Below, one piece after another: positions 1-64,000 of a DNA stretch of 64,000 nt. Positions within the stretch are counted from its first letter, which is position 1, and the number at the start of each line of letters is the position of its first letter. Origin of the DNA: Vitreoscilla filiformis (GTDB taxonomy: Bacteria > Pseudomonadota > Gammaproteobacteria > Burkholderiales > Burkholderiaceae_C). The DNA lies in assembly GCF_002222655.1 (NCBI RefSeq), contig NZ_CP022424.1:62001-126000 (forward strand), written 5' to 3'. Both the position numbers and the translations under genes were made by a program. Under the pieces are notes generated by a model. It had not been told where the DNA came from. It saw only the letters and a list, made by a program, of their open reading frames with translations, and made no database searches.

Positions 1-861
1 GCGGCGGCCAAACACCGTGCCGTCCTCGGGCGCCAGCACGGCCACCCAGAGTTCGGCGCACTCGCGCACGCCTTCCACCTTCAGGCGCAGGAACTCGGCG
101 GCGCGCTCCCCCAGCGCCTCGGCGGTGCGCTGGCGCTCGGCCTCCACCAGCGCGGCCAGGGCTTCGCGCCGCGCCGGGGCGGTGACGCGCACGAACTGCC
201 AGGGTTGCATCAGCCCGACGGAGGGCGCCAGCATCAGCGCTTGCAGCAGCCGCGCCCGAACTTCCGGCGCGATGTGGCTGCCGGGGCGGAAGTGGCGCAC
301 ATCGCGCCGCGCCGCCAGAACGGCGTGCAGGCGCAGCCGGTCTTCCGCGCTGAAGTGCGCGCCGGGGCTGGGCACTTGCGCAGGCAACTCGGCCACGGAA
401 ACGGTGGCGTTGCGCCCGTCCGCCCCCTTGAAGCGGTGTTTTTCCAGGCGTAGCGCCAGCAGCTCACTCGGGCGCCCCGCAGCCAGCAAGGCAGCGGCCT
501 CGCTTACCGAAGGTGTGCCGGTGTAGCGCCGCACGGTTTCCGACGGGTTGGGCACCGCCACCTGGGCGAGCTGCTCGGGCGGGTAGAACTGCGGCGCCCA
601 GCCTTGCGCAGCGCACAGGGCCAGCAAGCCCACTTCGTCGGACTTCAGGGTGATGCTGGCGACGGCAGCCACGTCCGCCCAATCGGCACCGAGTTGGGCC
701 AGTGCCTGGGCGACGGCTTCGCGCAAGGTGGCTTCGGGCGTGCCTCGGTCGCAGCCGAGGCCAAGGGCGAGACGTGGGCGGAGGTTTCCCCCTCTCCCCA
801 ACCCCTTTCCCACAAGGGGAGAGGGGCTTGCAGGCGATGGGCTTTCGCTTGGCACAGGCAT
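1..861 (-). CDS. CobE/CbiG C-terminal domain fused to BluB (5,6-dimethylbenzimidazole synthase), partial
   Basis: The reading frame was followed by hand and stays open to the left edge, so the C-terminus is missing. Residues 1-27 come from a GC-rich repeat. About residues 28-155 match the CobE / CbiG C-terminal domain (LALGLGCDRGTP, NPSETVRRYTGTPSV, EKHRFKGADGRNATVSVAEL). From about residue 160 the frame continues into a nitroreductase-like BluB (RRDVRHFRPG near 183-192, APSVGLMQPWQF). BluB cleaves reduced flavin to make the lower ligand of B12. The CbiG C-domain normally sits in one protein with the CbiG N-domain encoded just upstream; here a repeat separates them. The ATG at 861 has no clear ribosome binding site and lies 16 nt past the cbiG stop. 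The domain calls are strong; the start is uncertain. Confidence 0.8.
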   Translation of the reverse strand, partial: MPVPSESPSPASPSPLVGKGLGRGGNLRPRLALGLGCDRGTPEATLREAVAQALAQLGADWADVAAVASITLKSDEVGLLALCAAQGWAPQFYPPEQLAQVAVPNPSETVRRYTGTPSVSEAAALLAAGRPSELLALRLEKHRFKGADGRNATVSVAELPAQVPSPGAHFSAEDRLRLHAVLAARRDVRHFRPGSHIAPEVRARLLQALMLAPSVGLMQPWQFVRVTAPARREALAALVEAERQRTAEALGERAAEFLRLKVEGVRECAELWVAVLAPEDGTVFGRR

Positions 862-949
862 GCGCGGGGCCAGAGAGTCAGGCACCACCGACCGCTCCCG
901 GCACAGGCTCCCCTCTCCCCTCGTGGGAGAGGGGTTGGGGGAGAGGGGG
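788..949. repeat. Composite inverted repeat 1 (splits cbiG)
   Basis: Two arms of about 40 bp (788-826 and 909-949) are near-perfect reverse complements separated by about 80 bp. Each arm is itself a hairpin of the form CCCCTCTCCC-ACGA-GGGGAGAGGGG. The outer ends read CCCCCTCTCC and GGAGAGGGGG. It lies between the part of cbiG ending in VVYR and the CobE-like part starting RPRLALG. The two frames differ, so the element has cut the gene into two open reading frames. No transposase is present; it resembles a non-autonomous palindromic (REP- or MITE-like) element. Confidence 0.85.
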
Positions 950-1666
950 CCGATACACCACCAACCGCTCCCGCAAGCGCTCCCAAAGCACCTGCGGAAC
1001 TTCCGCGTGTGTCACCCACAGCACCGCCGCAAAACGTGCCAAATCCACCTCGTCCAACCGGCTGAAGCGCTGGATGCTGGGCGGCAGCGGCGTGGGGCGT
1101 GTCCACCAATGCGGGCTGCCAGCCTCCTGCACGAAGGCCACGGGTTCCTCATTCACCACGGCAGCCGACACCCGGGTGATGTTGAGCTTGGGCGCTTCCA
1201 CCTGCCAGCCCAGCTCACGGCCCAGGATGTCCACCGGTATCGTGCGGCCCACGTCCGAAGCGGTGGTGAGCACGGGCGCAGCACCCAGCAGTGCGGCCAC
1301 TTGCTCGGCCATCGCGTTGGCACCGCCCACATGGCCGGAAAGCACGGGGATGGCGTACTGCCCCGCGTCGTCCACGACGGTGACGCCGGGATCCTCGTCC
1401 TTGTTTTTCAGGAAAGGTGCGATGAGGCGCACCACCGCGCCCAGCGACACGAAGAACACCAACTGGTCGAACTGCGCGAACAGCGGGCCGATTTCCTCGC
1501 GCAGAGCGCCCGAGTAGGCCCGCAGCGGGTTGGGCAGGCCCGTAAACACCGGCGCGAACTTCTCCGACGTACAAATGTGGGTGTGCGGCAACTGCTGCGC
1601 CAGCCGCAGCGCCTGCGCCGCCCCGTGTTTGGTGATGGCAACGATGCCAATGCGGGGCAAGCTCAT
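878..1666 (-). CDS. cbiG: CbiG N-terminal and central domains (cobalt-precorrin-5A hydrolase), split from its C-domain
   Basis: 262 residues. CbiG opens the delta-lactone of cobalt-precorrin-5A and releases acetaldehyde in the anaerobic B12 pathway. The N-domain is recognisable (GIVAITKHGAAQALRLA near the start, FVSLGAVVRLIAPFL, VLSGHVGGANAMAEQVA, TTASDVGRTIPVD), followed by the central segment (KLNITRVSAAVVNEEPVAFVQE). The normal protein ends with a CobE-like domain. Here the frame runs from VVYR into the GC-rich repeat, adds about 20 repeat-derived residues and stops. The CobE-like domain resumes in another frame at 861. The ATG overlaps the cbiL stop by 4 nt. Hydrolase activity probably depends mainly on this part, so function may survive as two polypeptides, but this is inferred. 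Confidence 0.85.
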   Translation of the reverse strand: MSLPRIGIVAITKHGAAQALRLAQQLPHTHICTSEKFAPVFTGLPNPLRAYSGALREEIGPLFAQFDQLVFFVSLGAVVRLIAPFLKNKDEDPGVTVVDDAGQYAIPVLSGHVGGANAMAEQVAALLGAAPVLTTASDVGRTIPVDILGRELGWQVEAPKLNITRVSAAVVNEEPVAFVQEAGSPHWWTRPTPLPPSIQRFSRLDEVDLARFAAVLWVTHAEVPQVLWERLRERLVVYRPPLPQPLSHEGRGEPVPGAVGGA

Positions 1667-2499
1667 GCGTCGGCCTCCTCAGTCTGGGGTTGCGCCACGG
1701 GCGCGGAGGTTTTCTTCAGGCAGCCGCGAATGCGCTCGCCGCGCACCCGATGCGGGTTCTTCACGATCAACAGCGAGAGGTAACTCACCTTCACACCGCG
1801 CAGCGCGAGCAGCCCTGCCGGGGTGTTGACCACCTGTTCATCCGGCGCGCCACAGCGTTCGATGAAACGGCTGTGGGCCAGCAGGCCTTGGGCGTCCAGC
1901 CAGTCGATCAGCTCACCCAGCAAGGGTTTGACCTTGAGCAGCACCAGGGTGTCGAAGTCTTGCAGCAAGCGTTGCAGGGCGGCCACACCGTAGGCGGCGG
2001 GCACCAGAGCGACGGTGTCATCCTGTTCACACAGCGGTTCGGCCTGGGTGGCGCAGGCGGCGGTGAAGGCGTTCACCCCGGCCACCACTTCCACAGGAAT
2101 GCGCGCATCCAGTTGACGCAGCGTGCGCGCCAGATGGCCGAAAGTGGCGTAGGTGCTGGCGTCGCCTTCCACGAGGAACAGCACATCCTGCCCGGCCAGC
2201 AGCTTGGGCAGCACCACTTCGGCAGCGCGCAGCCAGGCGCGGGCGAGTTTTTCGCCGTCGTGCGTCATGGGGAACAGCAGGCTTTGGTGATCGGCAGGCG
2301 GGGCCAGCTCGGCGCGCTGCACGATGTCAAAGGCGTAGCTGGGCGTTTTGGTGCTGCGGGCGGGGTAAACCCAGGCCGCGTCGCGGCGCGCCAGCAGCGC
2401 CCAGGCGCGGCGGGTGATGAGGCCGGGATCGCCGGGGCCCAGGCTGACGCCGTAGAGCGTGCCTAGGCGAGGCCGTGGTGTGGAGTGTGGGATGTTCAT
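1663..2499 (-). CDS. cbiL: Cobalt-precorrin-2 C20-methyltransferase
   Basis: 278 residues. It transfers a methyl group from S-adenosylmethionine to C20 of (cobalt-)precorrin-2. The tetrapyrrole methylase fold is shown by GTLYGVSLGPGDPGLITRRAW near residues 14-34, FLVEGDASTYATFGHL and EVVAGVNAFTAACA. The start was set at the ATG giving MNIPHSTPRPRLG; the frame stays open upstream into the repeat at 2544-2656, but those residues are low-complexity and not family-like. The stop overlaps the cbiG start (ATGA). The 112-nt gap to cobL is filled by the repeat, unlike the 4-nt overlaps elsewhere in this operon. Confidence 0.9.
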   Translation of the reverse strand: MNIPHSTPRPRLGTLYGVSLGPGDPGLITRRAWALLARRDAAWVYPARSTKTPSYAFDIVQRAELAPPADHQSLLFPMTHDGEKLARAWLRAAEVVLPKLLAGQDVLFLVEGDASTYATFGHLARTLRQLDARIPVEVVAGVNAFTAACATQAEPLCEQDDTVALVPAAYGVAALQRLLQDFDTLVLLKVKPLLGELIDWLDAQGLLAHSRFIERCGAPDEQVVNTPAGLLALRGVKVSYLSLLIVKNPHRVRGERIRGCLKKTSAPVAQPQTEEADA

Positions 2500-2543
2500 C
2501 AACGTGTTGTGTGATGGGTGTTGGGGTTGAGTGGGAGAGCGAG

Positions 2544-2656
2544 CCCCCTCTCCCCCAGCCCCTCTCCCACAAGGGGAGAGGGGAGCCATGCGGGTCAAAC
2601 CTGCGCCAGACTCAAAGCCCCTCTCCCCTCGTGGGAGAGGGGTTGGGGAGAGGGGG
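2544..2656. repeat. Composite inverted repeat 2 (cobL/cbiL junction)
   Basis: Arms at 2544-2583 and 2618-2656 are reverse complements of the same 40-bp unit found at 788-949 and 5102-5292, here with a shorter central spacer of about 34 bp. The element overlaps the 3' end of cobL, giving CobL a repeat-encoded tail (PPLPNPSPTRGEGL), and separates cobL from cbiL. In RNA each arm and the whole element could fold into strong GC hairpins. Confidence 0.85.
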
Positions 2657-3934
2657 CTGCCGCGCACAAACCACCCACACCGGGTTCTCCGCCGCCATCC
2701 GATGCATGTGCAAGATGGGCTGGCTGCGTGCGGCTTGCAGTTGCAACACATCCCAGCTCGCACCCAGGGCGGCCAGGGTTTGGGTGGCGGTAGCGAGGTT
2801 TTCCAGCGTGACGAAGTTCATCACCAACACCCCACCCGGGCGCAACCGCGCCAACACGGTTTCAATCAGCGCGCCCAGCTCGCCGCCAGAACCGCCGATG
2901 AACACCGCATCCGGATCCGGCCAGGTGTCCAGATGCTCAGGCGCCTTGCCTTGCACCAGCGTGTGGTTGCTCACGCCAAAAGCACGCTGGTTGCTTTGGG
3001 CAATCGCCACATCAGCAGCGTTTTTCTCAATCGCCCAGACGTGCCCTTGCACGCACAGCCGCGCCGCTTCCAGCCCCACCGAGCCGCTGCCCGCGCCGAT
3101 GTCCCAGACGCGGCTGTCCACGCGCAGTTGCAGGCGAGCCAGCGACACGGCCCGCACTTCCTGCTTGGTGATCAAGCCTTTGTCCGGCTGGCGTTGCTGG
3201 TAACAGGCATCGGGCAGGCCGAAAAGCTGCGGCTGCGGGCGTGCCCGGCAGCGCCACAACAGCACCACGTTCGGATCGGCAAACGTCTGGGTGGCGGCAT
3301 CGGCGGGGCAAAGATCGGCCAGCACGCGCTCATCCGGCGTGAGCAGGCGTTCGGCCACGGCAAGCTGGAAATCCTCGCCCAGCCCTTCGGCCAGCAGCAG
3401 CCGGGCGATGCGATCCGGCGTGTTCGCCGGGCTGGTCAGCACCAGCAGCCGGTCATGCGCCCGCAGCGCCTGGGCCAAGGCGTAGAGGCCATGCCCAGGC
3501 GGGCTGCCGGGTTGCCATTCGCCCGCATCCGCCGCGTGAACCGAGACGATGCGCGCTTCCTGCCACGCCAGCCCGACGCGGGCGCACGCCAGTTGCAGCG
3601 TGGAGAGGTTCGGCAGCACCTTCAGCGCTGACAGGCACAAGCGCGAAGCCAGGTAACTGGCGATGCCGTGGCACAGCGGATCCCCTGTGGCCAGCACCAC
3701 CACTTTGAGGTCATCGGCACGGGCTTGGCGCACCCAGTCGGGCACATGGCTCAGGGCGCCTGTCAGGTCGTGGGTTTGTGCGCTGGGTTTGAATTCGGCC
3801 GCCAGCAGCGCCAGGGTGCGCGTGGCGCCGATCACCACATCGGCGCTGCGCAGCTCGGCCAGCGCCACGGGGGTGAGGCTGGCAATGCCGTCGTCCAGCA
3901 CACCGAGGATGATGCAGGGGTTCGGGTCGGTCAT
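2612..3934 (-). CDS. cobL: CobL-type fusion: cobalt-precorrin C5-methyltransferase (CbiE) and C15-methyltransferase/decarboxylase (CbiT)
   Basis: 440 residues, two enzymes in one chain. The CbiE tetrapyrrole methylase part spans residues 1 to about 230 (ADVVIGATRTL 31-41, ATGDPLCHG 82-90). The CbiT class I methyltransferase part follows from about 245 (VWDIGAGSGSVGLE 277-290, DAVFIGGSGGE). Together they methylate C5 and C15 and decarboxylate the C12 acetate of the corrin precursor. The last 14 or so residues are encoded by the GC-rich repeat and are not part of the family. The ATG overlaps the cbiD stop (ATGA), so the genes are translationally coupled. The assignment is firm. Confidence 0.92.
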   Translation of the reverse strand: MTDPNPCIILGVLDDGIASLTPVALAELRSADVVIGATRTLALLAAEFKPSAQTHDLTGALSHVPDWVRQARADDLKVVVLATGDPLCHGIASYLASRLCLSALKVLPNLSTLQLACARVGLAWQEARIVSVHAADAGEWQPGSPPGHGLYALAQALRAHDRLLVLTSPANTPDRIARLLLAEGLGEDFQLAVAERLLTPDERVLADLCPADAATQTFADPNVVLLWRCRARPQPQLFGLPDACYQQRQPDKGLITKQEVRAVSLARLQLRVDSRVWDIGAGSGSVGLEAARLCVQGHVWAIEKNAADVAIAQSNQRAFGVSNHTLVQGKAPEHLDTWPDPDAVFIGGSGGELGALIETVLARLRPGGVLVMNFVTLENLATATQTLAALGASWDVLQLQAARSQPILHMHRMAAENPVWVVCARQPPLPNPSPTRGEGL

Positions 3935-5091
3935 GGGTGAAGGTTCCAGTTCGGGCTGAAGGCTTCGGCTTGTTTCTGGCCGTCGAAGTCACACACCAGC
4001 ACTTGCAGGGCGAAGTGCTGGCCGTAGCGTTCGGGGGCGCACAGCGTTTGCACCACACGTTCGGCCAGGGCTTGATGGAAAGCATCCAGCAGACCCAGCG
4101 CGCCCATGCGTTCGGCGGCAAAACGCGCGGTGGGCGCGGCGGCGATGGCGGCGCAATCCTCAGCGGGGGCACCCAGGCGGGCGGCGATTTCGGCCAGCAA
4201 ACCGGTGTCCACCTCGGCGCGGTTGGCGTGGGTGATGGTTTCGCCCTGGGCGATCTTGGTGAGCTTGCCCACCATGCCCGCGATCACCACTTGGCCGATG
4301 CCTTGGGTGACCGCTTCGTCCAGCGCGTAGCGCAGGAAGTCGCCCATCTGCACAAAACAGGTGAGCGGCCAGGCGGGGTATTGACGCTGGGCGAACTGCT
4401 CGGTGCGCCCGCCGGTGGTGAACACCACCACACCGCGCCCGCCCACGCCCAGCCCCCCACTGCGGCTGATCTGGGCGGCGACTTGCACGCCTTGCACCAC
4501 ACTCGCCCGCCAAGCAGACGTCGAATATGGTTTGACGATGCCCGTGGTGCCCAGGATGGAAATGCCACCCAGGATGCCCAGCCGGGCGTTGTGCGTTTTC
4601 TTGGCCATCTCCTCGCCTTGCGGCACGGAGATCGTCACCGCCAGCCCGGCGCGGGCCAGCAGCTCAGGCGCGACTTCGCGCACGTTGGCCTCGATGTTGC
4701 GCCGGGGCACCGGGTTGATGGCCGGGCCACCCACGGCCAGCCCCAGCCCTTCGAGCGTGACCATGCCCACACCGGAGCCGCCCAGCAGGTGGACTTCACC
4801 GGGGGCGTCGGGCAGCAGGCGCACATCGGCGGTGAGGTGGGCGCCGTCGGTGCAATCCGGATCGTCACCGGCGAACTTCACCACCACGGCGTGGGCGTGC
4901 TGGCGCTGCGGGTCGAGTTGCGCGTCTTGCACGGCGAAGCGCACGCGCTGGCCGTTGGGGAGCAGGCTTTCTACTTCGGCGGGGATCTCACCTGTCACCA
5001 GGCCCAGGGCGGCAGCGCGGGCGGCGGCGGCGGAACAGGCGCCGGTGGTGAAGCCGGTGCGGGTGCCGCGTTCGGGTGGGGATTTGCTCAT
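3931..5091 (-). CDS. cbiD: Cobalt-precorrin-5B C1-methyltransferase
   Basis: 386 residues. CbiD methylates C1 after CbiG action and is a marker of the anaerobic (early cobalt) pathway. Family signatures seen are RTGFTTGACSAAAARAA near the N-terminus, GLAVGGPAINPVPRRNIEANV, GISILGTTGIVKPYS and VVIAGMVGKLTKIAQG. The ATG giving MSKSPPERG was chosen over an in-frame upstream start inside the repeat. That repeat (5102-5292) ends only 11 nt upstream, and its purine-rich GGAGAGGGGG end may act as the ribosome binding site. The stop overlaps the cobL start by 4 nt. Confidence 0.92.
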   Translation of the reverse strand: MSKSPPERGTRTGFTTGACSAAAARAAALGLVTGEIPAEVESLLPNGQRVRFAVQDAQLDPQRQHAHAVVVKFAGDDPDCTDGAHLTADVRLLPDAPGEVHLLGGSGVGMVTLEGLGLAVGGPAINPVPRRNIEANVREVAPELLARAGLAVTISVPQGEEMAKKTHNARLGILGGISILGTTGIVKPYSTSAWRASVVQGVQVAAQISRSGGLGVGGRGVVVFTTGGRTEQFAQRQYPAWPLTCFVQMGDFLRYALDEAVTQGIGQVVIAGMVGKLTKIAQGETITHANRAEVDTGLLAEIAARLGAPAEDCAAIAAAPTARFAAERMGALGLLDAFHQALAERVVQTLCAPERYGQHFALQVLVCDFDGQKQAEAFSPNWNLHP

Positions 5092-5101
5092 GGGGCGCGT
5101 G

Positions 5102-5292
5102 CCCCCTCTCCCCAACCCCTCTCCCACGAGGGGAGAGGGGCTTTGGTGCTTCGCGCAGGTTGCCCGTGTTTGACGGTCACCCTGGGTTGGATGGCTCTGG
5201 CCTTGGATGTCCTTGCTTTGGCGGCAAAGTCTCGGCGTACCACCTCCAGGCTCCCCTCTCCCCTCGTGGGAGAGGGGTTGGGGGAGAGGGGG
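5102..5292. repeat. Composite inverted repeat 3 (cbiC/cbiD junction)
   Basis: Arms at 5102-5140 and 5251-5292 match the 40-bp unit of the other two elements, in the same head-to-head arrangement, around a spacer of about 110 bp. The spacer does not visibly match the spacers of the other two copies. The element fills nearly the whole 222-nt gap between cbiC and cbiD, in an operon where neighbours otherwise overlap. Confidence 0.85.
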
Positions 5293-5313
5293 AACCCGGT
5301 TGCCATAAACACC

Positions 5314-5991
5314 TCACCGCCCCCCACGCTGCGCCGCCTCCGCCAACGCCAGCAGGGCATGCAACGCCGCCACCACCAACGTCGAGCCACCCTTGCGCCC
5401 CCGGATCACGATCCAGGGCACCTCATCCACCTCAGCCATCAAGTCTTTGGACTCGGCAGCGGAGACAAACCCCACCGGCATCCCCACCACCAGCGCCGGG
5501 CGCACGCCTTCTTCGCGGATCAGGCGAACGAGTTCGATGAGCGCCGTCGGCGCGTTGCCGATGCCGACGATGGCACCCTCCAGCAACCCGAGCCGCCAGG
5601 CTTTGCGCATGGCTTGCACGGCGCGTGTCGTGTCTTCCGCTTGCGCTGCGGCGATGACATCCGCGTCGCTGATGAACTGATGCGTGCTGGCCCCAAAGTG
5701 CGCCAGACGCGGGCGCGACAGGCCCGAGCAGATCATCTCCACATCCGCCACCACCGGCGCGCCGCCGCGTAGCAGGGCGGCGATGCCCGCTTCCACGGCT
5801 TGCGGGTGGAAGTCCGTCAGGCCGTTGAACTCGAAATCGGCGTTGGCGTGGATCATGCGGCGCACGATCGGCCACTGCTGCGGCGCGTAGGCGTGCGGGC
5901 CGGCTTCGGCATCGATGATGGCAAAGCTGTCGTGCTCAATGGCTTGACCAGCACGGGTGAGCTGCTCGGTGACGGTGTTCACGCTGCTCAT
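5314..5991 (-). CDS. cbiC: Cobalt-precorrin-8 methylmutase
   Basis: 225 residues, typical family length. It moves the methyl group from C11 to C12 to give (hydrogeno)cobyrinate. Recognised by IEHDSFAIIDAEAG, RRMIHANADFEF, GGAPVVADVEMICSG, IGNAPTALIELVRLI, VVGMPVGFVSAAESK and the C-terminal IVIRGRKGGSTL; the HANADFEF segment carries the catalytic histidine of the family. The ATG overlaps the cbiX stop. Downstream it is separated from cbiD by a 191-bp composite repeat. Confidence 0.93.
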   Translation of the reverse strand: MSSVNTVTEQLTRAGQAIEHDSFAIIDAEAGPHAYAPQQWPIVRRMIHANADFEFNGLTDFHPQAVEAGIAALLRGGAPVVADVEMICSGLSRPRLAHFGASTHQFISDADVIAAAQAEDTTRAVQAMRKAWRLGLLEGAIVGIGNAPTALIELVRLIREEGVRPALVVGMPVGFVSAAESKDLMAEVDEVPWIVIRGRKGGSTLVVAALHALLALAEAAQRGGR

Positions 5992-6914
5992 GCCGGCACC
6001 GCCTCCGCCGGGGCGTGAGCGTGGCCGTGCGTGTGTTCATGCGAATGGCCGTGCCCCAGATCGTGGGCGATCTCGCGGTAACGGCAGCCATCACACGGCA
6101 TGGCCGCACCTGCGACCCCGGCTTGCAACTGGGTGACACGCTCTTCCATCAAAGCAAAAATTTCCGGCTCGAAGCCGAAGTGCGCGCCGCAGGCAAAACG
6201 CACCTGCGGGTATTGCTGGCGCAAGTGCCCGACCTGGCGCTCGATTCGCTGCATCAACGTGCCGGTGTAGAGGTAGTAGGGCAGTACGACGACCTGTTTC
6301 ATGCCTACCAACACCTGACGCTGCACCACCCGCTCCAGACGCGGGAAGGTGATGCCGGTGAAGGCCAGCTCCACCAGCTCGTGGTCGGTTTCTTCGTGCA
6401 GCCAGCGGGCCATCTTGGCCACGTCGCCATTGGCAGCGCGATCGGACGAACCCCGGCCCAGCACGATCACACCCGTGGTCACCGGGTCGGGCACATCCAG
6501 CGCGGCCATGGCTTTGCGCAGGCGGCGCTTCAGGATGGCGAGGATGGGGTCACACGCGCCCAGGTGCGGCGCGTAATGGAAAGCCACCCCGGGGCAGTGC
6601 GTGCGGGCGTGTTCGATGGCCTCGGGGATTTCCATCTTCACGTGCCCGGCGGCGTTCAAGATGAGCGGCAGCACCAGCACGCGCTGCGCGCCTTGCGCGG
6701 CGGCCAGCAAACCATCGTGCAGCGACGGTTCGGCGAATTCGATGAAACACAGCTCGATGCGCCAGCCCGGCTGACGCACGCGCCACTGGCGCACGAACTC
6801 GCGGATCTCGTCGTTGCCCGACGCCTCACGCGAGCCGTGGCCGACGATCAGCACTGTGGTGGCGAGGGCCGTCACGGGGGTGGCACAGGAAGAAACACAG
6901 GTCGCGGCGGTCAT
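5988..6914 (-). CDS. cbiX: Sirohydrochlorin cobaltochelatase, long CbiX type with His-rich tail
   Basis: 308 residues. It inserts Co2+ into sirohydrochlorin, the entry step of the anaerobic pathway. Two CbiX-like halves are visible: the first has the metal-binding VLIVGHGSRE (His26), while the second has VIVLGRGSSD, with Arg where the first has the key His. Other signatures are LPLILNAAGHVKMEIP and VVLPYYLYTGTLMQRI. The C-terminus carries CDGCRYRE and then a histidine cluster (HGHSHEHTHGHAHA), plausibly for cobalt storage or an Fe-S site as described for long CbiX proteins. The start is the ATG overlapping the cbiF stop; the open frame upstream does not resemble the family. Confidence 0.9.
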   Translation of the reverse strand: MTAATCVSSCATPVTALATTVLIVGHGSREASGNDEIREFVRQWRVRQPGWRIELCFIEFAEPSLHDGLLAAAQGAQRVLVLPLILNAAGHVKMEIPEAIEHARTHCPGVAFHYAPHLGACDPILAILKRRLRKAMAALDVPDPVTTGVIVLGRGSSDRAANGDVAKMARWLHEETDHELVELAFTGITFPRLERVVQRQVLVGMKQVVVLPYYLYTGTLMQRIERQVGHLRQQYPQVRFACGAHFGFEPEIFALMEERVTQLQAGVAGAAMPCDGCRYREIAHDLGHGHSHEHTHGHAHAPAEAVPA

Positions 6915-7702
6915 GCGCTGGCCTTTCGGAAACGGTGGGTGAAGCTCGGGTCGTAGAGCTTGGATTTGGCGAGTTCGGGCCAGTGGCGTGAACCCAGCGT
7001 CGGGCTGGCGATCACCATCGCTTGGCTGACGATGCCGGCCTCGCGGCAGCGTTGTTTGATGGTGGCCAGGGTGCCGCGCACGATGCGCTCTTCCCCCGGC
7101 CAACTCGCTTTGTGAACCACGACGATGGGGGCGTCCTCCGCCCAACCCGCCGCACGCAAACCGGCTTCGACCTTGTGCAGCAGCGTGATGGAGAGGAACA
7201 GGCACAGCGTGGTGCGGTGCGCGGCCAGAGCGGCGAGGTCTTCACCTGGCGGCATGGGCGTGCGCCCTTCCACGCGGGTGAAGATGACACTTTGTGTGAC
7301 TTCGGGCAGGGTGAAACTCTCCACCGCTGCCGCCGCCGAGGCCATGGCCGAGGACACGCCCGGCACCACTTGCACCGGCACGCCCGCCGCATCCAGCGGC
7401 TGCACCAGCTCGATGAGCGAGCCGTAAAGCGCCGGGTCACCGGTTTGCAAGCGCACCACCACGGCGTGCTGGCGCGCTTGCTGGATGAGCCAGGCGGTCA
7501 TTTCGGGCAGGGTCATGTCCTTGCTGTCGGCCACGGCGCAGCCGGGCGGCGCCCAGCGCGTGATGGCCTCGTTCACCAGCGAGCCAGCGAACAAAATCGC
7601 CCCAGCGCGCTCAATCAGCGAGCGCCCTTTGACGGTGATCAGCTCCGGATCCCCCGGCCCGGCGCCAACGAACCAGACGGTGCCGGTGTCGTGTTCAACC
7701 AT
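6911..7702 (-). CDS. cbiF: Cobalt-precorrin-4 C11-methyltransferase
   Basis: 263 residues, a SAM-dependent tetrapyrrole methylase (CbiF/CobM). Signatures are VWFVGAGPGDPELITVKG at the N-terminus, LQTGDPALYGSLIE, VVPGVSSAMASAAA and TLCLFLSI. It methylates C11, the step before CbiG. It starts 11 nt after cbiM and its stop overlaps the cbiX start (ATGA). In this operon it is the only C11 enzyme; a C17 methyltransferase (CbiH/CobJ) was not found in the window. Confidence 0.92.
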   Translation of the reverse strand: MVEHDTGTVWFVGAGPGDPELITVKGRSLIERAGAILFAGSLVNEAITRWAPPGCAVADSKDMTLPEMTAWLIQQARQHAVVVRLQTGDPALYGSLIELVQPLDAAGVPVQVVPGVSSAMASAAAAVESFTLPEVTQSVIFTRVEGRTPMPPGEDLAALAAHRTTLCLFLSITLLHKVEAGLRAAGWAEDAPIVVVHKASWPGEERIVRGTLATIKQRCREAGIVSQAMVIASPTLGSRHWPELAKSKLYDPSFTHRFRKASA

Positions 7703-7713
7703 GGCAGCGGGCC

Positions 7714-8361
7714 TCAGGCGTGGGCTTGGGTCAGGCGCTCATCCAGGCAGGCGCGGGCCCAGGCGGGCAGCACCGGCTGGCCTTGCACACCACGCACCAG
7801 CAGCAGTGTCACCAGCGGCTCCAGCGCCACCACACTCAGGTAGGAAGCCGTGAAACGCAACCAGTCCGCCAGCGCAAACGTGGTTTCCGATTGCGTCAGC
7901 CAGAAGCCCACCATCAGCGTGACACCGGCGTAATAAACGCCGTCCAGCTTGAGGATTTGCGCGGCGCTGACGCTGCGAGCGGCCAGGCGCTCCCCCAGCG
8001 TCTTGTGCAGCACGATCAGCGGCAGCATCAGCGACAGGGCGTTCACCCCCAGATGTACGAGGTCTTGCGGCTCGAACACCAGCCCTTGCAAGCCCAGGCC
8101 CAGCGCAAAACCGAACAGCGTGGGCAGGAACCCCAGCAGCAGGTAGATGGGCATGGCGCCGATGAAGTGCAGCTCGGACGGCCCCACCGGCAGGTGAAAC
8201 GCCTGCATGAACAGCGTGAAGAAGGCGGCGGCCAAACCGGTGCGCAGCCACAGCGTGGGGCGGCGCAGCAGCGCGGGGGCTTGGCTGGCCAGCAGCGCCA
8301 GGGCGGCCGCGTTGGCGGCCACGATCTTGGTTTGGGCCAGCAGGCCGGGTTCGATGTGCAT
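7714..8361 (-). CDS. cbiM: CbiM-like energy-coupling-factor transporter permease (cobalt uptake)
   Basis: 215 residues, strongly hydrophobic with about six membrane segments. The N-terminus begins MHIEPGLL, like the CbiM family in which the first residues and an early His bind Co2+/Ni2+; HLPVGPSELHFIGAMPIYLLLG is also family-like. The start is supported by AAGGAGAGAGAG directly before the ATG. It is first in the riboswitch-controlled operon, so cobalt uptake and corrin synthesis are co-regulated. No cbiN, cbiQ or cbiO is nearby, so it may act alone or with partners elsewhere. The same frame stays open upstream to 8598, encoding a hydrophobic stretch, but the strong ribosome binding site argues against that extension. 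Confidence 0.85.
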   Translation of the reverse strand: MHIEPGLLAQTKIVAANAAALALLASQAPALLRRPTLWLRTGLAAAFFTLFMQAFHLPVGPSELHFIGAMPIYLLLGFLPTLFGFALGLGLQGLVFEPQDLVHLGVNALSLMLPLIVLHKTLGERLAARSVSAAQILKLDGVYYAGVTLMVGFWLTQSETTFALADWLRFTASYLSVVALEPLVTLLLVRGVQGQPVLPAWARACLDERLTQAHA

Positions 8362-8621
8362 CTCTCTCTCCTTCGCGCCCCCACCGGGCGCCGTGCGTTG
8401 GAACGGTGGAACCAGACGCAAACCGGAAAAGGCGGGAGAGAGGATGAGCAGCAGGAGCCAGGTGCGGCGCGGGCACTTCGAGCGCTTGGGCTGCGGCCAG
8501 GGCACGGCGCTTGGCGCATGTGCATGGCCACCGCAGGCGGGGGCGAAACGAACGGGACGGACTTCAGGCTCTGTCGCGCATCCCGTCGCCCTCCGCAACG
8601 GCTTGCAGCTTTGCGCTTGCA
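8362..8621 (-). other. Leader between cobalamin riboswitch and cbiM
   Basis: About 260 nt with no recognisable gene. It contains the cbiM ribosome binding site at its 3' end. The cbiM frame is open through most of it and encodes a short hydrophobic run (TWLLLLILSPAFSGL), which could be chance in GC-rich DNA. No T-tract terminator was identified, so the riboswitch may act through translation or Rho. Confidence 0.4.
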
Positions 8622-8845
8622 GGCCGGTCTCCGGGCTCGGCGAGGGGCGGCGGGCCGTTGAGGGCTCACCTGCCGGAGCGCATCCACCTTCCCATGCCGT
8701 GCGGCACAGTGGTTGGGGCGGGTGGCCAAGGGGCCGACCGAGCTGATGCGTTCCAGGTCTCTCGCTTACCGTTGCGGGGGCAGCGCCGGGTTTTCACCGG
8801 CTTCCCGTTTCACCCTGGGCTGCGCTGAAACAGCGCGGCTTGGGG
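8622..8845 (-). ncRNA. Cobalamin (AdoCbl) riboswitch 1
   Basis: Read on the minus strand, the segment contains the conserved B12-box core: GAAGCCGGTGAAAACCCGGC-type stem, then GCTGCCCCCGCAACGGTAAG, and at the 3' end GCCCGGAGACCGGCC followed by TGCAAG. These elements and their spacing are characteristic of the Cobalamin riboswitch family. It precedes cbiM and the cbi operon on the same strand, so adenosylcobalamin is expected to repress cobalt uptake and corrin synthesis. The outer limits are approximate. Confidence 0.92.
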
Positions 8846-8884
8846 CACCTGAAGCGGGGCGGAGTGTAGCGGAGAGGGCCGATG

Positions 8885-9994
8885 TCAGGCTGACGGCCTT
8901 GCCGCAGCACGCCACGCATCGCGCAACGCAGCGACGGTGGTCGGGCTTTGCGTCGAAATCCGCACCCACCCCGGCAACCCAAACGAGCGCGCATCCCGCA
9001 GCTTGATGCTGGCTTGGCGCAACTGGGCTTGCCGCTCTGTCCAGTCCAACACAGCCTCCATCGGGCGGGCCAGCCAAAAGGGCGTGACGCTGTCTTCATC
9101 TTCCTGCATCCACCCCAGTTGGGCGAGTTGGTCGCGCTGCGCTTGGCGCCATTGGCGTAAGGTAGTGCGGCATTCACTCAACCACTGCTGAAGGCTCGGC
9201 TCGCACCAAGTCTGAAGCAACCCCACGCCTTCGGCTGACAGCACCCAACTCGGGGCCAGCGCCCGCACTTGCTCCCCCATGAGCATCGGCAGGTGTTCGG
9301 GCACCACCAGCCATCCGGCGCGGATGCCCGTCAGCCCCAGCGCTTTGTTGGGCGACAGCATCTGCCAGCACTGCTGTGCCACGTCGGGGGGCACCGGGTC
9401 GTGTCCGTACAGCCGCAGCGGTTCATAAGCCCGGTCCAGCACCACGTGTGCGCCGCCTGCGTGGGCGCGGGCCAGCAGTAGAGGCCACAGTTCAGGTGGT
9501 AACGTGCCGCCGGTGGGGCTGGCGGGTTCGGTGATCCACACCAGCGCAGGGCCCGGGTGCGAGCGCAGCCCCGCCATCAATTGCTCCGGGGTGCGCCAAG
9601 CATGGACGCGCAACCCCAGCATCTGTGCCGCAACGCGGTAATCGGCATAACCCGGTTCGGGCACCCACACCTCGCGCCAGCCTTGGAGATGCGCCGCCAA
9701 ACTCAAGCGGCGAATCGCCTCGCTGCTGCCCGCCGTGGGCACAATGCGCTCGGCCCCCACGCCCGACCACGCCCCCAGGCACGCCCGCAACGCCCGGTAG
9801 CTGGGCTCCGGATAGCAGCAGCGGTTGACCTGACGCAGCACCTGCCAGAGTTCCTCGGGGGCGGGCAGGGGGTTGGCGTTGGTGGAGAAATCGAACCGCA
9901 CGGGCCCGGCAGCATCGGGCCCGCCATGTTCAGGCCAGGCCACAGCCGGCGCGGCGGAAACGGACAAAGTGGAGAGAGACGAAGGCACGGACAT
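8885..9994 (-). CDS. cobC: L-threonine-O-3-phosphate decarboxylase (CobC/CobD type)
   Basis: 369 residues, a fold-type I PLP enzyme of the histidinol-phosphate aminotransferase family. It is expected to make (R)-1-aminopropan-2-ol phosphate for the nucleotide loop. Signatures are FDFSTNANPLP, IVPTAGSSEAIRRLSLA, VWITEPASPTGGTLP and the PLP-lysine segment SPNKALGLTGIRAGWL. It sits directly downstream of cbiB, which attaches the aminopropanol product, supporting the role. The start is the ATG giving MSVPSSLS, 23 nt after the cbiB stop. Its 3' end is about 40 nt upstream of riboswitch 1. Confidence 0.85.
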   Translation of the reverse strand: MSVPSSLSTLSVSAAPAVAWPEHGGPDAAGPVRFDFSTNANPLPAPEELWQVLRQVNRCCYPEPSYRALRACLGAWSGVGAERIVPTAGSSEAIRRLSLAAHLQGWREVWVPEPGYADYRVAAQMLGLRVHAWRTPEQLMAGLRSHPGPALVWITEPASPTGGTLPPELWPLLLARAHAGGAHVVLDRAYEPLRLYGHDPVPPDVAQQCWQMLSPNKALGLTGIRAGWLVVPEHLPMLMGEQVRALAPSWVLSAEGVGLLQTWCEPSLQQWLSECRTTLRQWRQAQRDQLAQLGWMQEDEDSVTPFWLARPMEAVLDWTERQAQLRQASIKLRDARSFGLPGWVRISTQSPTTVAALRDAWRAAARPSA

Positions 9995-10017
9995 GCCGCG
10001 ATCTTCGCCCACTTTGT

Positions 10018-10944
10018 TCACCTCCCCGCCAGCACGATCCCCAAGATGGCGGTTCCGCCAGCCACCCAGCCCACAGCGCGGCCAGCCCAATGCAGCGCTT
10101 GGCGATGGTCGTCCGCCTGGGGTGCCCGCCCGTTTTCGTTCAGCGCATAAACACCGTGTTTGCTCAAGCGACACCCCAGCAGCCACGCCATGGCACCCAT
10201 CGGCCAGCCACCATTGGGAGACGGTGTGCGGCTGGCCTGTTCACGCAGCGTGGCCCAACCGGGCCAGCGGCCTGCTGCGCCGCACAGCAGCAGGGCGGTC
10301 AGGCGCGCTGGCAGCCACGACAAACCATCGTCCACCCATGCGGCCCACTTGCCGGCCCACTCCCAGCGCCCGCGATAACCCCACATGGCGTCGGCGGTGT
10401 TGGCGAAGCGGTACAGCGCGGCACCGGGCAAACCGGCCACGGCCAGCCAGAACAGCGGGGCGATCACCGAATCGTTGAGGTTTTCGGCCAGGGTTTCGAT
10501 GGCGGCTTCGCGCACGTCGGTGGCGCTGAGGGGCGTCGTGTCCCGGCTGACCAGGCGGGACAGTTGGGTGCGGCCTTGCGCCAGGGACGCGGCCAGCGCG
10601 GTGTCCACCGCCTGGACTTCATCGCGCAGCATGCGCCAAGCCAGCAGTGGTTTGAGCAGCAGACCCAGCAGCGGCACGGTCACCCAAGCGGGCCACGTGG
10701 AGAGCAGCCAGCGCTCCAGCCCAGCGGCCACCCCGACCACCAGCGCGGCGCCGATGCCCCAAGCCACCGTGCCCGCCACGAACGCCGACGCCGCTGGCAG
10801 GCGCGGCAACCCCGTGCTGAACAGGCCCAACCAACGCCCCATCCACACCACGGGATGCCAGCGGGTGGGTGGTTCGCCGAGCCAGCGGTCGGTGGCTAAG
10901 GCGATGAGAATGATCCAAGGGAGATCGGACAGGTCAGTTATCAT
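10018..10944 (-). CDS. cbiB: Adenosylcobinamide-phosphate synthase (CbiB/CobD)
   Basis: 308 residues, an integral membrane protein. It joins aminopropanol phosphate to adenosylcobyric acid. Family motifs are ATDRWLGEPPTRWHPVVWMGR at the N-terminus, SRDTTPLSATDVREAAIETLAENLNDSVIAPLFW (the central conserved block, read here in parts), YRFANTADAMWGYR and WLPARLTALLL. The symbol cobD is used for the same enzyme in aerobic-pathway nomenclature. It is first of a two-gene unit with cobC and is transcribed divergently from the membrane protein at 10977. Confidence 0.92.
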   Translation of the reverse strand: MITDLSDLPWIILIALATDRWLGEPPTRWHPVVWMGRWLGLFSTGLPRLPAASAFVAGTVAWGIGAALVVGVAAGLERWLLSTWPAWVTVPLLGLLLKPLLAWRMLRDEVQAVDTALAASLAQGRTQLSRLVSRDTTPLSATDVREAAIETLAENLNDSVIAPLFWLAVAGLPGAALYRFANTADAMWGYRGRWEWAGKWAAWVDDGLSWLPARLTALLLCGAAGRWPGWATLREQASRTPSPNGGWPMGAMAWLLGCRLSKHGVYALNENGRAPQADDHRQALHWAGRAVGWVAGGTAILGIVLAGR

Positions 10945-10976
10945 GTTTTTATTTTGCCAAATGGGAGTGAAAATTC

Positions 10977-12818
10977 ATGGAGAGTAAGTCAGAGGATGCG
11001 CCATTTTTCTTTGACACCGGGGGGCTGGTGATATTGATCATCGGGTTATGGTGGGCGGCCAAACCTTTTATCAGCGTCGATTATCACGATGGCCTGTTGT
11101 ACGCAGCGGACGCATTGCGCCTGTTGCACCCAGATCGGTTTAAGCACGATTTATTCTTTCATTCTAAAACGCAGGGTAATTTTTCGATTTTCCCGTGGTT
11201 GTACAGCGGTTTGATCGAATCCTGGGGGCTCAAACCCGCTGCGCTGGGCATGGTGATCATGGCCCGAACCATGTGGGTGGGTGCTTTGCTGCTGTTGGCC
11301 CGATCGTTGAGGGGGGGCGTTTTTTATCTTTGGGCGGTTGGGGCCATGCTGCTGCTGCCTGCCGGTTATGACAGCCTGTTGGCATTTCATTACGGAGAAG
11401 CCATTCCTACTCCGCGTTGCTGGGCCGAGGCGTTTGGCATGTTGGCTTTGGCGGCGTACCTTCAACAGCGGCATGTGGGGGCTGCGTGTCTTTGGGTGAT
11501 ATCGGCAGCCTTTCACCCTTTGATGGCCTTGCCAGTGGGATTGCTCTTGGTGATGATGCATCGATTCCGATGGGGAATCATCGCCATGGCCTGCGGCCTG
11601 TGTTTGGGGGCTGCTTACGGTGGCCTGGTGCCATTTGTGGGAATTTTTCAAAATTTTGATGATACTTGGTGGCAGTTGGTGCGCTCCCGCAATGGATCGG
11701 TGCTGATTCAGAACTGGCGCGTGGAATGGTGGTTGAAACCGGTGGTGTTATGGGTTTTGCTGCACCTGATCGCCACCACCGATGCCCGTGAGCCGATCAG
11801 AAAACTCGCCAAAGCGTTGGCCATGACCTTGGTGGTGTGCATGGCCTTGTGGTTACTGGCGTGTTGGCAGCGCAACGTATTATTGTGCCAACTGCAACTG
11901 TGGCGGGTTTTGTGGTTGGTGCAGTTGCTGGCCCCGGCTTTGTGGATCAGCGGCCTCAAACCTTGGCGTGATTGGGATCGGATCGATGTTGCCCATGTGA
12001 TGGCCGTGGTCACCGCTTTGCTGGGCAGCATTTGGGTCTTGAATCTTTTGATATGGCCTGCATGGCTCCTGACCTTACCCAGGGTGCGCGAGAAACTCCA
12101 ACACCCCATGGCGCTTCGTTGGTTGCCCATTGGTTTTGGCGCTTTGTTTTTGCTGATGATTCCGGAAAAATGGGCGATTTTCCGCACCATGTCTCAGCTC
12201 CATGCAGTGCGGGATGTCCCTGGGGCCGATGGGGTGGCGGCAGCGTCCGAGTTCTTGATGGCCGCCGTGATCGTGCTGGGCATCGCTCGCTGCATGGTAT
12301 TGGCCCGGCGGTTCAGCCCCTCTTTGGCCATGGGGGTGGGGTGGGGAAGCGCTGGTTTGGTGCTGGCGTTCAATGCATGGGTCATGTCCCATCAAATTCA
12401 GCGGGCCACCGAACCATTACCGGATGTGCAGGCCCTGCAAACGATGATCCCGGAAAAATCGGTGGTGTATTGGAGCCAAGGCCACTATGCCGCGTGGCTT
12501 TATTTGCAGCGCAGCAGTTATGCCAGCCATCGCCAGGGTGCTGGGGTGATGTTCTCGCGGGAGTCTGCGGTTTTGCTGGCCGAGCGCTTGGGGCGTTTGC
12601 GGGCGATTGGGTTTGAAAATGTCGATCGAGGATGGGTCATTCCGCCGGTATCTTGGGGAGAAGATGTGCCGGAGGGCCCACGCAGTTTGTGTGCCGATTC
12701 TGCGCTGGATTTTGTGATCGTGCCGGAAGAGCTGCCGGATGCGGATGCGATCGTGCCTTCCACCGTCTCGAAAGAATTTACCGCCTTATCGGTTTTTCGG
12801 TGCAAGCCGGCAGCCTGA
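10977..12818 (+). CDS. Large polytopic membrane protein of unknown function
   Basis: 613 residues with about 12 hydrophobic segments spread along the chain. An early acidic/His loop (SVDYHDGLLYAADALRLLHP) lies after the first membrane segment, and a soluble C-terminal part of about 150 residues follows. That topology resembles GT-C-type glycosyltransferases or related exporters, but no diagnostic motif was found and no function is claimed. Codon use is less GC-biased than in the neighbouring cob genes, hinting at separate ancestry. It ends 3 nt before the convergent LysR gene. Confidence 0.75.
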   Translation: MESKSEDAPFFFDTGGLVILIIGLWWAAKPFISVDYHDGLLYAADALRLLHPDRFKHDLFFHSKTQGNFSIFPWLYSGLIESWGLKPAALGMVIMARTMWVGALLLLARSLRGGVFYLWAVGAMLLLPAGYDSLLAFHYGEAIPTPRCWAEAFGMLALAAYLQQRHVGAACLWVISAAFHPLMALPVGLLLVMMHRFRWGIIAMACGLCLGAAYGGLVPFVGIFQNFDDTWWQLVRSRNGSVLIQNWRVEWWLKPVVLWVLLHLIATTDAREPIRKLAKALAMTLVVCMALWLLACWQRNVLLCQLQLWRVLWLVQLLAPALWISGLKPWRDWDRIDVAHVMAVVTALLGSIWVLNLLIWPAWLLTLPRVREKLQHPMALRWLPIGFGALFLLMIPEKWAIFRTMSQLHAVRDVPGADGVAAASEFLMAAVIVLGIARCMVLARRFSPSLAMGVGWGSAGLVLAFNAWVMSHQIQRATEPLPDVQALQTMIPEKSVVYWSQGHYAAWLYLQRSSYASHRQGAGVMFSRESAVLLAERLGRLRAIGFENVDRGWVIPPVSWGEDVPEGPRSLCADSALDFVIVPEELPDADAIVPSTVSKEFTALSVFRCKPAA

Positions 12819-12821
12819 AAC

Positions 12822-13712
12822 TCACCCCATCAACTGGGTCAACCATTCCGCAAACGCTTGGCACTCCCAGCGCTCTATCGCGCCTGGGGCCCAGCAAAGG
12901 TAATGTCGGTTCGGCGTGGTGACGCTGAGGGGCGACAGTTTCACCAAACGCCCCGATGCGATCCACGCCGCCCCCAGCCGCTGGCGCAGCAACACCACAC
13001 CCAGGCCACTGGCAGCGGCGTCGTAGGCCAGGCCCAGGTCGTTGAACTGAGCGCCCAACTGGGGTTCGGCCAAACGCACCCCGCAGTGCTGAAACCACGG
13101 CGACCACGGCTCCAACGGGCTGCGCACCAACCGCAAGCCCGCCAGCTCGGCGCGGGTACACAGCCCCGCAAAGGGGCCGAACTCATGCAGAAAACCCGGG
13201 CTGCACGCGGGGGTCACCGCATCGGTGAGCAGCAGGCGATGCTCGCAATCGCTGTAACCGCCTGGGCCGAAACGCACCTCCAAATCCGCCGGCTCGGCCT
13301 TCACATCCAGCAGCGGGATGGAAACTTGGAACACCAAATCAATGTCCGGATAGGCGTTGCGAAACAGCGCCAGGTGCGGCATCACCAACTCCCGGCAAAA
13401 CGTGGGCGTGACGGCCACCCGCAAGCGCGTCGGGCGCGGTGTGGCGGTGCTGCCGCCGCGTCCGGGGGCCATGTGTTGCAGGGCGTCCAGGGCGGTGCGT
13501 ACATGCGCGAGGTAGGCCGCGCCGTCGGCAGTGAGGGTGAAATCACTGCGCGCAAACAGTTTGAATCCCAGGTGATCTTCCAACTGCCGCAACCGGTGGC
13601 TGACCGCGCTCACCGTGACACACAGCGCTTCACTCGCCTTGCTGACGCTGCGCAGCCGGGCCACGGCCTCAAACGTTATCAAGCACTGGATGGGGGGAAT
13701 GTGGGGGTACAT
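12822..13712 (-). CDS. LysR-family transcriptional regulator (GcvA-like)
   Basis: 296 residues. The N-terminal winged HTH (about residues 8-66: CLITFEAVARLRSVSKASE, SAVSHRLRQLEDHLG, LFARS) is followed by a periplasmic-binding-like effector domain (about 95-290). The order LTADGAAYLAHVRTALD after the HTH is typical of GcvA-like members. The target is unknown: both neighbours are unrelated in direction (convergent membrane protein, upstream low-GC lipoprotein). Confidence 0.88.
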   Translation of the reverse strand: MYPHIPPIQCLITFEAVARLRSVSKASEALCVTVSAVSHRLRQLEDHLGFKLFARSDFTLTADGAAYLAHVRTALDALQHMAPGRGGSTATPRPTRLRVAVTPTFCRELVMPHLALFRNAYPDIDLVFQVSIPLLDVKAEPADLEVRFGPGGYSDCEHRLLLTDAVTPACSPGFLHEFGPFAGLCTRAELAGLRLVRSPLEPWSPWFQHCGVRLAEPQLGAQFNDLGLAYDAAASGLGVVLLRQRLGAAWIASGRLVKLSPLSVTTPNRHYLCWAPGAIERWECQAFAEWLTQLMG

Positions 13713-13766
13713 CGTGAAATTAACCCATGACCGTTGTGGGAAGATGGCAGGGCAATAACTTCGTTG

Positions 13767-14387
13767 TTATTTTTGTTGATGGAGAACGATGCTCAAAAAA
13801 ACAAAGGGGATCAAAGCGACGGTTAGCAAAGTTAACACACCATCCGCAGCCAGTGTGATGGGGGTCAGTGGTGCTTTTAAAGCGTTTTCTAGCGATGATG
13901 GTTTGGCGGAAATGGAAATGGTTTGATTTTTGTTGAGTTTGTATTTGTTTGTGGCTGGGTTGATTATATTGTTCGATGTGTATCTTTTCCCGGTGACAGT
14001 GAGTTCCAGGCGCATGATTTTTCCCATGAGAACCCTGAAACCCAATGACGAAGCCAGATCAAATTCATGATCTGATAAGGTGTCCATGGTTGTCATTTCC
14101 ACTGTGCCATGGAGTTCGTTTTTTTCATTGACAAAGAAATCCCCAAACCGGGTGATGATTTTTTGGGAGAGGGTGGATTGCGTGAGGCTCAGAATGGTGG
14201 CCGGCGCTTCCATGATGTAATGAAACTCTCGCCCCAGAAAAACGATATTTTTTCCATCGGTGGACAGGAGAATTTCGGATACCTCTTCCTGGTATCTGTA
14301 GTCTTCATAGAGCGCTTTGGTCGTGCATCCTGGTAATATGAGCGAAAACAGTGCTAATTGAATGAGTGAGCGTTTTCTAGCGTTCAT
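13767..14387 (-). CDS. Putative lipoprotein of unknown function
   Basis: 206 residues from the chosen ATG. The N-terminus MNARKRSLIQLALFSLILPGC is a signal peptide with a lipobox (LPGC) at about residue 21, which decides the start over longer in-frame options. The C-terminus has a hydrophobic stretch (LTLLTVALIPFVFLSIVL), unusual for a lipoprotein. The DNA is much richer in A+T than the flanking cob genes, suggesting transfer. It follows a zinc-finger remnant by 10 nt. No family was recognised. Confidence 0.65.
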   Translation of the reverse strand: MNARKRSLIQLALFSLILPGCTTKALYEDYRYQEEVSEILLSTDGKNIVFLGREFHYIMEAPATILSLTQSTLSQKIITRFGDFFVNEKNELHGTVEMTTMDTLSDHEFDLASSLGFRVLMGKIMRLELTVTGKRYTSNNIINPATNKYKLNKNQTISISAKPSSLENALKAPLTPITLAADGVLTLLTVALIPFVFLSIVLHQQK

Positions 14388-14397
14388 GGTGTGTCGT

Positions 14398-14553
14398 CTA
14401 TCCAACCTGTGACTGATGCGCCCGGCAGTACTGGAAACCGCCAAATCGCCCTTCTTGATTCCAGCAAAATTTGCCTTCATCAAAACTGATTCTTTCACCA
14501 CATGCAACGCACACCAGCTTGCGGCCTGAGGTGAGTTCAGGCTTCGGCTTCGC
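14398..14553 (-). pseudogene. Zinc-finger gene remnant in frame after cobT
   Basis: Immediately after the cobT TGA the same frame stays open for 51 residues. It encodes a convincing treble-clef-like segment: CVACGERISFDEGKFCW, then RFGGFQYCRAHQ. Such Cys-Cys...FCW...YC..HQ tails occur at the C-termini of various nuclease-like and zinc-ribbon proteins. There is no ATG; the only internal start is a GTG without ribosome binding site. It is best read as the 3' fragment of a gene truncated when this junction formed. A readthrough extension of CobT is less likely, because CobT already has its normal end. Confidence 0.5.
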
Positions 14554-15609
14554 TCAGCCCTCTTTCCCCGCCACCCCCGCACTCTCAAAACTCGCCATCT
14601 CATTCAAAAACGCCGCCGCCGCCTTCACCAATGGCCAGGCCAACACCGCGCCGGTGCCTTCGCCCAAACGCAAATCCAGCGCCAAGAGCGGCTCGCCGCC
14701 CACGGCTTGCAGCATCGCCGCATGGCCGGCTTCGGCGGAACGGTGCGCAAACACGCAGTAATCCAGCACCGCTGGCGCGATGTGTCGCGCCGCCAGCAAG
14801 GCACTGCTGGCGATGAAACCGTCCACCAACACCACCATGCGCCGCTCGGCTGCACCCAGCATGGCGCCGGCCATCATGGCGATTTCAAACCCGCCATATT
14901 CGCGCAGCGCCTCAACGCCATCGGTGAGGGCGCCGGTGCGCGCCGCCGCACGGGCCAGCACCTCGCGTTTGCGCGCCAGGCCGGCATCGTCCACGCCGGT
15001 GCCTCGGCCCACGGCCACGTCCAGCGGCACGCCGGCCAGTTTGTGCAACAACAGGCTGGCGGCGGAGGTGTTGGCAATGCCCATCTCGCCAAACGCCACC
15101 ACGTTGCAGCCGTCTTCAGCCGCTTGGTGCATCAAGGCTCGGCCTTGCGCCAAGGCCGCGTCGCACTGGGCGGCGGTCATCGCGGGTTGCTCGGCGCTGT
15201 TGGCCGTGCCGGGGGCCACTTTGGCGTGAATCAGGCCGGGGGCGTTGGCAAAGTCGTGGTTCACACCGGCGTCCACCACGCGCACGCTCATGCCCACGGC
15301 ACGCGCCAGGGCGTTCACCGCCGCGCCGCCAGCCAGGAAGTTCATCACCATTTGCCAGCTCACATCTTGCGGGTAGGCGCTCACGCCTTCGTGCGCGATG
15401 CCGTGATCGCCCGCGAACACGTACACACGCGGATCCCGCAACGCAGGCGACAAGGTGTTTTGCACCAACCCTAAACGCAACGCCACCGTTTCAAGCTGGC
15501 CCAGCGCGCCCAACGGCTTGGTTTTGGTGTCGATCTTGTGACGCAGGCGGGCGGCCAATTCGGCCTGAGCGGCGGTGTGCAGGGACGTGATTTCAGGAAT
15601 GAAAGCCAT
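14554..15609 (-). CDS. cobT: Nicotinate-nucleotide:dimethylbenzimidazole phosphoribosyltransferase
   Basis: 351 residues, normal family length. It activates 5,6-dimethylbenzimidazole to alpha-ribazole phosphate for the lower ligand, linking it to the BluB domain at the left edge. Motifs are [75 protein letters not shown] and the C-terminal [15 protein letters not shown] with the catalytic Glu. It starts 2 nt after the cobO stop. Confidence 0.95.
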
Positions 15610-15611
15610 GG

Positions 15612-16229
15612 TCAAAACTCCAGACCGCGCTGGGCGCGGATGCCTTGTTTGAAGGCGTGTTTGGTCACTTTGATGTCGGACACGGTGTGCGCCAGCTCGA
15701 CCAGCTCGGCTGGCGCCCCGCGTCCGGTGATGACAACGTGTTGCATCAGCGGTCGGGCCATCACATCGGCCAGCACCGTGGCGGTGTCGAGGTAGCCGTG
15801 GGCCAGCACGATGTTGAGTTCGTCCAGCAGCACCAAGCCCACATCGTCGCGGCGCAGCAGGGCGCGGGCCTGTTCCCAGCCGGCTTGGGCACGTTCGATG
15901 TCCCGCGCGCGGTTCTGGGTGTTCCAGGTGAAGCCTTCGCCGCAAACGTGGTATTCGACTTCGTCGGGAAAACGGCGGAAGAACTGTTCTTCCCCCGTGG
16001 GTGTGGCGCCTTTGATGAACTGCACCACGCCGGCTTTCATGCCGTGGCCCAGGGTGCGCGCCACCATGCCAAAGCCTGAGCTGCTCTTGCCCTTGCCGGG
16101 GCCGGTGAGCACCAGCAACACGCCGGTGTCTTCGGTGGCAGCGGCGATGCGAGCATCCACAGCGGCTTTGATGCGCTGCATCTTGTCGCGGTGGCGCTGT
16201 TCGATGTCGTCGATTTCATCAGGGGTCAT
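15612..16229 (-). CDS. cobO: Cob(I)yrinic acid a,c-diamide adenosyltransferase
   Basis: 205 residues, CobO/BtuR (CobA-type) ATP:corrinoid adenosyltransferase. P-loop [21 protein letters not shown] near residues 38-58; also [36 protein letters not shown] and VVITGRGAP. It adds the upper 5'-deoxyadenosyl ligand. The start MTPDEIDD is supported by GGAGAG 8 nt upstream. It lies between btuD and cobT in the second riboswitch operon, so salvage and adenosylation are coupled. Confidence 0.94.
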
Positions 16230-16248
16230 GGGGACTCTCCAACAGCCA

Positions 16249-17097
16249 TCAGGCGGGCAGCCACCACACGCGGCCATCGGCGCTGTGGTGGCGCAAGGGG
16301 TGGCCGAAAGCGGTGCTCAGGGCTTCTTCCGTCATCACTGCCGCGACGGGGCCGGCCAGCGTCAGCCCATCCGGGTGCAGCAGCAGGGCATGGGTGGCCA
16401 CGCGCTGCGCCAAACTCAGGTCATGCACCGACATCAACAGCGCCCGGCGTCGCACCCGGCATTCGGTTGCCAACAGAATGAGCATGCGCGCTTGCTGGGC
16501 CAGATCGAGGTGGGCCAGTGGTTCGTCGAGCAGGGCCAGGGGCGGGTCTTGCGTCAGCAGCGTGGCCAGGGCGACGCGGGCGCGCTCGCCGCCGGACAGC
16601 GTACACACGTCCCGCTGCGCCAGATGCGCCAGGCCGACGCGCTCCAGCGCCACATGGGCCAGCGCATCGTCGGTCACGCCTTCCCAATGCCAGCGGGACA
16701 GGTGCGGGTGCCGGCCCTGCAACACGACATCCAACACTGGCGTGGCAAACGCATCGTGAACCGTTTGCGGCGCGTAGCCGCGCAGGCACGCCAGTTCGGC
16801 CAAAGACCAGTCGGCCAAAGCCACCCCGGCAATGCGCACTTCACCCGCCGCCGGGGGGCGTGCGCCGGCCAGGGTGTTCAGTAACTGGGTTTTGCCCACG
16901 CCATTGGGGCCCAGCACACACCAAAACTCCCCCGGTCGTACCGACAAGGACAGATCCCGCACCAACACCCGGCCCGCTTCGCCTTGACCGACGCGCACCT
17001 GCAAATCCCGCGTTTCCAGCAGAGGCGACAGGCTCGGCGCCTGCGGGCGTGGCACGCTGCCCGCCAGCCAATACCGCAGGCGTTGGGCCAAGCTCAT
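16249..17097 (-). CDS. btuD: Corrinoid ABC transporter ATP-binding protein
   Basis: 282 residues. ABC ATPase with Walker A LGPNGVGKTQLL, signature LSGGERARVALATLL, Walker B LALLDEPLAHLD and switch histidine MSVHDLSLA. The start overlaps the btuC stop by 4 nt. It powers B12 import with BtuC; the neighbouring TonB and BtuB supply outer-membrane uptake. No btuF binding-protein gene lies in this operon. Confidence 0.9.
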   Translation of the reverse strand: MSLAQRLRYWLAGSVPRPQAPSLSPLLETRDLQVRVGQGEAGRVLVRDLSLSVRPGEFWCVLGPNGVGKTQLLNTLAGARPPAAGEVRIAGVALADWSLAELACLRGYAPQTVHDAFATPVLDVVLQGRHPHLSRWHWEGVTDDALAHVALERVGLAHLAQRDVCTLSGGERARVALATLLTQDPPLALLDEPLAHLDLAQQARMLILLATECRVRRRALLMSVHDLSLAQRVATHALLLHPDGLTLAGPVAAVMTEEALSTAFGHPLRHHSADGRVWWLPA

Positions 17098-18134
17098 GCG
17101 CGGCTCCGGGCGCGTTGGGTCAACAGTGCGATGAACGTCGGCGCACCCACCAGCGCGGTGATGGCGCCCACCGGCAACTGAACCGGGGCCAGGAGGGTGC
17201 GTGCCAGCGTGTCCGCCGCGAGCAGGAACAGGCCGCCTGTCAGGGCGCAGGCCGGCAGAAGGAGGCGCTGATCGTTGCCCAGGGCCAAGCGCAGCGCGTG
17301 CGGCACCACCAGGCCGACGAACCCCACCGTGCCCGCCGTGGCCACGGCCAGCGACGCCGCTGCCGAAGCCGCCAGAAACAACATCGCCCGCACCCCGGCC
17401 ACCGGCACGCCCAGCATTTGCGCCGGGCCCGGGCCGCGCAGCAACAGGTTCAATTCGCGCCCGAAGGGCCACAGCAGCAGGCACAGCAGCGGCGCGGCGA
17501 TCAAAGCCGGCCACGGCGAGACGCTGCCGGACAAGTCGCCCAGCATCCAGAACAACATACCGCGCAGCCGTTCCGCTGGGCTCAGGGTGAGGATCAAACT
17601 GATGCCGGCGCCGCACAACGCCGAGAGCATCACCCCGGTGAGCAGCAGGCGCGGGGAGCTGTCTTGGCTGCTGACGGCGTCCAGCCGCCCCAGGTCATGC
17701 CGGGCCAGGCCAAACACCAGCAGCACCGCGCCCAGGGCCCCGAGGAAGGCGCCCGCGTGAATCGCCAACAACCCGCCGCCCAGGGCGATGACACTCAACG
17801 CCCCCAGCGCCGACCCCCCCGACAGGCCCAGCACATACGGGTCGGCCAACGGGTTGCGCAGCAAAATTTGCATCAACGCGCCGGCCAAGGCCAGCAGCGC
17901 ACCCGTGCCAACGGCGGCCAGCGCACGCGGTAAACGCAGGGTGTGGAGGATGTCGGCGCCCAGGCTGTCATCGGGCCAGAGCAGCAGACGGGGCACGTCG
18001 GCCAGCGCCGGTTCAGCACTGCCGCAACCCAGCGCGATGGCCAGGGTGAGCAGCAGCCCACCCGCCAACAGGGGCAGCACCCAGGGGCGCCGCTGGGTCG
18101 CTCGAAGGGGAACGGACACGGTTTCAGTGTTCAC
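17094..18134 (-). CDS. btuC: Corrinoid ABC transporter permease (FecCD family)
   Basis: 346 residues, about ten membrane segments. FecCD/BtuC family features are LRLPRALAAVGTGALLALAGALMQ, RNPLADPYVLGLSGGSALGA, GTVGFVGLVVPHALRLALGND and PVQLPVGAITALVGAPTFIALL. The operon context (riboswitch, BtuB, TonB, cobO, cobT) makes B12 the likely substrate rather than an iron chelate. Confidence 0.9.
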   Translation of the reverse strand: MNTETVSVPLRATQRRPWVLPLLAGGLLLTLAIALGCGSAEPALADVPRLLLWPDDSLGADILHTLRLPRALAAVGTGALLALAGALMQILLRNPLADPYVLGLSGGSALGALSVIALGGGLLAIHAGAFLGALGAVLLVFGLARHDLGRLDAVSSQDSSPRLLLTGVMLSALCGAGISLILTLSPAERLRGMLFWMLGDLSGSVSPWPALIAAPLLCLLLWPFGRELNLLLRGPGPAQMLGVPVAGVRAMLFLAASAAASLAVATAGTVGFVGLVVPHALRLALGNDQRLLLPACALTGGLFLLAADTLARTLLAPVQLPVGAITALVGAPTFIALLTQRARSRA

Positions 18135-18160
18135 ACAAACCTTTTGTGAGCGAAAACAGG

Positions 18161-18997
18161 TCAGGGCGTGGTGGCGTCGGCCACCGCCGTGGCCTGGGTT
18201 TGGGGCGCGGCGCTGTCGAGACGGAAATGAATCGCCACCGTCACCACGCCCGGCACGGCTTGCCCGTCGCGCAGGGCCGGCGTGAAGCGCCAGGATTTGA
18301 CAGCATCACGCGCCGTCTGATCCAACACCATGTGGCCCGTGCGCCGCGCCCAACGCACCGCGAGGACGTGCCCCCGCTCGTCCAGCTCCACCGTCAGGCC
18401 GACGGTGCCTTCCAACCCGTCTTCGCGGGCGGTGGGGGGGTAACTGGGCAAACGGTTGTCGGGCAGACCGCGTGGGCTGCGGGTTTCACCCCCTCGGGCG
18501 CCCACTGGCGCGCTGGGCAAGTGGGGGGGGTTGGGAGAAAGCGCCGCGTGGTGAGCCGCGTCGGCGGCCCCCAGGCCGGGTACGCTGGGCGGCTCCAAGC
18601 TGGGCAGCGGCGGTGTGGGGGCCGCTGCACCCGCGTGGGTCGGCAGGCGGGCGAAGGTGGTTTCCGCTCGCACCCCGGGGGCTTCCACCGCCGAGGCCGC
18701 CACCGCCGCCAGGGGCAAGGGTTCGGGCCGTTCGGGGCGGCGTTCGGGCAGAGCCGGCGCGGGCGGCGTCGGGGTGAGGCTGGGCGCGGGTGGCGCAGGG
18801 GGCGTCAGCACATACAGCACGGCCTGCGTCGAAGTCGGCGGGGGGGCCGCCATCCGGGCTGCGGGTTGGGGTGTCCCACTGGCGGCTTGCCAAGCCAGGG
18901 CCAGCACCGCGCCGTGAGCCAGGAGCACGCCCAGCCCGGCCACCCAGCGTTCAGGCGAACCTGTCGAGGTGGTGTGCGGGCCGAGTGAGAAGAGCAT
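18161..18997 (-). CDS. tonB: TonB-family energy transducer
   Basis: 278 residues. One membrane anchor near residues 18-36 (WVAGLGVLLAHGAVLALAW), a long Pro/Ala-rich spacer about 45-185, and a C-terminal TonB domain (GLEGTVGLTVELDERGHVL, SWRFTPALRDGQAVPG). It transmits inner-membrane energy to the outer-membrane receptor encoded directly upstream (btuB, 21-nt gap), so it is probably a dedicated TonB. No exbB or exbD is adjacent. Confidence 0.88.
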   Translation of the reverse strand: MLFSLGPHTTSTGSPERWVAGLGVLLAHGAVLALAWQAASGTPQPAARMAAPPPTSTQAVLYVLTPPAPPAPSLTPTPPAPALPERRPERPEPLPLAAVAASAVEAPGVRAETTFARLPTHAGAAAPTPPLPSLEPPSVPGLGAADAAHHAALSPNPPHLPSAPVGARGGETRSPRGLPDNRLPSYPPTAREDGLEGTVGLTVELDERGHVLAVRWARRTGHMVLDQTARDAVKSWRFTPALRDGQAVPGVVTVAIHFRLDSAAPQTQATAVADATTP

Positions 18998-19018
18998 GGC
19001 GCGGCGTGGTCAAGCGGG

Positions 19019-20854
19019 TTAGAGCGCGGGCGTCCAGCGCAGGGTGATTTGCGCTTGGCGGCCCGGCGTGGTGTAACCCATGACTTGGGTGTAATCCTTG
19101 TCCGTCACGTTGTTGATGCGGCCTTCCAGCGCCCAGTCTGGGGTGATTTGCCAGCTCCCGAACAGCGCGAACAGCGTGTAACCCCCCATGCGCGAGCTGG
19201 CGGTTTCCGTGGTCGAGTCGAAGCGGTGGCCGACGTAACTCACGTCCGTGCCCAAGCTGAACGAACCGAGCGTGTGCGTCAGATGCAAACCTGCGAACTG
19301 TCGGGCACGGCGTTGCAGCAAGAAATCCGTATCAGCGTTTTCGGGCCGCTGCACCGTCAGGTTGAATCGGGCGCGTGTGGCGCTGCCCAACGGGCCGCCA
19401 GCGCTCAAATTCACCCCTTGGTTGCGTGCTTCACCGACGTTGACCGGCATCCAATTCCCCGAGGGCTGGGCTTGCCAAGCAATCAAGTTGGTGATGTTCG
19501 ACCGAAACAGCGTGGCGCCCAGATCAAGCCCGCCCAACTTCCAATCGCTGCCCCATTCGACGTTGCGGGCCTTCTCCGGCTGCAAACTCGGATTGCCGCC
19601 CCAGGGGTAATACAGATCGTTGAATGTCGGCGCTTTGAACGCGGTGCCCAGGGCAGCCCGCAGGCGCCACGAGGGCATCACCTGCCAAGCGGCGGCCAAC
19701 TGGCCGGTGGTGTGGGCATCGAATTGCGAGTTGTCGTCGCGGCGCACGTCGGCTTGCAGGCTCAGATCGCCATAGTTCGCTCGCCAACCGAGCATCACGG
19801 CCCGGATGTGGCGATCGGTGGCGCTGTAGTCGGTGGTGCTGTCCACCGACTGCTTGAGCCATTCCAGCCCCGCGATGAGCTGGTGCGAGTCACCCACGTT
19901 CAGGCGGTTGATCCAACTGGCTTGATCCTGCACCGTGTCGAACTTCGAGACGCTGGCCGTGTGGTTGCTGGAGCGATCCCAAGCCCGTGCGATGCGCAGC
20001 TCCGAATTCAACCCGGCCACCAGCGGCCCACGCCAGTGGGCGGCCACCGTCTGCGCACGGGAGTGGATGACGTCATCGGCGTCACTGCGGCTGTCGTAGT
20101 GGTGTTCGCCCAGACTGCTGAACACCTGCACGCCCACTTGGTGCCCGCCGCCCAGATGTTGGGTCAGTTTGAGGCTGCCACTGGTGCTGTCAAAACCATC
20201 TTGATCGGGGTTGTGGCCCCGAGCATCGGCGGTGGTGGCATCGATGCTGTCGGTGTGCAGGCGGCTGGCACCCACCGCGATGTCGGTGTTCCCGTGGCGG
20301 GCAGCGTAGCTGGCGCTGGCTTGGCGTGTGCCTTGGCTGCCGGTGGTCAGGGCCACACTCACCCCGGGTGAGCGCTGGGCGCTCTTCGTGAAAATTTGGA
20401 TCACACCGCCGATGGCGTCCGAGCCATAGAGGCTGCTGGCACTGCCTGGCAGCACTTCAATGCGCTCGATCAGGGACAGTGGCAGCGCTTCCAGCGTCGG
20501 TTGGCCGTTGGTGGCCGAACCGAGGCGCACCCCATCGACCAACAGCACCGTGTGGTTGGCATTGCTGCCCCGAATGAACACGCTGCTGGTGGTGCCCATG
20601 CCGCCGGTGCTGGTGGACTCGACCAGGCCAAAACTCCGCAGTACATCGGACACCGTGCTGACACCGGCTTGGCGGATGTCCTGCGCGGTGATCACTTGCA
20701 CGGGGCGCACGGCGGCGGTCACTGCTTGCGGGCTGCGGCTGGCGGTGACGACGTAGTCGGTGGAATCGGTGGAGGTTTGGGCCAGGGCGAACGCCGGTGC
20801 GTTCAACAACAAGACCAGCGCCAAGCGCGGGCGCTTCGAGGAGAAAACAGACAT
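19019..20854 (-). CDS. btuB: TonB-dependent vitamin B12 receptor
   Basis: 611 residues from the chosen ATG. Signal peptide (SSKRPRLALVLLLNAPAFALA), TonB box region TDYVVTASR, plug domain (GVSTVSDVLRSFGLVES, VFIRGSNANHTVLLVDGVRL, IERIEVLPGSASSLYGSDAIGGVIQ read in parts), then a 22-strand-type barrel ending ITLRWTPAL. The last aromatic-containing strand fits outer-membrane insertion. An in-frame ATG 15 nt further upstream is also possible; neither has a strong ribosome binding site. Riboswitch 2 lies just upstream and supports B12 as ligand. Confidence 0.92.
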   Translation of the reverse strand: MSVFSSKRPRLALVLLLNAPAFALAQTSTDSTDYVVTASRSPQAVTAAVRPVQVITAQDIRQAGVSTVSDVLRSFGLVESTSTGGMGTTSSVFIRGSNANHTVLLVDGVRLGSATNGQPTLEALPLSLIERIEVLPGSASSLYGSDAIGGVIQIFTKSAQRSPGVSVALTTGSQGTRQASASYAARHGNTDIAVGASRLHTDSIDATTADARGHNPDQDGFDSTSGSLKLTQHLGGGHQVGVQVFSSLGEHHYDSRSDADDVIHSRAQTVAAHWRGPLVAGLNSELRIARAWDRSSNHTASVSKFDTVQDQASWINRLNVGDSHQLIAGLEWLKQSVDSTTDYSATDRHIRAVMLGWRANYGDLSLQADVRRDDNSQFDAHTTGQLAAAWQVMPSWRLRAALGTAFKAPTFNDLYYPWGGNPSLQPEKARNVEWGSDWKLGGLDLGATLFRSNITNLIAWQAQPSGNWMPVNVGEARNQGVNLSAGGPLGSATRARFNLTVQRPENADTDFLLQRRARQFAGLHLTHTLGSFSLGTDVSYVGHRFDSTTETASSRMGGYTLFALFGSWQITPDWALEGRINNVTDKDYTQVMGYTTPGRQAQITLRWTPAL

Positions 20855-20949
20855 GGGGACAACAAGCATCGATCGGTGCGGTGCCTGCTTCCCCGCAGGC
20901 AACTGCTCAACGGTGCGCCCTTCAGCGGAAGGCGACACACCCCGTTGTT

Positions 20950-21130
20950 GGCCGGTATCCGGGCTGGCGGGGCACTTCGTGCGGCCTTCCCGCAGGCATC
21001 ACGCCCACAGTGACCGAAGAGGCACGAAGGAGAAAACCGCAAGGTTTTCAACCGCTGACCGTTGCGGGGGCAGCGCAGGCTGGGCGGACTCCGGTGGAGT
21101 GAACCTTCCTGCTTCCCGTTTACCCCAAGC
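20950..21130 (-). ncRNA. Cobalamin riboswitch 2
   Basis: Read on the minus strand it shows GGGAAGCAGGAAGGTTCACT upstream, the core GCTGCCCCCGCAACGGTCAG, and the 3' element GCCCGGATACCGGCC. These are the conserved parts of a cobalamin riboswitch. It lies about 95 nt upstream of the btuB start, on the same strand, and so should regulate btuB-tonB-btuC-btuD-cobO-cobT. The surrounding 20855-21184 region holds no gene. Confidence 0.92.
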
Positions 21131-21184
21131 CCTGACGATGCAGAGGCCCAGGCACCAACGGCCCGCATGGTAGCACCTGGGTTT

Positions 21185-22219
21185 TCACGCAGGCTGACAG
21201 GCCCCTACGCTCGGCAGCGTGTGCAAATACCGGGTGAACCACGCCACCACCGCGTCTTCGGTGCAATGCTGCTGCACAAAACGCAAACCATTGGCGCCCA
21301 AGCGTTGGGCCAATGCGGGTTGGTTCCACAGCCGTTCGATGGCTTGGGCCATGTGGACATCGTCCTCCGGCGGACACAACAAAGCGGTGTAGTTGCGCTG
21401 TGCGTAGTCGTGCAGCCCCACCGAGTCGGTACACACCATCGCTTTGCTGTGGTGCATCGCCGACACCGCCGTGACATGGCCGCAAGGCACCTGCGCATGG
21501 GCCAGCGGCAGCACCATGAAGCGGCTTTGGCGCAAGATGCGCTGGGCTTCGGCCAGTGGAATGTGGGTGCGAAGGGTGACGTTGGCAGGGATTTCCAGCC
21601 CAGCGACGTTTTCCGGGTTGACCACAGCCGTCAGCGGGATGTGGGGCAACCGTTTCATGGCGCGGAACAGCGTCGCGTAATCCCGCCCTTGGCTGCCCAG
21701 CGCACAGATGTACGGGGGCGCTGCCGGCGAGGGGTCGGCGGCGGGGGCCTCCTGGGGCGGACGCACGCCCCAAGGCAGCATCTCAAAACGCTCCGCAGGC
21801 AGGTGCAGGTGTTGCGCGTACAAAGACTTTTCGAGGGTGGAGAACACCACGTAGCGGTGCGCCCGGGGCAACATCCAGCGGGCCAAGCGGCGCTGCCAGC
21901 CTTGAGGCAGGTGGGTGTAATTGAAGGAGTACACCAAGATGGGTACATGTCGGCACAGCAGCGCCGAGGCCAAGCACAGGTAAGTTCCGATGCGCGGCCC
22001 GTGCGCCACCAGCAATGCGTTGCCTTGCGGCACTTGCCGGGCATGCCACGCTGCCCGGAACGCCGCCACCAAACCGCGCAGCGCGGCGGGCCGCACCGCC
22101 TGCCCCAGCAAGCTGTGATGCACCCATTGGAAATGCCGACTCTCGAAACGCCGTGCCAACCAGTTCCAATGTGGATCCAGCTCACTGACGTTGATCACAG
22201 TCCTCACGCTCTCGGTCAA
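21185..22219 (-). CDS. Glycosyltransferase, GT-B/group 1-like
   Basis: 344 residues starting at a TTG preceded by GGAG 11 nt upstream. The architecture suits a GT4-type enzyme: an N-terminal Rossmann half with AHGPRIGTYLCLASAL and a C-terminal half with ALGSQGRDYATLFRA (donor-binding turn), LPLAHAQVPCGHVTAVSAMHHSKAMVCT and YTALLCPPEDDVHMAQAIERLW, the usual E-x7-E-like region replaced by this variant. The acceptor is unknown. It follows the response regulator by 38 nt and may share its transcript. Confidence 0.75.
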   Translation of the reverse strand: MTESVRTVINVSELDPHWNWLARRFESRHFQWVHHSLLGQAVRPAALRGLVAAFRAAWHARQVPQGNALLVAHGPRIGTYLCLASALLCRHVPILVYSFNYTHLPQGWQRRLARWMLPRAHRYVVFSTLEKSLYAQHLHLPAERFEMLPWGVRPPQEAPAADPSPAAPPYICALGSQGRDYATLFRAMKRLPHIPLTAVVNPENVAGLEIPANVTLRTHIPLAEAQRILRQSRFMVLPLAHAQVPCGHVTAVSAMHHSKAMVCTDSVGLHDYAQRNYTALLCPPEDDVHMAQAIERLWNQPALAQRLGANGLRFVQQHCTEDAVVAWFTRYLHTLPSVGACQPA

Positions 22220-22257
22220 CCTTCATTCTCCAGGGGGCAGCCCGGCGCGATCCTAGC

Positions 22258-23331
22258 TCAATGGCGTCGGAAAAAACTCTTGATCGACATCAGGCGCTGT
22301 CCCAACCGGCTACCGAGTTCGGTCGAGTCGCGGGGGGTTTGCGGTGTTGACTCCACCACTTGCTGGGTTTTGAGTGCTGCCGGCGTTGCTCGAAAGTGGG
22401 CGGCCTGCTTTTGCGCTGAGTTGATGTACATCAGCAGAACCCCCGGCTTAACAGGCCGAAACAGCACACGAAACACCCGTGCCGTGTTGATGAGATTGAC
22501 CACTGCGCCACTGTCCGCCATGTCCGAAATGACAATCGAAACCACGTGAGGGTGCTCGCGTTTCAGCAAGTGCAAGAAACCGACGTTCGATGCGTTAGCT
22601 CCATCGACCGCCACCACCACCACGGAAACCTCGTGGTCATGCATCAGTTCCAGCGCGTCTTCTGGCGTGGTGGCGCTGAGGGTGCGCACATCGGTGTAGC
22701 CTTCGGCGATGAAAACTTGGTAAGCCTCCAGCGCGTGTTCGATGAACAGCACCCGCGTCCCTTCCACCAAAGTGGCGGGCGATTTGAGCGACAACGGTTG
22801 TGAGGCCGATGGCAGCTCAATCGGTTCGGCTGACGCCGTCACAGCGTGGGACGGTGTGGCCGCCGCCATGTCTGACTGGGCCAAGGCCACTCCCGCATCG
22901 ACCGCTTTGGCCAAGGTGGCTTGCAGTTCCTCGTTCATCCAAGGTTTTTGGAGGTAACGAAACACCTCGCCATCGTTGATGGACGCGATGATGGCCGACA
23001 GATCCGAGTAGCCGGTCAGCAGCAGGCGCACCGTGTGCGGTGAAATGGCTTTGGCTTGGCGCAAGACCTCAATGCCTTCGATTTCGGGCATGCGCTGATC
23101 GCTGACCAAAACGTGGAAATGTTGTTGGCGCAGCAGCGCCAAGGCTTCATGGCCATCGGTGGTCACGGTCACGTCGTAGATCGGACGAAACAAGGCTTGC
23201 ATCGCCCGCAGGATGCGCTCTTCGTCATCGACGAACAGCACCTTCGGGCGCACAGGAGGAGCGTTTTGATTGACGGCCGCTGCGGCTCGCTTCAAGCGAG
23301 CCAGTTCGACCACGCTCAACACCGGTTTCAT
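22258..23331 (-). CDS. Response regulator with two receiver-like domains, no DNA-binding domain
   Basis: 357 residues. First receiver about 28-150, with KVLFVDDEERILRAM, phosphoacceptor Asp78 in VLVSDQRMPEIEG, LLTGYSD and the lysine in LQKPWMN. A second receiver-like domain (about 190-315: TRVLFIEHALEAYQVF, SVVVVAVDGANASN, VLFRPVKPG) lacks the usual acidic pocket and is probably a pseudo-receiver. No HTH, GGDEF or HD-GYP output is present, so it may act by protein contact. The ATG overlaps the stop of the histidine kinase gene. Confidence 0.85.
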   Translation of the reverse strand: MKPVLSVVELARLKRAAAAVNQNAPPVRPKVLFVDDEERILRAMQALFRPIYDVTVTTDGHEALALLRQQHFHVLVSDQRMPEIEGIEVLRQAKAISPHTVRLLLTGYSDLSAIIASINDGEVFRYLQKPWMNEELQATLAKAVDAGVALAQSDMAAATPSHAVTASAEPIELPSASQPLSLKSPATLVEGTRVLFIEHALEAYQVFIAEGYTDVRTLSATTPEDALELMHDHEVSVVVVAVDGANASNVGFLHLLKREHPHVVSIVISDMADSGAVVNLINTARVFRVLFRPVKPGVLLMYINSAQKQAAHFRATPAALKTQQVVESTPQTPRDSTELGSRLGQRLMSIKSFFRRH

Positions 23332-25139
23332 GAGGGCTCCTTCGGCTCAGACTGCAACACCGAATCCACATGTTCGGCCTTCATGCGGGAGGGCAGGTAA
23401 ACCGAGAATTTGCTGCCTACACCCACTGTCGATGCAACATCAATGCGTCCGCCGTGATCGTGGACGATGCGTTGGGCGATGGACAGCCCTAAACCGGTGC
23501 CCTCGCCCACTTTTTTGGTGGTGAAGAACGGGTCGAAGATGCGCGGCAGCACGTTGGCAGGGATGCCGCTGCCGTTGTCCGACACCTCAATCACCACGCC
23601 ATTGCGCACGGCTCGCGTGGCGATGCTGACCTGTCCACCTTGGTCGGCGGTGGCGTGGCAGGCATTGGTGATGAGGTTCAGCAGCACTTGGTTGATCTGC
23701 GAGGGCGCACATTGAACCAACGGCACTTCGCCCAGCGCAGTGCGGATGTCCCGGTGCTTGACCAAGTTGCGGGCAATTTTGAGGGTGCTCTTGACGCCGT
23801 CATTGACGTTGAAGTCCATCACCTTGGCGCGATCCAAGCGGCTGAAGTCCTTCAGGTTGATCACCATGTCGCGGATCTGCTCGATGCCGTGCAAGCCATC
23901 GCTGAGCAGGTTGCGCATCTCGTCGATGGCTTCGCTGTCCTCGAAAGCGGAGGTGATTTCCTGGACTTGCGCAAACTGTGCTTCCAGCGCAGCTTGTTCG
24001 GCCTCCTCGCTGTGAACCAAACGCATCAGTTCGGCGGTTTCATGCACCAACAGCTCCACGTCGGCCATGCGCGTGTGGGCCACTTGCAAGCTGCTGTTGA
24101 TGTACGCCAGTGGGGTGTTGATTTCGTGCGCAATGCCCGCAACCATTTGACCCAGCGAAGCCATTTTTTCGGATTGCACCAACTGCGCCTGAGACTCTTT
24201 GAGGTGAGCGACAGCGTCCGTCAACTCTTGGGTTCGAGCCTGGACGTGCTCCTCCAGCGTTTCATTGGTGCGGGCCAGCGAAGCATTGGCCGCATTGAGC
24301 GCCCGGTGGCTCACCGCCAAACGCCAGCCCAGCGCCCCCAGGCCCAGCAACAGCAAAGCGGCATAACCCGCCAAGATGCTGCGCCAGAGCTGACGCGCTT
24401 GTTCTTCCTGTGCAAAGACATGCTCGAAAGAGCGGGTCAATTGATCCAAGCTGGCCAACGTGGGCGCCTGCTCCATGGCACCCAGAACGCGAGCTTCTTT
24501 GCCCTTTTGATCCAAAACGACACGCGCATGCTCGGTCACCAACCGAGTGGCTTCGCCCAAAGCGTCGGCGTTTTGGGTTGCCGGGGTCAGTGCCTCCAAC
24601 AACGTGAGCAAGGCCGTGCGTTGGGCTTCGTCCGGTGCCAGGTGGTAGCGAAACATCAAGGCCACCAGCTCATGCGCTTGATCGAGCACTGCGGTGGCTT
24701 TGGCAGCATAGGCGGGCTCGCGCAAAGTCATCACAGCCAGCGGCAAGTAGCGCAGCGAGTTTCGCAGCAGGGCGTTTTCGGTTTTGAAATGCTCCACCTG
24801 ATCCAGTTTGATTTGGAAGGCCGCTGCGATGTGGGTCATCGGCTCGGTCAACGCGGCTTGGCCGCTTTCCTGGACGTCGGTGTGCAGGCGCTGCTGGGCC
24901 GTCAGGATCGATTGGCGCAGCGCAGTCAGCGCGTCGTAGTTTTTATCGATGTCGTTGCGGGCACGCAGAACGTTTTGGCCCAACTCGGCATCGTATTGGC
25001 GCAGCTCACGCAGCGTGGCGTTGACGCGCATTTGCAGCCCGTGATCCCCCGTTTGGGTCTTCCAGACCAGCCCGGCCAGTCCCCCCAGCAAAGCGGCGGC
25101 TGCGACAGCCACAGCGGTGGCTTTCATCCACGATTTCAT
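23328..25139 (-). CDS. Membrane sensor histidine kinase
   Basis: 603 residues. Membrane segments at about 7-26 and 255-275 enclose a helical periplasmic sensor domain of about 225 residues. A coiled coil follows (about 280-325), then the H-box EKMASLGQMVAGIAHEINTP with His338, and the HATPase with NLITNACHA, DNGSGIP, FDPFFTTKKVGEGTGLGLSI and VGVGSKFSVYLP. The start overlaps the upstream cytochrome c peroxidase stop and the stop overlaps the response regulator start, so the three genes form a tightly coupled unit. The signal may relate to peroxide or periplasmic redox state (inferred from context). Confidence 0.9.
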   Translation of the reverse strand: MKSWMKATAVAVAAAALLGGLAGLVWKTQTGDHGLQMRVNATLRELRQYDAELGQNVLRARNDIDKNYDALTALRQSILTAQQRLHTDVQESGQAALTEPMTHIAAAFQIKLDQVEHFKTENALLRNSLRYLPLAVMTLREPAYAAKATAVLDQAHELVALMFRYHLAPDEAQRTALLTLLEALTPATQNADALGEATRLVTEHARVVLDQKGKEARVLGAMEQAPTLASLDQLTRSFEHVFAQEEQARQLWRSILAGYAALLLLGLGALGWRLAVSHRALNAANASLARTNETLEEHVQARTQELTDAVAHLKESQAQLVQSEKMASLGQMVAGIAHEINTPLAYINSSLQVAHTRMADVELLVHETAELMRLVHSEEAEQAALEAQFAQVQEITSAFEDSEAIDEMRNLLSDGLHGIEQIRDMVINLKDFSRLDRAKVMDFNVNDGVKSTLKIARNLVKHRDIRTALGEVPLVQCAPSQINQVLLNLITNACHATADQGGQVSIATRAVRNGVVIEVSDNGSGIPANVLPRIFDPFFTTKKVGEGTGLGLSIAQRIVHDHGGRIDVASTVGVGSKFSVYLPSRMKAEHVDSVLQSEPKEPS

Positions 25140-26146
25140 GGGCGAGTCTCCAACTTTTCGCCCGTCAATGAGCGCAGGAATTGCACGATGAGTTGTTTGT
25201 CTTCCGCTGGAGCGGGGCGGCCCAGTTGGTTGAGGAACATCACGTCCACCGCTTTGTCCAGCGTGGTCACGGAGCCGTCGTGGAAATAGGGCGCGGTCAG
25301 CTCGACGTTGCGCAACGAGGGCACCTTGAAAACGTACTTGTCGGTTTCCAGCTTGGTCACGTTGTAGCGACCCAAATCGGCGGCTGTGGGGTTGCCTCGT
25401 TGCCCGAAGTAATTGTTGAACACCCCGAATTTCTGGAACATGTTGCCCCCGACGGCCACGCCTTGGTGGCACGCCACGCAACCGTACTGCTTAAAGAGCT
25501 GGTAACCCTTTTTCTCGTCGGCGCTGATTGCATTGGGTTCACCGAGCAAATAGCGATCAAATCGAGAGGGTGTTAACAAAGATCGCTCGTACGTGGCAAT
25601 GGCGTCCCGGATCGTGGTGGCTTGCAAGCCCGCTGGATAAACGGCCTTGAAGTCATTGACCAAACCTGTGTCGTTACCCAGCTTGGTGACAATTTCCGGC
25701 CAGGTGTGGTCGAACTCTTTCGGGTTGTGGACGACACCGTCCATCTGTTCGAGCAAGCCGTCCGCACGGCCATCCCAGAACTGTTTGAAGTGCAGCGCAG
25801 CGTTGAACACCGACGGGGCGTTGATGCCGCCCAGTTGTTGGCGGATGCCGGTTGAGCGTGCGGCCCCGTCGGCACCGCCTTTGCCCGGCTGATGGCAGGA
25901 CACACACGCCACCGTTCCATCGCGGGACAGGCGCGGATCCATGAACATGCGCTCACCCAAGCGCACCTTGCGTTCATCCAGATTGAGTGATTTCACACTG
26001 GGCAAGGGCTTGATGGGCTCGTCCAGCAAAGGTTGCGGGGCCGAGACGCCCCCGGGCAGCTGTGCCCCAGCCACCACCGAGAAACCCAACAGCCACCCCG
26101 CAACATGGATCTGACCCCGGGTGCGTTGATTCGACAACGACAACAT
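25136..26146 (-). CDS. Periplasmic di-haem cytochrome c peroxidase / MauG family
   Basis: 336 residues. A signal peptide is encoded at the start (HVAGWLLGFSVVAGAQL). Two haem c sites are present, CVSCH at 81-85 and CVACH at 223-227, with the usual family segments LGERMFMDPRLSRDGTVACVSC, APSVFNAALHFKQFWDGRADGL, ATYERSLLTPSRFDRYLLG and VPSLRNVELTAPYFHDGSV (read in parts). It reduces H2O2 or oxidises a partner in the periplasm. The start is set by GGAAAGG 8 nt upstream of the ATG. Being first in the operon, it may shape the signal seen by the kinase. Confidence 0.9.
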   Translation of the reverse strand: MLSLSNQRTRGQIHVAGWLLGFSVVAGAQLPGGVSAPQPLLDEPIKPLPSVKSLNLDERKVRLGERMFMDPRLSRDGTVACVSCHQPGKGGADGAARSTGIRQQLGGINAPSVFNAALHFKQFWDGRADGLLEQMDGVVHNPKEFDHTWPEIVTKLGNDTGLVNDFKAVYPAGLQATTIRDAIATYERSLLTPSRFDRYLLGEPNAISADEKKGYQLFKQYGCVACHQGVAVGGNMFQKFGVFNNYFGQRGNPTAADLGRYNVTKLETDKYVFKVPSLRNVELTAPYFHDGSVTTLDKAVDVMFLNQLGRPAPAEDKQLIVQFLRSLTGEKLETRP

Positions 26147-26273
26147 GAAACGCCTTTCCGCAAACATTTCTCTCGGTTGACTGTGACATGACATGCAATG
26201 TCTCCCTAGACGAAGATCAAGACTTGCGTGCATGGCACGGGCAAGGGGCAAAGTCTCTGGACAATCGCACGGC

Positions 26274-27809
26274 ATGAAAAAGACTGTTTCTTCCCTGTCC
26301 GGCGCCTTGATGGTGCAGGGCACGACTTCCGATGCGGGCAAATCCACCCTGGTCGCGGGGCTGGCGCGGGTGCTGGCCCGTCAAGGGGTGCGTGTGGCGC
26401 CTTTCAAACCCCAAAACATGGCGCTCAACAGCGCTGTCACTGCCGATGGGGGGGAAATTGGCCGCGCTCAAGCCCTGCAAGCCCTGGCCGCCCGCGTGGT
26501 GCCCACCGTGGACATGAACCCCGTGCTGCTCAAACCCAGCAGCGATGTGGGCGCCCAAGTCATCATCCACGGCCAGGCGCGCACGGACATGGATGCCCGG
26601 GCCTATCACGCCTACAAACCCATCGCGTTCGAAGCGGTGCGGGCGTCGTTCGAGCGCCTGCGGGCGGCGTATGACGTGGTGTTGGTCGAGGGCGCGGGCA
26701 GCCCGGCGGAAATCAACCTGCGCGACCGGGACATTGCCAATATGGGTTTTGCGCTGCCCTACCGCGTGCCCGTCGCCCTGGTGGCCGACATCGACCGGGG
26801 CGGCGTATTTGCCCACCTGACCGGCACCTTGGCCTGCCTGGCGCCCGAGGAGCAGGCGTTGGTGTGCGGGTTCATCATCAACCGGTTCCGGGGGGATGTT
26901 GGCCTGCTGATGCCGGGCGTGGATTGGCTGAGTGAGCGCACCCACAAACCCACGTTCGGCGTATTGCCCTACCTCCACGGCCTGCACCTGGATGCCGAAG
27001 ACGCCGTGGACATCGCCCAAACCGCGCCCGCAGCAGGTGGCCCGCGCTTGCGGGTGGCGGTGCTGGTGTGGCCGCGCATTTCGAATCACACCGATTTGGA
27101 TGCCTTGCGCGCCCATCCCCAGGTGGATTTGCATTACGTGGGCCCAGGGCAAGCGGTGCCGGCGTGTGATCTGGTGATCCTGCCGGGCAGCAAAGCGGTG
27201 CAAGCCGATTTGCGTTTCCTGCGGGAACAGGGCTGGGACGGCGCCCTGGCGCGCCATCTGCGCTACGGCGGCAAGGTGCTGGGGTTGTGTGGCGGCATGC
27301 AGATGCTCGGCCAAGCGCTGCACGATCCGCTGGGTTTGGAAGGCGGCGGCAGCAGTGCCGGGCTGGGGTGGTTGGCGTTCGAAACCACACTGGCGGCGCA
27401 CAAACAATTGCGGCAAGTGCAAGGGGTGCTGGCCGCTGCGGTGCTCGATGCACGGGCGCCGACCGAAGCGCCCAGCGCCGTGGCTTTGCAGGGCTACGAA
27501 ATTCACATGGGCGTGAGCCACGGCCCGGCCCTGCAACGCCCCGCCGTGTGGCTGCGCGACGAGGCAAGCGGCGCGTTACGGCCCGATGGCGCGGTGTCGG
27601 ACGACGGCCAAATCCTGGCCACCTACGTGCATGGGCTGTTCGATCATCCGGAGGCACAGGCGGCGCTGCTGCGATGGGCAGGAGCGGGGGCGACGGTATC
27701 CAGAATCGATCTGGGGGCGCTGCGGGAAGCCAGTTTGGAGCGCCTGGCCGACAGCGTCGAGGCGGCGTTGGACTTGCCCGCGCTGTGGCGTCAAGCCGGG
27801 CTGGGTTAG
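26274..27809 (+). CDS. cobQ: Adenosylcobyric acid synthase (glutamine-hydrolysing)
   Basis: 511 residues. It amidates the b, d, e and g side chains of adenosylcobyrinic acid a,c-diamide. The N-terminal P-loop-type synthetase has [20 protein letters not shown] and [20 protein letters not shown]; the C-terminal class I glutaminase has [12 protein letters not shown] (nucleophile Cys) and [10 protein letters not shown], and ends with [12 protein letters not shown]. It is the only B12 gene here on the plus strand and has no riboswitch; it is divergent from the peroxidase operon. The start is uncertain (an in-frame ATG lies 42 nt upstream). Confidence 0.93.
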
Positions 27810-27814
27810 GCGCC

Positions 27815-28810
27815 TCAGGAGCCGTTGAGCTTGAGCAGGCTGACCACCACGCGGGCGGTCGATTGCTCGGTTTCGATGAAGCGCCGGAAGGCGGGGGCGT
27901 TGCGGTACGTGGCCAGCCAGCGGTTGGTTTTGAGGGCTTCCCGCCAAGGCGCAGTGGTGACGACGCGGTCGATCAGCGCTTGCAGGGCTTCCAGTTGGGG
28001 GGGCGTCAGGCCGCTGGGCGCGCACAGGCCGCGCCAGTTCACCAGCGTGGTGTAGATCCCCACATCGCGCAGGGAGGGTAGCCCCATTTCGCTGCGCTGG
28101 CTGCTGATGACCAGCGGACGCACCTGCCCCGCTTGAATGGCCTCGGCCAATTCGCTGTAGCCTGAAATGCCCCAGTCCGCTTGCCGATTCTGCAAGGCTT
28201 TGCTGGCTTGGCCCCCACCCCCGGTGCTGAGGTAAGTGAACTGGGCCGGATTGGCGTGGACGCTGCGCAGCATCATGCCCAGCAACATGTGATCGACACT
28301 GCCCGCCGACCCTCCGACCACGGTGGCTTTGTAAGCGGGTTCGCGCAGCCGGTCGGCCAAATCTTGGGCGGTGCGAAGTGGCGAAGCGGCGGGCACCGCC
28401 ACCACCAGGTAATCACTGGTGAGTTGGGCCAGCGGGTTGAGCCGCGATAAATCGAGGGCCGAACGATGCAGGGCAATGCCGCCGAGCATCACCATGCCGG
28501 TGATCATCAATGCATCGGGGCGGCCTTTGTAGCGTTCGGCGAAGGCATGCAGGCCGACCACTCCCGCCTTACCGCCGACGTTCTCGTAGCGGATTTGTCC
28601 GACCGCCCCGGTGCTCTGCAAAGCGTGGCCCAACGCTCGCCCGGTCTGATCCCATCCGCCGCCGGGGCTGGCGGGGATGAAGATCGTCAGGCTGGGCCAA
28701 ACCGGCGCATGTGCAGACGCTGCGGGGCGTTGCTGGGCACTGCTGTGCCCGGAATGGCCTCCCCAAGCCAGAGCCGTGGCCCACTGGAGCCAGGCACGCT
28801 TTCTCATCAT
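27815..28810 (-). CDS. Tripartite tricarboxylate transporter-type substrate-binding protein (Bug/TctC family)
   Basis: 331 residues. N-terminal export signal (RKRAWLQWATALAWGGHSGHSSAQ), then the Bug fold: TIFIPASPGGGWDQTGRALGHAL, YENVGGKAGVVGL, VVGGSAGSVDHMLLGMML, GVRPLVI-like segment (QVRPLVISSQR) and the C-terminal helix. The start MMRKRA is preceded by GAGGAGG. The ligand is probably a small carboxylate but cannot be inferred, and no tctAB partner is adjacent. It ends 5 nt from the convergent cobQ stop. Confidence 0.85.
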   Translation of the reverse strand: MMRKRAWLQWATALAWGGHSGHSSAQQRPAASAHAPVWPSLTIFIPASPGGGWDQTGRALGHALQSTGAVGQIRYENVGGKAGVVGLHAFAERYKGRPDALMITGMVMLGGIALHRSALDLSRLNPLAQLTSDYLVVAVPAASPLRTAQDLADRLREPAYKATVVGGSAGSVDHMLLGMMLRSVHANPAQFTYLSTGGGGQASKALQNRQADWGISGYSELAEAIQAGQVRPLVISSQRSEMGLPSLRDVGIYTTLVNWRGLCAPSGLTPPQLEALQALIDRVVTTAPWREALKTNRWLATYRNAPAFRRFIETEQSTARVVVSLLKLNGS

Positions 28811-28917
28811 GTGGTGTCCTCCTCTGTTCACCGGCGCCATTGGGCCGCCTGTGAGCGCCTTTTACCAGGGGGACAACCTGAGGAGAAGATTTCAATCAGG
28901 GGAGGCTGTCATGAATC

Positions 28918-29139
28918 TTAAGCGGCGACGCTGGCCTTACGCAAAAGGGTGTACAGCTGATCCTTGAGCATCAGCTTTTCCTTCTTGAGCACTTCGATTT
29001 CTTCATGGGTGGCCGGGACGATGTGGGCTTCCATGTTCTTGATGCGTTGATCCAACTCGTTGTGCTTGTCAAACAGATGCACGAAGTGGGCATCGGTGGT
29101 CTTGAGCTGGGTGATCAGGTCGCGGTATTCGGGGAACAT
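28918..29139 (-). CDS. YdcH/DUF465-family small protein
   Basis: 73 residues, fully helical: FPEYRDLITQLKTTDAHFVHLFDKHNELD followed by a KKEKLMLKDQLYTLLR helix, the two-helix pattern of the YdcH (DUF465) family. The molecular role of the family is unknown. It is a single gene with its own short intergenic spaces. Confidence 0.85.
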   Translation of the reverse strand: MFPEYRDLITQLKTTDAHFVHLFDKHNELDQRIKNMEAHIVPATHEEIEVLKKEKLMLKDQLYTLLRKASVAA

Positions 29140-29246
29140 CGTGCTTGTCCTTGTTGGAGGTTCGTTGGATTGTGGTGAAGGCCAGGCGTTGTGCCCAGCC
29201 TTGGGGCCACTCTATGCTGGCTGACCCTCGTCTGGCTGAACTTAGA

Positions 29247-30329
29247 TCAAGACTTGGGGCGCCAAAGAGCGATCTTGCCCACCGCCTCGCGTGCCCGCAA
29301 CTGGCCGCAGCCGCCTTCCACGTCCTGCCCAGCCGAATGGCGCAGTTTGGTGAGGATGCCCTGGCGGTGCAACGTGCGCGCCATGTGGGCAGCCCGCTCC
29401 CAGCTCGGGCGCTCGTACGGCATGCCCGGCACGGCGTTGTACGGAATGAGGTTGAGCACCCCGTAACGCCCGTGCAGCAGTTGCGCCACGGCGTCCAGTT
29501 CTTCGTCGGTGTCGTTGACGCCGGCCAGCAGCGTCCATTGGTATTGAATCGGGTAGCCACTGGCGCGTGCATAAGCGTCGGCAGCGTCCACCAAGGCGAG
29601 CGGACTCAGGCGCGGCGCCCGGGGCAGCAGCTCGGCACGCAGCGCCGCATCCGTGGTGTGCAGCGAAACCGCCAGCGCCGGCTTGACCGGGCCTTCGTGG
29701 GCCTCCCCCTGCACCCGGGCCATGAGCCGGGCGAACAGCCGCTCGTCCCCCACCGTGGACAGCACCAGGTTTTTGTGCCCGATGTTGCCGACGCTGCCCA
29801 GCAAGTCGATGGCGTCCAGCACGTTGTCCAGGTTGTGGGCCGGCTCGCCCATGCCCATGAACACCACTTTGTTCACCGGGCGCAGTTGCCGCGCCAACGC
29901 CACCTGCGCCACGATCTCCGCACTGCCGACTTGGCGAATCAGCCCTTCTGTGCCCGTCATGCAAAACCGGCAACCCACGGCGCAACCCACTTGGGTCGAA
30001 ACGCACAGCCCGCCGCGTGGCAGCAGCACGCTTTCCACGGTTTGGCCATCGTGCAGGCCACTGAGCAGGCGCGCCGAACCGTCCTCGCCGGGGTGTTGCG
30101 AGCGCAGCACAGCCAGCCCTTGCAGGGCGTCCAACAGCGTCGGCAAAGCGGCCAGCAACGGTGCGGGCAAAAAATCCACCACCTTGCGCCGGCCACTGCC
30201 GATGGGCAGCGCGTGCGTCCATAAACGCAACACGCGCTGACGGTGCAGGGTTTGGGCCCCGAGCGCTGACAGGTGCTGTGTCAACGCGGGCAGGGTGGTG
30301 AGGGCGGCGGTCAGAGTGGGGGCGGACAT
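29247..30329 (-). CDS. RlmN-like radical SAM RNA methyltransferase (paralogue)
   Basis: 360 residues. Radical SAM cluster motif C116-x3-C120-x2-C123 (CAVGCRFCMTG), KVVFMGMGEPAHNLDNVLDA, LSTVGDERLF, LAVSLHTTDAALRAELLPRAP, IPYNAVPGMPYERPS and the C-terminal acceptor cysteine in QDVEGGCGQL. These fit the RlmN/Cfr family, which methylates C2 (RlmN) or C8 (Cfr) of adenosine in 23S rRNA and, for RlmN, tRNA. The usual Burkholderiales rlmN neighbours (ndk, hisS region) are absent, so this may be a second paralogue. Confidence 0.85.
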   Translation of the reverse strand: MSAPTLTAALTTLPALTQHLSALGAQTLHRQRVLRLWTHALPIGSGRRKVVDFLPAPLLAALPTLLDALQGLAVLRSQHPGEDGSARLLSGLHDGQTVESVLLPRGGLCVSTQVGCAVGCRFCMTGTEGLIRQVGSAEIVAQVALARQLRPVNKVVFMGMGEPAHNLDNVLDAIDLLGSVGNIGHKNLVLSTVGDERLFARLMARVQGEAHEGPVKPALAVSLHTTDAALRAELLPRAPRLSPLALVDAADAYARASGYPIQYQWTLLAGVNDTDEELDAVAQLLHGRYGVLNLIPYNAVPGMPYERPSWERAAHMARTLHRQGILTKLRHSAGQDVEGGCGQLRAREAVGKIALWRPKS

Positions 30330-30365
30330 GGGGCGCGCAGTGTAGCGGCCCCGCCGACCGCCGCA

Positions 30366-30746
30366 TCATGCTCCCAGAAAGGGTGCGAACGCCGCGTGGG
30401 TCTGGGTGAGGTGAACTTGCAGCCAGCCTTGCAGCAAGGTGGTGGCCCGGTCTTTCACGTCTTGGCCGGCGTCATGGTCGGCGACCAAGTCCATCAAGGT
30501 GGCCATGTGACCGTTGTGCAGGGTTCGGTGGGCTTCAATGTCCGGATAGCCATGCTGCACCAGCAGCGATTCTTCCGTGACAAAGTGGTTCATGGCGCCA
30601 TCCATGAGGGTTTCCAGCAGCGTGCCGACTTGGCCGCGATCGCTGGCGCTGGCCAGTTGTTGAAGGGCATCGAGCAACTGGCGGTGTTGTTCGTCCAGAT
30701 CGGCACGGCCGACGGAAAGGGCCGGTGTCCAGGACAGCAGCGACAT
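30366..30746 (-). CDS. Bacteriohemerythrin
   Basis: 126 residues. The di-iron hemerythrin pattern is present: LDEQHRQLLDAL, HFVTEESLLVQHGYPD, HRTLHNGHMATL and a late HLTQTHAAF. The ATG giving MSLLSWTPAL is preceded by AAGGAG at ideal spacing. The protein binds O2 and may buffer or sense oxygen. It follows the DTW-domain gene by 51 nt. Confidence 0.92.
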   Translation of the reverse strand: MSLLSWTPALSVGRADLDEQHRQLLDALQQLASASDRGQVGTLLETLMDGAMNHFVTEESLLVQHGYPDIEAHRTLHNGHMATLMDLVADHDAGQDVKDRATTLLQGWLQVHLTQTHAAFAPFLGA

Positions 30747-30797
30747 GGGTTCTCCTTGCAGACTCTCACAGAGAAAAGGCGACAGCATCGCCCAGCT

Positions 30798-31406
30798 TCA
30801 TGTCTCCTCGGTGATTGTGGGGGTGGCGTTGTGCGCCTGGCCACGCTGCACGAACACATCGAACGCGGCCAGCAGGCAGCCGCACGACGCCACCAGGCCC
30901 GGTTCCAGCTGCACCAAGGCCCCACAAGTGGCTTCCAAAGTGGAGCGTTGTATGGCCGGAACCTGAGCTTTGCGCAGTGCAGCATAACGCGAAGGCGGCA
31001 CACTCGTCAGCGCCAGGCGTGGCAGCGCCTGCAAACCCGGGTTGCAGTGCAGCAATTTTCGGCTCTTGCGCCAGGTGGCATCCAGCACCACCAAACGCAG
31101 CCGATCCGGGGGGAGATCGGGCGGCGCAGGTGGGGCCGGCTCGTGAGGGCTGGCCGGATAAAGCAGCACCGGGCAGCGGCCATCGGCGTGCAAATCGGCA
31201 TCCAGGGTCAGCGGATCGAAACGTTCCCCGACGCGCACCGTGCAGCGCGCCAAGCTCAACGCCAGCAGCGTGGCGCTGCCTTTGGCTTGGTTCACTTCTT
31301 CGGGGTGTTGCAGGATCAGCACCTCGGTGCGCGGGGTCACGGGGCGAATCAAATCGCACAAACAGGTGCGCAACGGGCGGCAACAACGCGGGCAGGTCGG
31401 GCGCAT
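30798..31406 (-). CDS. DTW-domain protein, probable tRNA-uridine aminocarboxypropyltransferase
   Basis: 202 residues. An N-terminal Cys cluster (CPRCCRPLRTCLC) is followed by LILQHPEEVNQAKGSATLLALSL and the signature LVVLDATWRKSRKLL, features of the DTW (TapT/Tuaa-type) family that installs acp3U in tRNA. It starts 4 nt after the HtrA-type protease stop. The enzymatic assignment is by family only. Confidence 0.85.
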   Translation of the reverse strand: MRPTCPRCCRPLRTCLCDLIRPVTPRTEVLILQHPEEVNQAKGSATLLALSLARCTVRVGERFDPLTLDADLHADGRCPVLLYPASPHEPAPPAPPDLPPDRLRLVVLDATWRKSRKLLHCNPGLQALPRLALTSVPPSRYAALRKAQVPAIQRSTLEATCGALVQLEPGLVASCGCLLAAFDVFVQRGQAHNATPTITEET

Positions 31407-31410
31407 CGGG

Positions 31411-32505
31411 TCAACGCATCGTCAGGTCGATGACGCGCACACGCACCTTGCGTTCGGTGTCGCCCCGACGCACGCCCAGCTCGGCGGTGTTGCCGATCCC
31501 CACCCGATCCAACTCGGCCACAAAGTTGGCCAGCGTCGCCACGGGGCGCCCGTTGACAGCGATGATCACGTCCCCCAACTCACCCGAACGGCGGTTGAAG
31601 GGTCGCAAACCCGCTTCGGCAGCCGGTGAGTTTCGGGCCACGTCGGCGATCACCACGCCGGCGATGCCAGCCCGTGCCACCCAGTCTGGCCGCACCGGGG
31701 AGATGCCGATGCCCGGCATCGGCGCCACCCCTCGGCTGATGAGCGCAGGCACCACGCGGTTCACCAAGTCCACCGGAATGGCAAAACCCACGCCCGAGGA
31801 ACTGCCCGACGCCGAGCGGATGGCAGTGTTCACACCGATGAGGCGCCCGGCGCTGTCCAGCAACGGGCCGCCGGAGTTACCGGGGTTGATGGCCGCATCG
31901 GTTTGGATCACCCCGGCGACTTCGCGGTAATCGGTGGTGGGCAACTCGCGGTCCAGGGCGCTGATCAACCCTTGGGTGAGTGTGCGCGACAGGCCAAACG
32001 GGTTGCCGATGGCGTACACCGTTTGGCCAATTTTCAAATCACGCGAACTGCCCAGCGGCAAGGGCCGCAGGTTGGCGGGCGGGCGTTGCAGGCGGATCAC
32101 CGCCAAGTCGTATTCGGGTGAGCGTCCGACCAAACGGGCTTCGAGTGGGGGGCCGCTGTCCAGGCGCACCCACAGTCGGCGGGCGCCTTCCACCACATGA
32201 AAATTGGTGACGATGTGGCCCTCACCATCCCAGACAAACCCACTGCCCGCCGATTGCGCCACCTCGGCGCCGAACCAGCCGTCCGACTGCAAGGTTTCGC
32301 TGGTGATGTAGGCCACCGACGGCGCTGCGCCTTCGAACAGGTTGACGACTTGTTGCTCCGCCGCCGGCAGCGGCCCACGCGGCGTGATGGCCCGTGGCCC
32401 AGCGGCCCAAACGGGCCACGGCAGCAGCCCGGCGCCCAAGGTGCCCGCCACCACCGCCCGTCGGCGGGGCGACCGAAGTTCAGGAAAAAGAGGTGCGTGC
32501 TTCAT
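31411..32505 (-). CDS. HtrA/DegP-type serine protease, one PDZ domain
   Basis: 364 residues. A Tat-like signal (RSPRRRAVVAGTLGAGLLPWPVWA) is followed by a trypsin-like domain with catalytic His in VTNFHVVEGA, Asp in EYDLAVIRL and Ser in INPGNSGGPLLD, and one C-terminal PDZ (SPAAEAGLRPFNRR, GDVIIAVNGRPVATL). It is expected in the periplasm as a protein-quality protease. The start was placed at the ATG giving MKHAPLFPEL because it precedes the signal directly. Confidence 0.9.
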   Translation of the reverse strand: MKHAPLFPELRSPRRRAVVAGTLGAGLLPWPVWAAGPRAITPRGPLPAAEQQVVNLFEGAAPSVAYITSETLQSDGWFGAEVAQSAGSGFVWDGEGHIVTNFHVVEGARRLWVRLDSGPPLEARLVGRSPEYDLAVIRLQRPPANLRPLPLGSSRDLKIGQTVYAIGNPFGLSRTLTQGLISALDRELPTTDYREVAGVIQTDAAINPGNSGGPLLDSAGRLIGVNTAIRSASGSSSGVGFAIPVDLVNRVVPALISRGVAPMPGIGISPVRPDWVARAGIAGVVIADVARNSPAAEAGLRPFNRRSGELGDVIIAVNGRPVATLANFVAELDRVGIGNTAELGVRRGDTERKVRVRVIDLTMR

Positions 32506-32577
32506 GTCACACAAGATAACGCACGCGGTGCCAGAATCTGGCCCCCATGGCTGTGCCATGTCTTTGTTCGCTTTGCC

Positions 32578-32898
32578 ATGAGTTCCGCTTGCCAGTTTTG
32601 TGGCGCGTGTTGTGCCACATTCCGAGTTTCGTTCTACTGGGCCCAAACGACGGCCCATCCCGACGGCACGGTGCCTGAAGCGCTGACCGAGCCGATTTCC
32701 CCCCACCACGTGGCCATGCGCGGCACCACCTGCCGACCGGTGCGCTGCGTGGCGCTGCAAGGGAAGATCGGTCAAGCGGTGGCGTGCGGCATCTACGCGC
32801 AACGCGCCAGCCCATGCCACGAATTCACCGAAGGCGACGAGCGCTGTACACAAGCCCGCCACCACCACGGATTGCCCCCTGTTTCTGAATCACACTGA
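32578..32898 (+). CDS. YkgJ-family cysteine-cluster protein
   Basis: 106 residues. The N-terminus has CQFCGACCATFRVSFYW, then CRPVRCVAL, CGIYAQRASPC and a late HEFTEGDERCTQA. The spacing of cysteines fits the YkgJ-type (Fe-S or Zn) cluster family of unknown function. It is divergent from the htrA-like gene and ends 4 nt before the helicase start, so the two may be co-transcribed. Confidence 0.85.
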   Translation: MSSACQFCGACCATFRVSFYWAQTTAHPDGTVPEALTEPISPHHVAMRGTTCRPVRCVALQGKIGQAVACGIYAQRASPCHEFTEGDERCTQARHHHGLPPVSESH

Positions 32899-32902
32899 CT
32901 GC

Positions 32903-35161
32903 ATGACCTCTGCCGACACCCCGACCCCCAAGCTCCGCCTGCCCATTCCGAGCCACGCTGCCCGCGTGCCGACCCCCATCACCCTGGAGCAATTGGAGCG
33001 GGTGCGTCAAGCGGCCTACAACCTGCCGCAGGTGGTGAAACCAGCGGATTACGTGGACGATGAGGACGATCTGCCCGATGCCGAACACCGCTTGGCCGAG
33101 GCGGGGCTGATCCTGCTGCAAAAAGCGGTGCCCCATCAGCGGCCCAGCCGTTGGATTGCGCCAGGGTTGATCGAGGCGGCGCTGCGCCATTTGGACGAAG
33201 TCGGCGTCGGGCGGGAAACCCGGGCGTTGATGGTGGAGCGTCACGCCACGCTGGAAGCGCTGGGTTTCACCCGTGCGCCGGATGCTGGCGCGGGTGGTTG
33301 GGAACGGGTGTTCCAACAGCCGCTCACGCTGACGTTTGATGCCTGGTCGCGCCCGGGCATGCTCACCTTGGCGTATCGGGCGGAGGTGTCGTCTGAACCG
33401 GTATGGGCTTTTTTCCGCAACGGCGACAAACGCGCTTTGCTGGGCGCCCTGGCGTTTGCCCCGCCCTACGAACACACCGAAGACTTGGTGGCCCATCTGG
33501 ACGCCCTGGCCGAGCGCAGCGCCTGGTGTGACGCCGAGGCCATGGACTCGCTGTTGCCACGCCTTCAAGCCGAATGCCAACGCCCGCAAACCCTCGACGC
33601 CCTCAAGGCCGCGTGTACGCGGGCGCAGGATCGCTGGGAGCGTCAGGTCAACGAGCAGCTCACGCTGTCCAGCCTGAACCGCGAGCTGGCGTTTCAGGGC
33701 TACCCGGACACCTTCGAGCGTGCGCGCCAGTTGGGGCGCAAAGTGACGCTGTTCGTCGGCCCGCCCAACAGCGGCAAGACGCACGCGGCGTTTGAAATGT
33801 TGGCCGGGGCGCTGGACGGTGCTTACCTCGCCCCGTTGCGTCTGCTGGCTCTGGAAGGGCGCGACCGGCTGGTGGCACGCGGTGTGCCCTGCTCGCTGCT
33901 GACCGGCGAAGAAAATGTGCCAGCGGATGCGGCGCGGGTGGTGTCCTCCACCATCGAAATGGTGAACACCCGCGACGTGCTGGACGTGGCGGTGATCGAC
34001 GAAGCGCAAATGATCTTCGACGCTTCACGCGGCTGGGCGTGGACACAAGCCATCGTCGGCGTGCCGGCGCGTGAGGTCATCATCATTTGCTCGGCCTATG
34101 CGGTGCCGGCGATCCAGAACCTGTTGGGCCTGTGCGGCGAACAAGGGGTGGTGCGCCACTTTGAGCGCAAGCAGCACGTTCAACTGTTGCCCGGCCCGGT
34201 GAGTTTGTCGACGCTGAAAAAAGGCGATGCGGTGGTGGCCTTCAGCCGGCGCGATGTGTTGATGCTGCGCGACCAGATCGCTGCCAACGGCCATCCGGTG
34301 TCTGTGGTGTATGGCGCGTTGCCGCCAGAGGTGCGCCGGCGCGAGGCGGAGCGCTTCGCGTCGGGCGAATCGCACATTTTGGTGGCGACGGACGCCATCG
34401 GCATGGGGCTGAATTTGCCGATCCGCCGCGTGCTGTTTTCCACCATGAGCAAGTTTGACGGCGTGGGTGACCGGCCATTGAACGAAAGCGAAGTTCACCA
34501 GATTTCTGGCCGCGCCGGGCGCTACGGTCTGCACGAAGAAGGGTTCACCGGTGTGCTGCACGAGGCCGAACCCGGCGCCGCCCGGACGTTGAAAGAGTTG
34601 CTGCCGCGCACGCCGCGTGCGCCGCGCAACTTCAAGGCGCCGGTGGCACCGAACTGGTGGCACATCAGCACCATCGCGCAGCGGCTGGACAAACACCGGT
34701 TGCACGACATCCTCAGCGTCTTCATGGAGCAGCTCAAGCTGGACAACGCGCACTTTCAGGTGGCCGAGTTGGAGCAGATGCTGGCGTTGGCGGCGGAGTT
34801 GGATCGCAATGCATCCTCGTTGCCGCTGCGGGATCGGTTTGTGTACGCCCAAGCGCCGGTGGACACGCGCACCGAAAGCTTGGTGCAGGATTTTTACAAC
34901 TGGGCCTGGGAGCACGCCCGCAGCGGCCAGGTGAGCCGCCCGGGGTTCTTGGAGGGGGTGAGCGCCTTCAGTCGGTTGGATCGGATGGAGCAGGTGCTGC
35001 GCGCTTGCACGCTGTGGCTGTGGCTGGATTTACGCTTCCCCGGCGTGTACGGTGCCAACGACGAGGTGGTGGCGCTGCGCTCGGAGCTGAACGACGGCAT
35101 TGAGCGGCAGTTGAAGGCGAAAAAGCCGCTGTGGCAAGCACGTCGGGGGGGTCATCGCTAG
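32903..35161 (+). CDS. SUV3-like superfamily 2 RNA helicase
   Basis: 752 residues. Walker A GPPNSGKT at 286-293, motif II DEAQ at 366-369, SAYAVPAIQNLLGLCGE, then the second RecA lobe with VVYGALPPEVRR, ILVATDAIGMGLNLPI and HQISGRAGRYG. These match the SUV3 family of mitochondrial degradosome helicases, which has bacterial members. The N-terminal 270 residues are specific to this group. It probably unwinds RNA during decay. It follows the YkgJ gene by 4 nt. Confidence 0.88.
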   Translation: MTSADTPTPKLRLPIPSHAARVPTPITLEQLERVRQAAYNLPQVVKPADYVDDEDDLPDAEHRLAEAGLILLQKAVPHQRPSRWIAPGLIEAALRHLDEVGVGRETRALMVERHATLEALGFTRAPDAGAGGWERVFQQPLTLTFDAWSRPGMLTLAYRAEVSSEPVWAFFRNGDKRALLGALAFAPPYEHTEDLVAHLDALAERSAWCDAEAMDSLLPRLQAECQRPQTLDALKAACTRAQDRWERQVNEQLTLSSLNRELAFQGYPDTFERARQLGRKVTLFVGPPNSGKTHAAFEMLAGALDGAYLAPLRLLALEGRDRLVARGVPCSLLTGEENVPADAARVVSSTIEMVNTRDVLDVAVIDEAQMIFDASRGWAWTQAIVGVPAREVIIICSAYAVPAIQNLLGLCGEQGVVRHFERKQHVQLLPGPVSLSTLKKGDAVVAFSRRDVLMLRDQIAANGHPVSVVYGALPPEVRRREAERFASGESHILVATDAIGMGLNLPIRRVLFSTMSKFDGVGDRPLNESEVHQISGRAGRYGLHEEGFTGVLHEAEPGAARTLKELLPRTPRAPRNFKAPVAPNWWHISTIAQRLDKHRLHDILSVFMEQLKLDNAHFQVAELEQMLALAAELDRNASSLPLRDRFVYAQAPVDTRTESLVQDFYNWAWEHARSGQVSRPGFLEGVSAFSRLDRMEQVLRACTLWLWLDLRFPGVYGANDEVVALRSELNDGIERQLKAKKPLWQARRGGHR

Positions 35162-35223
35162 AAACGACCTTGCTGTGCCAGCAGCCCGGCGCTTGGCGTA
35201 CAAACGCACCTTGAGTTTCCTGA

Positions 35224-36344
<1,121 letters not shown>

Positions 36345-36345
<1 letters not shown>

Positions 36346-37199
36346 TGGAGCGCATTGAGCATCACGCCAGTTTGGGTGGCCGGCAGGAGGTTTGGCAGCA
36401 TGCCAGTACGACGCTGGGCTGCCCCATGCGTTTTGGCGTTTATCTGCCGCCTGCCGCGTTGCGTGGCGAGCGTTGCCCGGTGCTGTATTGGCTTTCGGGC
36501 CTGACCTGTACCGAGCAGAACTTCATCACCAAGGCTGGGGTGCAGCAGCACGCGGCGCAGCATGGCTTGATCGTGATCGCCCCGGACACCAGCCCGCGTG
36601 ATCCCGACGGCACGCTGGGCGTGGCCAACGACCCGGCTTATGACTTGGGCCAAGGCGCAGGCTTCTACCTGGACGCCACGCAATCGCCCTGGGCCGCGCA
36701 CTTTCGCATGGAAAGCTACGTGGTGCAGGAGCTGCCCGCCTTGGTGGAAACGCATTTCCCCGCCACTGCACAGCGCAGCCTCAGCGGCCATTCAATGGGC
36801 GGGCACGGTGCGCTCACCCTGGCCATGCGGCACCCGGGCCGTTATGCCAGCGTGAGCGCGTTTTCACCCATCGTGGCGCCGAGCCAAGTGCCGTGGGGCC
36901 AGAAGGCGTTCGCCGCCTACTTGGGGGAGGATCGCAGCGCCTGGGCCGCGCACGATGCGGTGGCGCTGATCGCCCACGCCGCCGAGCGCCTGCCGCTGCT
37001 GGTGGATCAAGGGGAGGCGGATGACTTCCTTGCCACCCAGTTGCGCCCCGAGCTGCTGCAAGCCGCTTGCGCCGCTGCGGGCCACCCGCTGACGCTGCGC
37101 CTGCACCCGGGCTACGACCACAGTTACTACTTCATCGCCAGTTTCATCGGTGAGCATGTGGCGTGGCACGCGCAGGCACTGAGGGCGCGGTTGCTGTAG
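36345..37199 (+). CDS. fghA: S-formylglutathione hydrolase
   Basis: 284 residues, alpha/beta hydrolase of the esterase D type. Catalytic Ser in GHSMGGHGALTLAMRHPG, Asp in VDQGEADDFL, and His in HPGYDHSYYFIASF; YWLSGLTCTEQNF carries the oxyanion segment. It releases formate and glutathione after frmA action. The start overlaps the frmA stop, forming a two-gene formaldehyde detoxification operon. Confidence 0.95.
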
Positions 37200-37220
37200 C
37201 GGGTTGAGGGGGCTGAATGC

Positions 37221-37250
37221 GCACCATCTTGATGGTCAATCAGGTGGTGC
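37221..37250 (+). terminator. Possible hairpin after fghA
   Basis: An imperfect inverted repeat (GCACCATCTTGAT against ATCAGGTGGTGC) lies about 20 nt after the fghA stop. There is no T-run, so it would not be a strong intrinsic terminator; it could stabilise the transcript end. Confidence 0.3.
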
Positions 37251-37288
37251 AATCAGAAATTGGTAGCCAAATTGTCCGCCACGCTCAA

Positions 37289-37618
37289 TTAAGGCAAGGG
37301 TGGTTTTCCACTTATTATTTGAATATGTTGCTGATTGCTGAGTTTTTCGCAGCATTGCTCATTTATATGGCAAAAATCAAGCCATGAGATCACGCCCTTA
37401 TAATTTTTCTCGTAATGAAGATCTATTCGACATATTTCTGGCCGATCTTCATAAATAGAGCACAGAGCGGTCTTTTCCTCAAAGTGAATGCAAACCCCAT
37501 CCCCTTTGTCTAGCCATTTGGTTAATGGGGATAGATGCACACTGCGGCAGCAAGCGCCACAGCGGGTGCATGGAAATGGTGGCTCAAATTTCAATGACGT
37601 CATCGTCGTTCGGGTCAT
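37289..37618 (-). CDS. Small cysteine-cluster (YkgJ-like) protein at the end of the island
   Basis: 109 residues. Cysteine-rich: CTRCGACCRSV at 17-27, GVCIHF, ALCSIYEDRPEICRID, FCHINEQCCE. This is the YkgJ-type Fe/Zn-cluster pattern of unknown function, a distant relative of the protein at 32578-32898. Its start overlaps the end of the preceding small coiled-coil gene by about 35 nt; an internal ATG at 37603 would reduce this to 20 nt. The DNA is AT-rich. It is the last gene of the same-strand run that begins with the CARF regulator. Confidence 0.75.
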   Translation of the reverse strand: MTRTTMTSLKFEPPFPCTRCGACCRSVHLSPLTKWLDKGDGVCIHFEEKTALCSIYEDRPEICRIDLHYEKNYKGVISWLDFCHINEQCCEKLSNQQHIQIISGKPPLP

Positions 37619-38018
37619 TGATCTTGTTGAGCAATTGTGTGGCTTGAGCCATCGGGCTATTTTTTGTTTGATCTACGATGAGTGTGAGTGCAGCATTAAT
37701 TTGTTGATCGTTGCCACTGGCAAGACCAGATTCCAGTAAAGCAAAATATTTATCAAATTTAATGGCTCTTTCGGCAAAAGAGCTGGATATCAATTCCCGG
37801 AGTGTTTCTGCTTGTGCTTGGATTCGCGCCAATGCAACGTCGCGATGTGCGCTGATATGAGTTCTTTTCGTGACTTCTAATTCTCGGGTGGTTGCATACT
37901 CTTTCCAGGCGGTAATGAGGTTTTGACTGCTGGTCGTCACCGCAGTGATGGGGGCGGAAGGGATTGCAGGTAGTTTTGCCATGACTGAAGTTTTAATTTG
38001 CTGAAGTGTGGATTTCAT
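37584..38018 (-). CDS. Small charged helical protein of unknown function
   Basis: 144 residues. A central charged helix (TRELEVTKRTHISAHRDVALARIQAQAETL) is followed by SSSFAERAIKFDKYFALLESGLASGND and an acidic C-terminus. No enzyme motif is seen. The pattern resembles helical partner proteins that occur next to membrane or effector genes in mobile islands, but no family name can be given. The start MKSTLQQIK was chosen over a longer form. It lies 69 nt after the glycine-rich membrane protein gene and overlaps the next gene. Confidence 0.7.
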   Translation of the reverse strand: MKSTLQQIKTSVMAKLPAIPSAPITAVTTSSQNLITAWKEYATTRELEVTKRTHISAHRDVALARIQAQAETLRELISSSFAERAIKFDKYFALLESGLASGNDQQINAALTLIVDQTKNSPMAQATQLLNKINDPNDDDVIEI

Positions 38019-38087
38019 CCGTTTTTCGAATGAACCAAAAATGCACACCTACCTGACTTAGCAGGGGTGTGCTGTTAAATAAATTTA

Positions 38088-39071
38088 TTATTTTATAATG
38101 ATTTTATCGCCATACGTCAGTAATCCAGAGCTGGATATGTGAATGATTGATTTGAGTTTGGATTGGAGATCCTTGGTGCTCTCGCCGTTTTTTTCCATGA
38201 TAGGCGTGTCAAGGGTGGCTTTCAAGGCCTTACCTAACTGGAGTAACCTTTCGAACGCGTTGTCATCATTGGTTTGACCAATAAAGAACTTAGAATCGTC
38301 AAAGCATTTTGCAACCTTGCTCAACGTCATGCTCATCTCCATGGCGTTGGCTTGTAATCCTTTGAGAACCTCCTTCATTGCGGCGATTTTGGCGACTGCT
38401 TGGTCAACTTCTGAATCGTATTCCCAGGCTTTGGTCACTGCTTCTTCAGCCTTAGATGCCATCACGAAACCCGTGATGGCGAGAGCCGGCCCCGCCACCA
38501 AGCCGCCCAGCACAGCCATACCACCTGCCATACCGAAGCCGCCAGCCGCTAAAGAGCCACCACCCAGCCAAGCCAAAGTCGCATTGGTTGCTGCTGCACC
38601 GCCCAGGCTGGCAATTGCTGTTCCCGTTGAAGCTGAAGCTAGCATACCGACACTGCCGTAAGCTCCCAATCCCATCAGTGCGCCGCTGGCTGCGCCGGAA
38701 GCGAGACCTTTTTCGATATCCAGGCTCCCGATAACCATTTTCTCCATTTGTGGCAAGTTGAGCTCTTCAATCATTTGCTCGAATCCAGATATATTGGATC
38801 CTGCTTTTTTCTTTCTGCTCTTGATGGCGTCAACAAGATATTTAATTTGGTTGGAAAAGATGTGTACTTTTAACTTGCCCAGCTCTTGCAGCATGGCATT
38901 TGTTTTCTCTCTTTCTTGCTCAAGCGAGAGAACGGCTTCTTCATGTTTGCGTTTGGCTCGGTTCCCGATGCGCTCGGCACGTTCAAAGTCTTCTTTGGCA
39001 TCAAGGCCCTTTTTGATGCCAATGCCGCCAGCCAGCAGAGCTGCACCGGCAAGAATGAATGGGATAGGCAT
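38088..39071 (-). CDS. Glycine-rich (glycine-zipper-like) membrane protein with coiled coils
   Basis: 327 residues. A short hydrophobic N-terminus (PIPFILAGAALLAGGIGI) leads to a coiled coil at about 24-75. A long Gly/Ala-rich hydrophobic block at about 124-208 follows (GLASGAASGALMGLGAYG, ATNATLAWLGGGSLAAGGFG, GMAVLGGLVAGPALAITGF), then another helical region. Such blocks resemble pore-forming or ApoL-like helical hairpins. Function is unknown. It follows hsdS by 119 nt on the same strand. GGA lies 9 nt upstream of the ATG. The DNA is AT-rich compared with the flanks. Confidence 0.75.
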   Translation of the reverse strand: MPIPFILAGAALLAGGIGIKKGLDAKEDFERAERIGNRAKRKHEEAVLSLEQEREKTNAMLQELGKLKVHIFSNQIKYLVDAIKSRKKKAGSNISGFEQMIEELNLPQMEKMVIGSLDIEKGLASGAASGALMGLGAYGSVGMLASASTGTAIASLGGAAATNATLAWLGGGSLAAGGFGMAGGMAVLGGLVAGPALAITGFVMASKAEEAVTKAWEYDSEVDQAVAKIAAMKEVLKGLQANAMEMSMTLSKVAKCFDDSKFFIGQTNDDNAFERLLQLGKALKATLDTPIMEKNGESTKDLQSKLKSIIHISSSGLLTYGDKIIIK

Positions 39072-39097
39072 GATGTTTTTCCAAAGCGCCGGGTTAA

Positions 39098-39135
39098 AAG
39101 TTAGGAGGCAGGCGCTGAATGCCTCAGCCTAACTT
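39098..39135 (-). terminator. Hairpin downstream of hsdS
   Basis: AAGTTAGG-x-AGGCA pairs with TGCCT-x-CCTAACTT, giving a stem of about 13 bp; on the minus strand it is followed by TTTT. A second small hairpin (GACAACT/AGTTGTC, 39148-39166) lies between it and hsdS. Together they could end or attenuate hsdRMS transcription before the accessory genes. Confidence 0.5.
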
Positions 39136-39190
39136 TGATTGACATCAGACAACTTTTTCAGTTGTCACTAAGTAATTTTAATATTTTTAG

Positions 39191-40348
39191 TTATCCAAAA
39201 AACTTATGGCTAAGCGACTGGGTTAGTTGCTCTGCATTGCTGGCCATTTCTTGCATCTTTGCCATATATCGTGCAACTTTTTTTGTGACTTGCACATATT
39301 TTTGCTGCCGATCTTTTGATGGTATTTGAATGGGTAGGGTTTTTAGGTCTTTGTAGTAGACCGCAAAAACGCTGGTGGTTCCCGATTTTCTGGTTTCTAG
39401 TTCTTGCTTTAGCAGAGGAAGTTGAAACTGCATGGCAATGACTTCAGGGGCGATCATCGAGTTCAGCCGCAACCGCATGATATTGTTGTTAAAAATGACG
39501 CCGTCACCGCCATCCCATATTGCAGTTTTGCCAACGAGTTCACGAGAGTTGCGGGTGTTAAAAAGCAAATCGCCACGCCTGAGTTCAAACTGCGCTATTT
39601 CTTCCGGTGAAGCGTTGGTGCCCTGAATTTTCTTGTGCAAAATTTTCCCATCGTTGGAGATTGCATCCATTCGCAAATAGGGTGTTGGTAGATTCCAGCC
39701 AAATTCTTCTGCGGATCGAACGAGTCCAAGCTTTGTTGACTCAACAAGCTCCGACAACTCCAAACTCGGCCATTGATATGGGTTTTCAACAGGGTCGCCA
39801 AATATTTCAACATAGGCAGCCCGCAAAAACTCATCCGCCAACCGCATAGCTTCTTGTCGCTTACTGCGCAGGCTGTCTGCTTTGCTGAGAACGGCTGTAA
39901 TGCGACGCTGTTCGATCAAACTGGGTAGTGCAACCTCGTGCTCCCAGAGAATCCTCATAGAAACTCTCGGCATTTTTGCCCCATCAACCTGCTGACTAAC
40001 CCACTGCAAAAAGTATGGAGACTTCAGGTATGCAGCTAAGTACTCCCGCGTCACTATATTCTGATTTGGGCGCATCGGCACTAATTCTGATGTGCAAAAA
40101 CCGGGGGAATCCGGCAAATAAACCTTATTAAGATAGGGGCGCAGCTTTGAGTAAAGGACATTGCCATCATCAAATCGGTTGGTTGAGTTGCCAATTTCTG
40201 CAATGGAAACAAAATCTTTGGACAACAAAACTCCAGTATTTGGCTCGATCTTATCCAGGTTTAATATCCAAACATTCCCCTCAATTTCGAAATTCTCAGC
40301 CTGTGCCGCTGGTGCAATATCACGCAGTTTGTAGAGAATTTTACTCAA
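39191..40348 (-). CDS. hsdS: Type I restriction-modification specificity subunit
   Basis: 385 residues starting at a TTG that overlaps the hsdM stop, with GAAGGAG 5 nt upstream. Two target-recognition halves are evident, each followed by a helical spacer (ITAVLSKADSLRSKRQEAMRLADEF in the centre, RQQKYVQVTKKVARYMAKMQEMA at the C-terminus) and typical TRD ends such as LPSLIEQRRITAVL and LPIQIPSKDRQQKY. It would define a bipartite DNA target. The gene is AT-rich, as specificity genes often are. Confidence 0.9.
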   Translation of the reverse strand: MSKILYKLRDIAPAAQAENFEIEGNVWILNLDKIEPNTGVLLSKDFVSIAEIGNSTNRFDDGNVLYSKLRPYLNKVYLPDSPGFCTSELVPMRPNQNIVTREYLAAYLKSPYFLQWVSQQVDGAKMPRVSMRILWEHEVALPSLIEQRRITAVLSKADSLRSKRQEAMRLADEFLRAAYVEIFGDPVENPYQWPSLELSELVESTKLGLVRSAEEFGWNLPTPYLRMDAISNDGKILHKKIQGTNASPEEIAQFELRRGDLLFNTRNSRELVGKTAIWDGGDGVIFNNNIMRLRLNSMIAPEVIAMQFQLPLLKQELETRKSGTTSVFAVYYKDLKTLPIQIPSKDRQQKYVQVTKKVARYMAKMQEMASNAEQLTQSLSHKFFG

Positions 40349-41889
40349 AACAGCTCCTTCAACTCGTCTAGGTCGCCTTGAATTTGCTTTTCAAGCAAAA
40401 TAAGTTGCTCTAGCAAATAGCGGGGATTATTGACTTTCGCGATTTCAATTTTTTTTCGAATGTATCTATTAATAGATAAGTCGAAATTTTCCGATTTTAT
40501 CTCACTAGCAGGAACTTCAAACGCTTTCGCAGAGCGATCGGAAATATCAATCAGTCCTTCACACCACTGCCGATACTTCACCAACACATCCAGCAAATCA
40601 CCCTTTCCATCCCCAATAGGCGTACGCTTATCATCCAACGTAAACCCATCCGACTGCACATCATAGAAAAACACGTTTTCCGTCTTGCCACCCTTGGCAA
40701 AAATGATGATCGCCGTCGAAACCCCCGCATAAGGCTTGAAAACCCCCGAAGGCAACGAAATCACCGCCTCCAACTGGTTCTGCTCAATCAAATGCTGCCG
40801 CAACTGAACATGCGCCTTGCTCGAACCAAACAACACCCCATCCGGCACAATCGTCGCACTGCGACCCCCCACCTTCAACATCCGCAAAATCAACGCAATA
40901 AACAATAACTCCGTCTTTTTCGTTTTAACCGTGCGCAACAAATCCGGCGCCACATCCTGTTCGTCCAAACTCCCCTTGAACGGCGGATTCGCCAAAATCA
41001 AATCAAACGCCCCCTTAGACCCCTTCGGATGACGCTCCTCAAAACTCTGGCTCAGCGTATCCTGATAATGCACGTCCGGCTCTGCCACCCCATGCATCAC
41101 CAAATTCATGCTGGCAATGCGCAACATCGTGGCATCAAAATCATAGGCGTGGAACATGTCTGTATCCACATGCGAGCGGTGCCCCTGCTGAACCAGCAAA
41201 TCCCCGCTGTACGTCACATGCGTTTCACCCTCCACTACTTCCTCATGCCGGCCCGCTTCGCTGGAATGCTCACGCAACAAATACTCGTAAGCTTCCACCA
41301 AAAAACCCGCCGTCCCGCAGGATGGATCGCAAATCCGATCCGTCGGCTGCGGCTGCATCAATTCGACCATCAACCGAATGATGTGCCGGGGTGTGCGAAA
41401 CTGGCCATTGATGCCCGCCGTGGTCAGCTTGCTCAATAAATACTCGTACAAATCCCCCTTTGTATCCCCCTTCTCCAGCGGCAATTCTTGCACCGCCGCC
41501 ACCGCCTTGGATAATAACGTTCCCTTCTGAATCATCAGTTGCGCATCCTTCATGAAGGACGCAAACAAACTGCCCGCCCCCGTGCTGCGCTCCGCCAGAC
41601 GGCGAAAATGCGGAAATACCCGATCCCGCACATGCGGCAACATCATCTCGCCGCCATAGTGGCGCCATGTTTCCCAGCGGCAGTCCTGATCTTCCACTTC
41701 AAAACGCCGGTTGAACACCTGGCCCGTGATCGAGGCCCGTTTCTCATCCTTGCGCTCCTGCATATCCAACAGGCGGCTGTACATCAAAAACGTGATCTGC
41801 TCGATCACCGTTAACGGGTTGGTGATGCCCCCCGTCCAAAAATCCGTCCAAAGGCTGTCGATGCGGCTCTTGAGTGGGCCAGTGATCAT
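40345..41889 (-). CDS. hsdM: Type I restriction-modification DNA methyltransferase subunit
   Basis: 514 residues from the ATG; a TTG 21 nt upstream is possible. N-terminal HsdM helical domain (about 1-130), then SAM motif DPSCGTAGF at about 188-196 and catalytic NPPF at about 301-304, identifying a gamma-type N6-adenine methyltransferase. FRTPRHIIRLMVELM is the conserved entry to the methylase domain. It works with HsdS for protection and with HsdR for restriction. It starts 26 nt after the hsdR stop. Confidence 0.93.
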   Translation of the reverse strand: MITGPLKSRIDSLWTDFWTGGITNPLTVIEQITFLMYSRLLDMQERKDEKRASITGQVFNRRFEVEDQDCRWETWRHYGGEMMLPHVRDRVFPHFRRLAERSTGAGSLFASFMKDAQLMIQKGTLLSKAVAAVQELPLEKGDTKGDLYEYLLSKLTTAGINGQFRTPRHIIRLMVELMQPQPTDRICDPSCGTAGFLVEAYEYLLREHSSEAGRHEEVVEGETHVTYSGDLLVQQGHRSHVDTDMFHAYDFDATMLRIASMNLVMHGVAEPDVHYQDTLSQSFEERHPKGSKGAFDLILANPPFKGSLDEQDVAPDLLRTVKTKKTELLFIALILRMLKVGGRSATIVPDGVLFGSSKAHVQLRQHLIEQNQLEAVISLPSGVFKPYAGVSTAIIIFAKGGKTENVFFYDVQSDGFTLDDKRTPIGDGKGDLLDVLVKYRQWCEGLIDISDRSAKAFEVPASEIKSENFDLSINRYIRKKIEIAKVNNPRYLLEQLILLEKQIQGDLDELKELF

Positions 41890-41915
41890 GGGTGTCAAAC
41901 TTTCTTGCAAATAAG

Positions 41916-44900
41916 TCAGTGAGCGGCGGGCGGTTGCAGCGGTTCGCCAAAGCTGCGCACCATGGCCACCACCTCATCCAGTTGGGTGGCATCCGTGAAC
42001 ACACCGCCCAACCCTTCCGCATGCACCGTGTTAAACGGCGCCTCAAACAATTGCGCCACCGAAATGGCCCCGAATTGGCGAATGTGATCCTTCAGCATCG
42101 CCAAGAATCGCAATTGTTGACTGGTGAGTGCGTGCGCTTGCGCGAAAGTTGCAAACCGCGCTTCTACCGCCTCATGCTCCAACCCCACAATCGCCCGCAA
42201 AATGCGGCTCAGTGGTACCGCCGTGTCCGGGTAAAACTCGCGCAAGGTGGTCAAATTCACATCCGGGTTGCGGGTGTGCAGCAGGCTGTTCAGCCGATCC
42301 AACTCCTCCGGCTGTATCGACTCGCCATGGCGCACTTTGCGCAGCACCGAATCCGTCTCGAACAAAGGCTCCAGCGCCGCTTGCACCGCCTTGCGGTAAA
42401 TGGCGAAATCCAGCGATTGGATGTTCGTCGGGCGCTCGGCCACCTGGTAATCGGCTTCGGTCTCGTGGATGTCCAGCATCGGCGTGGGGGCCGGCGGGGG
42501 CAGAACAGGGGCTTCTGCCAGCCCCACAACGTCCCGTAACGCCTCTCGCAGCGTGTCCAATTGGGCGTAAGTGGGCGCCTCCCAGAATGCATCGGAGCGC
42601 AGTTTGCTCAACTCCTTGGCCTTGGCCCGCACGGGATTGAGGTGCGGCGGCAAGCGCCCCAGCCATTCAAGAACCGCCTCTTTCTGCGAGTTCGGTTGGC
42701 CCGGTTTGACCAGCGCCTCAGCCTGAGCTTTGGCCATCAACACATCCCAGCGCAGCGCCTCGCCTTGGCCACGCACATCCAGAGCGTTCATCAGCGGCGC
42801 CACGGTGTCCGTCAACAATTGGCGCGTCACCGGTGCGAACTGGCGAACGCGCTGGAGATCGCGTGCTTGCTCCACCGCCCGCCAGTTCTCGCGCACCGTC
42901 ACAGCCCCATCGGGCAGGGCCGCCGCATCCTGTTGAATCTGCTGCGCCAGCCGATCCAACGCTGCCGTGTCGGCGTGCTTGAGCGCCAAGCTCGCCAAAT
43001 GAAGACGGGCCTCATAGCGCCGTTGGGTCAGCGATTTGGGCACCGCAGGCTCAACTTCGGTGGTCGGAACCTCGTGAAACGCGAAATTGCCCCAGTGATC
43101 AAAAATCAAAAATTCGCTCTTGTCTCGGCCCGGCCCAAATAGGTTTTGGCACAGGCGCGTGCCTCGGCCAATCATTTGCCAGAATTTCACCTTGCTCTTG
43201 ACCGGCTTGGCAAACACCAGATTCACCACTTCGGGCACGTCGATACCGGTGTCCAACATGTCCACCGAAATGGCGATGCACAGTTCGCCGTGTGGCATCT
43301 TGAACTGGTCGATCAAATCCTCGGCGCGGGGCTCCTCGGAGTGGATCACGCGGCAAAACTTGCCGGCAAACTGCGGATACATCTCATCAAAAAGCTCGGC
43401 CAGCAAGCGGGCGTGGCGGATGTTGCGGGCAAACACAATGCTCTTGCCGGGCAGTTGCCCGTCGGCATCGCGCAGGCCGTTGTCCATCAAGTTGCGCAGG
43501 ATGATGCGGTTGGTGCCCTTGTTGAACACCGCAGCATCAATCTCTTGAGCGTCGAAATCCAGCGTGTTTGGGTCGATGCCCTGGTCTTCCAGCTCCGCCA
43601 CCTGTTCATCCGTCAGATGGGCCGCCTTGATGCCCTCGCGCAAAAACTTGGTGGTGTGCGCCACCACGCGGAACGGCACCAGATGGCGATCCGCAATCGC
43701 CTGCTCCAGCGGATAGTTGGCCGTGGGTAGTTTGTAATCACAGCCGAACAAACGGCAGGTGCTGCGGCTGACCATCTCCACTGGCGTGGCCGTCAACCCG
43801 ACTTGGAGGGCGTCAAAGTACTTGAACAAGTCTCCGTAGAGGTTGTAAATCGAGCGGTGAGATTCGTCCGCGATGATCAAGTCAAAAAATCCCACATCGA
43901 ACGACTCATAGTCGTTGATCAGCCCCTGGTAGATACCGATGTAGATGCGAGCGTCCAGTTTGCCGACGTCATTGGCTTGACCGATGACGTAAATAGGCTC
44001 CTGCACAAAATCATTGAACGCATGTTTGGCCTGCTTGCGCAGCTCCTTGCGGTCGCACAAGAACAGCACGCGCTTAACCCAGCGGGCGTCGATCAGCAGT
44101 TTGGCCAGGGCGATGGCCACCCGCGTTTTGCCCGTGCCCGTGGCCTGCACCACCAAGGCACGGCGGTGGCTTTGGGAGAAGCGTTCGGCCACGCGGGTGA
44201 TGCTCTCGATTTGGTAGAGCCGCCCGGCCACGTTGCCATCGGGGCGAACGTCTCTCAGCAAATCGCGTTTTTGGCGCCGTTGAAAACCGACGCGGTATTG
44301 CAAGGTGTCCTTCGAGAAAAACCCGAATACTTGCCGAGGGGGGTACTTGCCCGCGTCGTCCCACACCCAAATGTCGTGCCCATTGGTATAAAAAATCATG
44401 GGCCGCTGGCCGTGGACTTTTTCCAGCGCGTCGGCGTACAGCTTGGCTTGTTGTTGGCCGGCGCGGGCGTCGGCGTGGGCTTTCTTCGCTTCGATCACGG
44501 CCAGGGGTTTGCCGTTGTCGTCCCATAGCACGTAATCGCAATAGCCCTTGCCACTGGCGCTGGGTTGGTGGGGCACTTCCACTTCTTGACCCACGGATTC
44601 GCTGCTGCCAGTGCCTGCGGGTACATGCCACCCGGCCATGCGCAAATCCCGGTCGATCAACCACTTGCGGGTGTGATCTTCGCTGAAGCGCAGTTGCTGG
44701 GCCGTTTGGGTCGAAACCTGGGTGGCTTGCGCCAGCGGCATGGGGGCGGCCCTGGTGGGTGAAGTCCCGGCCTGGTCGGCGGCGCGCAGCTCGGCCAGTT
44801 CCAGCAAGGCTTGCTTGAGGCGCTCCTCCTTGAGCTGGTTTTCTTCGGCCAGGGCCTTGGCCTTGCGTTTGATGGCTGCCTTGCTGTCAATGCCCTCAAC

Positions 44901-45323
44901 AGGTGGAGGCTTGAATTCCCCAAAGTCGCTGACTTTGCCACCCAAGAAGGAAACGTGCAGCCAACGCGCCAATTGCCAGGCCTCCTGCACGCAGCGAACA
45001 GCGTCGGAGGACTCGACATCCTCTCCATGCGCTCCCCGGTTACCGAGCCGGCGCAACAGGTGCAGCTTTTCCAGCACCAGCGGTTGGGCAATCGGGGCGA
45101 AGCTGGCGTTGTCCAGCAGATCCACCAGGGTGGACTGCGGCGCACGCTCCAGCCTGAATTGGTTGTAAAGCCGATCAACCAGCCGCTCCGCAAAACTGCG
45201 CAGCTTGACCAGCGCACTTGCCGGGTCGCTGTATGCGTAGTGCTCCGCGTACCCACCCATGTTGGCCAGTTCGGGATAAGCCGCCCGCAGCGGCTCAAAG
45301 TTCAACGATCGAAGATCTTGCAT
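41916..45323 (-). CDS. hsdR: Type I restriction endonuclease subunit (EcoEI-like)
   Basis: 1135 residues. An N-terminal DUF4145-like helical domain (about 1-135, LGNRGAHGEDV) and a coiled coil (150-185) precede the nuclease domain (D263 and the EAK at 278-280). The translocase follows, with Walker A ATGTGKT at 394-400, DESH at 486-489, VGLTATP, and ARNIRHARLLAELF / GTRLCQN in the second lobe. The C-terminal region is EcoEI-type. The ATG has GGAAG 5 nt upstream. It is the first hsd gene and lies 63 nt after the CARF regulator stop, with a sigma-54-like promoter in the gap. Confidence 0.94.
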   Translation of the reverse strand: MQDLRSLNFEPLRAAYPELANMGGYAEHYAYSDPASALVKLRSFAERLVDRLYNQFRLERAPQSTLVDLLDNASFAPIAQPLVLEKLHLLRRLGNRGAHGEDVESSDAVRCVQEAWQLARWLHVSFLGGKVSDFGEFKPPPVEGIDSKAAIKRKAKALAEENQLKEERLKQALLELAELRAADQAGTSPTRAAPMPLAQATQVSTQTAQQLRFSEDHTRKWLIDRDLRMAGWHVPAGTGSSESVGQEVEVPHQPSASGKGYCDYVLWDDNGKPLAVIEAKKAHADARAGQQQAKLYADALEKVHGQRPMIFYTNGHDIWVWDDAGKYPPRQVFGFFSKDTLQYRVGFQRRQKRDLLRDVRPDGNVAGRLYQIESITRVAERFSQSHRRALVVQATGTGKTRVAIALAKLLIDARWVKRVLFLCDRKELRKQAKHAFNDFVQEPIYVIGQANDVGKLDARIYIGIYQGLINDYESFDVGFFDLIIADESHRSIYNLYGDLFKYFDALQVGLTATPVEMVSRSTCRLFGCDYKLPTANYPLEQAIADRHLVPFRVVAHTTKFLREGIKAAHLTDEQVAELEDQGIDPNTLDFDAQEIDAAVFNKGTNRIILRNLMDNGLRDADGQLPGKSIVFARNIRHARLLAELFDEMYPQFAGKFCRVIHSEEPRAEDLIDQFKMPHGELCIAISVDMLDTGIDVPEVVNLVFAKPVKSKVKFWQMIGRGTRLCQNLFGPGRDKSEFLIFDHWGNFAFHEVPTTEVEPAVPKSLTQRRYEARLHLASLALKHADTAALDRLAQQIQQDAAALPDGAVTVRENWRAVEQARDLQRVRQFAPVTRQLLTDTVAPLMNALDVRGQGEALRWDVLMAKAQAEALVKPGQPNSQKEAVLEWLGRLPPHLNPVRAKAKELSKLRSDAFWEAPTYAQLDTLREALRDVVGLAEAPVLPPPAPTPMLDIHETEADYQVAERPTNIQSLDFAIYRKAVQAALEPLFETDSVLRKVRHGESIQPEELDRLNSLLHTRNPDVNLTTLREFYPDTAVPLSRILRAIVGLEHEAVEARFATFAQAHALTSQQLRFLAMLKDHIRQFGAISVAQLFEAPFNTVHAEGLGGVFTDATQLDEVVAMVRSFGEPLQPPAAH

Positions 45324-45363
45324 TCACTTCCGACAGGTTTCGCATCGCGACGGTGAGGCCATG

Positions 45364-45379
45364 TGCGAAAACCTTGCCA
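45364..45379 (-). promoter_or_regulatory. Putative sigma-54 (-24/-12) promoter of hsdRMS
   Basis: The minus strand reads TGGCAAGGTTTTCGCA. Against TGGCACG-N4-TTGCA, every defined position except two agrees, and the GG and GC elements are exactly spaced. Transcription would begin near 45353, giving a leader of about 30 nt to the hsdR ATG. It lies directly downstream of a gene for a sigma-54 activator on the same strand. One short match is only suggestive alone, but the context greatly strengthens it. Confidence 0.65.
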
Positions 45380-45386
45380 GCCTCGC

Positions 45387-46907
45387 TTAGTCGGTGGATT
45401 CCACGCCGAGGCGTTTCATCCAGTTGCCCAAAGTTTGGTAGTTGGGAAAGCCGAGCAATTCGGCTGCCGCAGACTTTTTATCGCCCGATTGTTGAAGCGC
45501 CCGCACAACGTAGTCTCGGGCTACTTCATCCAAAAGTTCTTTCAAATCAAAACCTTGCGTTAAGGGACGGCCCAAGATGTTTTCTTCGGGCCGCTGGATG
45601 TGGAGCAGTGCTGCACGAGCATCTTCGGCATCAATGGTCGGGCCAGGTGACCAAATCGATGCCCGCACGAGCGTGTGGTAGAGCTCGCGAACATTCCCAG
45701 GCCAGGCATGTGAAAGAAGAATTTTTCTTGCGTTAGCAGAAAGTTTTTTCTCTTGCGCCTCGGGGCATCCCCGTGCATCGGCATTGATCTGGGCGAGGAA
45801 ATGGTCGATGAGCAAGGCCGTGTCGTGTTCCCGTTCACGCAACGGCGGGAGGTGCAACATGCCCACGGCCAGCCGGTGAAACAGATCCTCTCGGAATCGC
45901 CCGGTCACCACATCGGCAGCCAAATCCCGATGTGTAGCTGCCACCACCCGCACATCCACCTTGATGGCTTTGGAGGCCCCCAGCGGCATGACCTCGCCGG
46001 TTTGCAGCACTCGGAGCAGGCGAACCTGAGCATCTGGCGGAAGATCGCCGACCTCGTCTAAAAACAAGGTGCCCCCGTTGGCTTCGAGAAAGTGCCCTTT
46101 GCGGTCGGTTACCGCGCCAGTGAAGGCGCCACGACGGTGGCCAAACAGTTCGGAACTGGCCAACTCCCGCGAAATCGCGCCACAGTTGACGGCCACGAAT
46201 TCTTTCCCCGCCCGCCGGCTGGCGGCGTGGATGGCTTCGGCGAACAGCTCTTTACCGGTGCCCGTTTCCCCCAAAACCAACACCGGCACATCCAAAACGG
46301 CGATGCGCCGTGCCATGTCGATCTGCTGCCGAACCGCTGTGCTGCGGTGAATGATCTTGCTGAATTCAGGGGCGACGCCGCCCTGTGTGAGTCTGGCGAT
46401 CCGATCTTCGGTGCGCTGCAAGAACTCGGGGAGGAAGTCGCTGGCCAAGTCAAACGAGAAATCGACCGACTCCAGGCCCTGCTCGCGTGATGTTTGGATC
46501 AGTTGGGCTGGAAAACGGGTCTTCGACAAGATGATCCAAATGACCACCATGGCGGGCGTGCCAGGGCTGAGGTGAAACGTCAGTTGGACACCGTCCCGAG
46601 GAAGCCCCGCCTTTTTCAGATTGGCAGTGACAGCGGCGTAAATGGAAGCGTAGTTGATGGGGCTGTCCAACGCCATGGGGCACAGATCAACTTGGCTCGA
46701 TGCGTAACCCGCACGCTTTTCCAGCCAAGTGCAGTAACGCTGGCTTCGGGGGGTGTCGTAGTTGGTTAGCAGATGGAGGCGGTGGTACCGCCTGGGCTGA
46801 CCGACGAGCGCTTTAGCGATCGGGCCCAAGTCCTGACCGAGTTTGCCTTCTGAGGCTTCATGATCGGTGTTACCGATCCAGGCAACGAGCCATGATTCAC
46901 CACTCAT
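45387..46907 (-). CDS. RtcR-like regulator: CARF domain, sigma-54 AAA+ domain, HTH
   Basis: 506 residues from the ATG giving MSGESWLVAW. Residues 1 to about 160 resemble the CARF domain of RtcR (RLHLLTN, FHLSPGTPAM 111-120, RFPAQLIQTS), a fold that binds cyclic oligonucleotides or RNA ends. The AAA+ part has Walker A GETGTGKE 213-220, the sigma-54 contact loop GAFTGA 260-265 and Walker B LFLDEVGD 281-288. The C-terminus has a Fis-like HTH (GDKKSAAAELLGFPNYQTL). No rtcA or rtcB is nearby; the adjacent target is hsdRMS. It is probably inactive until a ligand binds the CARF domain. Confidence 0.88.
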   Translation of the reverse strand: MSGESWLVAWIGNTDHEASEGKLGQDLGPIAKALVGQPRRYHRLHLLTNYDTPRSQRYCTWLEKRAGYASSQVDLCPMALDSPINYASIYAAVTANLKKAGLPRDGVQLTFHLSPGTPAMVVIWIILSKTRFPAQLIQTSREQGLESVDFSFDLASDFLPEFLQRTEDRIARLTQGGVAPEFSKIIHRSTAVRQQIDMARRIAVLDVPVLVLGETGTGKELFAEAIHAASRRAGKEFVAVNCGAISRELASSELFGHRRGAFTGAVTDRKGHFLEANGGTLFLDEVGDLPPDAQVRLLRVLQTGEVMPLGASKAIKVDVRVVAATHRDLAADVVTGRFREDLFHRLAVGMLHLPPLREREHDTALLIDHFLAQINADARGCPEAQEKKLSANARKILLSHAWPGNVRELYHTLVRASIWSPGPTIDAEDARAALLHIQRPEENILGRPLTQGFDLKELLDEVARDYVVRALQQSGDKKSAAAELLGFPNYQTLGNWMKRLGVESTD

Positions 46908-47001
46908 ATCAGCATGATAAAGAACAGAACAGGCGTACTGCTTCGCGCCTCTATGAACACCGCCGGGCACTTGCACAAGCGCCTCCGCCTATCCTTGCCC
47001 C

Positions 47002-48333
47002 ATGCAACACCCTCACACCCTGGAGCGCCTGCGCCGTGGCGAACTCGCCGGCCTGCGCCGCCTCGATCTGGCGGAAGATCTGACCGACTTTCCCGCCGAA
47101 ATTTTCGATCTGGCCGACACGCTGGAGGTGCTCAACCTCAGCCACAACCGCTTGAGCCGTCTGCCGGACGATTTGCCGCGTCTGCACCGTCTCAAGGTGC
47201 TGTTCGCCTCGTACAACGATTTCACCGAGCTGCCCGACGTGCTGGGCGCGTGCCCTCACCTCAGCCAAGTGGGTTTGCGCAACAACCGCATTGCGCATCT
47301 GCCGGCAGCCGCCCTGCCCCCGCGTCTGCGCTGGCTCACCCTCACGGACAACGCACTCACCACCCTGCCCGCCGCCCTGGGCGACTGCGTGGCACTGGAA
47401 AAACTCATGCTGTCCGGCAATCGCTTGACGGTCTTACCGGCGTCACTGGCGGGGCTGCCCGCCCTGGCTTTGCTGCGTGTGGCGGCCAATCAACTGCCTG
47501 AGCTGCCTGGCTGGTTGGCCGAGCTGCCCGCGTTGGCGTGGGTGGCGGGGGCGGGCAATCCGTGGTGTGCCGCTTCGTCGGAGTGTCCGGCGGAGGTGGT
47601 GCAAGTTCCGTGGTCGGCGCTGACCTTGCAGCAGCGTTTGGGCGAAGGCGCTTCCGGGGTGACGTGGCAAGCGCTGTGGCAACCCGATGCAGGGCCGGCG
47701 CGCCCGGTGGCGGTGAAGCTGTTCCGGGGCGCCATCACCAGCGATGGCTTGAGCGACAGCGAGCAAGCCGCCAGCTTGAGTGTGGGGCCGCATCCACAGT
47801 TGTGCAGCGCGTGGGCACGGCTCACGGCGCATCCGCAAGGCGCCACGGGGCTGGTGATGCCGCTGCTGGCCGCTGATCTGCAACCCCTGGCCGGCCCGCC
47901 CAGCTTGGACAGTTGCAGCCGCGATGTGTACGCCCCGACCGCCCGGTTCAGCGTCTCCCAGGCCGTTCGCCTGTTGCGGGATGCCGCCCAAGCGCTGGCC
48001 CACTTGCACACCCATGGGGTGCTGCATGGCGATTTTTATGCCCACAACTTGCTGTGGCACCCCACCAGCGGAACTGCTGTGCTGAGTGACTTGGGCGCGG
48101 CCTTGCGCTGGCCAGACGGCGCCGGGTTCGCCTGGCCCACCGCCCAGCGCTGGGACGTGCTGGCCTTTGGCCACTTGCTGGAAGAAGTGTTGGGGCGCTT
48201 GGTGGTGTCAGAGGAGGCCGTCGCTTTGCGACAACGTTGGCAACCTTGGCAAACGGCCTGCCAATCCACCCAGGTTCACGAACGCCCTGCCATGTGCGAA
48301 GTGGCCCGCGCGCTGGCAGCATCCAGCGCGTGA
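47002..48333 (+). CDS. Leucine-rich-repeat protein kinase
   Basis: 443 residues. About seven leucine-rich repeats span residues 18-190 (LEVLNLSHNRLSRLPDDL, LRWLTLTDNALTTLP, LEKLMLSGNRLTVLP). A kinase domain follows from about 205: glycine loop GEGASG 214-219, Lys239 in AVKLF, catalytic loop HGDFYAHN 342-349, and DLG at 363-365 in place of DFG. The kinase lobe is short (about 235 residues). Substrates are unknown. It is transcribed divergently from the CARF regulator across a 94-bp gap; a functional link is only conjecture. Confidence 0.85.
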   Translation: MQHPHTLERLRRGELAGLRRLDLAEDLTDFPAEIFDLADTLEVLNLSHNRLSRLPDDLPRLHRLKVLFASYNDFTELPDVLGACPHLSQVGLRNNRIAHLPAAALPPRLRWLTLTDNALTTLPAALGDCVALEKLMLSGNRLTVLPASLAGLPALALLRVAANQLPELPGWLAELPALAWVAGAGNPWCAASSECPAEVVQVPWSALTLQQRLGEGASGVTWQALWQPDAGPARPVAVKLFRGAITSDGLSDSEQAASLSVGPHPQLCSAWARLTAHPQGATGLVMPLLAADLQPLAGPPSLDSCSRDVYAPTARFSVSQAVRLLRDAAQALAHLHTHGVLHGDFYAHNLLWHPTSGTAVLSDLGAALRWPDGAGFAWPTAQRWDVLAFGHLLEEVLGRLVVSEEAVALRQRWQPWQTACQSTQVHERPAMCEVARALAASSA

Positions 48334-48349
48334 ACCCCTGCGCCACCGC

Positions 48350-49345
48350 TCACTTGGCGATGTTGCGGATCGACGCAATGCCGCCGAGCAGGCGCGTTTC
48401 CCGCACAATTTCGCGGTTCACCTGGGCCGGGGTGATGTTGCTGGGAATGTCCACGCCTTGCTGGCGCAGTTTGGCGTCCACTTCTTTGTCGCGCAGCACC
48501 CGCTCCATCACCGACACCATGTAGTTGACTTGGGCCTCCGACCAGCGGCGTGGCACCACCATCGCCGACCACACCCGGTAGTCAAACCCAATCACCCCGG
48601 CTTCATGCAGGGTGGGCACATCGGGCAACAAGTCGTTGCGGCCATAGCTGGTGACGGCCACCGCCTTGATTCCCCCCATGCGGCCATTGCTGCGTTTGGC
48701 CAGCGTCACCGGCACCATGCCCATGTGGACTTGGCCGGCACGGATGGCATCCAAAATCTGCGGGCCGTTGTTGAACGGTACATGGCGAGCCTTGAGCCCC
48801 CCCTTGATGCCGAGAAACTCCATGCCCAAGTGCCCCACCGAGCCTGTTCCCTGGGAGCCGTACTGCCATTTGTCCCCGGCGATGCGGGCCGTGGCCAAAA
48901 ACTCGGCGGCCGAAGCGGTGCTGGGCTCCCGGGCGGATGCGACCAACACCATGGCATCCTCGGAGGTGAACGCCACAGGTCGTAGATCGCGGGAGGGTTC
49001 GTAGGGCAGGCTCGGATCGACCGATTTGGCCACCGTCAACGTGTTACTCATGACGATGGCAAGGGTGTGGTTGTCCGTGGACTTGGCCACGCGCACCGCC
49101 GCTTGGGTGCCCGCTTTGCCTTCTGCCATCTCCACTTTGACAGCTTGACCCATCACGCGTGACATGGGTTCGGCCAGCGTGCTGGCCAGCACTTCCGACA
49201 CGCTGCCTTTGGCGAAACCGATCACCAAGGTGATGGGCTGGTTGGGCCAGGCTTCAGGTGCTGCGTGGGCGGTCAGGGGCAGGGCCAGGCCAGCCATTGC
49301 GCAGCGCAGCAGGGTTCGCCGATGGAGGATGTGTGAATCGTTCAT
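48350..49345 (-). CDS. Bug/TctC-family substrate-binding protein, tandem copy 1
   Basis: 331 residues. Export signal with twin arginine (HRRTLLRCAMAGLALPLTAHA), then the Bug fold: ITLVIGFAKGSVSEVLASTLAEP, GKAGTQAAVRVAKS, YGSQGTGSVGHLGMEFLG, VPTLHEAGVIGFDYRVW. It is very similar along its whole length to the protein encoded next to it at 49469-50464, so the pair arose by tandem duplication. No transporter membrane genes are adjacent; the ligand is unknown. It may serve signalling or a distant TctAB. Confidence 0.85.
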   Translation of the reverse strand: MNDSHILHRRTLLRCAMAGLALPLTAHAAPEAWPNQPITLVIGFAKGSVSEVLASTLAEPMSRVMGQAVKVEMAEGKAGTQAAVRVAKSTDNHTLAIVMSNTLTVAKSVDPSLPYEPSRDLRPVAFTSEDAMVLVASAREPSTASAAEFLATARIAGDKWQYGSQGTGSVGHLGMEFLGIKGGLKARHVPFNNGPQILDAIRAGQVHMGMVPVTLAKRSNGRMGGIKAVAVTSYGRNDLLPDVPTLHEAGVIGFDYRVWSAMVVPRRWSEAQVNYMVSVMERVLRDKEVDAKLRQQGVDIPSNITPAQVNREIVRETRLLGGIASIRNIAK

Positions 49346-49468
49346 GAACCAGTTGTTGCAATGAGACACATCCCGCACAGTATCGGATTTTTTGCCGGAG
49401 GACGGGGGGTTGTGTCAAGCTGGCACAGCCTGAAATGCAGGACGGGCACGCTCAGGCTCGCGTCAGCG

Positions 49469-50464
49469 TCATTTGGCCAGTTGGCGGATTTCGACAATGC
49501 CGCCCAGCAAGCGGTTTTCCCGCACGATTTCGCGGTTGACTTGCGCTGGGGTGGTGTCACGCGGAACATTGACGCCTTGCTGGCGCAGTTTGGTCACCCA
49601 GGGTTTGTCGTGCAGCACCCGATCCATCACCGCCACCATGTAACTGACTTGCGCCTCGGACCAGCGGCGCGGTGCCACCATGGCCGACCAAATGCGATGG
49701 TCAAAGCCAACCACGCCGCTTTCCCGAAGCGATGGGAGGTCGGGCAGCAATTCGGCACGACCATAACTCGTGACGGCCAAGGCTTTGAGGCCCTGCATGC
49801 GGCCATTGCCGGGCGTGGCCAGGGTGGTCGAGGTCATGCCCATCTGAACCTGGCCGCTGCGGATGGCCTCCAGCACCTCGGGGCCGCTGCCGAGCGCCAC
49901 GTGTCGCGCTTTGAGACCGGCTTTCATGCCCAACAGCTCCATGCCCAAGTGGCCGACCGAGCCCACGCCCTGGGAGCCGTAGCGCCATTTGTCCCCAGCG
50001 ATGCGGGCGGCGGCCAAAAAATCGGCCGCCGATGTGGTGCTGGGTTCCCGGGCGGCGGCCACCAACACCATGGCGTCGTCGGAGGTGAACGCCACGGGGC
50101 GCAAATCTTTGGAGGGTTCGTAGGGCAAGCTGGGGTCGATGGACTTGGCCACGGTCAGCGTGTTACTCATGACGATGCCCAGGGTGTGGCCGTCGGTCGA
50201 TTGGGCCACGCGGGCAGCCGCCAGCGCACCGGATTTTCCCTCCACGATCTCGACCTTGACGGGCTGACCGATCACGCGGGACATCGGTTCAGCCAGCGTA
50301 CTGGCCAGCACTTCCGACACGCTGCCTTTAGCGAAACCCACCACCACGGTGACCGGTTGCCCTGGCCAGAGTTCGGAGGCGGCATGGCCTGTCCAGGGCA
50401 CACACAACCCGGCGGTACCCCAGCCCAACAGTGTTCGTCGGGAGTAAGTGCGAGAAAAAGTCAT
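49469..50464 (-). CDS. Bug/TctC-family substrate-binding protein, tandem copy 2
   Basis: 331 residues, the same length as copy 1, with matching blocks (GFAKGSVSEVLASTLAEP, MSNTLTVAKSIDPSLPYEPS, YGSQGVGSVGHLGMELLG, VNREIVRENRLLGGI). Twin-arginine-like signal YSRRTLLGWGTAGLCVPWTGHA. The 123-nt gap between the copies holds no gene. Differences are scattered rather than clustered, suggesting older duplication with both copies kept under selection. Confidence 0.85.
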   Translation of the reverse strand: MTFSRTYSRRTLLGWGTAGLCVPWTGHAASELWPGQPVTVVVGFAKGSVSEVLASTLAEPMSRVIGQPVKVEIVEGKSGALAAARVAQSTDGHTLGIVMSNTLTVAKSIDPSLPYEPSKDLRPVAFTSDDAMVLVAAAREPSTTSAADFLAAARIAGDKWRYGSQGVGSVGHLGMELLGMKAGLKARHVALGSGPEVLEAIRSGQVQMGMTSTTLATPGNGRMQGLKALAVTSYGRAELLPDLPSLRESGVVGFDHRIWSAMVAPRRWSEAQVSYMVAVMDRVLHDKPWVTKLRQQGVNVPRDTTPAQVNREIVRENRLLGGIVEIRQLAK

Positions 50465-50515
50465 GACATTTTGTAACGATTGAAACACCCCGGCAAGGTA
50501 TCTGTTTTCTCCCGT

Positions 50516-51661
50516 TCAGCATTGGGAGTTGTCTCTAGTTGACATTGGGCGTGAAATCGTTAGCCGTTGAGGAGAAAAGCCCTGGGTGGGCCAGTGCTCT
50601 CCTCGGTCAGTGACCAGCTCGCGTTCAGGCCAGCGCAAGGCGGCCAAGGCGGTGATGGCGGCTTCGGGGGCGAGTTGGCGGCGGCGTTCGAGGTAGCGCG
50701 CACCAGCGGAAAAATCGACGCAAAACACGTTGCGTCGCCGACCCATCCAAACCAAGGGCGACAAACCGTTGAACGGGTCGCGCTCGCGTGGCCCCAAAAG
50801 CGTGCCTGTGCGCTCGGGGTGGAGTCGGCGCCAGTAGTGGCCCACCACGACGGGGGTGATGTCGTCATAGTGCTGCCACCAGGGCTGGCGCTGGGTAAAA
50901 CGCCAGCGGCCAGCGGCGAAAAAGGGCTGCTCGGTGCGACGCTCCACCCCGGAGGTCAACACCCGGATGGGGTGGGACATTTGTCGGCGTTCGTCCACCA
51001 TCGCATGGGCGTGCAGCAGGGGCATGGGGTGATGGGGGTTGTCGATGTGCATGCCCCATTGCGCTTGTTCTTCCGCATGGCGATCGGCCAAACCTTCCAT
51101 GACCACCCGGCGCATGGCCAGCACCTCCAACGCATCGAAGTGGCGGCGCAGGCCCAGGTGTTCCGGCATGCGCCGCAGCACCGCCACCGACGGGGCGTGC
51201 CAAGCGGCGTGAACCACGCGCAAATCGGGGCGCTCCAAAGCCAGCGGCAGACGCGAGAAAAAACTCAAAAACGCACTGCGCTCCACATCGGGCCCTTGGC
51301 CGGGCAGGGTGTTCCAGGGGTGGTAACACAGGTCGTGGGGGGCCTGTTCGTTCCAGAACCAGTCGTTGCCGTCGCGGTGTTCACCGATGAGCAAGTTCAG
51401 CTCATGGTTGCCAAGAATGGCCCAGGCTTTGCCTTGCTGAACCACGTCGCGCACCCAGCGCACCACGGCGGGCGAGTCGGGGCCCCGGTCGCACAGATCG
51501 CCGACAAACACCAAGTGGCGCCCAGCGGGGTGAACACCGTTGTCGCGATAACCCAGGTGGCGCAGCAAAGCAGCCAGCGCGTCGGCTTCGCCATGGACAT
51601 CACCGACGATGTCCAGCGGGCCCGGGGGCAAAGAGGCAATCAAAGAAGAAGAAGCAGGCAT
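50516..51661 (-). CDS. Calcineurin-like (PPP-type) metallophosphoesterase
   Basis: 381 residues. PPP metal motifs: DIVGDVHGEADAL (GDxHG), FVGDLCDRGPDS (GDxxDRG) and ILGNHELNLL (GNHE), with VVVGHYWRR and a late His. Such proteins act as protein phosphatases or dinucleotide polyphosphatases; the substrate here is unknown. It lies just downstream of the SbcCD-like pair on the same strand (36-nt gap). Confidence 0.85.
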   Translation of the reverse strand: MPASSSLIASLPPGPLDIVGDVHGEADALAALLRHLGYRDNGVHPAGRHLVFVGDLCDRGPDSPAVVRWVRDVVQQGKAWAILGNHELNLLIGEHRDGNDWFWNEQAPHDLCYHPWNTLPGQGPDVERSAFLSFFSRLPLALERPDLRVVHAAWHAPSVAVLRRMPEHLGLRRHFDALEVLAMRRVVMEGLADRHAEEQAQWGMHIDNPHHPMPLLHAHAMVDERRQMSHPIRVLTSGVERRTEQPFFAAGRWRFTQRQPWWQHYDDITPVVVGHYWRRLHPERTGTLLGPRERDPFNGLSPLVWMGRRRNVFCVDFSAGARYLERRRQLAPEAAITALAALRWPERELVTDRGEHWPTQGFSPQRLTISRPMSTRDNSQC

Positions 51662-51697
51662 GCGGCAACCACGCAGCGGGGGGCGGACAAAAAGAGG

Positions 51698-54400
51698 TCA
51701 AGAAACCGCACTGGGCGCCAGGGGCAGCCAGTCCAGATCCCGGGCGGGCACACCCAAGTCTTGCCACAGCTCAGGGTGACAACTGAACAGCAGCACCTGA
51801 TGGCGGGTAGCGGCATCGTAGAGCACGGGTTTCATGCGTGTCAGGCGCTGAGCGTCGCTGTGGGACAGCACGTCGTCCAGCAGCAGCAGCGTGGGCCGAC
51901 CTGCGTCGCGCAGCACATCGGCGTAGGCCAGGCGGGCGATGAGGGCGAGTTGTTCGCGGGCGCCAAAACTCAGGCGCTCGAAGTCATCGCGCTGGGCCAC
52001 GCCGTGGGCGCTGGGGCGGCTCAGGCGGATGGGGGTGAGTTGTTCGTCCAAGTGCAGATCGGCCTCGGGCATCCACACACTCAGATAGTGGCGCAGACGG
52101 GCTTGCAGCGGTGTCTGTAGGCGCACCAAGGCGGCCTGACGCTTGTTGAGCAAACGCTGACACAGCCAATCCAGCGCTTCGGCCCGATGTTGCCATTCCG
52201 TCTGGCGTTGTTGGGCGCGTGCCAGGGTGCCGGCGATTTGCGCCCGCTCCTCCTCCAGCCCTTGGGCCCCGGCTTGTTGCAAGCTGGCTTCGAGGCGGGC
52301 CATGTCCAGGCGGCGTTGTTGGCGGGTGTGCTCCAGTTGCGCCAAGCTGCGCTCCAGGCGTTCGATGTCTTGGCGCACTCGTTCGGGCTGGGCGGCTTGC
52401 CACTGGGCTTGCAGGGTGGTGATGTCCTGGGCCAGACGGTGCAACGCTTGGGCGGTGGCGTCCAGTTGGGTGTTGACCTCGGTTTGGCGCTGCGCATGGG
52501 CGGGGTCGGTCAGTGTGGCCCATGCGGTGTCGCGCTCTTGCAAGGCGTTGGCGTGGTCGCGCTCACACCCGATGAGCTGTTCACGCGCTTGTTGCAACTG
52601 CTGCTGCGCTCGCTGCTCGGCCTGTTGGTGCTGCTGAAGCTGCGCTTCGGCCATGGACAGCTCCGGCGCTTCGTCTGCGGCTTCAGGGGCCGGGCACTGG
52701 GCCAGTTGCTGATGGGCTTGCTGCTCGCGGGCGTTGGCTTGGGCCACAGCATCCCGCAGGGCGTCCAGACCTTGCGGGGCGATCCAAGCCAGGGCTTGTT
52801 GGGCCAATTCGAGGCGTTGTTGCACCTGAGCGGCCTGGGTGTGCTGTTCTTGCGCCTGGGCCACGCTGTCCACCCCCGCTTGGTGCAGGGCGGCGGCGAG
52901 TTCGTCATGGGCGCGGCGCTCTTGGCGGGCCCAGTCTTGCCAATCGGTGTCGCCTGGTTCAAAGCGCAGCCAGCCGCCTTCGGCCAGATGCACGGTGGTG
53001 GCTTGTTCGAGGCGCAGCTCCCCTTCTCCTTGCACGGTCCGCAACGGCACGCCGGCGGTGGTTTCCAAACGCAAGCGCTGGCCGTCAGGCAGTTGGAATT
53101 GCAGCCGCGCCGCCGCTGCCTGGCGGCGCAACATACCGTCTTGCTGTGCCCGCTCCAGTTGCACCAGGCGTTGCAATTGCGTGCGATCCAGTGGCCGGGG
53201 CGGCAGTTGTGCCCGCAGCGCGTCCAAGTGCTGCTGCTCGGTTTGAGCGCGTGCCAGGGTGCCTTCCAGTTGCTGGCGCGTTTGCCAAGCCTCTTGCCAC
53301 TGCTGTTGCCATTGGCGGCGTTTGTCGGCGTGGCGGGCGCGTTGCACGGCCTCGCGGGCGTTCACCAATTGGGCGGTGGCGCGTTGCAGAACACCTTGCA
53401 GGGCCTCCACCTGGGCACGGGCCGGCGCCAGACGGGCGGCGCAGGCCAGCAGCGTTTGCTCACGTTGCGTCAACGCTTCGGTTTGCTGCGTCAGCGCTTG
53501 GCGTTGCGCCTGCCAAAACACCTGCTGCTGCTGGCTGTGCTGCTGCTGCTGGCGCAGGGTGTCCAAGCGATGGGCCCATTGTTCGACCTCCGCATGGCGG
53601 GCGCGGGCGGTTTGAAGCTGCTGCGCCAAGCTTTCCCAGGGGCGCTGCTCGTTGTCCAGCGTCTCGCGGGCTTGCAGGCCGGCCAACATGTCCACCTGCT
53701 GCCGGTGTTGGGTGATTTGGCCGTCCAGCGCATCGAGTTGGGTTTGCAGGGACTGCACTTCCTCCTGTGCTTGCAGCAAAGGCCCCCGGGGGCGGCCCGT
53801 GCTGGTCAGCAGTTGAGCGCGTTGGGCTTGCAGGTCGTGCAACACCGCGTCGCCGCCCGTGGCCACCAGCGAGCCCCCCACGGCGGCCCCCAGTTGTTGC
53901 AGCGCATTGTGCAAGTGGCTGTGCGCGTGCGGGGCGGCGCCATCCAGGTCGTGGCCACAGCCCTGCTCCACCCACAGCAAACCCGGGATGCCCCAATGCT
54001 CTGGCCGACTGCCACCGCGCAGCGCAAACTGAAAACCAAACTGCTGGGCCAGCCAATCTTCGGCTTCGACGCCTTCGAGCTGCCGGCCATCGGGCAGATC
54101 GAGCAAGCAGCGTTTGCGGCTCAGAAACCGTTTGACGAGGCGATGGGGCGCACCATTCAGCGTGAAATCCAACTGGACTTCAGGCGCTGCGGCAGGCTCA
54201 TCCAAGGGCCGCAAATCGTCCACCGTGGTGGAGCGGTGGCGCTCTAGGAACGCGGCGCGCAGCGCACGGGCCAGGGTGCTTTTGCCGCTTTCATTCGCGC
54301 CGGTGATGAGGTTCAGGCCAGGGTCGAGGTCGCGCAGTTCGAACGTGCCACGGAAGCGGCGCAGTTGTTCGACCCGCAGCCGGGTCAGGTGCAATTTCAC
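51698..54400 (-). CDS. SbcC/YhaN-like SMC-type ATPase
   Basis: 900 residues starting at a GTG that overlaps the nuclease stop. Head domain at both ends: Walker A ITGANESGKSTLARALRAAF at about 33-52, signature region FERLSFGAREQLALIARLAYA and Walker B PTLLLLDDVLSHSD near the C-terminus. Between them lies a very long Gln/Ala/Arg-rich coiled coil with short glutamine runs (QQQQHSQQQQ). It is shorter than E. coli SbcC and closer in layout to YhaN. With its partner it should process DNA ends or hairpins. Confidence 0.87.
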   Translation of the reverse strand: MKLHLTRLRVEQLRRFRGTFELRDLDPGLNLITGANESGKSTLARALRAAFLERHRSTTVDDLRPLDEPAAAPEVQLDFTLNGAPHRLVKRFLSRKRCLLDLPDGRQLEGVEAEDWLAQQFGFQFALRGGSRPEHWGIPGLLWVEQGCGHDLDGAAPHAHSHLHNALQQLGAAVGGSLVATGGDAVLHDLQAQRAQLLTSTGRPRGPLLQAQEEVQSLQTQLDALDGQITQHRQQVDMLAGLQARETLDNEQRPWESLAQQLQTARARHAEVEQWAHRLDTLRQQQQHSQQQQVFWQAQRQALTQQTEALTQREQTLLACAARLAPARAQVEALQGVLQRATAQLVNAREAVQRARHADKRRQWQQQWQEAWQTRQQLEGTLARAQTEQQHLDALRAQLPPRPLDRTQLQRLVQLERAQQDGMLRRQAAAARLQFQLPDGQRLRLETTAGVPLRTVQGEGELRLEQATTVHLAEGGWLRFEPGDTDWQDWARQERRAHDELAAALHQAGVDSVAQAQEQHTQAAQVQQRLELAQQALAWIAPQGLDALRDAVAQANAREQQAHQQLAQCPAPEAADEAPELSMAEAQLQQHQQAEQRAQQQLQQAREQLIGCERDHANALQERDTAWATLTDPAHAQRQTEVNTQLDATAQALHRLAQDITTLQAQWQAAQPERVRQDIERLERSLAQLEHTRQQRRLDMARLEASLQQAGAQGLEEERAQIAGTLARAQQRQTEWQHRAEALDWLCQRLLNKRQAALVRLQTPLQARLRHYLSVWMPEADLHLDEQLTPIRLSRPSAHGVAQRDDFERLSFGAREQLALIARLAYADVLRDAGRPTLLLLDDVLSHSDAQRLTRMKPVLYDAATRHQVLLFSCHPELWQDLGVPARDLDWLPLAPSAVS

Positions 54401-55536
54401 GGCGTGTTCACAGGGCTGGAGGAGGGCGAAGGGTGGTGGCGCATCAAGGTTTCGGTCAGCAGGGCCAGGGCTTGCGCGGGCACGGGTGACGCTGGGGGCG
54501 TCAGGGCGGCATCGCGCAGTTCGGCCAGCAGTTCACCCACATAGCCATCGGCGTGCAGGGCGGACAGCTCATCGTCCGTGGGCGCCAAACTCAAACCGTC
54601 CAGGGTGCTTTCCAAGTGACGCACACGGGCCTGTGTCTCACCCAGGGCGGTTTGCAGCCGGGCGCGGCCTTGCAGATCCAAGCGACCGTTCAGGCGCAGA
54701 TCGATCACATCATCGGCCTGTCGGTCATGCAGCCAAGCCAGCACCGCGTCCAGATCGGACGGCACGTTGAGCGTGACTTGATGTTGCCACCAGCGGTGCT
54801 GCCCCACCGGCAGGCGGTGTACTTCGGGCGGCGCGTGGTGGCTCACATCCACCCGCAACGCCCAGCCGGCTTCGTTGGCGCGAAAACGATCGGGCTCCGG
54901 GGTGCCGCTGTACCACGTGCGTTCGTTGATGCACTTGCAACCGTGCCAGTCGCCCAGCGCCAAATAAGCCAAGTTGGCGCGCTGGGCGCGGTCGGCAGCG
55001 ATCGGGTTGGGCGCGTCGATGCTCTCTGGTAGAAACCCCGACACGCACCCATGTGCCAATCCCACACGCACCCAACCCGCAGGCGTGGGGGTGTGGTCGA
55101 ACCAAGCCGTCAGATCGTGAACCGTGTGACGCTGGGTGAGTGGCGCAGGCAGCACCACCAACCCGGCGCTGGGCAACGCGATGGGCTCAGGCCGCAGCGC
55201 CAGATGCACATGCGCCGGCACGATGCCCAACTGTTGCGCCTGTTGCCAAACGCCTTGGGCCAGGGCGGCGTCATGGTTGCCCGGCAGCAGCACCCACGGC
55301 CCCGCAAAACCTTGGAGCGCCAGAAACAACCGCCGCAGCGTGCGCTCGGACAGGATTTGCGCATCAAACACATCTCCCGCCACCAGCACGGCATCGACTT
55401 GCTCATCCCGGGCCAGTGCGGCGAGGCGCTCAACGGCAGCCAAGCGAGCCTCCGCCAGCAAAACGGCGCTCTCAGGCGCAAAACGAGTGAAGGCACGGCC
55501 AATCTGCCAATCGGCGGTATGCAAGAAACGTGGCAC
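54397..55536 (-). CDS. SbcD/YhaO-like exonuclease
   Basis: 379 residues from the GTG preceded by GGGGAG. Mre11-type motifs: LHTADWQIG, VLVAGDVFD, LLPGNHDAAL, GLAHGC and LGDWHGCK. It is the nuclease partner of the adjacent ATPase (GTGA overlap). Two upstream in-frame starts are possible but have poorer ribosome binding sites. Confidence 0.87.
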   Translation of the reverse strand: MPRFLHTADWQIGRAFTRFAPESAVLLAEARLAAVERLAALARDEQVDAVLVAGDVFDAQILSERTLRRLFLALQGFAGPWVLLPGNHDAALAQGVWQQAQQLGIVPAHVHLALRPEPIALPSAGLVVLPAPLTQRHTVHDLTAWFDHTPTPAGWVRVGLAHGCVSGFLPESIDAPNPIAADRAQRANLAYLALGDWHGCKCINERTWYSGTPEPDRFRANEAGWALRVDVSHHAPPEVHRLPVGQHRWWQHQVTLNVPSDLDAVLAWLHDRQADDVIDLRLNGRLDLQGRARLQTALGETQARVRHLESTLDGLSLAPTDDELSALHADGYVGELLAELRDAALTPPASPVPAQALALLTETLMRHHPSPSSSPVNTP

Positions 55537-55567
55537 CGGACAGTTCTCCCCATCGAGATTCACATGA

Positions 55568-55594
55568 TAGGGGGATGGGCATGGCACCCCCCTA
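55568..55594. repeat. Small inverted repeat upstream of the SbcD-like gene
   Basis: TAGGGGG and CCCCCTA arms surround a 12-13-nt loop about 32 nt upstream of the GTG start of the minus-strand nuclease gene. It could be an operator or mRNA hairpin; nothing further can be said. Confidence 0.3.
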
Positions 55595-55721
55595 GAACAA
55601 GAGGGGCCGGCGACAAGAGGATGCCCCCTGACACTGAATGGTCAGCAATCCTGCCTATCCTCAATTCGATCAAGTCACCCTAGAGTGAGCTTGTACGCAA
55701 AAAAACCAGCCGGAGCCGCCC

Positions 55722-55937
55722 ATGAAACTGTTTTCGCGCATTGCCAAGACCCCGCCGCCGGTGCCAACCGTCGGCCACCCCACCACCGCACGCCGCCAAA
55801 CCGACGCCACAGATGTGGGCTACGAGGCCGCCTTGCCCTTTTTGAACAGCCAGTTGCCCAACCCCGTGACGGGGTCGGCAGCGTCCTCGAAGTGGGCCAA
55901 CTGGCGCCGGCGCTGGTTCGCCGGCCATTCCGCCTGA
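55722..55937 (+). CDS. Small hypothetical protein
   Basis: 71 residues: MKLFSRIAKTPPPVP at the N-terminus, a polar middle (TDATDVGYEAALPFLNSQLPN) and a basic, Trp-rich end (SKWANWRRRWFAGHSA). CGGAG lies 9 nt upstream of the ATG. It is the only reading frame on the plus strand between two minus-strand genes. The composition is not obviously chance-like, but no family is recognised. Confidence 0.45.
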   Translation: MKLFSRIAKTPPPVPTVGHPTTARRQTDATDVGYEAALPFLNSQLPNPVTGSAASSKWANWRRRWFAGHSA

Positions 55938-55948
55938 GCGCTGGTCGC

Positions 55949-57325
55949 TCAGTGGCCGCTGTGCCCCGCTGGCTTGCGCACTTGCAGCGTGGCTGACGCC
56001 GGGGCTGTGGCCGCCCGTGGAGTGGCGGGTGCGGTGCCCGTCCACTCATAGGCGCGGGTGCCTGCTGGGGCTTCGTACCAGCCGGGATCGCGGTAGTCCC
56101 CATGCGGTTGGTTTTTTCGCACCTTCAGCACGCTGAACATCCCCCCCATGCCCACCCCGCCGAAGGGGCCTTCGCCCGTCATCATGGGCAGGGTGTTGTC
56201 GGGCAAGGGCATCTCCATTTCGGTCATGTCGTGCATGCCCTTGTCGCCCATGAGCATGTAACCCGGGATGTGCTGCTGGATGCGCCGCGCCACATCCTCC
56301 TGTTGAGCCCCCAGCAGCGTGGGCACGTTGTGGCCCATGGCGTTCATGGTGTGGTGGCTCTTGTGGCAGTGGAACGCCCAGTCACCCGGCTCATCGGCGA
56401 TGAACTCGATCTGCCGCATCTGCCCCACGCCCACATCGGTGGTGACTTCCGGCCAGCGCGCCCCCATCGGAACCGGCCCGCCGTCCGTCCCCGTGACCGT
56501 GAACTCGTGGCCATGCAGGTGAATGGGGTGATTCGTCATTGTCAGGTTGCCCACGCGGATGCGCACCCGATCGCCCAGGCGCACGTTCAGGCTGTCGATG
56601 CCCGGGAACACGCGGCTGTTCCAGCCCCAGAGGTTGAAGTCCAGCATCGTCATCACTTTGGGGGTGGCGCTGCCGGGTTCGATGTCAAAGGCATTCAGCA
56701 AGAAGCAGAAGTCGCGCTGCACCTCGCTGATCAGCGGGTGGGGCTGCTTCGGGTGGGTGATCCACAAGCCATACAGCCCCATGGCCATTTGCACCATTTC
56801 ATCCGCGTGGGGGTGGTACATGAACGTGCCAGGGCGTCGGGCGGTGAACTCGTACACATAAGTTTTGCCCACGGGGATGGCGGGCTGGGTCAAACCGGCC
56901 ACGCCGTCCATGCCGTTGGGCAGGCGTTGGCCGTGCCAGTGAACCGCGTGGGGTTCGGGCAAGCGGTTGGTGACGAAGATACGCACCCGGTCGCCTTCCA
57001 CCACTTCGAACGTCGGGCCGGGGCTCTGGCCGTTGTAGCCCCAGAGGTTGGCCACCATGCCGGGCGCCAGCTCGCGCTTGACCGGCTCGGCCACGAGGTG
57101 AAACTCCTTCACGCCTTGGTTCATGCGCCAAGGCAGCGTCCAGCCGTTGAGCGTGACGACAGGTTGATAAGGCCGGCCCGTGCTCGGATACAGCGGCGGC
57201 AGGGTATCTGGTTTGGTTTGCAGCACCGGTTCGGGCAAGGCGGCCAGGGCCACGCGGCTGACGCTGGTGGCGGCCACCGCCGCACCCACGGCAGCGCCGT
57301 GAAACAGTTGACGTCGAGAAACCAT
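55949..57325 (-). CDS. Multicopper oxidase (copper tolerance)
   Basis: 458 residues. Tat signal SRRQLFHGAAVGAAVAATSVSRVALA. All four copper motifs are intact: HWHG 129-132, HPHADE 170-175, HPIHLHGH 265-272 and HCHKSHHTMNAM 317-328. A Met-rich tail (MGDKGMHDMTEMEMPLP, GGVGMGGMF) fits a Cu(I) oxidase of the CueO/CopA kind acting in the periplasm. It follows the outer-membrane efflux gene by 11 nt. Confidence 0.9.
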   Translation of the reverse strand: MVSRRQLFHGAAVGAAVAATSVSRVALAALPEPVLQTKPDTLPPLYPSTGRPYQPVVTLNGWTLPWRMNQGVKEFHLVAEPVKRELAPGMVANLWGYNGQSPGPTFEVVEGDRVRIFVTNRLPEPHAVHWHGQRLPNGMDGVAGLTQPAIPVGKTYVYEFTARRPGTFMYHPHADEMVQMAMGLYGLWITHPKQPHPLISEVQRDFCFLLNAFDIEPGSATPKVMTMLDFNLWGWNSRVFPGIDSLNVRLGDRVRIRVGNLTMTNHPIHLHGHEFTVTGTDGGPVPMGARWPEVTTDVGVGQMRQIEFIADEPGDWAFHCHKSHHTMNAMGHNVPTLLGAQQEDVARRIQQHIPGYMLMGDKGMHDMTEMEMPLPDNTLPMMTGEGPFGGVGMGGMFSVLKVRKNQPHGDYRDPGWYEAPAGTRAYEWTGTAPATPRAATAPASATLQVRKPAGHSGH

Positions 57326-57336
57326 GGAGACTGTCC

Positions 57337-58809
57337 TCAGTGATTGGCGCCGGCATCGGCGCTGCGGCTGGTGTTGGCCGCATTCAGCGACATCGGGGAG
57401 ACGGGGCCACGCAAAGCTTGGTCGAGTACGGTTTGGGCCAGCCAAAAATCGCGCTGGGCTTGGATGGACTCGGTGACCGTGGTCATCTGGTTGCGGGCGT
57501 CGGCCAGCAAATCCAGGGGGCCGATGAGCATGCCGTTGTAGCGCAGCAGGTTTTGGCGTGAAACCTCTCGTGCCAGTGGCAACAGTTCGTCCTGGTACTG
57601 CCGAGCGATTTGCCAGGCGCCGCGCCAAGTGGCTTCGGCTTCACGCACCTGGGAGCGCGCTTCCTGGGCGATTTGTGCTGCCAGGTGCATGTTCTGGCCG
57701 TACAGCACTTCGGCGCGGGCAGCGCGAGCGCCACCCCAATCGAACAATGGCAACTCGAAACTGACTTCCCAGCCGGTTTGCGTCGGTGCCTCGTTGGAGG
57801 TGCTGCGAATGGCGCTCAACTCCAGTCCGTTGACGAACCCGCGCAAACGCCCCGCCCCCAACTCACGCGCCCGGCGTTCGAGTTGTTGGCGTGCGGCGGC
57901 CACATCCAACCGTTCGGCCAGCGCTTGGCGCTCCAGTTCCGGACGCTCAGGCAGTTGCTTGGGTAACTCAGGCAGTTGTTCGGGCAGGCGCAACGCTTCG
58001 GGGCGATCACCCAGCCCGAGGTCGCGGGCCAGCCGCTCGCGGCTGGCTTGGGCGGCCAGCCGGGCGCGGATCCGTTGTCGCTGGCCTTCCGCTGCCAACA
58101 CCTGTTCGCGGGCACGCTGAACAGGGCTGAAGTTACCGGCTTGCTCCAGCCGTCGCGCCAAGGTGGCGCCGGTGTCGGCGGCATCGTGCCAGCGGGTCAG
58201 GGTGCGCAAGGTGTGTTCGGCGGCGACGGCCTGGTAGTAACTCTGGCGCACTTGGGTGAGGTGTTCGAGCACCGCCAGCGCCACTTGTTGGCGTTCAGCG
58301 GCCAGGCGGCGATCCTCCAAGTCGCTGATCCACGGGCGCAACAGCCAGTGGCCCAGTTCCAGCCCTAAACTCCATTCGGTTTCGCGCTCGCTGCCACGGG
58401 CCAGGCGCGACACGCTCAAGCGGGGATTGGGCCAACCCACCGCTTGCACGCGTTCGGCTTCGCTCACGCCCAGGGCGTGCAGCCTCACCTGCAAGCCGCG
58501 ATGCAGCAGCAATGCCACCCGCACTGCACCCTCGGCATCCAGGGGGGCTTGCAGCAGCGCGTCGGCCTGGGCTGTGGCGGTACGGACGGCGTCTTCGTCG
58601 CGTTGCAGCGTCAGCGTGGTGGCCGCATCGGCCAGATGGGGGGAGAGTTGGGCGTGCAGCGGTTCGGTCACACCGCGTTCGCTCCAACTGGCGCAGCCGC
58701 TCAGGCTGAGGGCCACCGCCAATGCCGCCCATGACGGCCTATGAACAAGACGCGGCGCACACGCACGCCGCCGGCTGGCTCCTCGGAGCCAGGCAGGGAG
58801 ATTCATCAT
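57337..58809 (-). CDS. TolC-type outer-membrane efflux lipoprotein
   Basis: 490 residues. Lipobox LSLSGCAS at about residue 36-43, then two OEP repeats rich in Gln/Glu/Arg helices (WSLGLELGHWLLRPWISDLE, EVSFELPLFDWGGARAARAEV). It is a CusC/TolC-like channel. ATGATG is preceded by GAGGAA. No RND pump or adaptor gene is adjacent; linkage to the multicopper oxidase suggests copper or silver export, inferred from context. Confidence 0.85.
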   Translation of the reverse strand: MMNLPAWLRGASRRRACAPRLVHRPSWAALAVALSLSGCASWSERGVTEPLHAQLSPHLADAATTLTLQRDEDAVRTATAQADALLQAPLDAEGAVRVALLLHRGLQVRLHALGVSEAERVQAVGWPNPRLSVSRLARGSERETEWSLGLELGHWLLRPWISDLEDRRLAAERQQVALAVLEHLTQVRQSYYQAVAAEHTLRTLTRWHDAADTGATLARRLEQAGNFSPVQRAREQVLAAEGQRQRIRARLAAQASRERLARDLGLGDRPEALRLPEQLPELPKQLPERPELERQALAERLDVAAARQQLERRARELGAGRLRGFVNGLELSAIRSTSNEAPTQTGWEVSFELPLFDWGGARAARAEVLYGQNMHLAAQIAQEARSQVREAEATWRGAWQIARQYQDELLPLAREVSRQNLLRYNGMLIGPLDLLADARNQMTTVTESIQAQRDFWLAQTVLDQALRGPVSPMSLNAANTSRSADAGANH

Positions 58810-58853
58810 GAAAATTCCTCGAATCGGTGGGGTTCAGACGATGGAAAACAGCG

Positions 58854-59207
58854 TCAAACCCAACGTCGAGGGGGGCGTTCAAGACCTGGTAAATCCGGGC
58901 TGGGCGGCAGAGGCCAGGGGGTCGCGGGCATGGGCCGTGCCTGTGCAGAAGGCTCTTGCCAAGCCAGTTCCGCAGGTGGGCCGGCGGGCCAATGCAGACA
59001 GGCGACGCAGTCTGCACACGGATGAGCTTCGGGGCTGGCGTTGGGGGTGGGGTGGCAAGGGGGGTCTTCGGCCAGTGACGCCATCGCATGGGCGGGGGGC
59101 GGTTCAGCAGGCCACGCACAGCGCTGCCACAGCCCCCACAGGGCTTGTGCGAGCACGCATCCCATCAGGAGCGCCCCCAGCCAGCGATGCCAACCTCGAA
59201 TTTGCAT
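58854..59207 (-). CDS. Small Cys/His-rich exported protein (DUF2946-like)
   Basis: 117 residues. N-terminal membrane/signal segment (WHRWLGALLMGCVLAQALWGL), then CHPTPNASPEAHPCADCVACLHW, a Cys/His cluster suited to metal binding, and a Pro-rich end. Size and layout resemble DUF2946 proteins found in copper loci, but the match is by eye only. It is first of the copper set on this strand. Confidence 0.6.
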   Translation of the reverse strand: MQIRGWHRWLGALLMGCVLAQALWGLWQRCAWPAEPPPAHAMASLAEDPPCHPTPNASPEAHPCADCVACLHWPAGPPAELAWQEPSAQARPMPATPWPLPPSPDLPGLERPPRRWV

Positions 59208-59278
59208 GGCCGGCAGTGTACGTGCCGCGCCCTCGGAGAATCGCGGGCGTTGCAAAACCTGCCGAGAAAGGACAAACA

Positions 59279-60382
59279 ATGCGTCGGGGATGTCGAGGGT
59301 GGAACAGCGTGTGGCGCTGGGTGGGGGTGTTGTGGTTGATGGCCTGGCCATGGCCGACGCGGGCCGACCCGATCATCATCCAAGCGGTCGGGGACGTCAT
59401 GCTGGCCGGCCCCTGGACCCCGCAATTGCGCAAGCTCGGTTACCGCCGTGTGTTCGACGGTGTGGCCGCTGAGTTGGCGTTGGGGCACCTGAATGTGGCG
59501 AACTTAGAGTCCCCGATTGCCGAAGGCGGGGTGGAGTTTGTGGACAAACGGTTTCGCTTTCGGGCCGAACCTGCGGTGGCTGGGGCGCTGCGGGCAGCGG
59601 AATTTCACCTGGTGAACCTGGCCAACAACCACACCATGGATTTTGGGGAACGCGCTTTGGCCGAAACCCTGCTGAACCTGCGCCGCGCCGGGGTGAGCTG
59701 GTTTGGTGCGGGCGGTGACCTGGCCGCAGCACGCAAGCCGATGATCTTCAACATCGCCACCCCGGGCCGGCCTGCTGGGCGGCGCGTGGCGTTCTTGGGG
59801 TATTCCTCGGTGCTGCCTGCTGACTTTTTTGCTACGCCGCAGCGTGCCGGCGTGGCGCCGGCCCGCCCCGACCGCATGGTCGAAGATGTGCGTTTGGCCC
59901 GGCGTTTGGCCGATGTGGTCATCGTGTCACTGCACTGGGGGGCGGAGGCGCAATCCGAGGTGCAGGCGTTCCAGCGCGAATGGGCGCATCAGTTGGTGGA
60001 CGCAGGGGCGGATGTCATCCTTGGGCACCATCCGCATGTGCTGCGGGGCATCGAGCGTTACCGCCACGGGTTGATTGTGTACAGCCTCGGCAATTTTGCG
60101 TTTGCCAGCCGCAGCGCCATCGCCGATGTCAGCGTGTTGGTGCGGCTCTACCTGGACGGGCCCGTGCGCTGGGCCGAACTGGTGCCGATCGACGTGTTGC
60201 ACGCCCGTGTCGGTTTTCAGCCGCAGGTGCTGCGGGGGCGGGCGGGGTTGGCGGTGGCGTTGCGGCTGCATCGTTTGTCCGAGCCTTTGGGCACGCCGGT
60301 GTACCAGACCCGCGAAGGACGCTACTTTGTCAATTTTTCACAACCCCCTGCGGCGTCAGCGCCGCAGGCGTTGGGACGTTGA
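59279..60382 (+). CDS. CapA/PgsA-type metallophosphatase-fold protein
   Basis: 367 residues. Signal-like N-terminus (WRWVGVLWLMAWPWPTRA), then CapA motifs: IIQAVGDVMLAGPW, VANLESPIA, LVNLANNHTMDFGE, VIVSLHWGAEAQ and ILGHHPHVLRGIERY. The family is linked to poly-gamma-glutamate synthesis but is also widespread as exported proteins of unknown role. No capB or capC is present. AAAGGAC precedes the ATG. It is divergent from the copper set. Confidence 0.87.
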   Translation: MRRGCRGWNSVWRWVGVLWLMAWPWPTRADPIIIQAVGDVMLAGPWTPQLRKLGYRRVFDGVAAELALGHLNVANLESPIAEGGVEFVDKRFRFRAEPAVAGALRAAEFHLVNLANNHTMDFGERALAETLLNLRRAGVSWFGAGGDLAAARKPMIFNIATPGRPAGRRVAFLGYSSVLPADFFATPQRAGVAPARPDRMVEDVRLARRLADVVIVSLHWGAEAQSEVQAFQREWAHQLVDAGADVILGHHPHVLRGIERYRHGLIVYSLGNFAFASRSAIADVSVLVRLYLDGPVRWAELVPIDVLHARVGFQPQVLRGRAGLAVALRLHRLSEPLGTPVYQTREGRYFVNFSQPPAASAPQALGR

Positions 60383-60449
60383 GTCAGGCGGCAGTGTTAA
60401 GTTTCTTTGCGGGGCATCGTTGCCCCAGGCTGCTGACAAGGAGTTTGCC

Positions 60450-60877
60450 GTGTTGAAAATTGCCCGTTGGACCGCGTTGTCCGTTTGCTGTGCCGCCGTG
60501 TTGAGCGGTTGCGTGGTTGCTCCCGGCCCGTCGTATGACACCCAGGATCACCGTCACCCGCGCCGTGCCCCGCAGCCCAGCCCCAGCGTGATCGTGGTGC
60601 CCGCCACCCCAGCGCCCAACACCGATACCCCCCCGCCGCACAACCGGAGCGCCACGGGCGGGAGCGTTTGGAGGAGCAGCAGGCCCGCGAGCAGCGTCGG
60701 GAAGACAAGCGCGAGGCCCGTGAGGAACGGCGGGAACAGCGTCAGGAGGTGCGCGAGCAGCGCCGCGAGCAAAAACAAGAAGCCCGTGAGCAGCGCCGCG
60801 AGGACAAACGCGAAGCCCGCGAACAGCGTCGGGAAGACAAGCGCGAAGCCAAAAAGAACGAACAAGACAAGAAGTGA
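60450..60877 (+). pseudogene. Lipoprotein gene with a frameshift at a C7 tract
   Basis: A GTG start (GGAG upstream) encodes a lipoprotein N-terminus (ALSVCCAAVLSGCVVAP, lipobox LSGC). It is followed by a Pro-rich stretch (VVPATPAPNTDTPPP). Within ACCCCCCCG the frame is lost. In the alternative frame a highly charged helix follows (REQRREDKREAREERREQRQ, repeated several times) ending KKNEQDKK and a stop at 60877. With eight instead of seven C residues the two parts join into one protein of about 142 residues. Such lipoproteins with R/E/K-rich helical tails are common in Burkholderiales. Either a real or phase-variable mutation or a sequencing error. Confidence 0.65.
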
Positions 60878-60893
60878 CCCCCGACGCTGGGCC

Positions 60894-61541
60894 TCATCCC
60901 ACCGCGTCGGGTTGCTGGGCCGGGGCGGCTTGGGCAAACGCTGGCCGCTGGCTGCACGCTGCATCGATGGCGGCGATCAATGGCCAACGCGCCACGTCCA
61001 CCCCGAAACGCCGGGCGCTTTCCACCTGGGGAATCAAGTAAACATCCGCCAGGGTGGGCCTGGTGCCGAAGCACACGCCCGGGTCGCGGGCGGTGTCGGC
61101 GGCCAACAGGGCTTCGATGGCATCGAACCCGGCGCCGATCCAGGTGGCGCACCACGCTTGAATGCGCGCCTCGTCACCGCCCCACTGGTGGCGCAGGGTT
61201 TCGAGGATGCGCCGGTTGTTGATCGGGTGGATGTCGCACCCCACGATGGCGGCCAACGCCCGCACCCGTGCCCGCGCCAGTGGGTCGGCGGGCAACAGTG
61301 CGGGTTCGGGGTAACGCTCTTCCAGCCACTCGATGATGGCGGGGGACTGAATCAGCACCTCGCCCGCGTCCAATTCCAGGGCCGGCACCAGCCCTTGGGG
61401 ATTCAGCGCTTTGAATGCGGGTTGCAGATGCGCCTCTCGGCGCAAATCCACCGCCACGTAGTCAACGTCCAGCCCCTTGAGGTTCAGGGCGATGCGCAAG
61501 CGGTGGGAGGTGCCGCTGCGAAAGAAGTTGTGCAGTTTCAT
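60894..61541 (-). CDS. Maleylpyruvate (maleylacetoacetate) isomerase, zeta-class GST
   Basis: 215 residues. Thioredoxin-like N-domain MKLHNFFRSGTSHRLRIALN (active-site Ser/Thr region), NPQGLVPALELD, IQSPAIIEWLEERYP; C-domain with CDIHPINNRRIL and PTLADVYLIPQ. In this gentisate operon it would isomerise maleylpyruvate to fumarylpyruvate using glutathione. The start overlaps the stop of the fumarylpyruvate hydrolase gene. Confidence 0.9.
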   Translation of the reverse strand: MKLHNFFRSGTSHRLRIALNLKGLDVDYVAVDLRREAHLQPAFKALNPQGLVPALELDAGEVLIQSPAIIEWLEERYPEPALLPADPLARARVRALAAIVGCDIHPINNRRILETLRHQWGGDEARIQAWCATWIGAGFDAIEALLAADTARDPGVCFGTRPTLADVYLIPQVESARRFGVDVARWPLIAAIDAACSQRPAFAQAAPAQQPDAVG

Positions 61542-62236
61542 TCGGCGGCACCGATGCTCAACGTCACCTCGCCCACGCCGGCGACGTGGCCTCGAATCAC
61601 ATCCCCGCTGACCACCGGGCCCACGCCTTCGGGCGTGCCGGTGTAAATCAGGTCGCCGGGTTGCAGGTGATAGAACAAACTCAGGTCGGCGATGATTTCG
61701 CGGATGTTCCAGATGAGTTTGCCCACGTCCGAACACTGCTTGGTTTGCCCGTTGACGCTCAACGCAATCTCGCCGGACTCGATCACTTCACCCGGCAGCG
61801 GCACGACCTCGGAACACACCGAGCCTTGTTCGATGTCCTTGCCCAAATCCCAGGGGCGACCCTTGTCGCGGGCCACCAGTTGCAGGTCACGGCGGGTCAT
61901 GTCCAGGCCGCAGGCGTAGCCGTAGATCAGTTCGTGCGCCCGTTCAGCAGGCACCCGAAAACCCGGCTGGCCGATGACCAGCACCAATTCCATCTCGTAG
62001 TGGTAATTGCGCGTCTCGGGCGGATAGGCCACCGTGGCGCCACTTTCCACCAAGCTGCTGGGGGATTTGGTGAAGTAAAACGGGCGTTCCACGCTTTTGT
62101 CCACCGGTTTGCCCATTTCCACCGCATGGGCGTGGTAGTTACGGCCCACGCAAAAAATGCGATGCACAGGCAGGCGCTCACCCAAACCGCGCACCGGCAG
62201 CGAAGGGATGGCGGGAGGGTTCCACAAATAAGACAT
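61538..62236 (-). CDS. Fumarylpyruvate hydrolase (FAH superfamily)
   Basis: 232 residues, near the length of NagK. FAH motifs are IFCVGRNYHAHAVEMG, PFYFTKSPSSLV, NYHYEMELVLVIG (metal ligands), GLDMTRRDLQ, GRPWDLGKDIEQG and IYTGTPEGVGPV. It splits fumarylpyruvate into fumarate and pyruvate, the last step of the gentisate pathway. It starts 1 nt after the dioxygenase stop. Confidence 0.92.
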   Translation of the reverse strand: MSYLWNPPAIPSLPVRGLGERLPVHRIFCVGRNYHAHAVEMGKPVDKSVERPFYFTKSPSSLVESGATVAYPPETRNYHYEMELVLVIGQPGFRVPAERAHELIYGYACGLDMTRRDLQLVARDKGRPWDLGKDIEQGSVCSEVVPLPGEVIESGEIALSVNGQTKQCSDVGKLIWNIREIIADLSLFYHLQPGDLIYTGTPEGVGPVVSGDVIRGHVAGVGEVTLSIGAAE

Positions 62237-62237
62237 G

Positions 62238-63275
62238 TCAGTTCCTTACTTCGTACACGCCCAGCTTGCGGTGCAGCGGGCTTTCATCGGCGATGAACAC
62301 ACAACTCGGCGCATCGGCCAGGGTGTTGTGCAGGGTGACGGCGGTGTAGCCGGGGGCGCAGCAGGTGTCGGCGGCTTGGAGTGTGAAGGTGTGGGCCTCG
62401 ATCTCCACGGCCACCGCCCCTTCGATCAAGTGAAACACTTGGGCGGGTGAGCGTGCCGGCAGCCGCAGCGTCTGCCCGGGGCGCAACATCAGGGCGTGGA
62501 AACCGAGGATGTTTTCCGCATCGGCGCCCGTTTCGGGGTTGACGTAGGTGATTTGCACCGCCTCCAACGCCGGCTGATCGGCGGCCAGGGCAGCGAGCGC
62601 GGCGCGGGCCTCCGCCCACGGATAACGCAGCATCGGATACGCATTGCCGCTGCGCCCAAACACCGGCGTGGGCACCAAGCCGCCGCGTGCGTAGGCTTGA
62701 TCGCCGCGCCCCGGGCGTTGTGTTTGGCGCTGGCCTTCGATGGCGTAGCTGGTTTCCATGTAGTAGACCAGCGGCAAATCCAGCACATCGAGCCAGACCA
62801 CGGGTTCGGTGCCGTCGTGGCCGTGCTCGTGCCACAGGCCAGTGGGGGTGAGGATGAGGTCGCCCCGACTCATGGGGCATTTTTCGCCATCGACCGTCGT
62901 CCATGCGCCCTCCCCTTCGACCACCATGCGCACCGCGTTGGGCGTGTGGCGGTGGCTGGGCGCCCACTCGCCGGGCAGCAGCAGTTGCATGCCCAGGTAC
63001 ATGGCGGCGCTGGCTTTCATGTTGTCCAGACCGTGGCCGGGGTTGGCCAGCACCAGCACGCGGCGCTCGGCTTTTTCCATCGGCGTGAGTTCGCCGGCGC
63101 GCATCAAGAGCGGACGCAGGGCCGCGTAAGGCCAACAAATGGGCCGGGTGTTGGGGCGGGGTTGGCCCGGCGGCAACACGGCGCGCAGGCTGGGCCACAG
63201 GGGCACGAGGTTTTGAGCGCGCAGGGCGTCCACGTACTCGGCGGGCAGGTCTTCGAGGCGTCCAAGTTCTTGCAT
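62238..63275 (-). CDS. Gentisate 1,2-dioxygenase
   Basis: 345 residues, bicupin. Iron ligands in PSHRHTPNAVRMVVEGEGAW, second-strand motif DLILTPTGLWHEHGHDG, and a degenerate C-terminal cupin (LPARSPAQVFHLIEGAVAVE). It cleaves gentisate to maleylpyruvate. The ATG giving MQELGRLED was chosen; a TTG 27 nt upstream is also in frame. It lies 33 nt after the hydroxylase stop. Confidence 0.92.
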   Translation of the reverse strand: MQELGRLEDLPAEYVDALRAQNLVPLWPSLRAVLPPGQPRPNTRPICWPYAALRPLLMRAGELTPMEKAERRVLVLANPGHGLDNMKASAAMYLGMQLLLPGEWAPSHRHTPNAVRMVVEGEGAWTTVDGEKCPMSRGDLILTPTGLWHEHGHDGTEPVVWLDVLDLPLVYYMETSYAIEGQRQTQRPGRGDQAYARGGLVPTPVFGRSGNAYPMLRYPWAEARAALAALAADQPALEAVQITYVNPETGADAENILGFHALMLRPGQTLRLPARSPAQVFHLIEGAVAVEIEAHTFTLQAADTCCAPGYTAVTLHNTLADAPSCVFIADESPLHRKLGVYEVRN

Positions 63276-63308
63276 GGCAAGGGCTTTCGTGGCAAAGATC
63301 AAGAAAAA

Positions 63309-64000
63309 TCAGGACAAATCGAGGCATTTGCCCACGTTCCAGCCGTAGAGCCATTCCATGGCGTCGTAGAACCGTTCGGCGCTGCGGCCCTTCCACAAGC
63401 TGTTGCGCACCAGGCGCTCGACGCCCTCGGCGTGGTAAATGCGCCCCATCTCCCGCCCACTCAGCACGATGCGGGCGGTGCGCGCCACGCGGGATTTCTG
63501 GTAGAGCGGCAGCCCCTTGTCCCAATCATTGCCGTGGACGCGCAGGGCTTCGCCCAGCGTCACCGCGTCTTCCAACGCCATGCACGCGCCTTGGGCCATG
63601 TACTGAGTGGTTGGGTGGGCGGCGTCGCCCAGGATCGTGGCCCGACCAAACACCCAGGTGCCGATGGGCTCTTTGTCCGCCGTGGCCCAGCGGCGCCAGC
63701 TCTTGGGCAGCTCGATCAACTGACGCGCTTGCGGGCAAATGCCTTGGAAGTAACTTTCGACCTCTTCTTTGCTGCCGTCCGTCACGCCCCACTCTTCTTG
63801 CTGACGGCTGTGGAAAGTGACCACGACGTTGTACTGCTCGCCCCCGCGCAACGGGTAGTGAACCAGGTGGCACTTGGGGCCGACCCAAATGCTGGCGGCG
63901 TTCCACTTCAGTTCATCGGGAAAATCGTGCTTGTCCACCACAGCGCGGTAAACGACGTGGCCGGTGACACGCGGCGGATCGTTCACATACTGCTGGCGCA
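63309..64000 (-). CDS. Probable 3-hydroxybenzoate 6-monooxygenase, C-terminal part
   Basis: The frame is open to the right edge, so the FAD-binding N-terminus lies outside; about 230 residues are seen. Class A flavin monooxygenase features are VVYRAVVDKHDFPDEL, HLVHYPLRGGEQYNVVVTF and the FAD-ribityl motif ATILGDAAHPTTQYMAQG. The position upstream of gentisate dioxygenase argues for 3-hydroxybenzoate 6-hydroxylase rather than salicylate hydroxylase, but the substrate is inferred. Confidence 0.82.
   Translation of the reverse strand, partial: RQQYVNDPPRVTGHVVYRAVVDKHDFPDELKWNAASIWVGPKCHLVHYPLRGGEQYNVVVTFHSRQQEEWGVTDGSKEEVESYFQGICPQARQLIELPKSWRRWATADKEPIGTWVFGRATILGDAAHPTTQYMAQGACMALEDAVTLGEALRVHGNDWDKGLPLYQKSRVARTARIVLSGREMGRIYHAEGVERLVRNSLWKGRSAERFYDAMEWLYGWNVGKCLDLS

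Follow-up and report, generated by a model that had tools for sequence, protein, structure and literature searches.

A putative signal-gated sigma-54 activator and a conserved promoter element ahead of a type I restriction-modification operon in Vitreoscilla filiformis

Type I restriction-modification (R-M) systems are usually pictured as always on. A locus of Vitreoscilla filiformis, in which the genes of such a system directly follow a gene for a putative ligand-sensing activator, raises the question of whether restriction could be switched on by a signal. We analyzed this locus within a stretch of 64,000 nucleotides, hereafter the window. A previous sequence-only reading had proposed a run of seven genes on one strand consisting of a regulator, hsdR, hsdM, hsdS and three accessory genes, and all seven ORFs were found on the minus strand in this order and over the proposed range (37289..46907, Table 1). 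The regulator gene is separated from hsdR by 63 bp and hsdR from hsdM by 5 bp, while hsdM and hsdS overlap by 4 bp. Past hsdS, a gap of 119 bp leads to the first accessory gene, which is followed after 39 bp by a gene for a small helical protein that overlaps the gene for a cysteine-cluster protein by 35 bp. An LRR-kinase gene lies next to this run at 47002-48333; it was absent from the other regulator loci compared and was excluded as a part of the system.

Table 1. Features of the regulator and type I R-M locus (positions in the window)
Feature	Position	Strand	Basis
CARF-AAA+-HTH sigma-54 activator (RtcR_PspF2 clade), 506 aa, ATG 46907	45387..46907	-	PADLOC PDLC01995, Pfam Sigma54_activat
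CARF domain, ~residues 1-160; motif SPGTPAM at residues 114-120	46428..46907	-	
GAFTGA loop codons in AAA+ domain	46113..46130	-	alignment with relatives
Candidate sigma-54 promoter TGGCAAG-GTTT-TCGCA in regulator-hsdR gap	45364..45379	-	
hsdR, 1135 aa, restriction/translocation subunit	41916..45323	-	PADLOC REase_I, Pfam, motifs EAKK, ATGTGKT, DESH
hsdM, 521 aa, N6-adenine methyltransferase	40345..41910	-	PADLOC MTase_I, Pfam, motifs DPSCGT, NPPF
hsdS, 385 aa, specificity subunit, two Methylase_S stretches	39191..40348	-	PADLOC Specificity_I, Pfam
Accessory 1, PDC-M09A-like glycine-rich protein, 327 aa	38088..39071	-	PADLOC
Accessory 2, small helical protein, 154 aa, without named family	37584..38048	-	plasmid homologues beside M09A homologues
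Accessory 3, CxxCxxCC / YkgJ-family cysteine-cluster protein, 109 aa	37289..37618	-	Pfam PF03692

Judged by its sequence, hsdR-hsdM-hsdS is a type I R-M system with predicted activity. HsdR matched the PADLOC REase_I profile (1.7e-270) as well as the Pfam families HSDR_N, ResIII and EcoEI_R_C and carries the motifs of a PD-(D/E)xK nuclease and an SF2 motor, HsdM matched MTase_I (9.5e-173) and contains both N6-methyltransferase motifs, and HsdS matched Specificity_I (4.9e-68) and Pfam Methylase_S in two stretches. The proposed identity of the upstream gene as an RtcR-like CARF-AAA+-HTH activator was borne out. The protein matched the PADLOC RtcR_PspF2 CARF_AAA_HTH profile (PDLC01995) with 645 bits (2.7e-194), and this profile aligned through its final position, covering a predicted DNA-binding HTH at the C-terminus, near which a QTLxNW motif is kept in all six aligned regulators. 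The AAA+ domain is of the sigma-54 type (Pfam Sigma54_activat, 1.6e-66) with Walker motifs and an intact GAFTGA loop, the sigma-54 contact loop of such domains, and this loop reads GAFTGA, GSFTGA or GAFSGA in 27 of 27 hsdR-linked regulators. The longest ORF opens at 46976, while alignment of the relatives' starts agrees with position 46907. Searching PDB chains with a sequence profile of the CARF domain yielded no match at E 0.5, and a full-length AlphaFold2 model from three sequences was discarded (pLDDT 51.8). A model of the CARF part made from eight sequences supports an N-terminal CARF fold; its top fold matches include the oligoadenylate-binding proteins Csm6 and Can2, although the fold does not give the ligand.

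Between the regulator and hsdR lies an element of the GG-N10-GC type, and rpoN is present in the same genome (434 bits). The strict pattern matched 11 times genome-wide compared with two matches for the reversed pattern. Over the 64 kb of the window its single match was not significant (expected 0.41; at least one match in 29 of 100 shuffles), and the weight of this element comes from its location and its conservation. For the latter we used a scorer whose weights we set from the consensus; with it, the rtcBA promoter of E. coli reached 24.0 out of 24. With a minimum score of 20 of 24, a threshold fixed after the shuffle results were seen, and with junction classes assigned by script, the element was detected in all 26 regulator>hsdR junctions, as opposed to 1/19 hsdR>hsdM, 1/19 hsdM>hsdS and 0/22 hsdS>next junctions and 1/37 stretches upstream of the regulator. 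When a broken Azotobacter locus was added, the element was located at most 40 nt from the regulator stop codon in 26 of 27 hsdR-linked loci, compared with a background of 0.4% (11 of 2611) in 40-nt windows drawn at random from these loci. NtrC-type control activators, scorable in 22 of 23 loci, had the element in two of the 22 (220-nt windows). Measured against dinucleotide shuffles, the ends of 31 of 38 regulators reached p 0.05, and the window's own value was p 0.015. Where the regulator precedes other genes (11 loci, L107 set aside) the element was present in four and missing in seven. A search for enhancers revealed no common palindrome upstream of the regulator or within its 3' end. An operator that overlaps the -12 box was rejected as a general feature: only 7 of 31 loci had stems with p of 0.05 or lower. 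Divergent sigma-54 sites ahead of the regulator likewise were no rule (5/26 hsdR-linked and 2/11 other loci).

Among 29 sampled loci with a regulator above 540 bits, hsdR was the next gene in 21 and a different gene followed in the remaining eight; the pair thus recurs in other genomes, and the sequence-only reading does not fall on that ground. Of 39 viral-contig loci, the seven with near full-length regulators were examined. One locus (L079) was set aside since the script found no regulator above 250 bits, and L107, in which an antisense ORF had displaced the broken hsdR, was added by hand. The loci are partly related, as the 27 hsdR-linked regulators fall into 16 clusters at 70% identity, one of which holds ten of them. 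The arrangement is shared by distant hsdR branches (L080, L085 and L090 at 137-274 bits versus 860-1942 for most others), and the L090 regulator groups at 80% identity with regulators ahead of the usual hsdR branch. Five entries of a phage collection hit the regulator at E 1e-60; their alignments surround the AAA+ part and take in 61-66% of the query, and none extends over 80%. Megablast of the island DNA against plasmids gave no near match; related regulators are found on two plasmids ahead of other defence-type genes.

Gene order, domains, catalytic motifs, the promoter element with its conservation and the presence of rpoN can all be read from the DNA, and this arrangement suggests that an alarm signal induces restriction. 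We consider it highly probable that the type I operon is under a dedicated, signal-gated sigma-54 activator. By analogy with RtcR, the CARF domain would hold the AAA+ domain in an inactive state, and binding of a nucleotide-type or RNA-end ligand arising from infection or damage would lift this repression. The AAA+ ring would then, via its GAFTGA loop, open sigma-54 polymerase at the -24/-12 element just past the regulator stop codon. Transcription of hsdR-hsdM-hsdS, perhaps together with the downstream genes, would be expected to start near 45353 with a leader of ~30 nt, rendering hsdRMS expression inducible.

Fully inducible hsdRMS raises a self-restriction problem, which would be solved if promoters within hsdR also drove constitutive expression of hsdM and hsdS, with the sigma-54 promoter mainly boosting hsdR with read-through. 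We give this refinement, which it is more than a rival, a little under an even chance; it would mean constant methylation and restriction on alarm. E. coli K-12 transcribes hsdR and hsdMS from separate promoters, which fits such a division, and four loci (L082, L098, L100 and L101) have 117-165 nt ahead of hsdM, whereas in the window the 5-bp hsdR-hsdM gap and the 4-bp hsdM-hsdS overlap speak against it. A sigma-70 scan for hsdM/hsdS promoters yielded five promoter-like sites versus a shuffle mean of 5.6 and weighs on neither side. At the other extreme, and improbable in our view, hsdRMS would stay silent until the alarm, so that self as well as phage DNA would be attacked on an unmethylated chromosome, possibly abortively. 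The type I system would then be an alarm-triggered weapon gated by an RtcAB-independent CARF ligand, and an exchangeable membrane-active cassette downstream of hsdS would deliver a second blow.

As to the signal, the regulator might respond to the ligand of RtcR, cyclic-phosphate tRNA halves, a tentative and rather doubtful assignment. It shares 29% identity with E. coli RtcR across a 381-aa alignment that takes in the CARF strand-4 region, and passages in the literature describe binding of such RNA fragments by the RtcR CARF domain (PMC7790460) and propose the same ligand for related regulators (PMC11090510). On the other hand, activation of E. coli RtcR is stated to require RtcAB (PMC9650030), and neither RtcB (PF01139) nor RtcA (PF01137) had a match in the window's genome, which is listed as 100% complete. 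In addition, the strand-4 motif is SPGTP instead of TTGTH, the score against the NCBIfam RtcR equivalog (358 bits, cut-off 650) does not make the protein RtcR proper, and the modelled fold resembles the oligoadenylate binders named above. That regulator and R-M operon are mere neighbours in a defence island, with the regulator acting elsewhere, would accord with the eight sampled loci and two plasmids in which other genes follow but is very improbable given an element that spans distant hsdR branches at such a frequency over background.

Inclusion of the accessory genes in the regulated unit, as originally proposed, is no more than possible, since the trio occurs as a separate cassette elsewhere and a 119-bp gap precedes it. 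The glycine-rich protein matched PADLOC PDC-M09A (7.2e-28), is by its sequence probably membrane-inserting and has homologues on two plasmids, to which it is 49% and 54% identical. The helical protein had no match in Pfam, NCBIfam, PADLOC or PHROGs; its homologues adjoin M09A homologues on three plasmids, and on two plasmids a YkgJ-type gene likewise comes after the helical gene, as does the cysteine-cluster gene (Pfam CxxCxxCC, 7.3e-07) in the window. M09A was detected in 3 of 300 genomes of the order, the window's included (E 1e-12), and the helical protein in 1 of 369 genomes of the class, the window's own (E 1e-6). None of 103 candidate M09A stretches in viral contigs was confirmed. A small protein in L101 was rejected as a relative of the helical family, as a 24-column local match at a probability of 55% is no evidence of homology.

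A regulator and a sigma-54 promoter ahead of hsdR, both conserved, turn inducible restriction into a concrete prediction resting on few testable parts, namely a 16-bp element, one gene and rpoN. The search for the CARF ligand can thereby move beyond CRISPR and RNA repair, to a host without detected RtcAB, and the variable genes downstream of hsdS become candidate co-induced defences.

The gene pairing and the idea of regulated restriction were already in print, while the conserved start site is new evidence. In the passages on these proteins, Makarova et al. (2014, PMC4012209) reported RtcR-like CARF-AAA+-HTH regulators (PADLOC RtcR_PspF2) with the domain order and R-M association of the window and proposed sigma-54 activation of downstream genes, with ligand sensing to regulate DNA restriction; those passages give no promoter sequences, and the conserved -24/-12 element is added here. 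Bell et al. (2024, PMC11090510) placed RtcR homologues directly ahead of type I RM in superoperons with CoCoNuT, from which the window, as far as those are described there, differs in the accessory genes behind hsdS; a Pfam scan of 15 window genes (32.9-54.4 kb) found no CoCoNuT (McrB/McrC-type) genes. E. coli RtcR/rtcBA likewise combines a CARF-AAA+-HTH activator with a sigma-54 promoter on an adjacent operon, but rtcBA is divergent from rtcR whereas the window's target operon is in tandem with its regulator, the window's genome has no detected RtcAB and the strand-4 motif differs. The first accessory protein resembles the candidate defence system PDC-M09 of PADLOC, yet PDC-M09B, which follows M09A in L128, is replaced by the helical and YkgJ genes; the gene after M09A in the window matches no PADLOC family, and the M09A-M09B pair was not found there. 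Dedicated transcriptional control of R-M is shared with RptR of a phage defence island, which its description (PMC12255303) presents as a repressor, whereas the regulator of the window is a predicted sigma-54 activator.

All seven genes that the sequence-only reading had described, on the minus strand and in the order regulator, hsdR, hsdM, hsdS and three accessory genes, were recovered between 37289 and 46907. The regulator matched the PADLOC RtcR_PspF2 model CARF_AAA_HTH with 645 bits over model positions 2-481 of 481, and the type I models scored 898 bits for HsdR, 574 for HsdM and 228 for HsdS. Nuclease and motor motifs are kept in HsdR, as are the methyltransferase motifs in HsdM. Among the accessory genes, the fifth gene of the island matched PDC-M09A (96 bits), the sixth encodes a helical protein to which no family was assigned and the seventh a CxxCxxCC protein.

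Coordinates of features in the window and in comparison loci (L-numbers; other genomes, plasmids or viral contigs)
Feature	Locus	Coordinates	Strand	Remarks
Candidate sigma-54 promoter	window	45364-45379	-	TGGCAAG-GTTT-TCGCA; in the 63-bp gap upstream of hsdR
Inverted repeat	window	45338-45370	-	TTTCGCA...TGCGAAA; one arm covers the -12 box
Leucine-rich-repeat protein with kinase-like domain	window	47002-48333	+	divergent from regulator
Accessory cassette	window	37289-39071
Accessory cassette	L129	9001-10623
Accessory cassette	L130	5446-7095
Accessory cassette	L131	4045-5372
PDC-M09A, PDC-M09B and JukA-like gene	L128	7334-10959		consecutive
AAA ATPase/300-aa protein pair	L086	11963-14577		also in L034, L081, L085, L087, L092, L098 and L107
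ATPase-like/ThsA-like fusion	L033	17765-19774		669 aa; behind hsdS
hsdR and hsdM in several pieces	L107	14976-22706

Searches with the PADLOC model of the regulator covered 399 genomes at the order, 369 at the class and 398 at the phylum level. Apart from the window, regulators above 540 bits were found at no fewer than 29 loci (order 4, class 5, phylum 20), including one cut by a contig end (genome G863) and one with an internal stop (G586); these counts are lower bounds because only the three to four best candidates per genome were scored. Most of the remaining matches at the order level were NtrC-type proteins that had the AAA+ part alone in common with the regulator. The loci compared comprised the 29 sampled ones, three weaker matches, two named contigs and four named plasmids. 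The regulator-hsdR pair recurs in other genomes: in 21 of the 29 sampled loci the regulator is followed directly by hsdR in the same orientation, and in the remaining eight by other genes. Beyond these, the pair was present in L033 and L034, on the P. luteola plasmid L108 and the Azotobacter plasmid L107, and, with 363 bp between the two genes, in the weaker match L085. In L107 the hsdR and hsdM genes are broken up, yet the regulator ORF and the sigma-54 element are intact. Two loci with the regulator before other genes (L083 and L084) had gene families in common with plasmids L105 and L106, which we infer from their annotation (VWA, PP2C, kinase, AAA and DUF2357) to be CoCoNuT-like. In a 19.5-kb stretch of locus L097, two regulator copies face each other and flank an hsdRMS of a distant branch; the sigma-54 element was absent at the expected places. 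At 80% identity the regulator of L090 falls into one cluster with regulators from L087 and further loci, yet the hsdR behind it belongs to a distant branch (137 bits). This suggests that R-M systems exchange the regulator-promoter module.

Sigma-54 needs GG and GC ten bases apart, and the candidate element before hsdR has this spacing. One consensus scorer with author-chosen weights (maximum 24) was applied to all 38 regulators; the threshold of 20 was set after a shuffle comparison of regulator ends, in which 31 of 38 reached p 0.05, and the known E. coli rtcBA promoter scored 24.0. All 26 regulator-hsdR junctions passed, compared with only 1/19 hsdR-hsdM, 1/19 hsdM-hsdS and 0/22 hsdS-next gene junctions, 1/37 stretches upstream of the regulator, and five of 12 junctions between the regulator and other genes, L107 being one of the five. 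The element lay within 40 nt after the regulator stop in 26 of 27 hsdR-linked loci, the exception being L085 (116 nt). Random windows of the same loci passed in 11/2611 (40 nt) and 79/2611 (220 nt) cases, and 220-nt windows at NtrC-type control activators in 2/22. The 27 regulators fell into 16 clusters at 70% identity, one of which holds ten. A strict pattern gave 11 matches genome-wide versus two for its reversed form; its one match in the 64 kb is not significant alone, with at least one match in 29 of 100 shuffles. The inverted repeat overlapping the element is a possible operator or leader hairpin; similar stems were present in L034, L076, L086, L089, L107 and L108, and 7/31 loci reached p 0.05.

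Regulators of the RtcR_PspF2-type family were also present on contigs classed as viral (L138-L144). Scored after the threshold was fixed, four of seven near full-length regulators passed, with L138 and L139 giving the same result. No hsdR was found downstream of the regulator in these seven loci within the DNA stretches examined, and for L138 and L140 those genes behind the regulator that were tested matched no family.

In the most likely mechanism, the AAA+ domain would be held back by the CARF domain until a ligand frees it, and the activator would then open sigma-54 polymerase at the element for transcription of hsdR-hsdM-hsdS, with a predicted start at about 45353 and a leader of about 30 nt. 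Were this the only promoter of the three hsd genes, restriction would set in on a host without methylation. Two solutions are conceivable: basal promoters that serve hsdM and hsdS, or an alarm weapon that also damages its own host. A sigma-70 promoter scan favored neither, with 5 promoter-like sites against a mean of 5.6 in shuffles.

None of the three accessory genes was found in the 37 other regulator loci compared, and the trio is therefore outside the recurring core. Elsewhere these genes (M09A-like, helical and YkgJ) make up a cassette of their own, which is rare and was present in identical order on the Acinetobacter johnsonii plasmid pMRA, where the cysteine-cluster gene is unannotated, and on a Massilia plasmid, with which contig 3 of genome G298 was counted as one because length and match positions are identical; a Leptolyngbya plasmid carries only the M09A-helical pair. 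The four plasmids with a regulator match at E 1e-100 include none of these three, whose examined stretches carry no annotated type I R-M genes. The M09 and Juk defences may be linked through the gene row in L128. Genes near hsdS differ between loci, including JukA/JukB downstream of hsdS on the P. luteola plasmid and the fusion protein of L033; in L086, hsdR and hsdM are separated by a gene for an RmuC protein. Eight loci share a pair of genes for an AAA ATPase of about 550 aa and a protein of 300 aa that has no family; the pair follows hsdS either immediately or with other ORFs in between. It also stands behind a regulator on two of the viral contigs, L142 and L144.

The island looks inserted, since DNA similarity to congeners stops near the end of fghA (37147-37185) and no island genes were found in the congener stretches at this gene, which spanned 5-12 kb, one of them cut off by the end of the contig some 3 kb beyond fghA. 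The fghA gene is common to five congeners and adjoined by frmA in four. None of the other regulator loci compared showed the divergent leucine-rich-repeat neighbor.

Passages of Makarova et al. (2014, PMC4012209) describe RtcR-like CARF-AAA-HTH proteins as often associated with R-M systems and name ligand sensing, phage-related, to regulate restriction as a possible role. Bell et al. (2024, PMC11090510) report RtcR homologues immediately ahead of type I RM; their main text uses "promoter" once, for likely internal RtcR-independent promoters. A conserved sigma-54 element or an induction test is unreported in the open literature searched; the 2020 CARF classification paper, which lies outside it, may report them. 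Because the association is in print and the element is absent from the literature searched, the arrangement of regulator and R-M genes is of a kind already published, and the addition is the promoter evidence, which makes regulator-controlled restriction directly testable.
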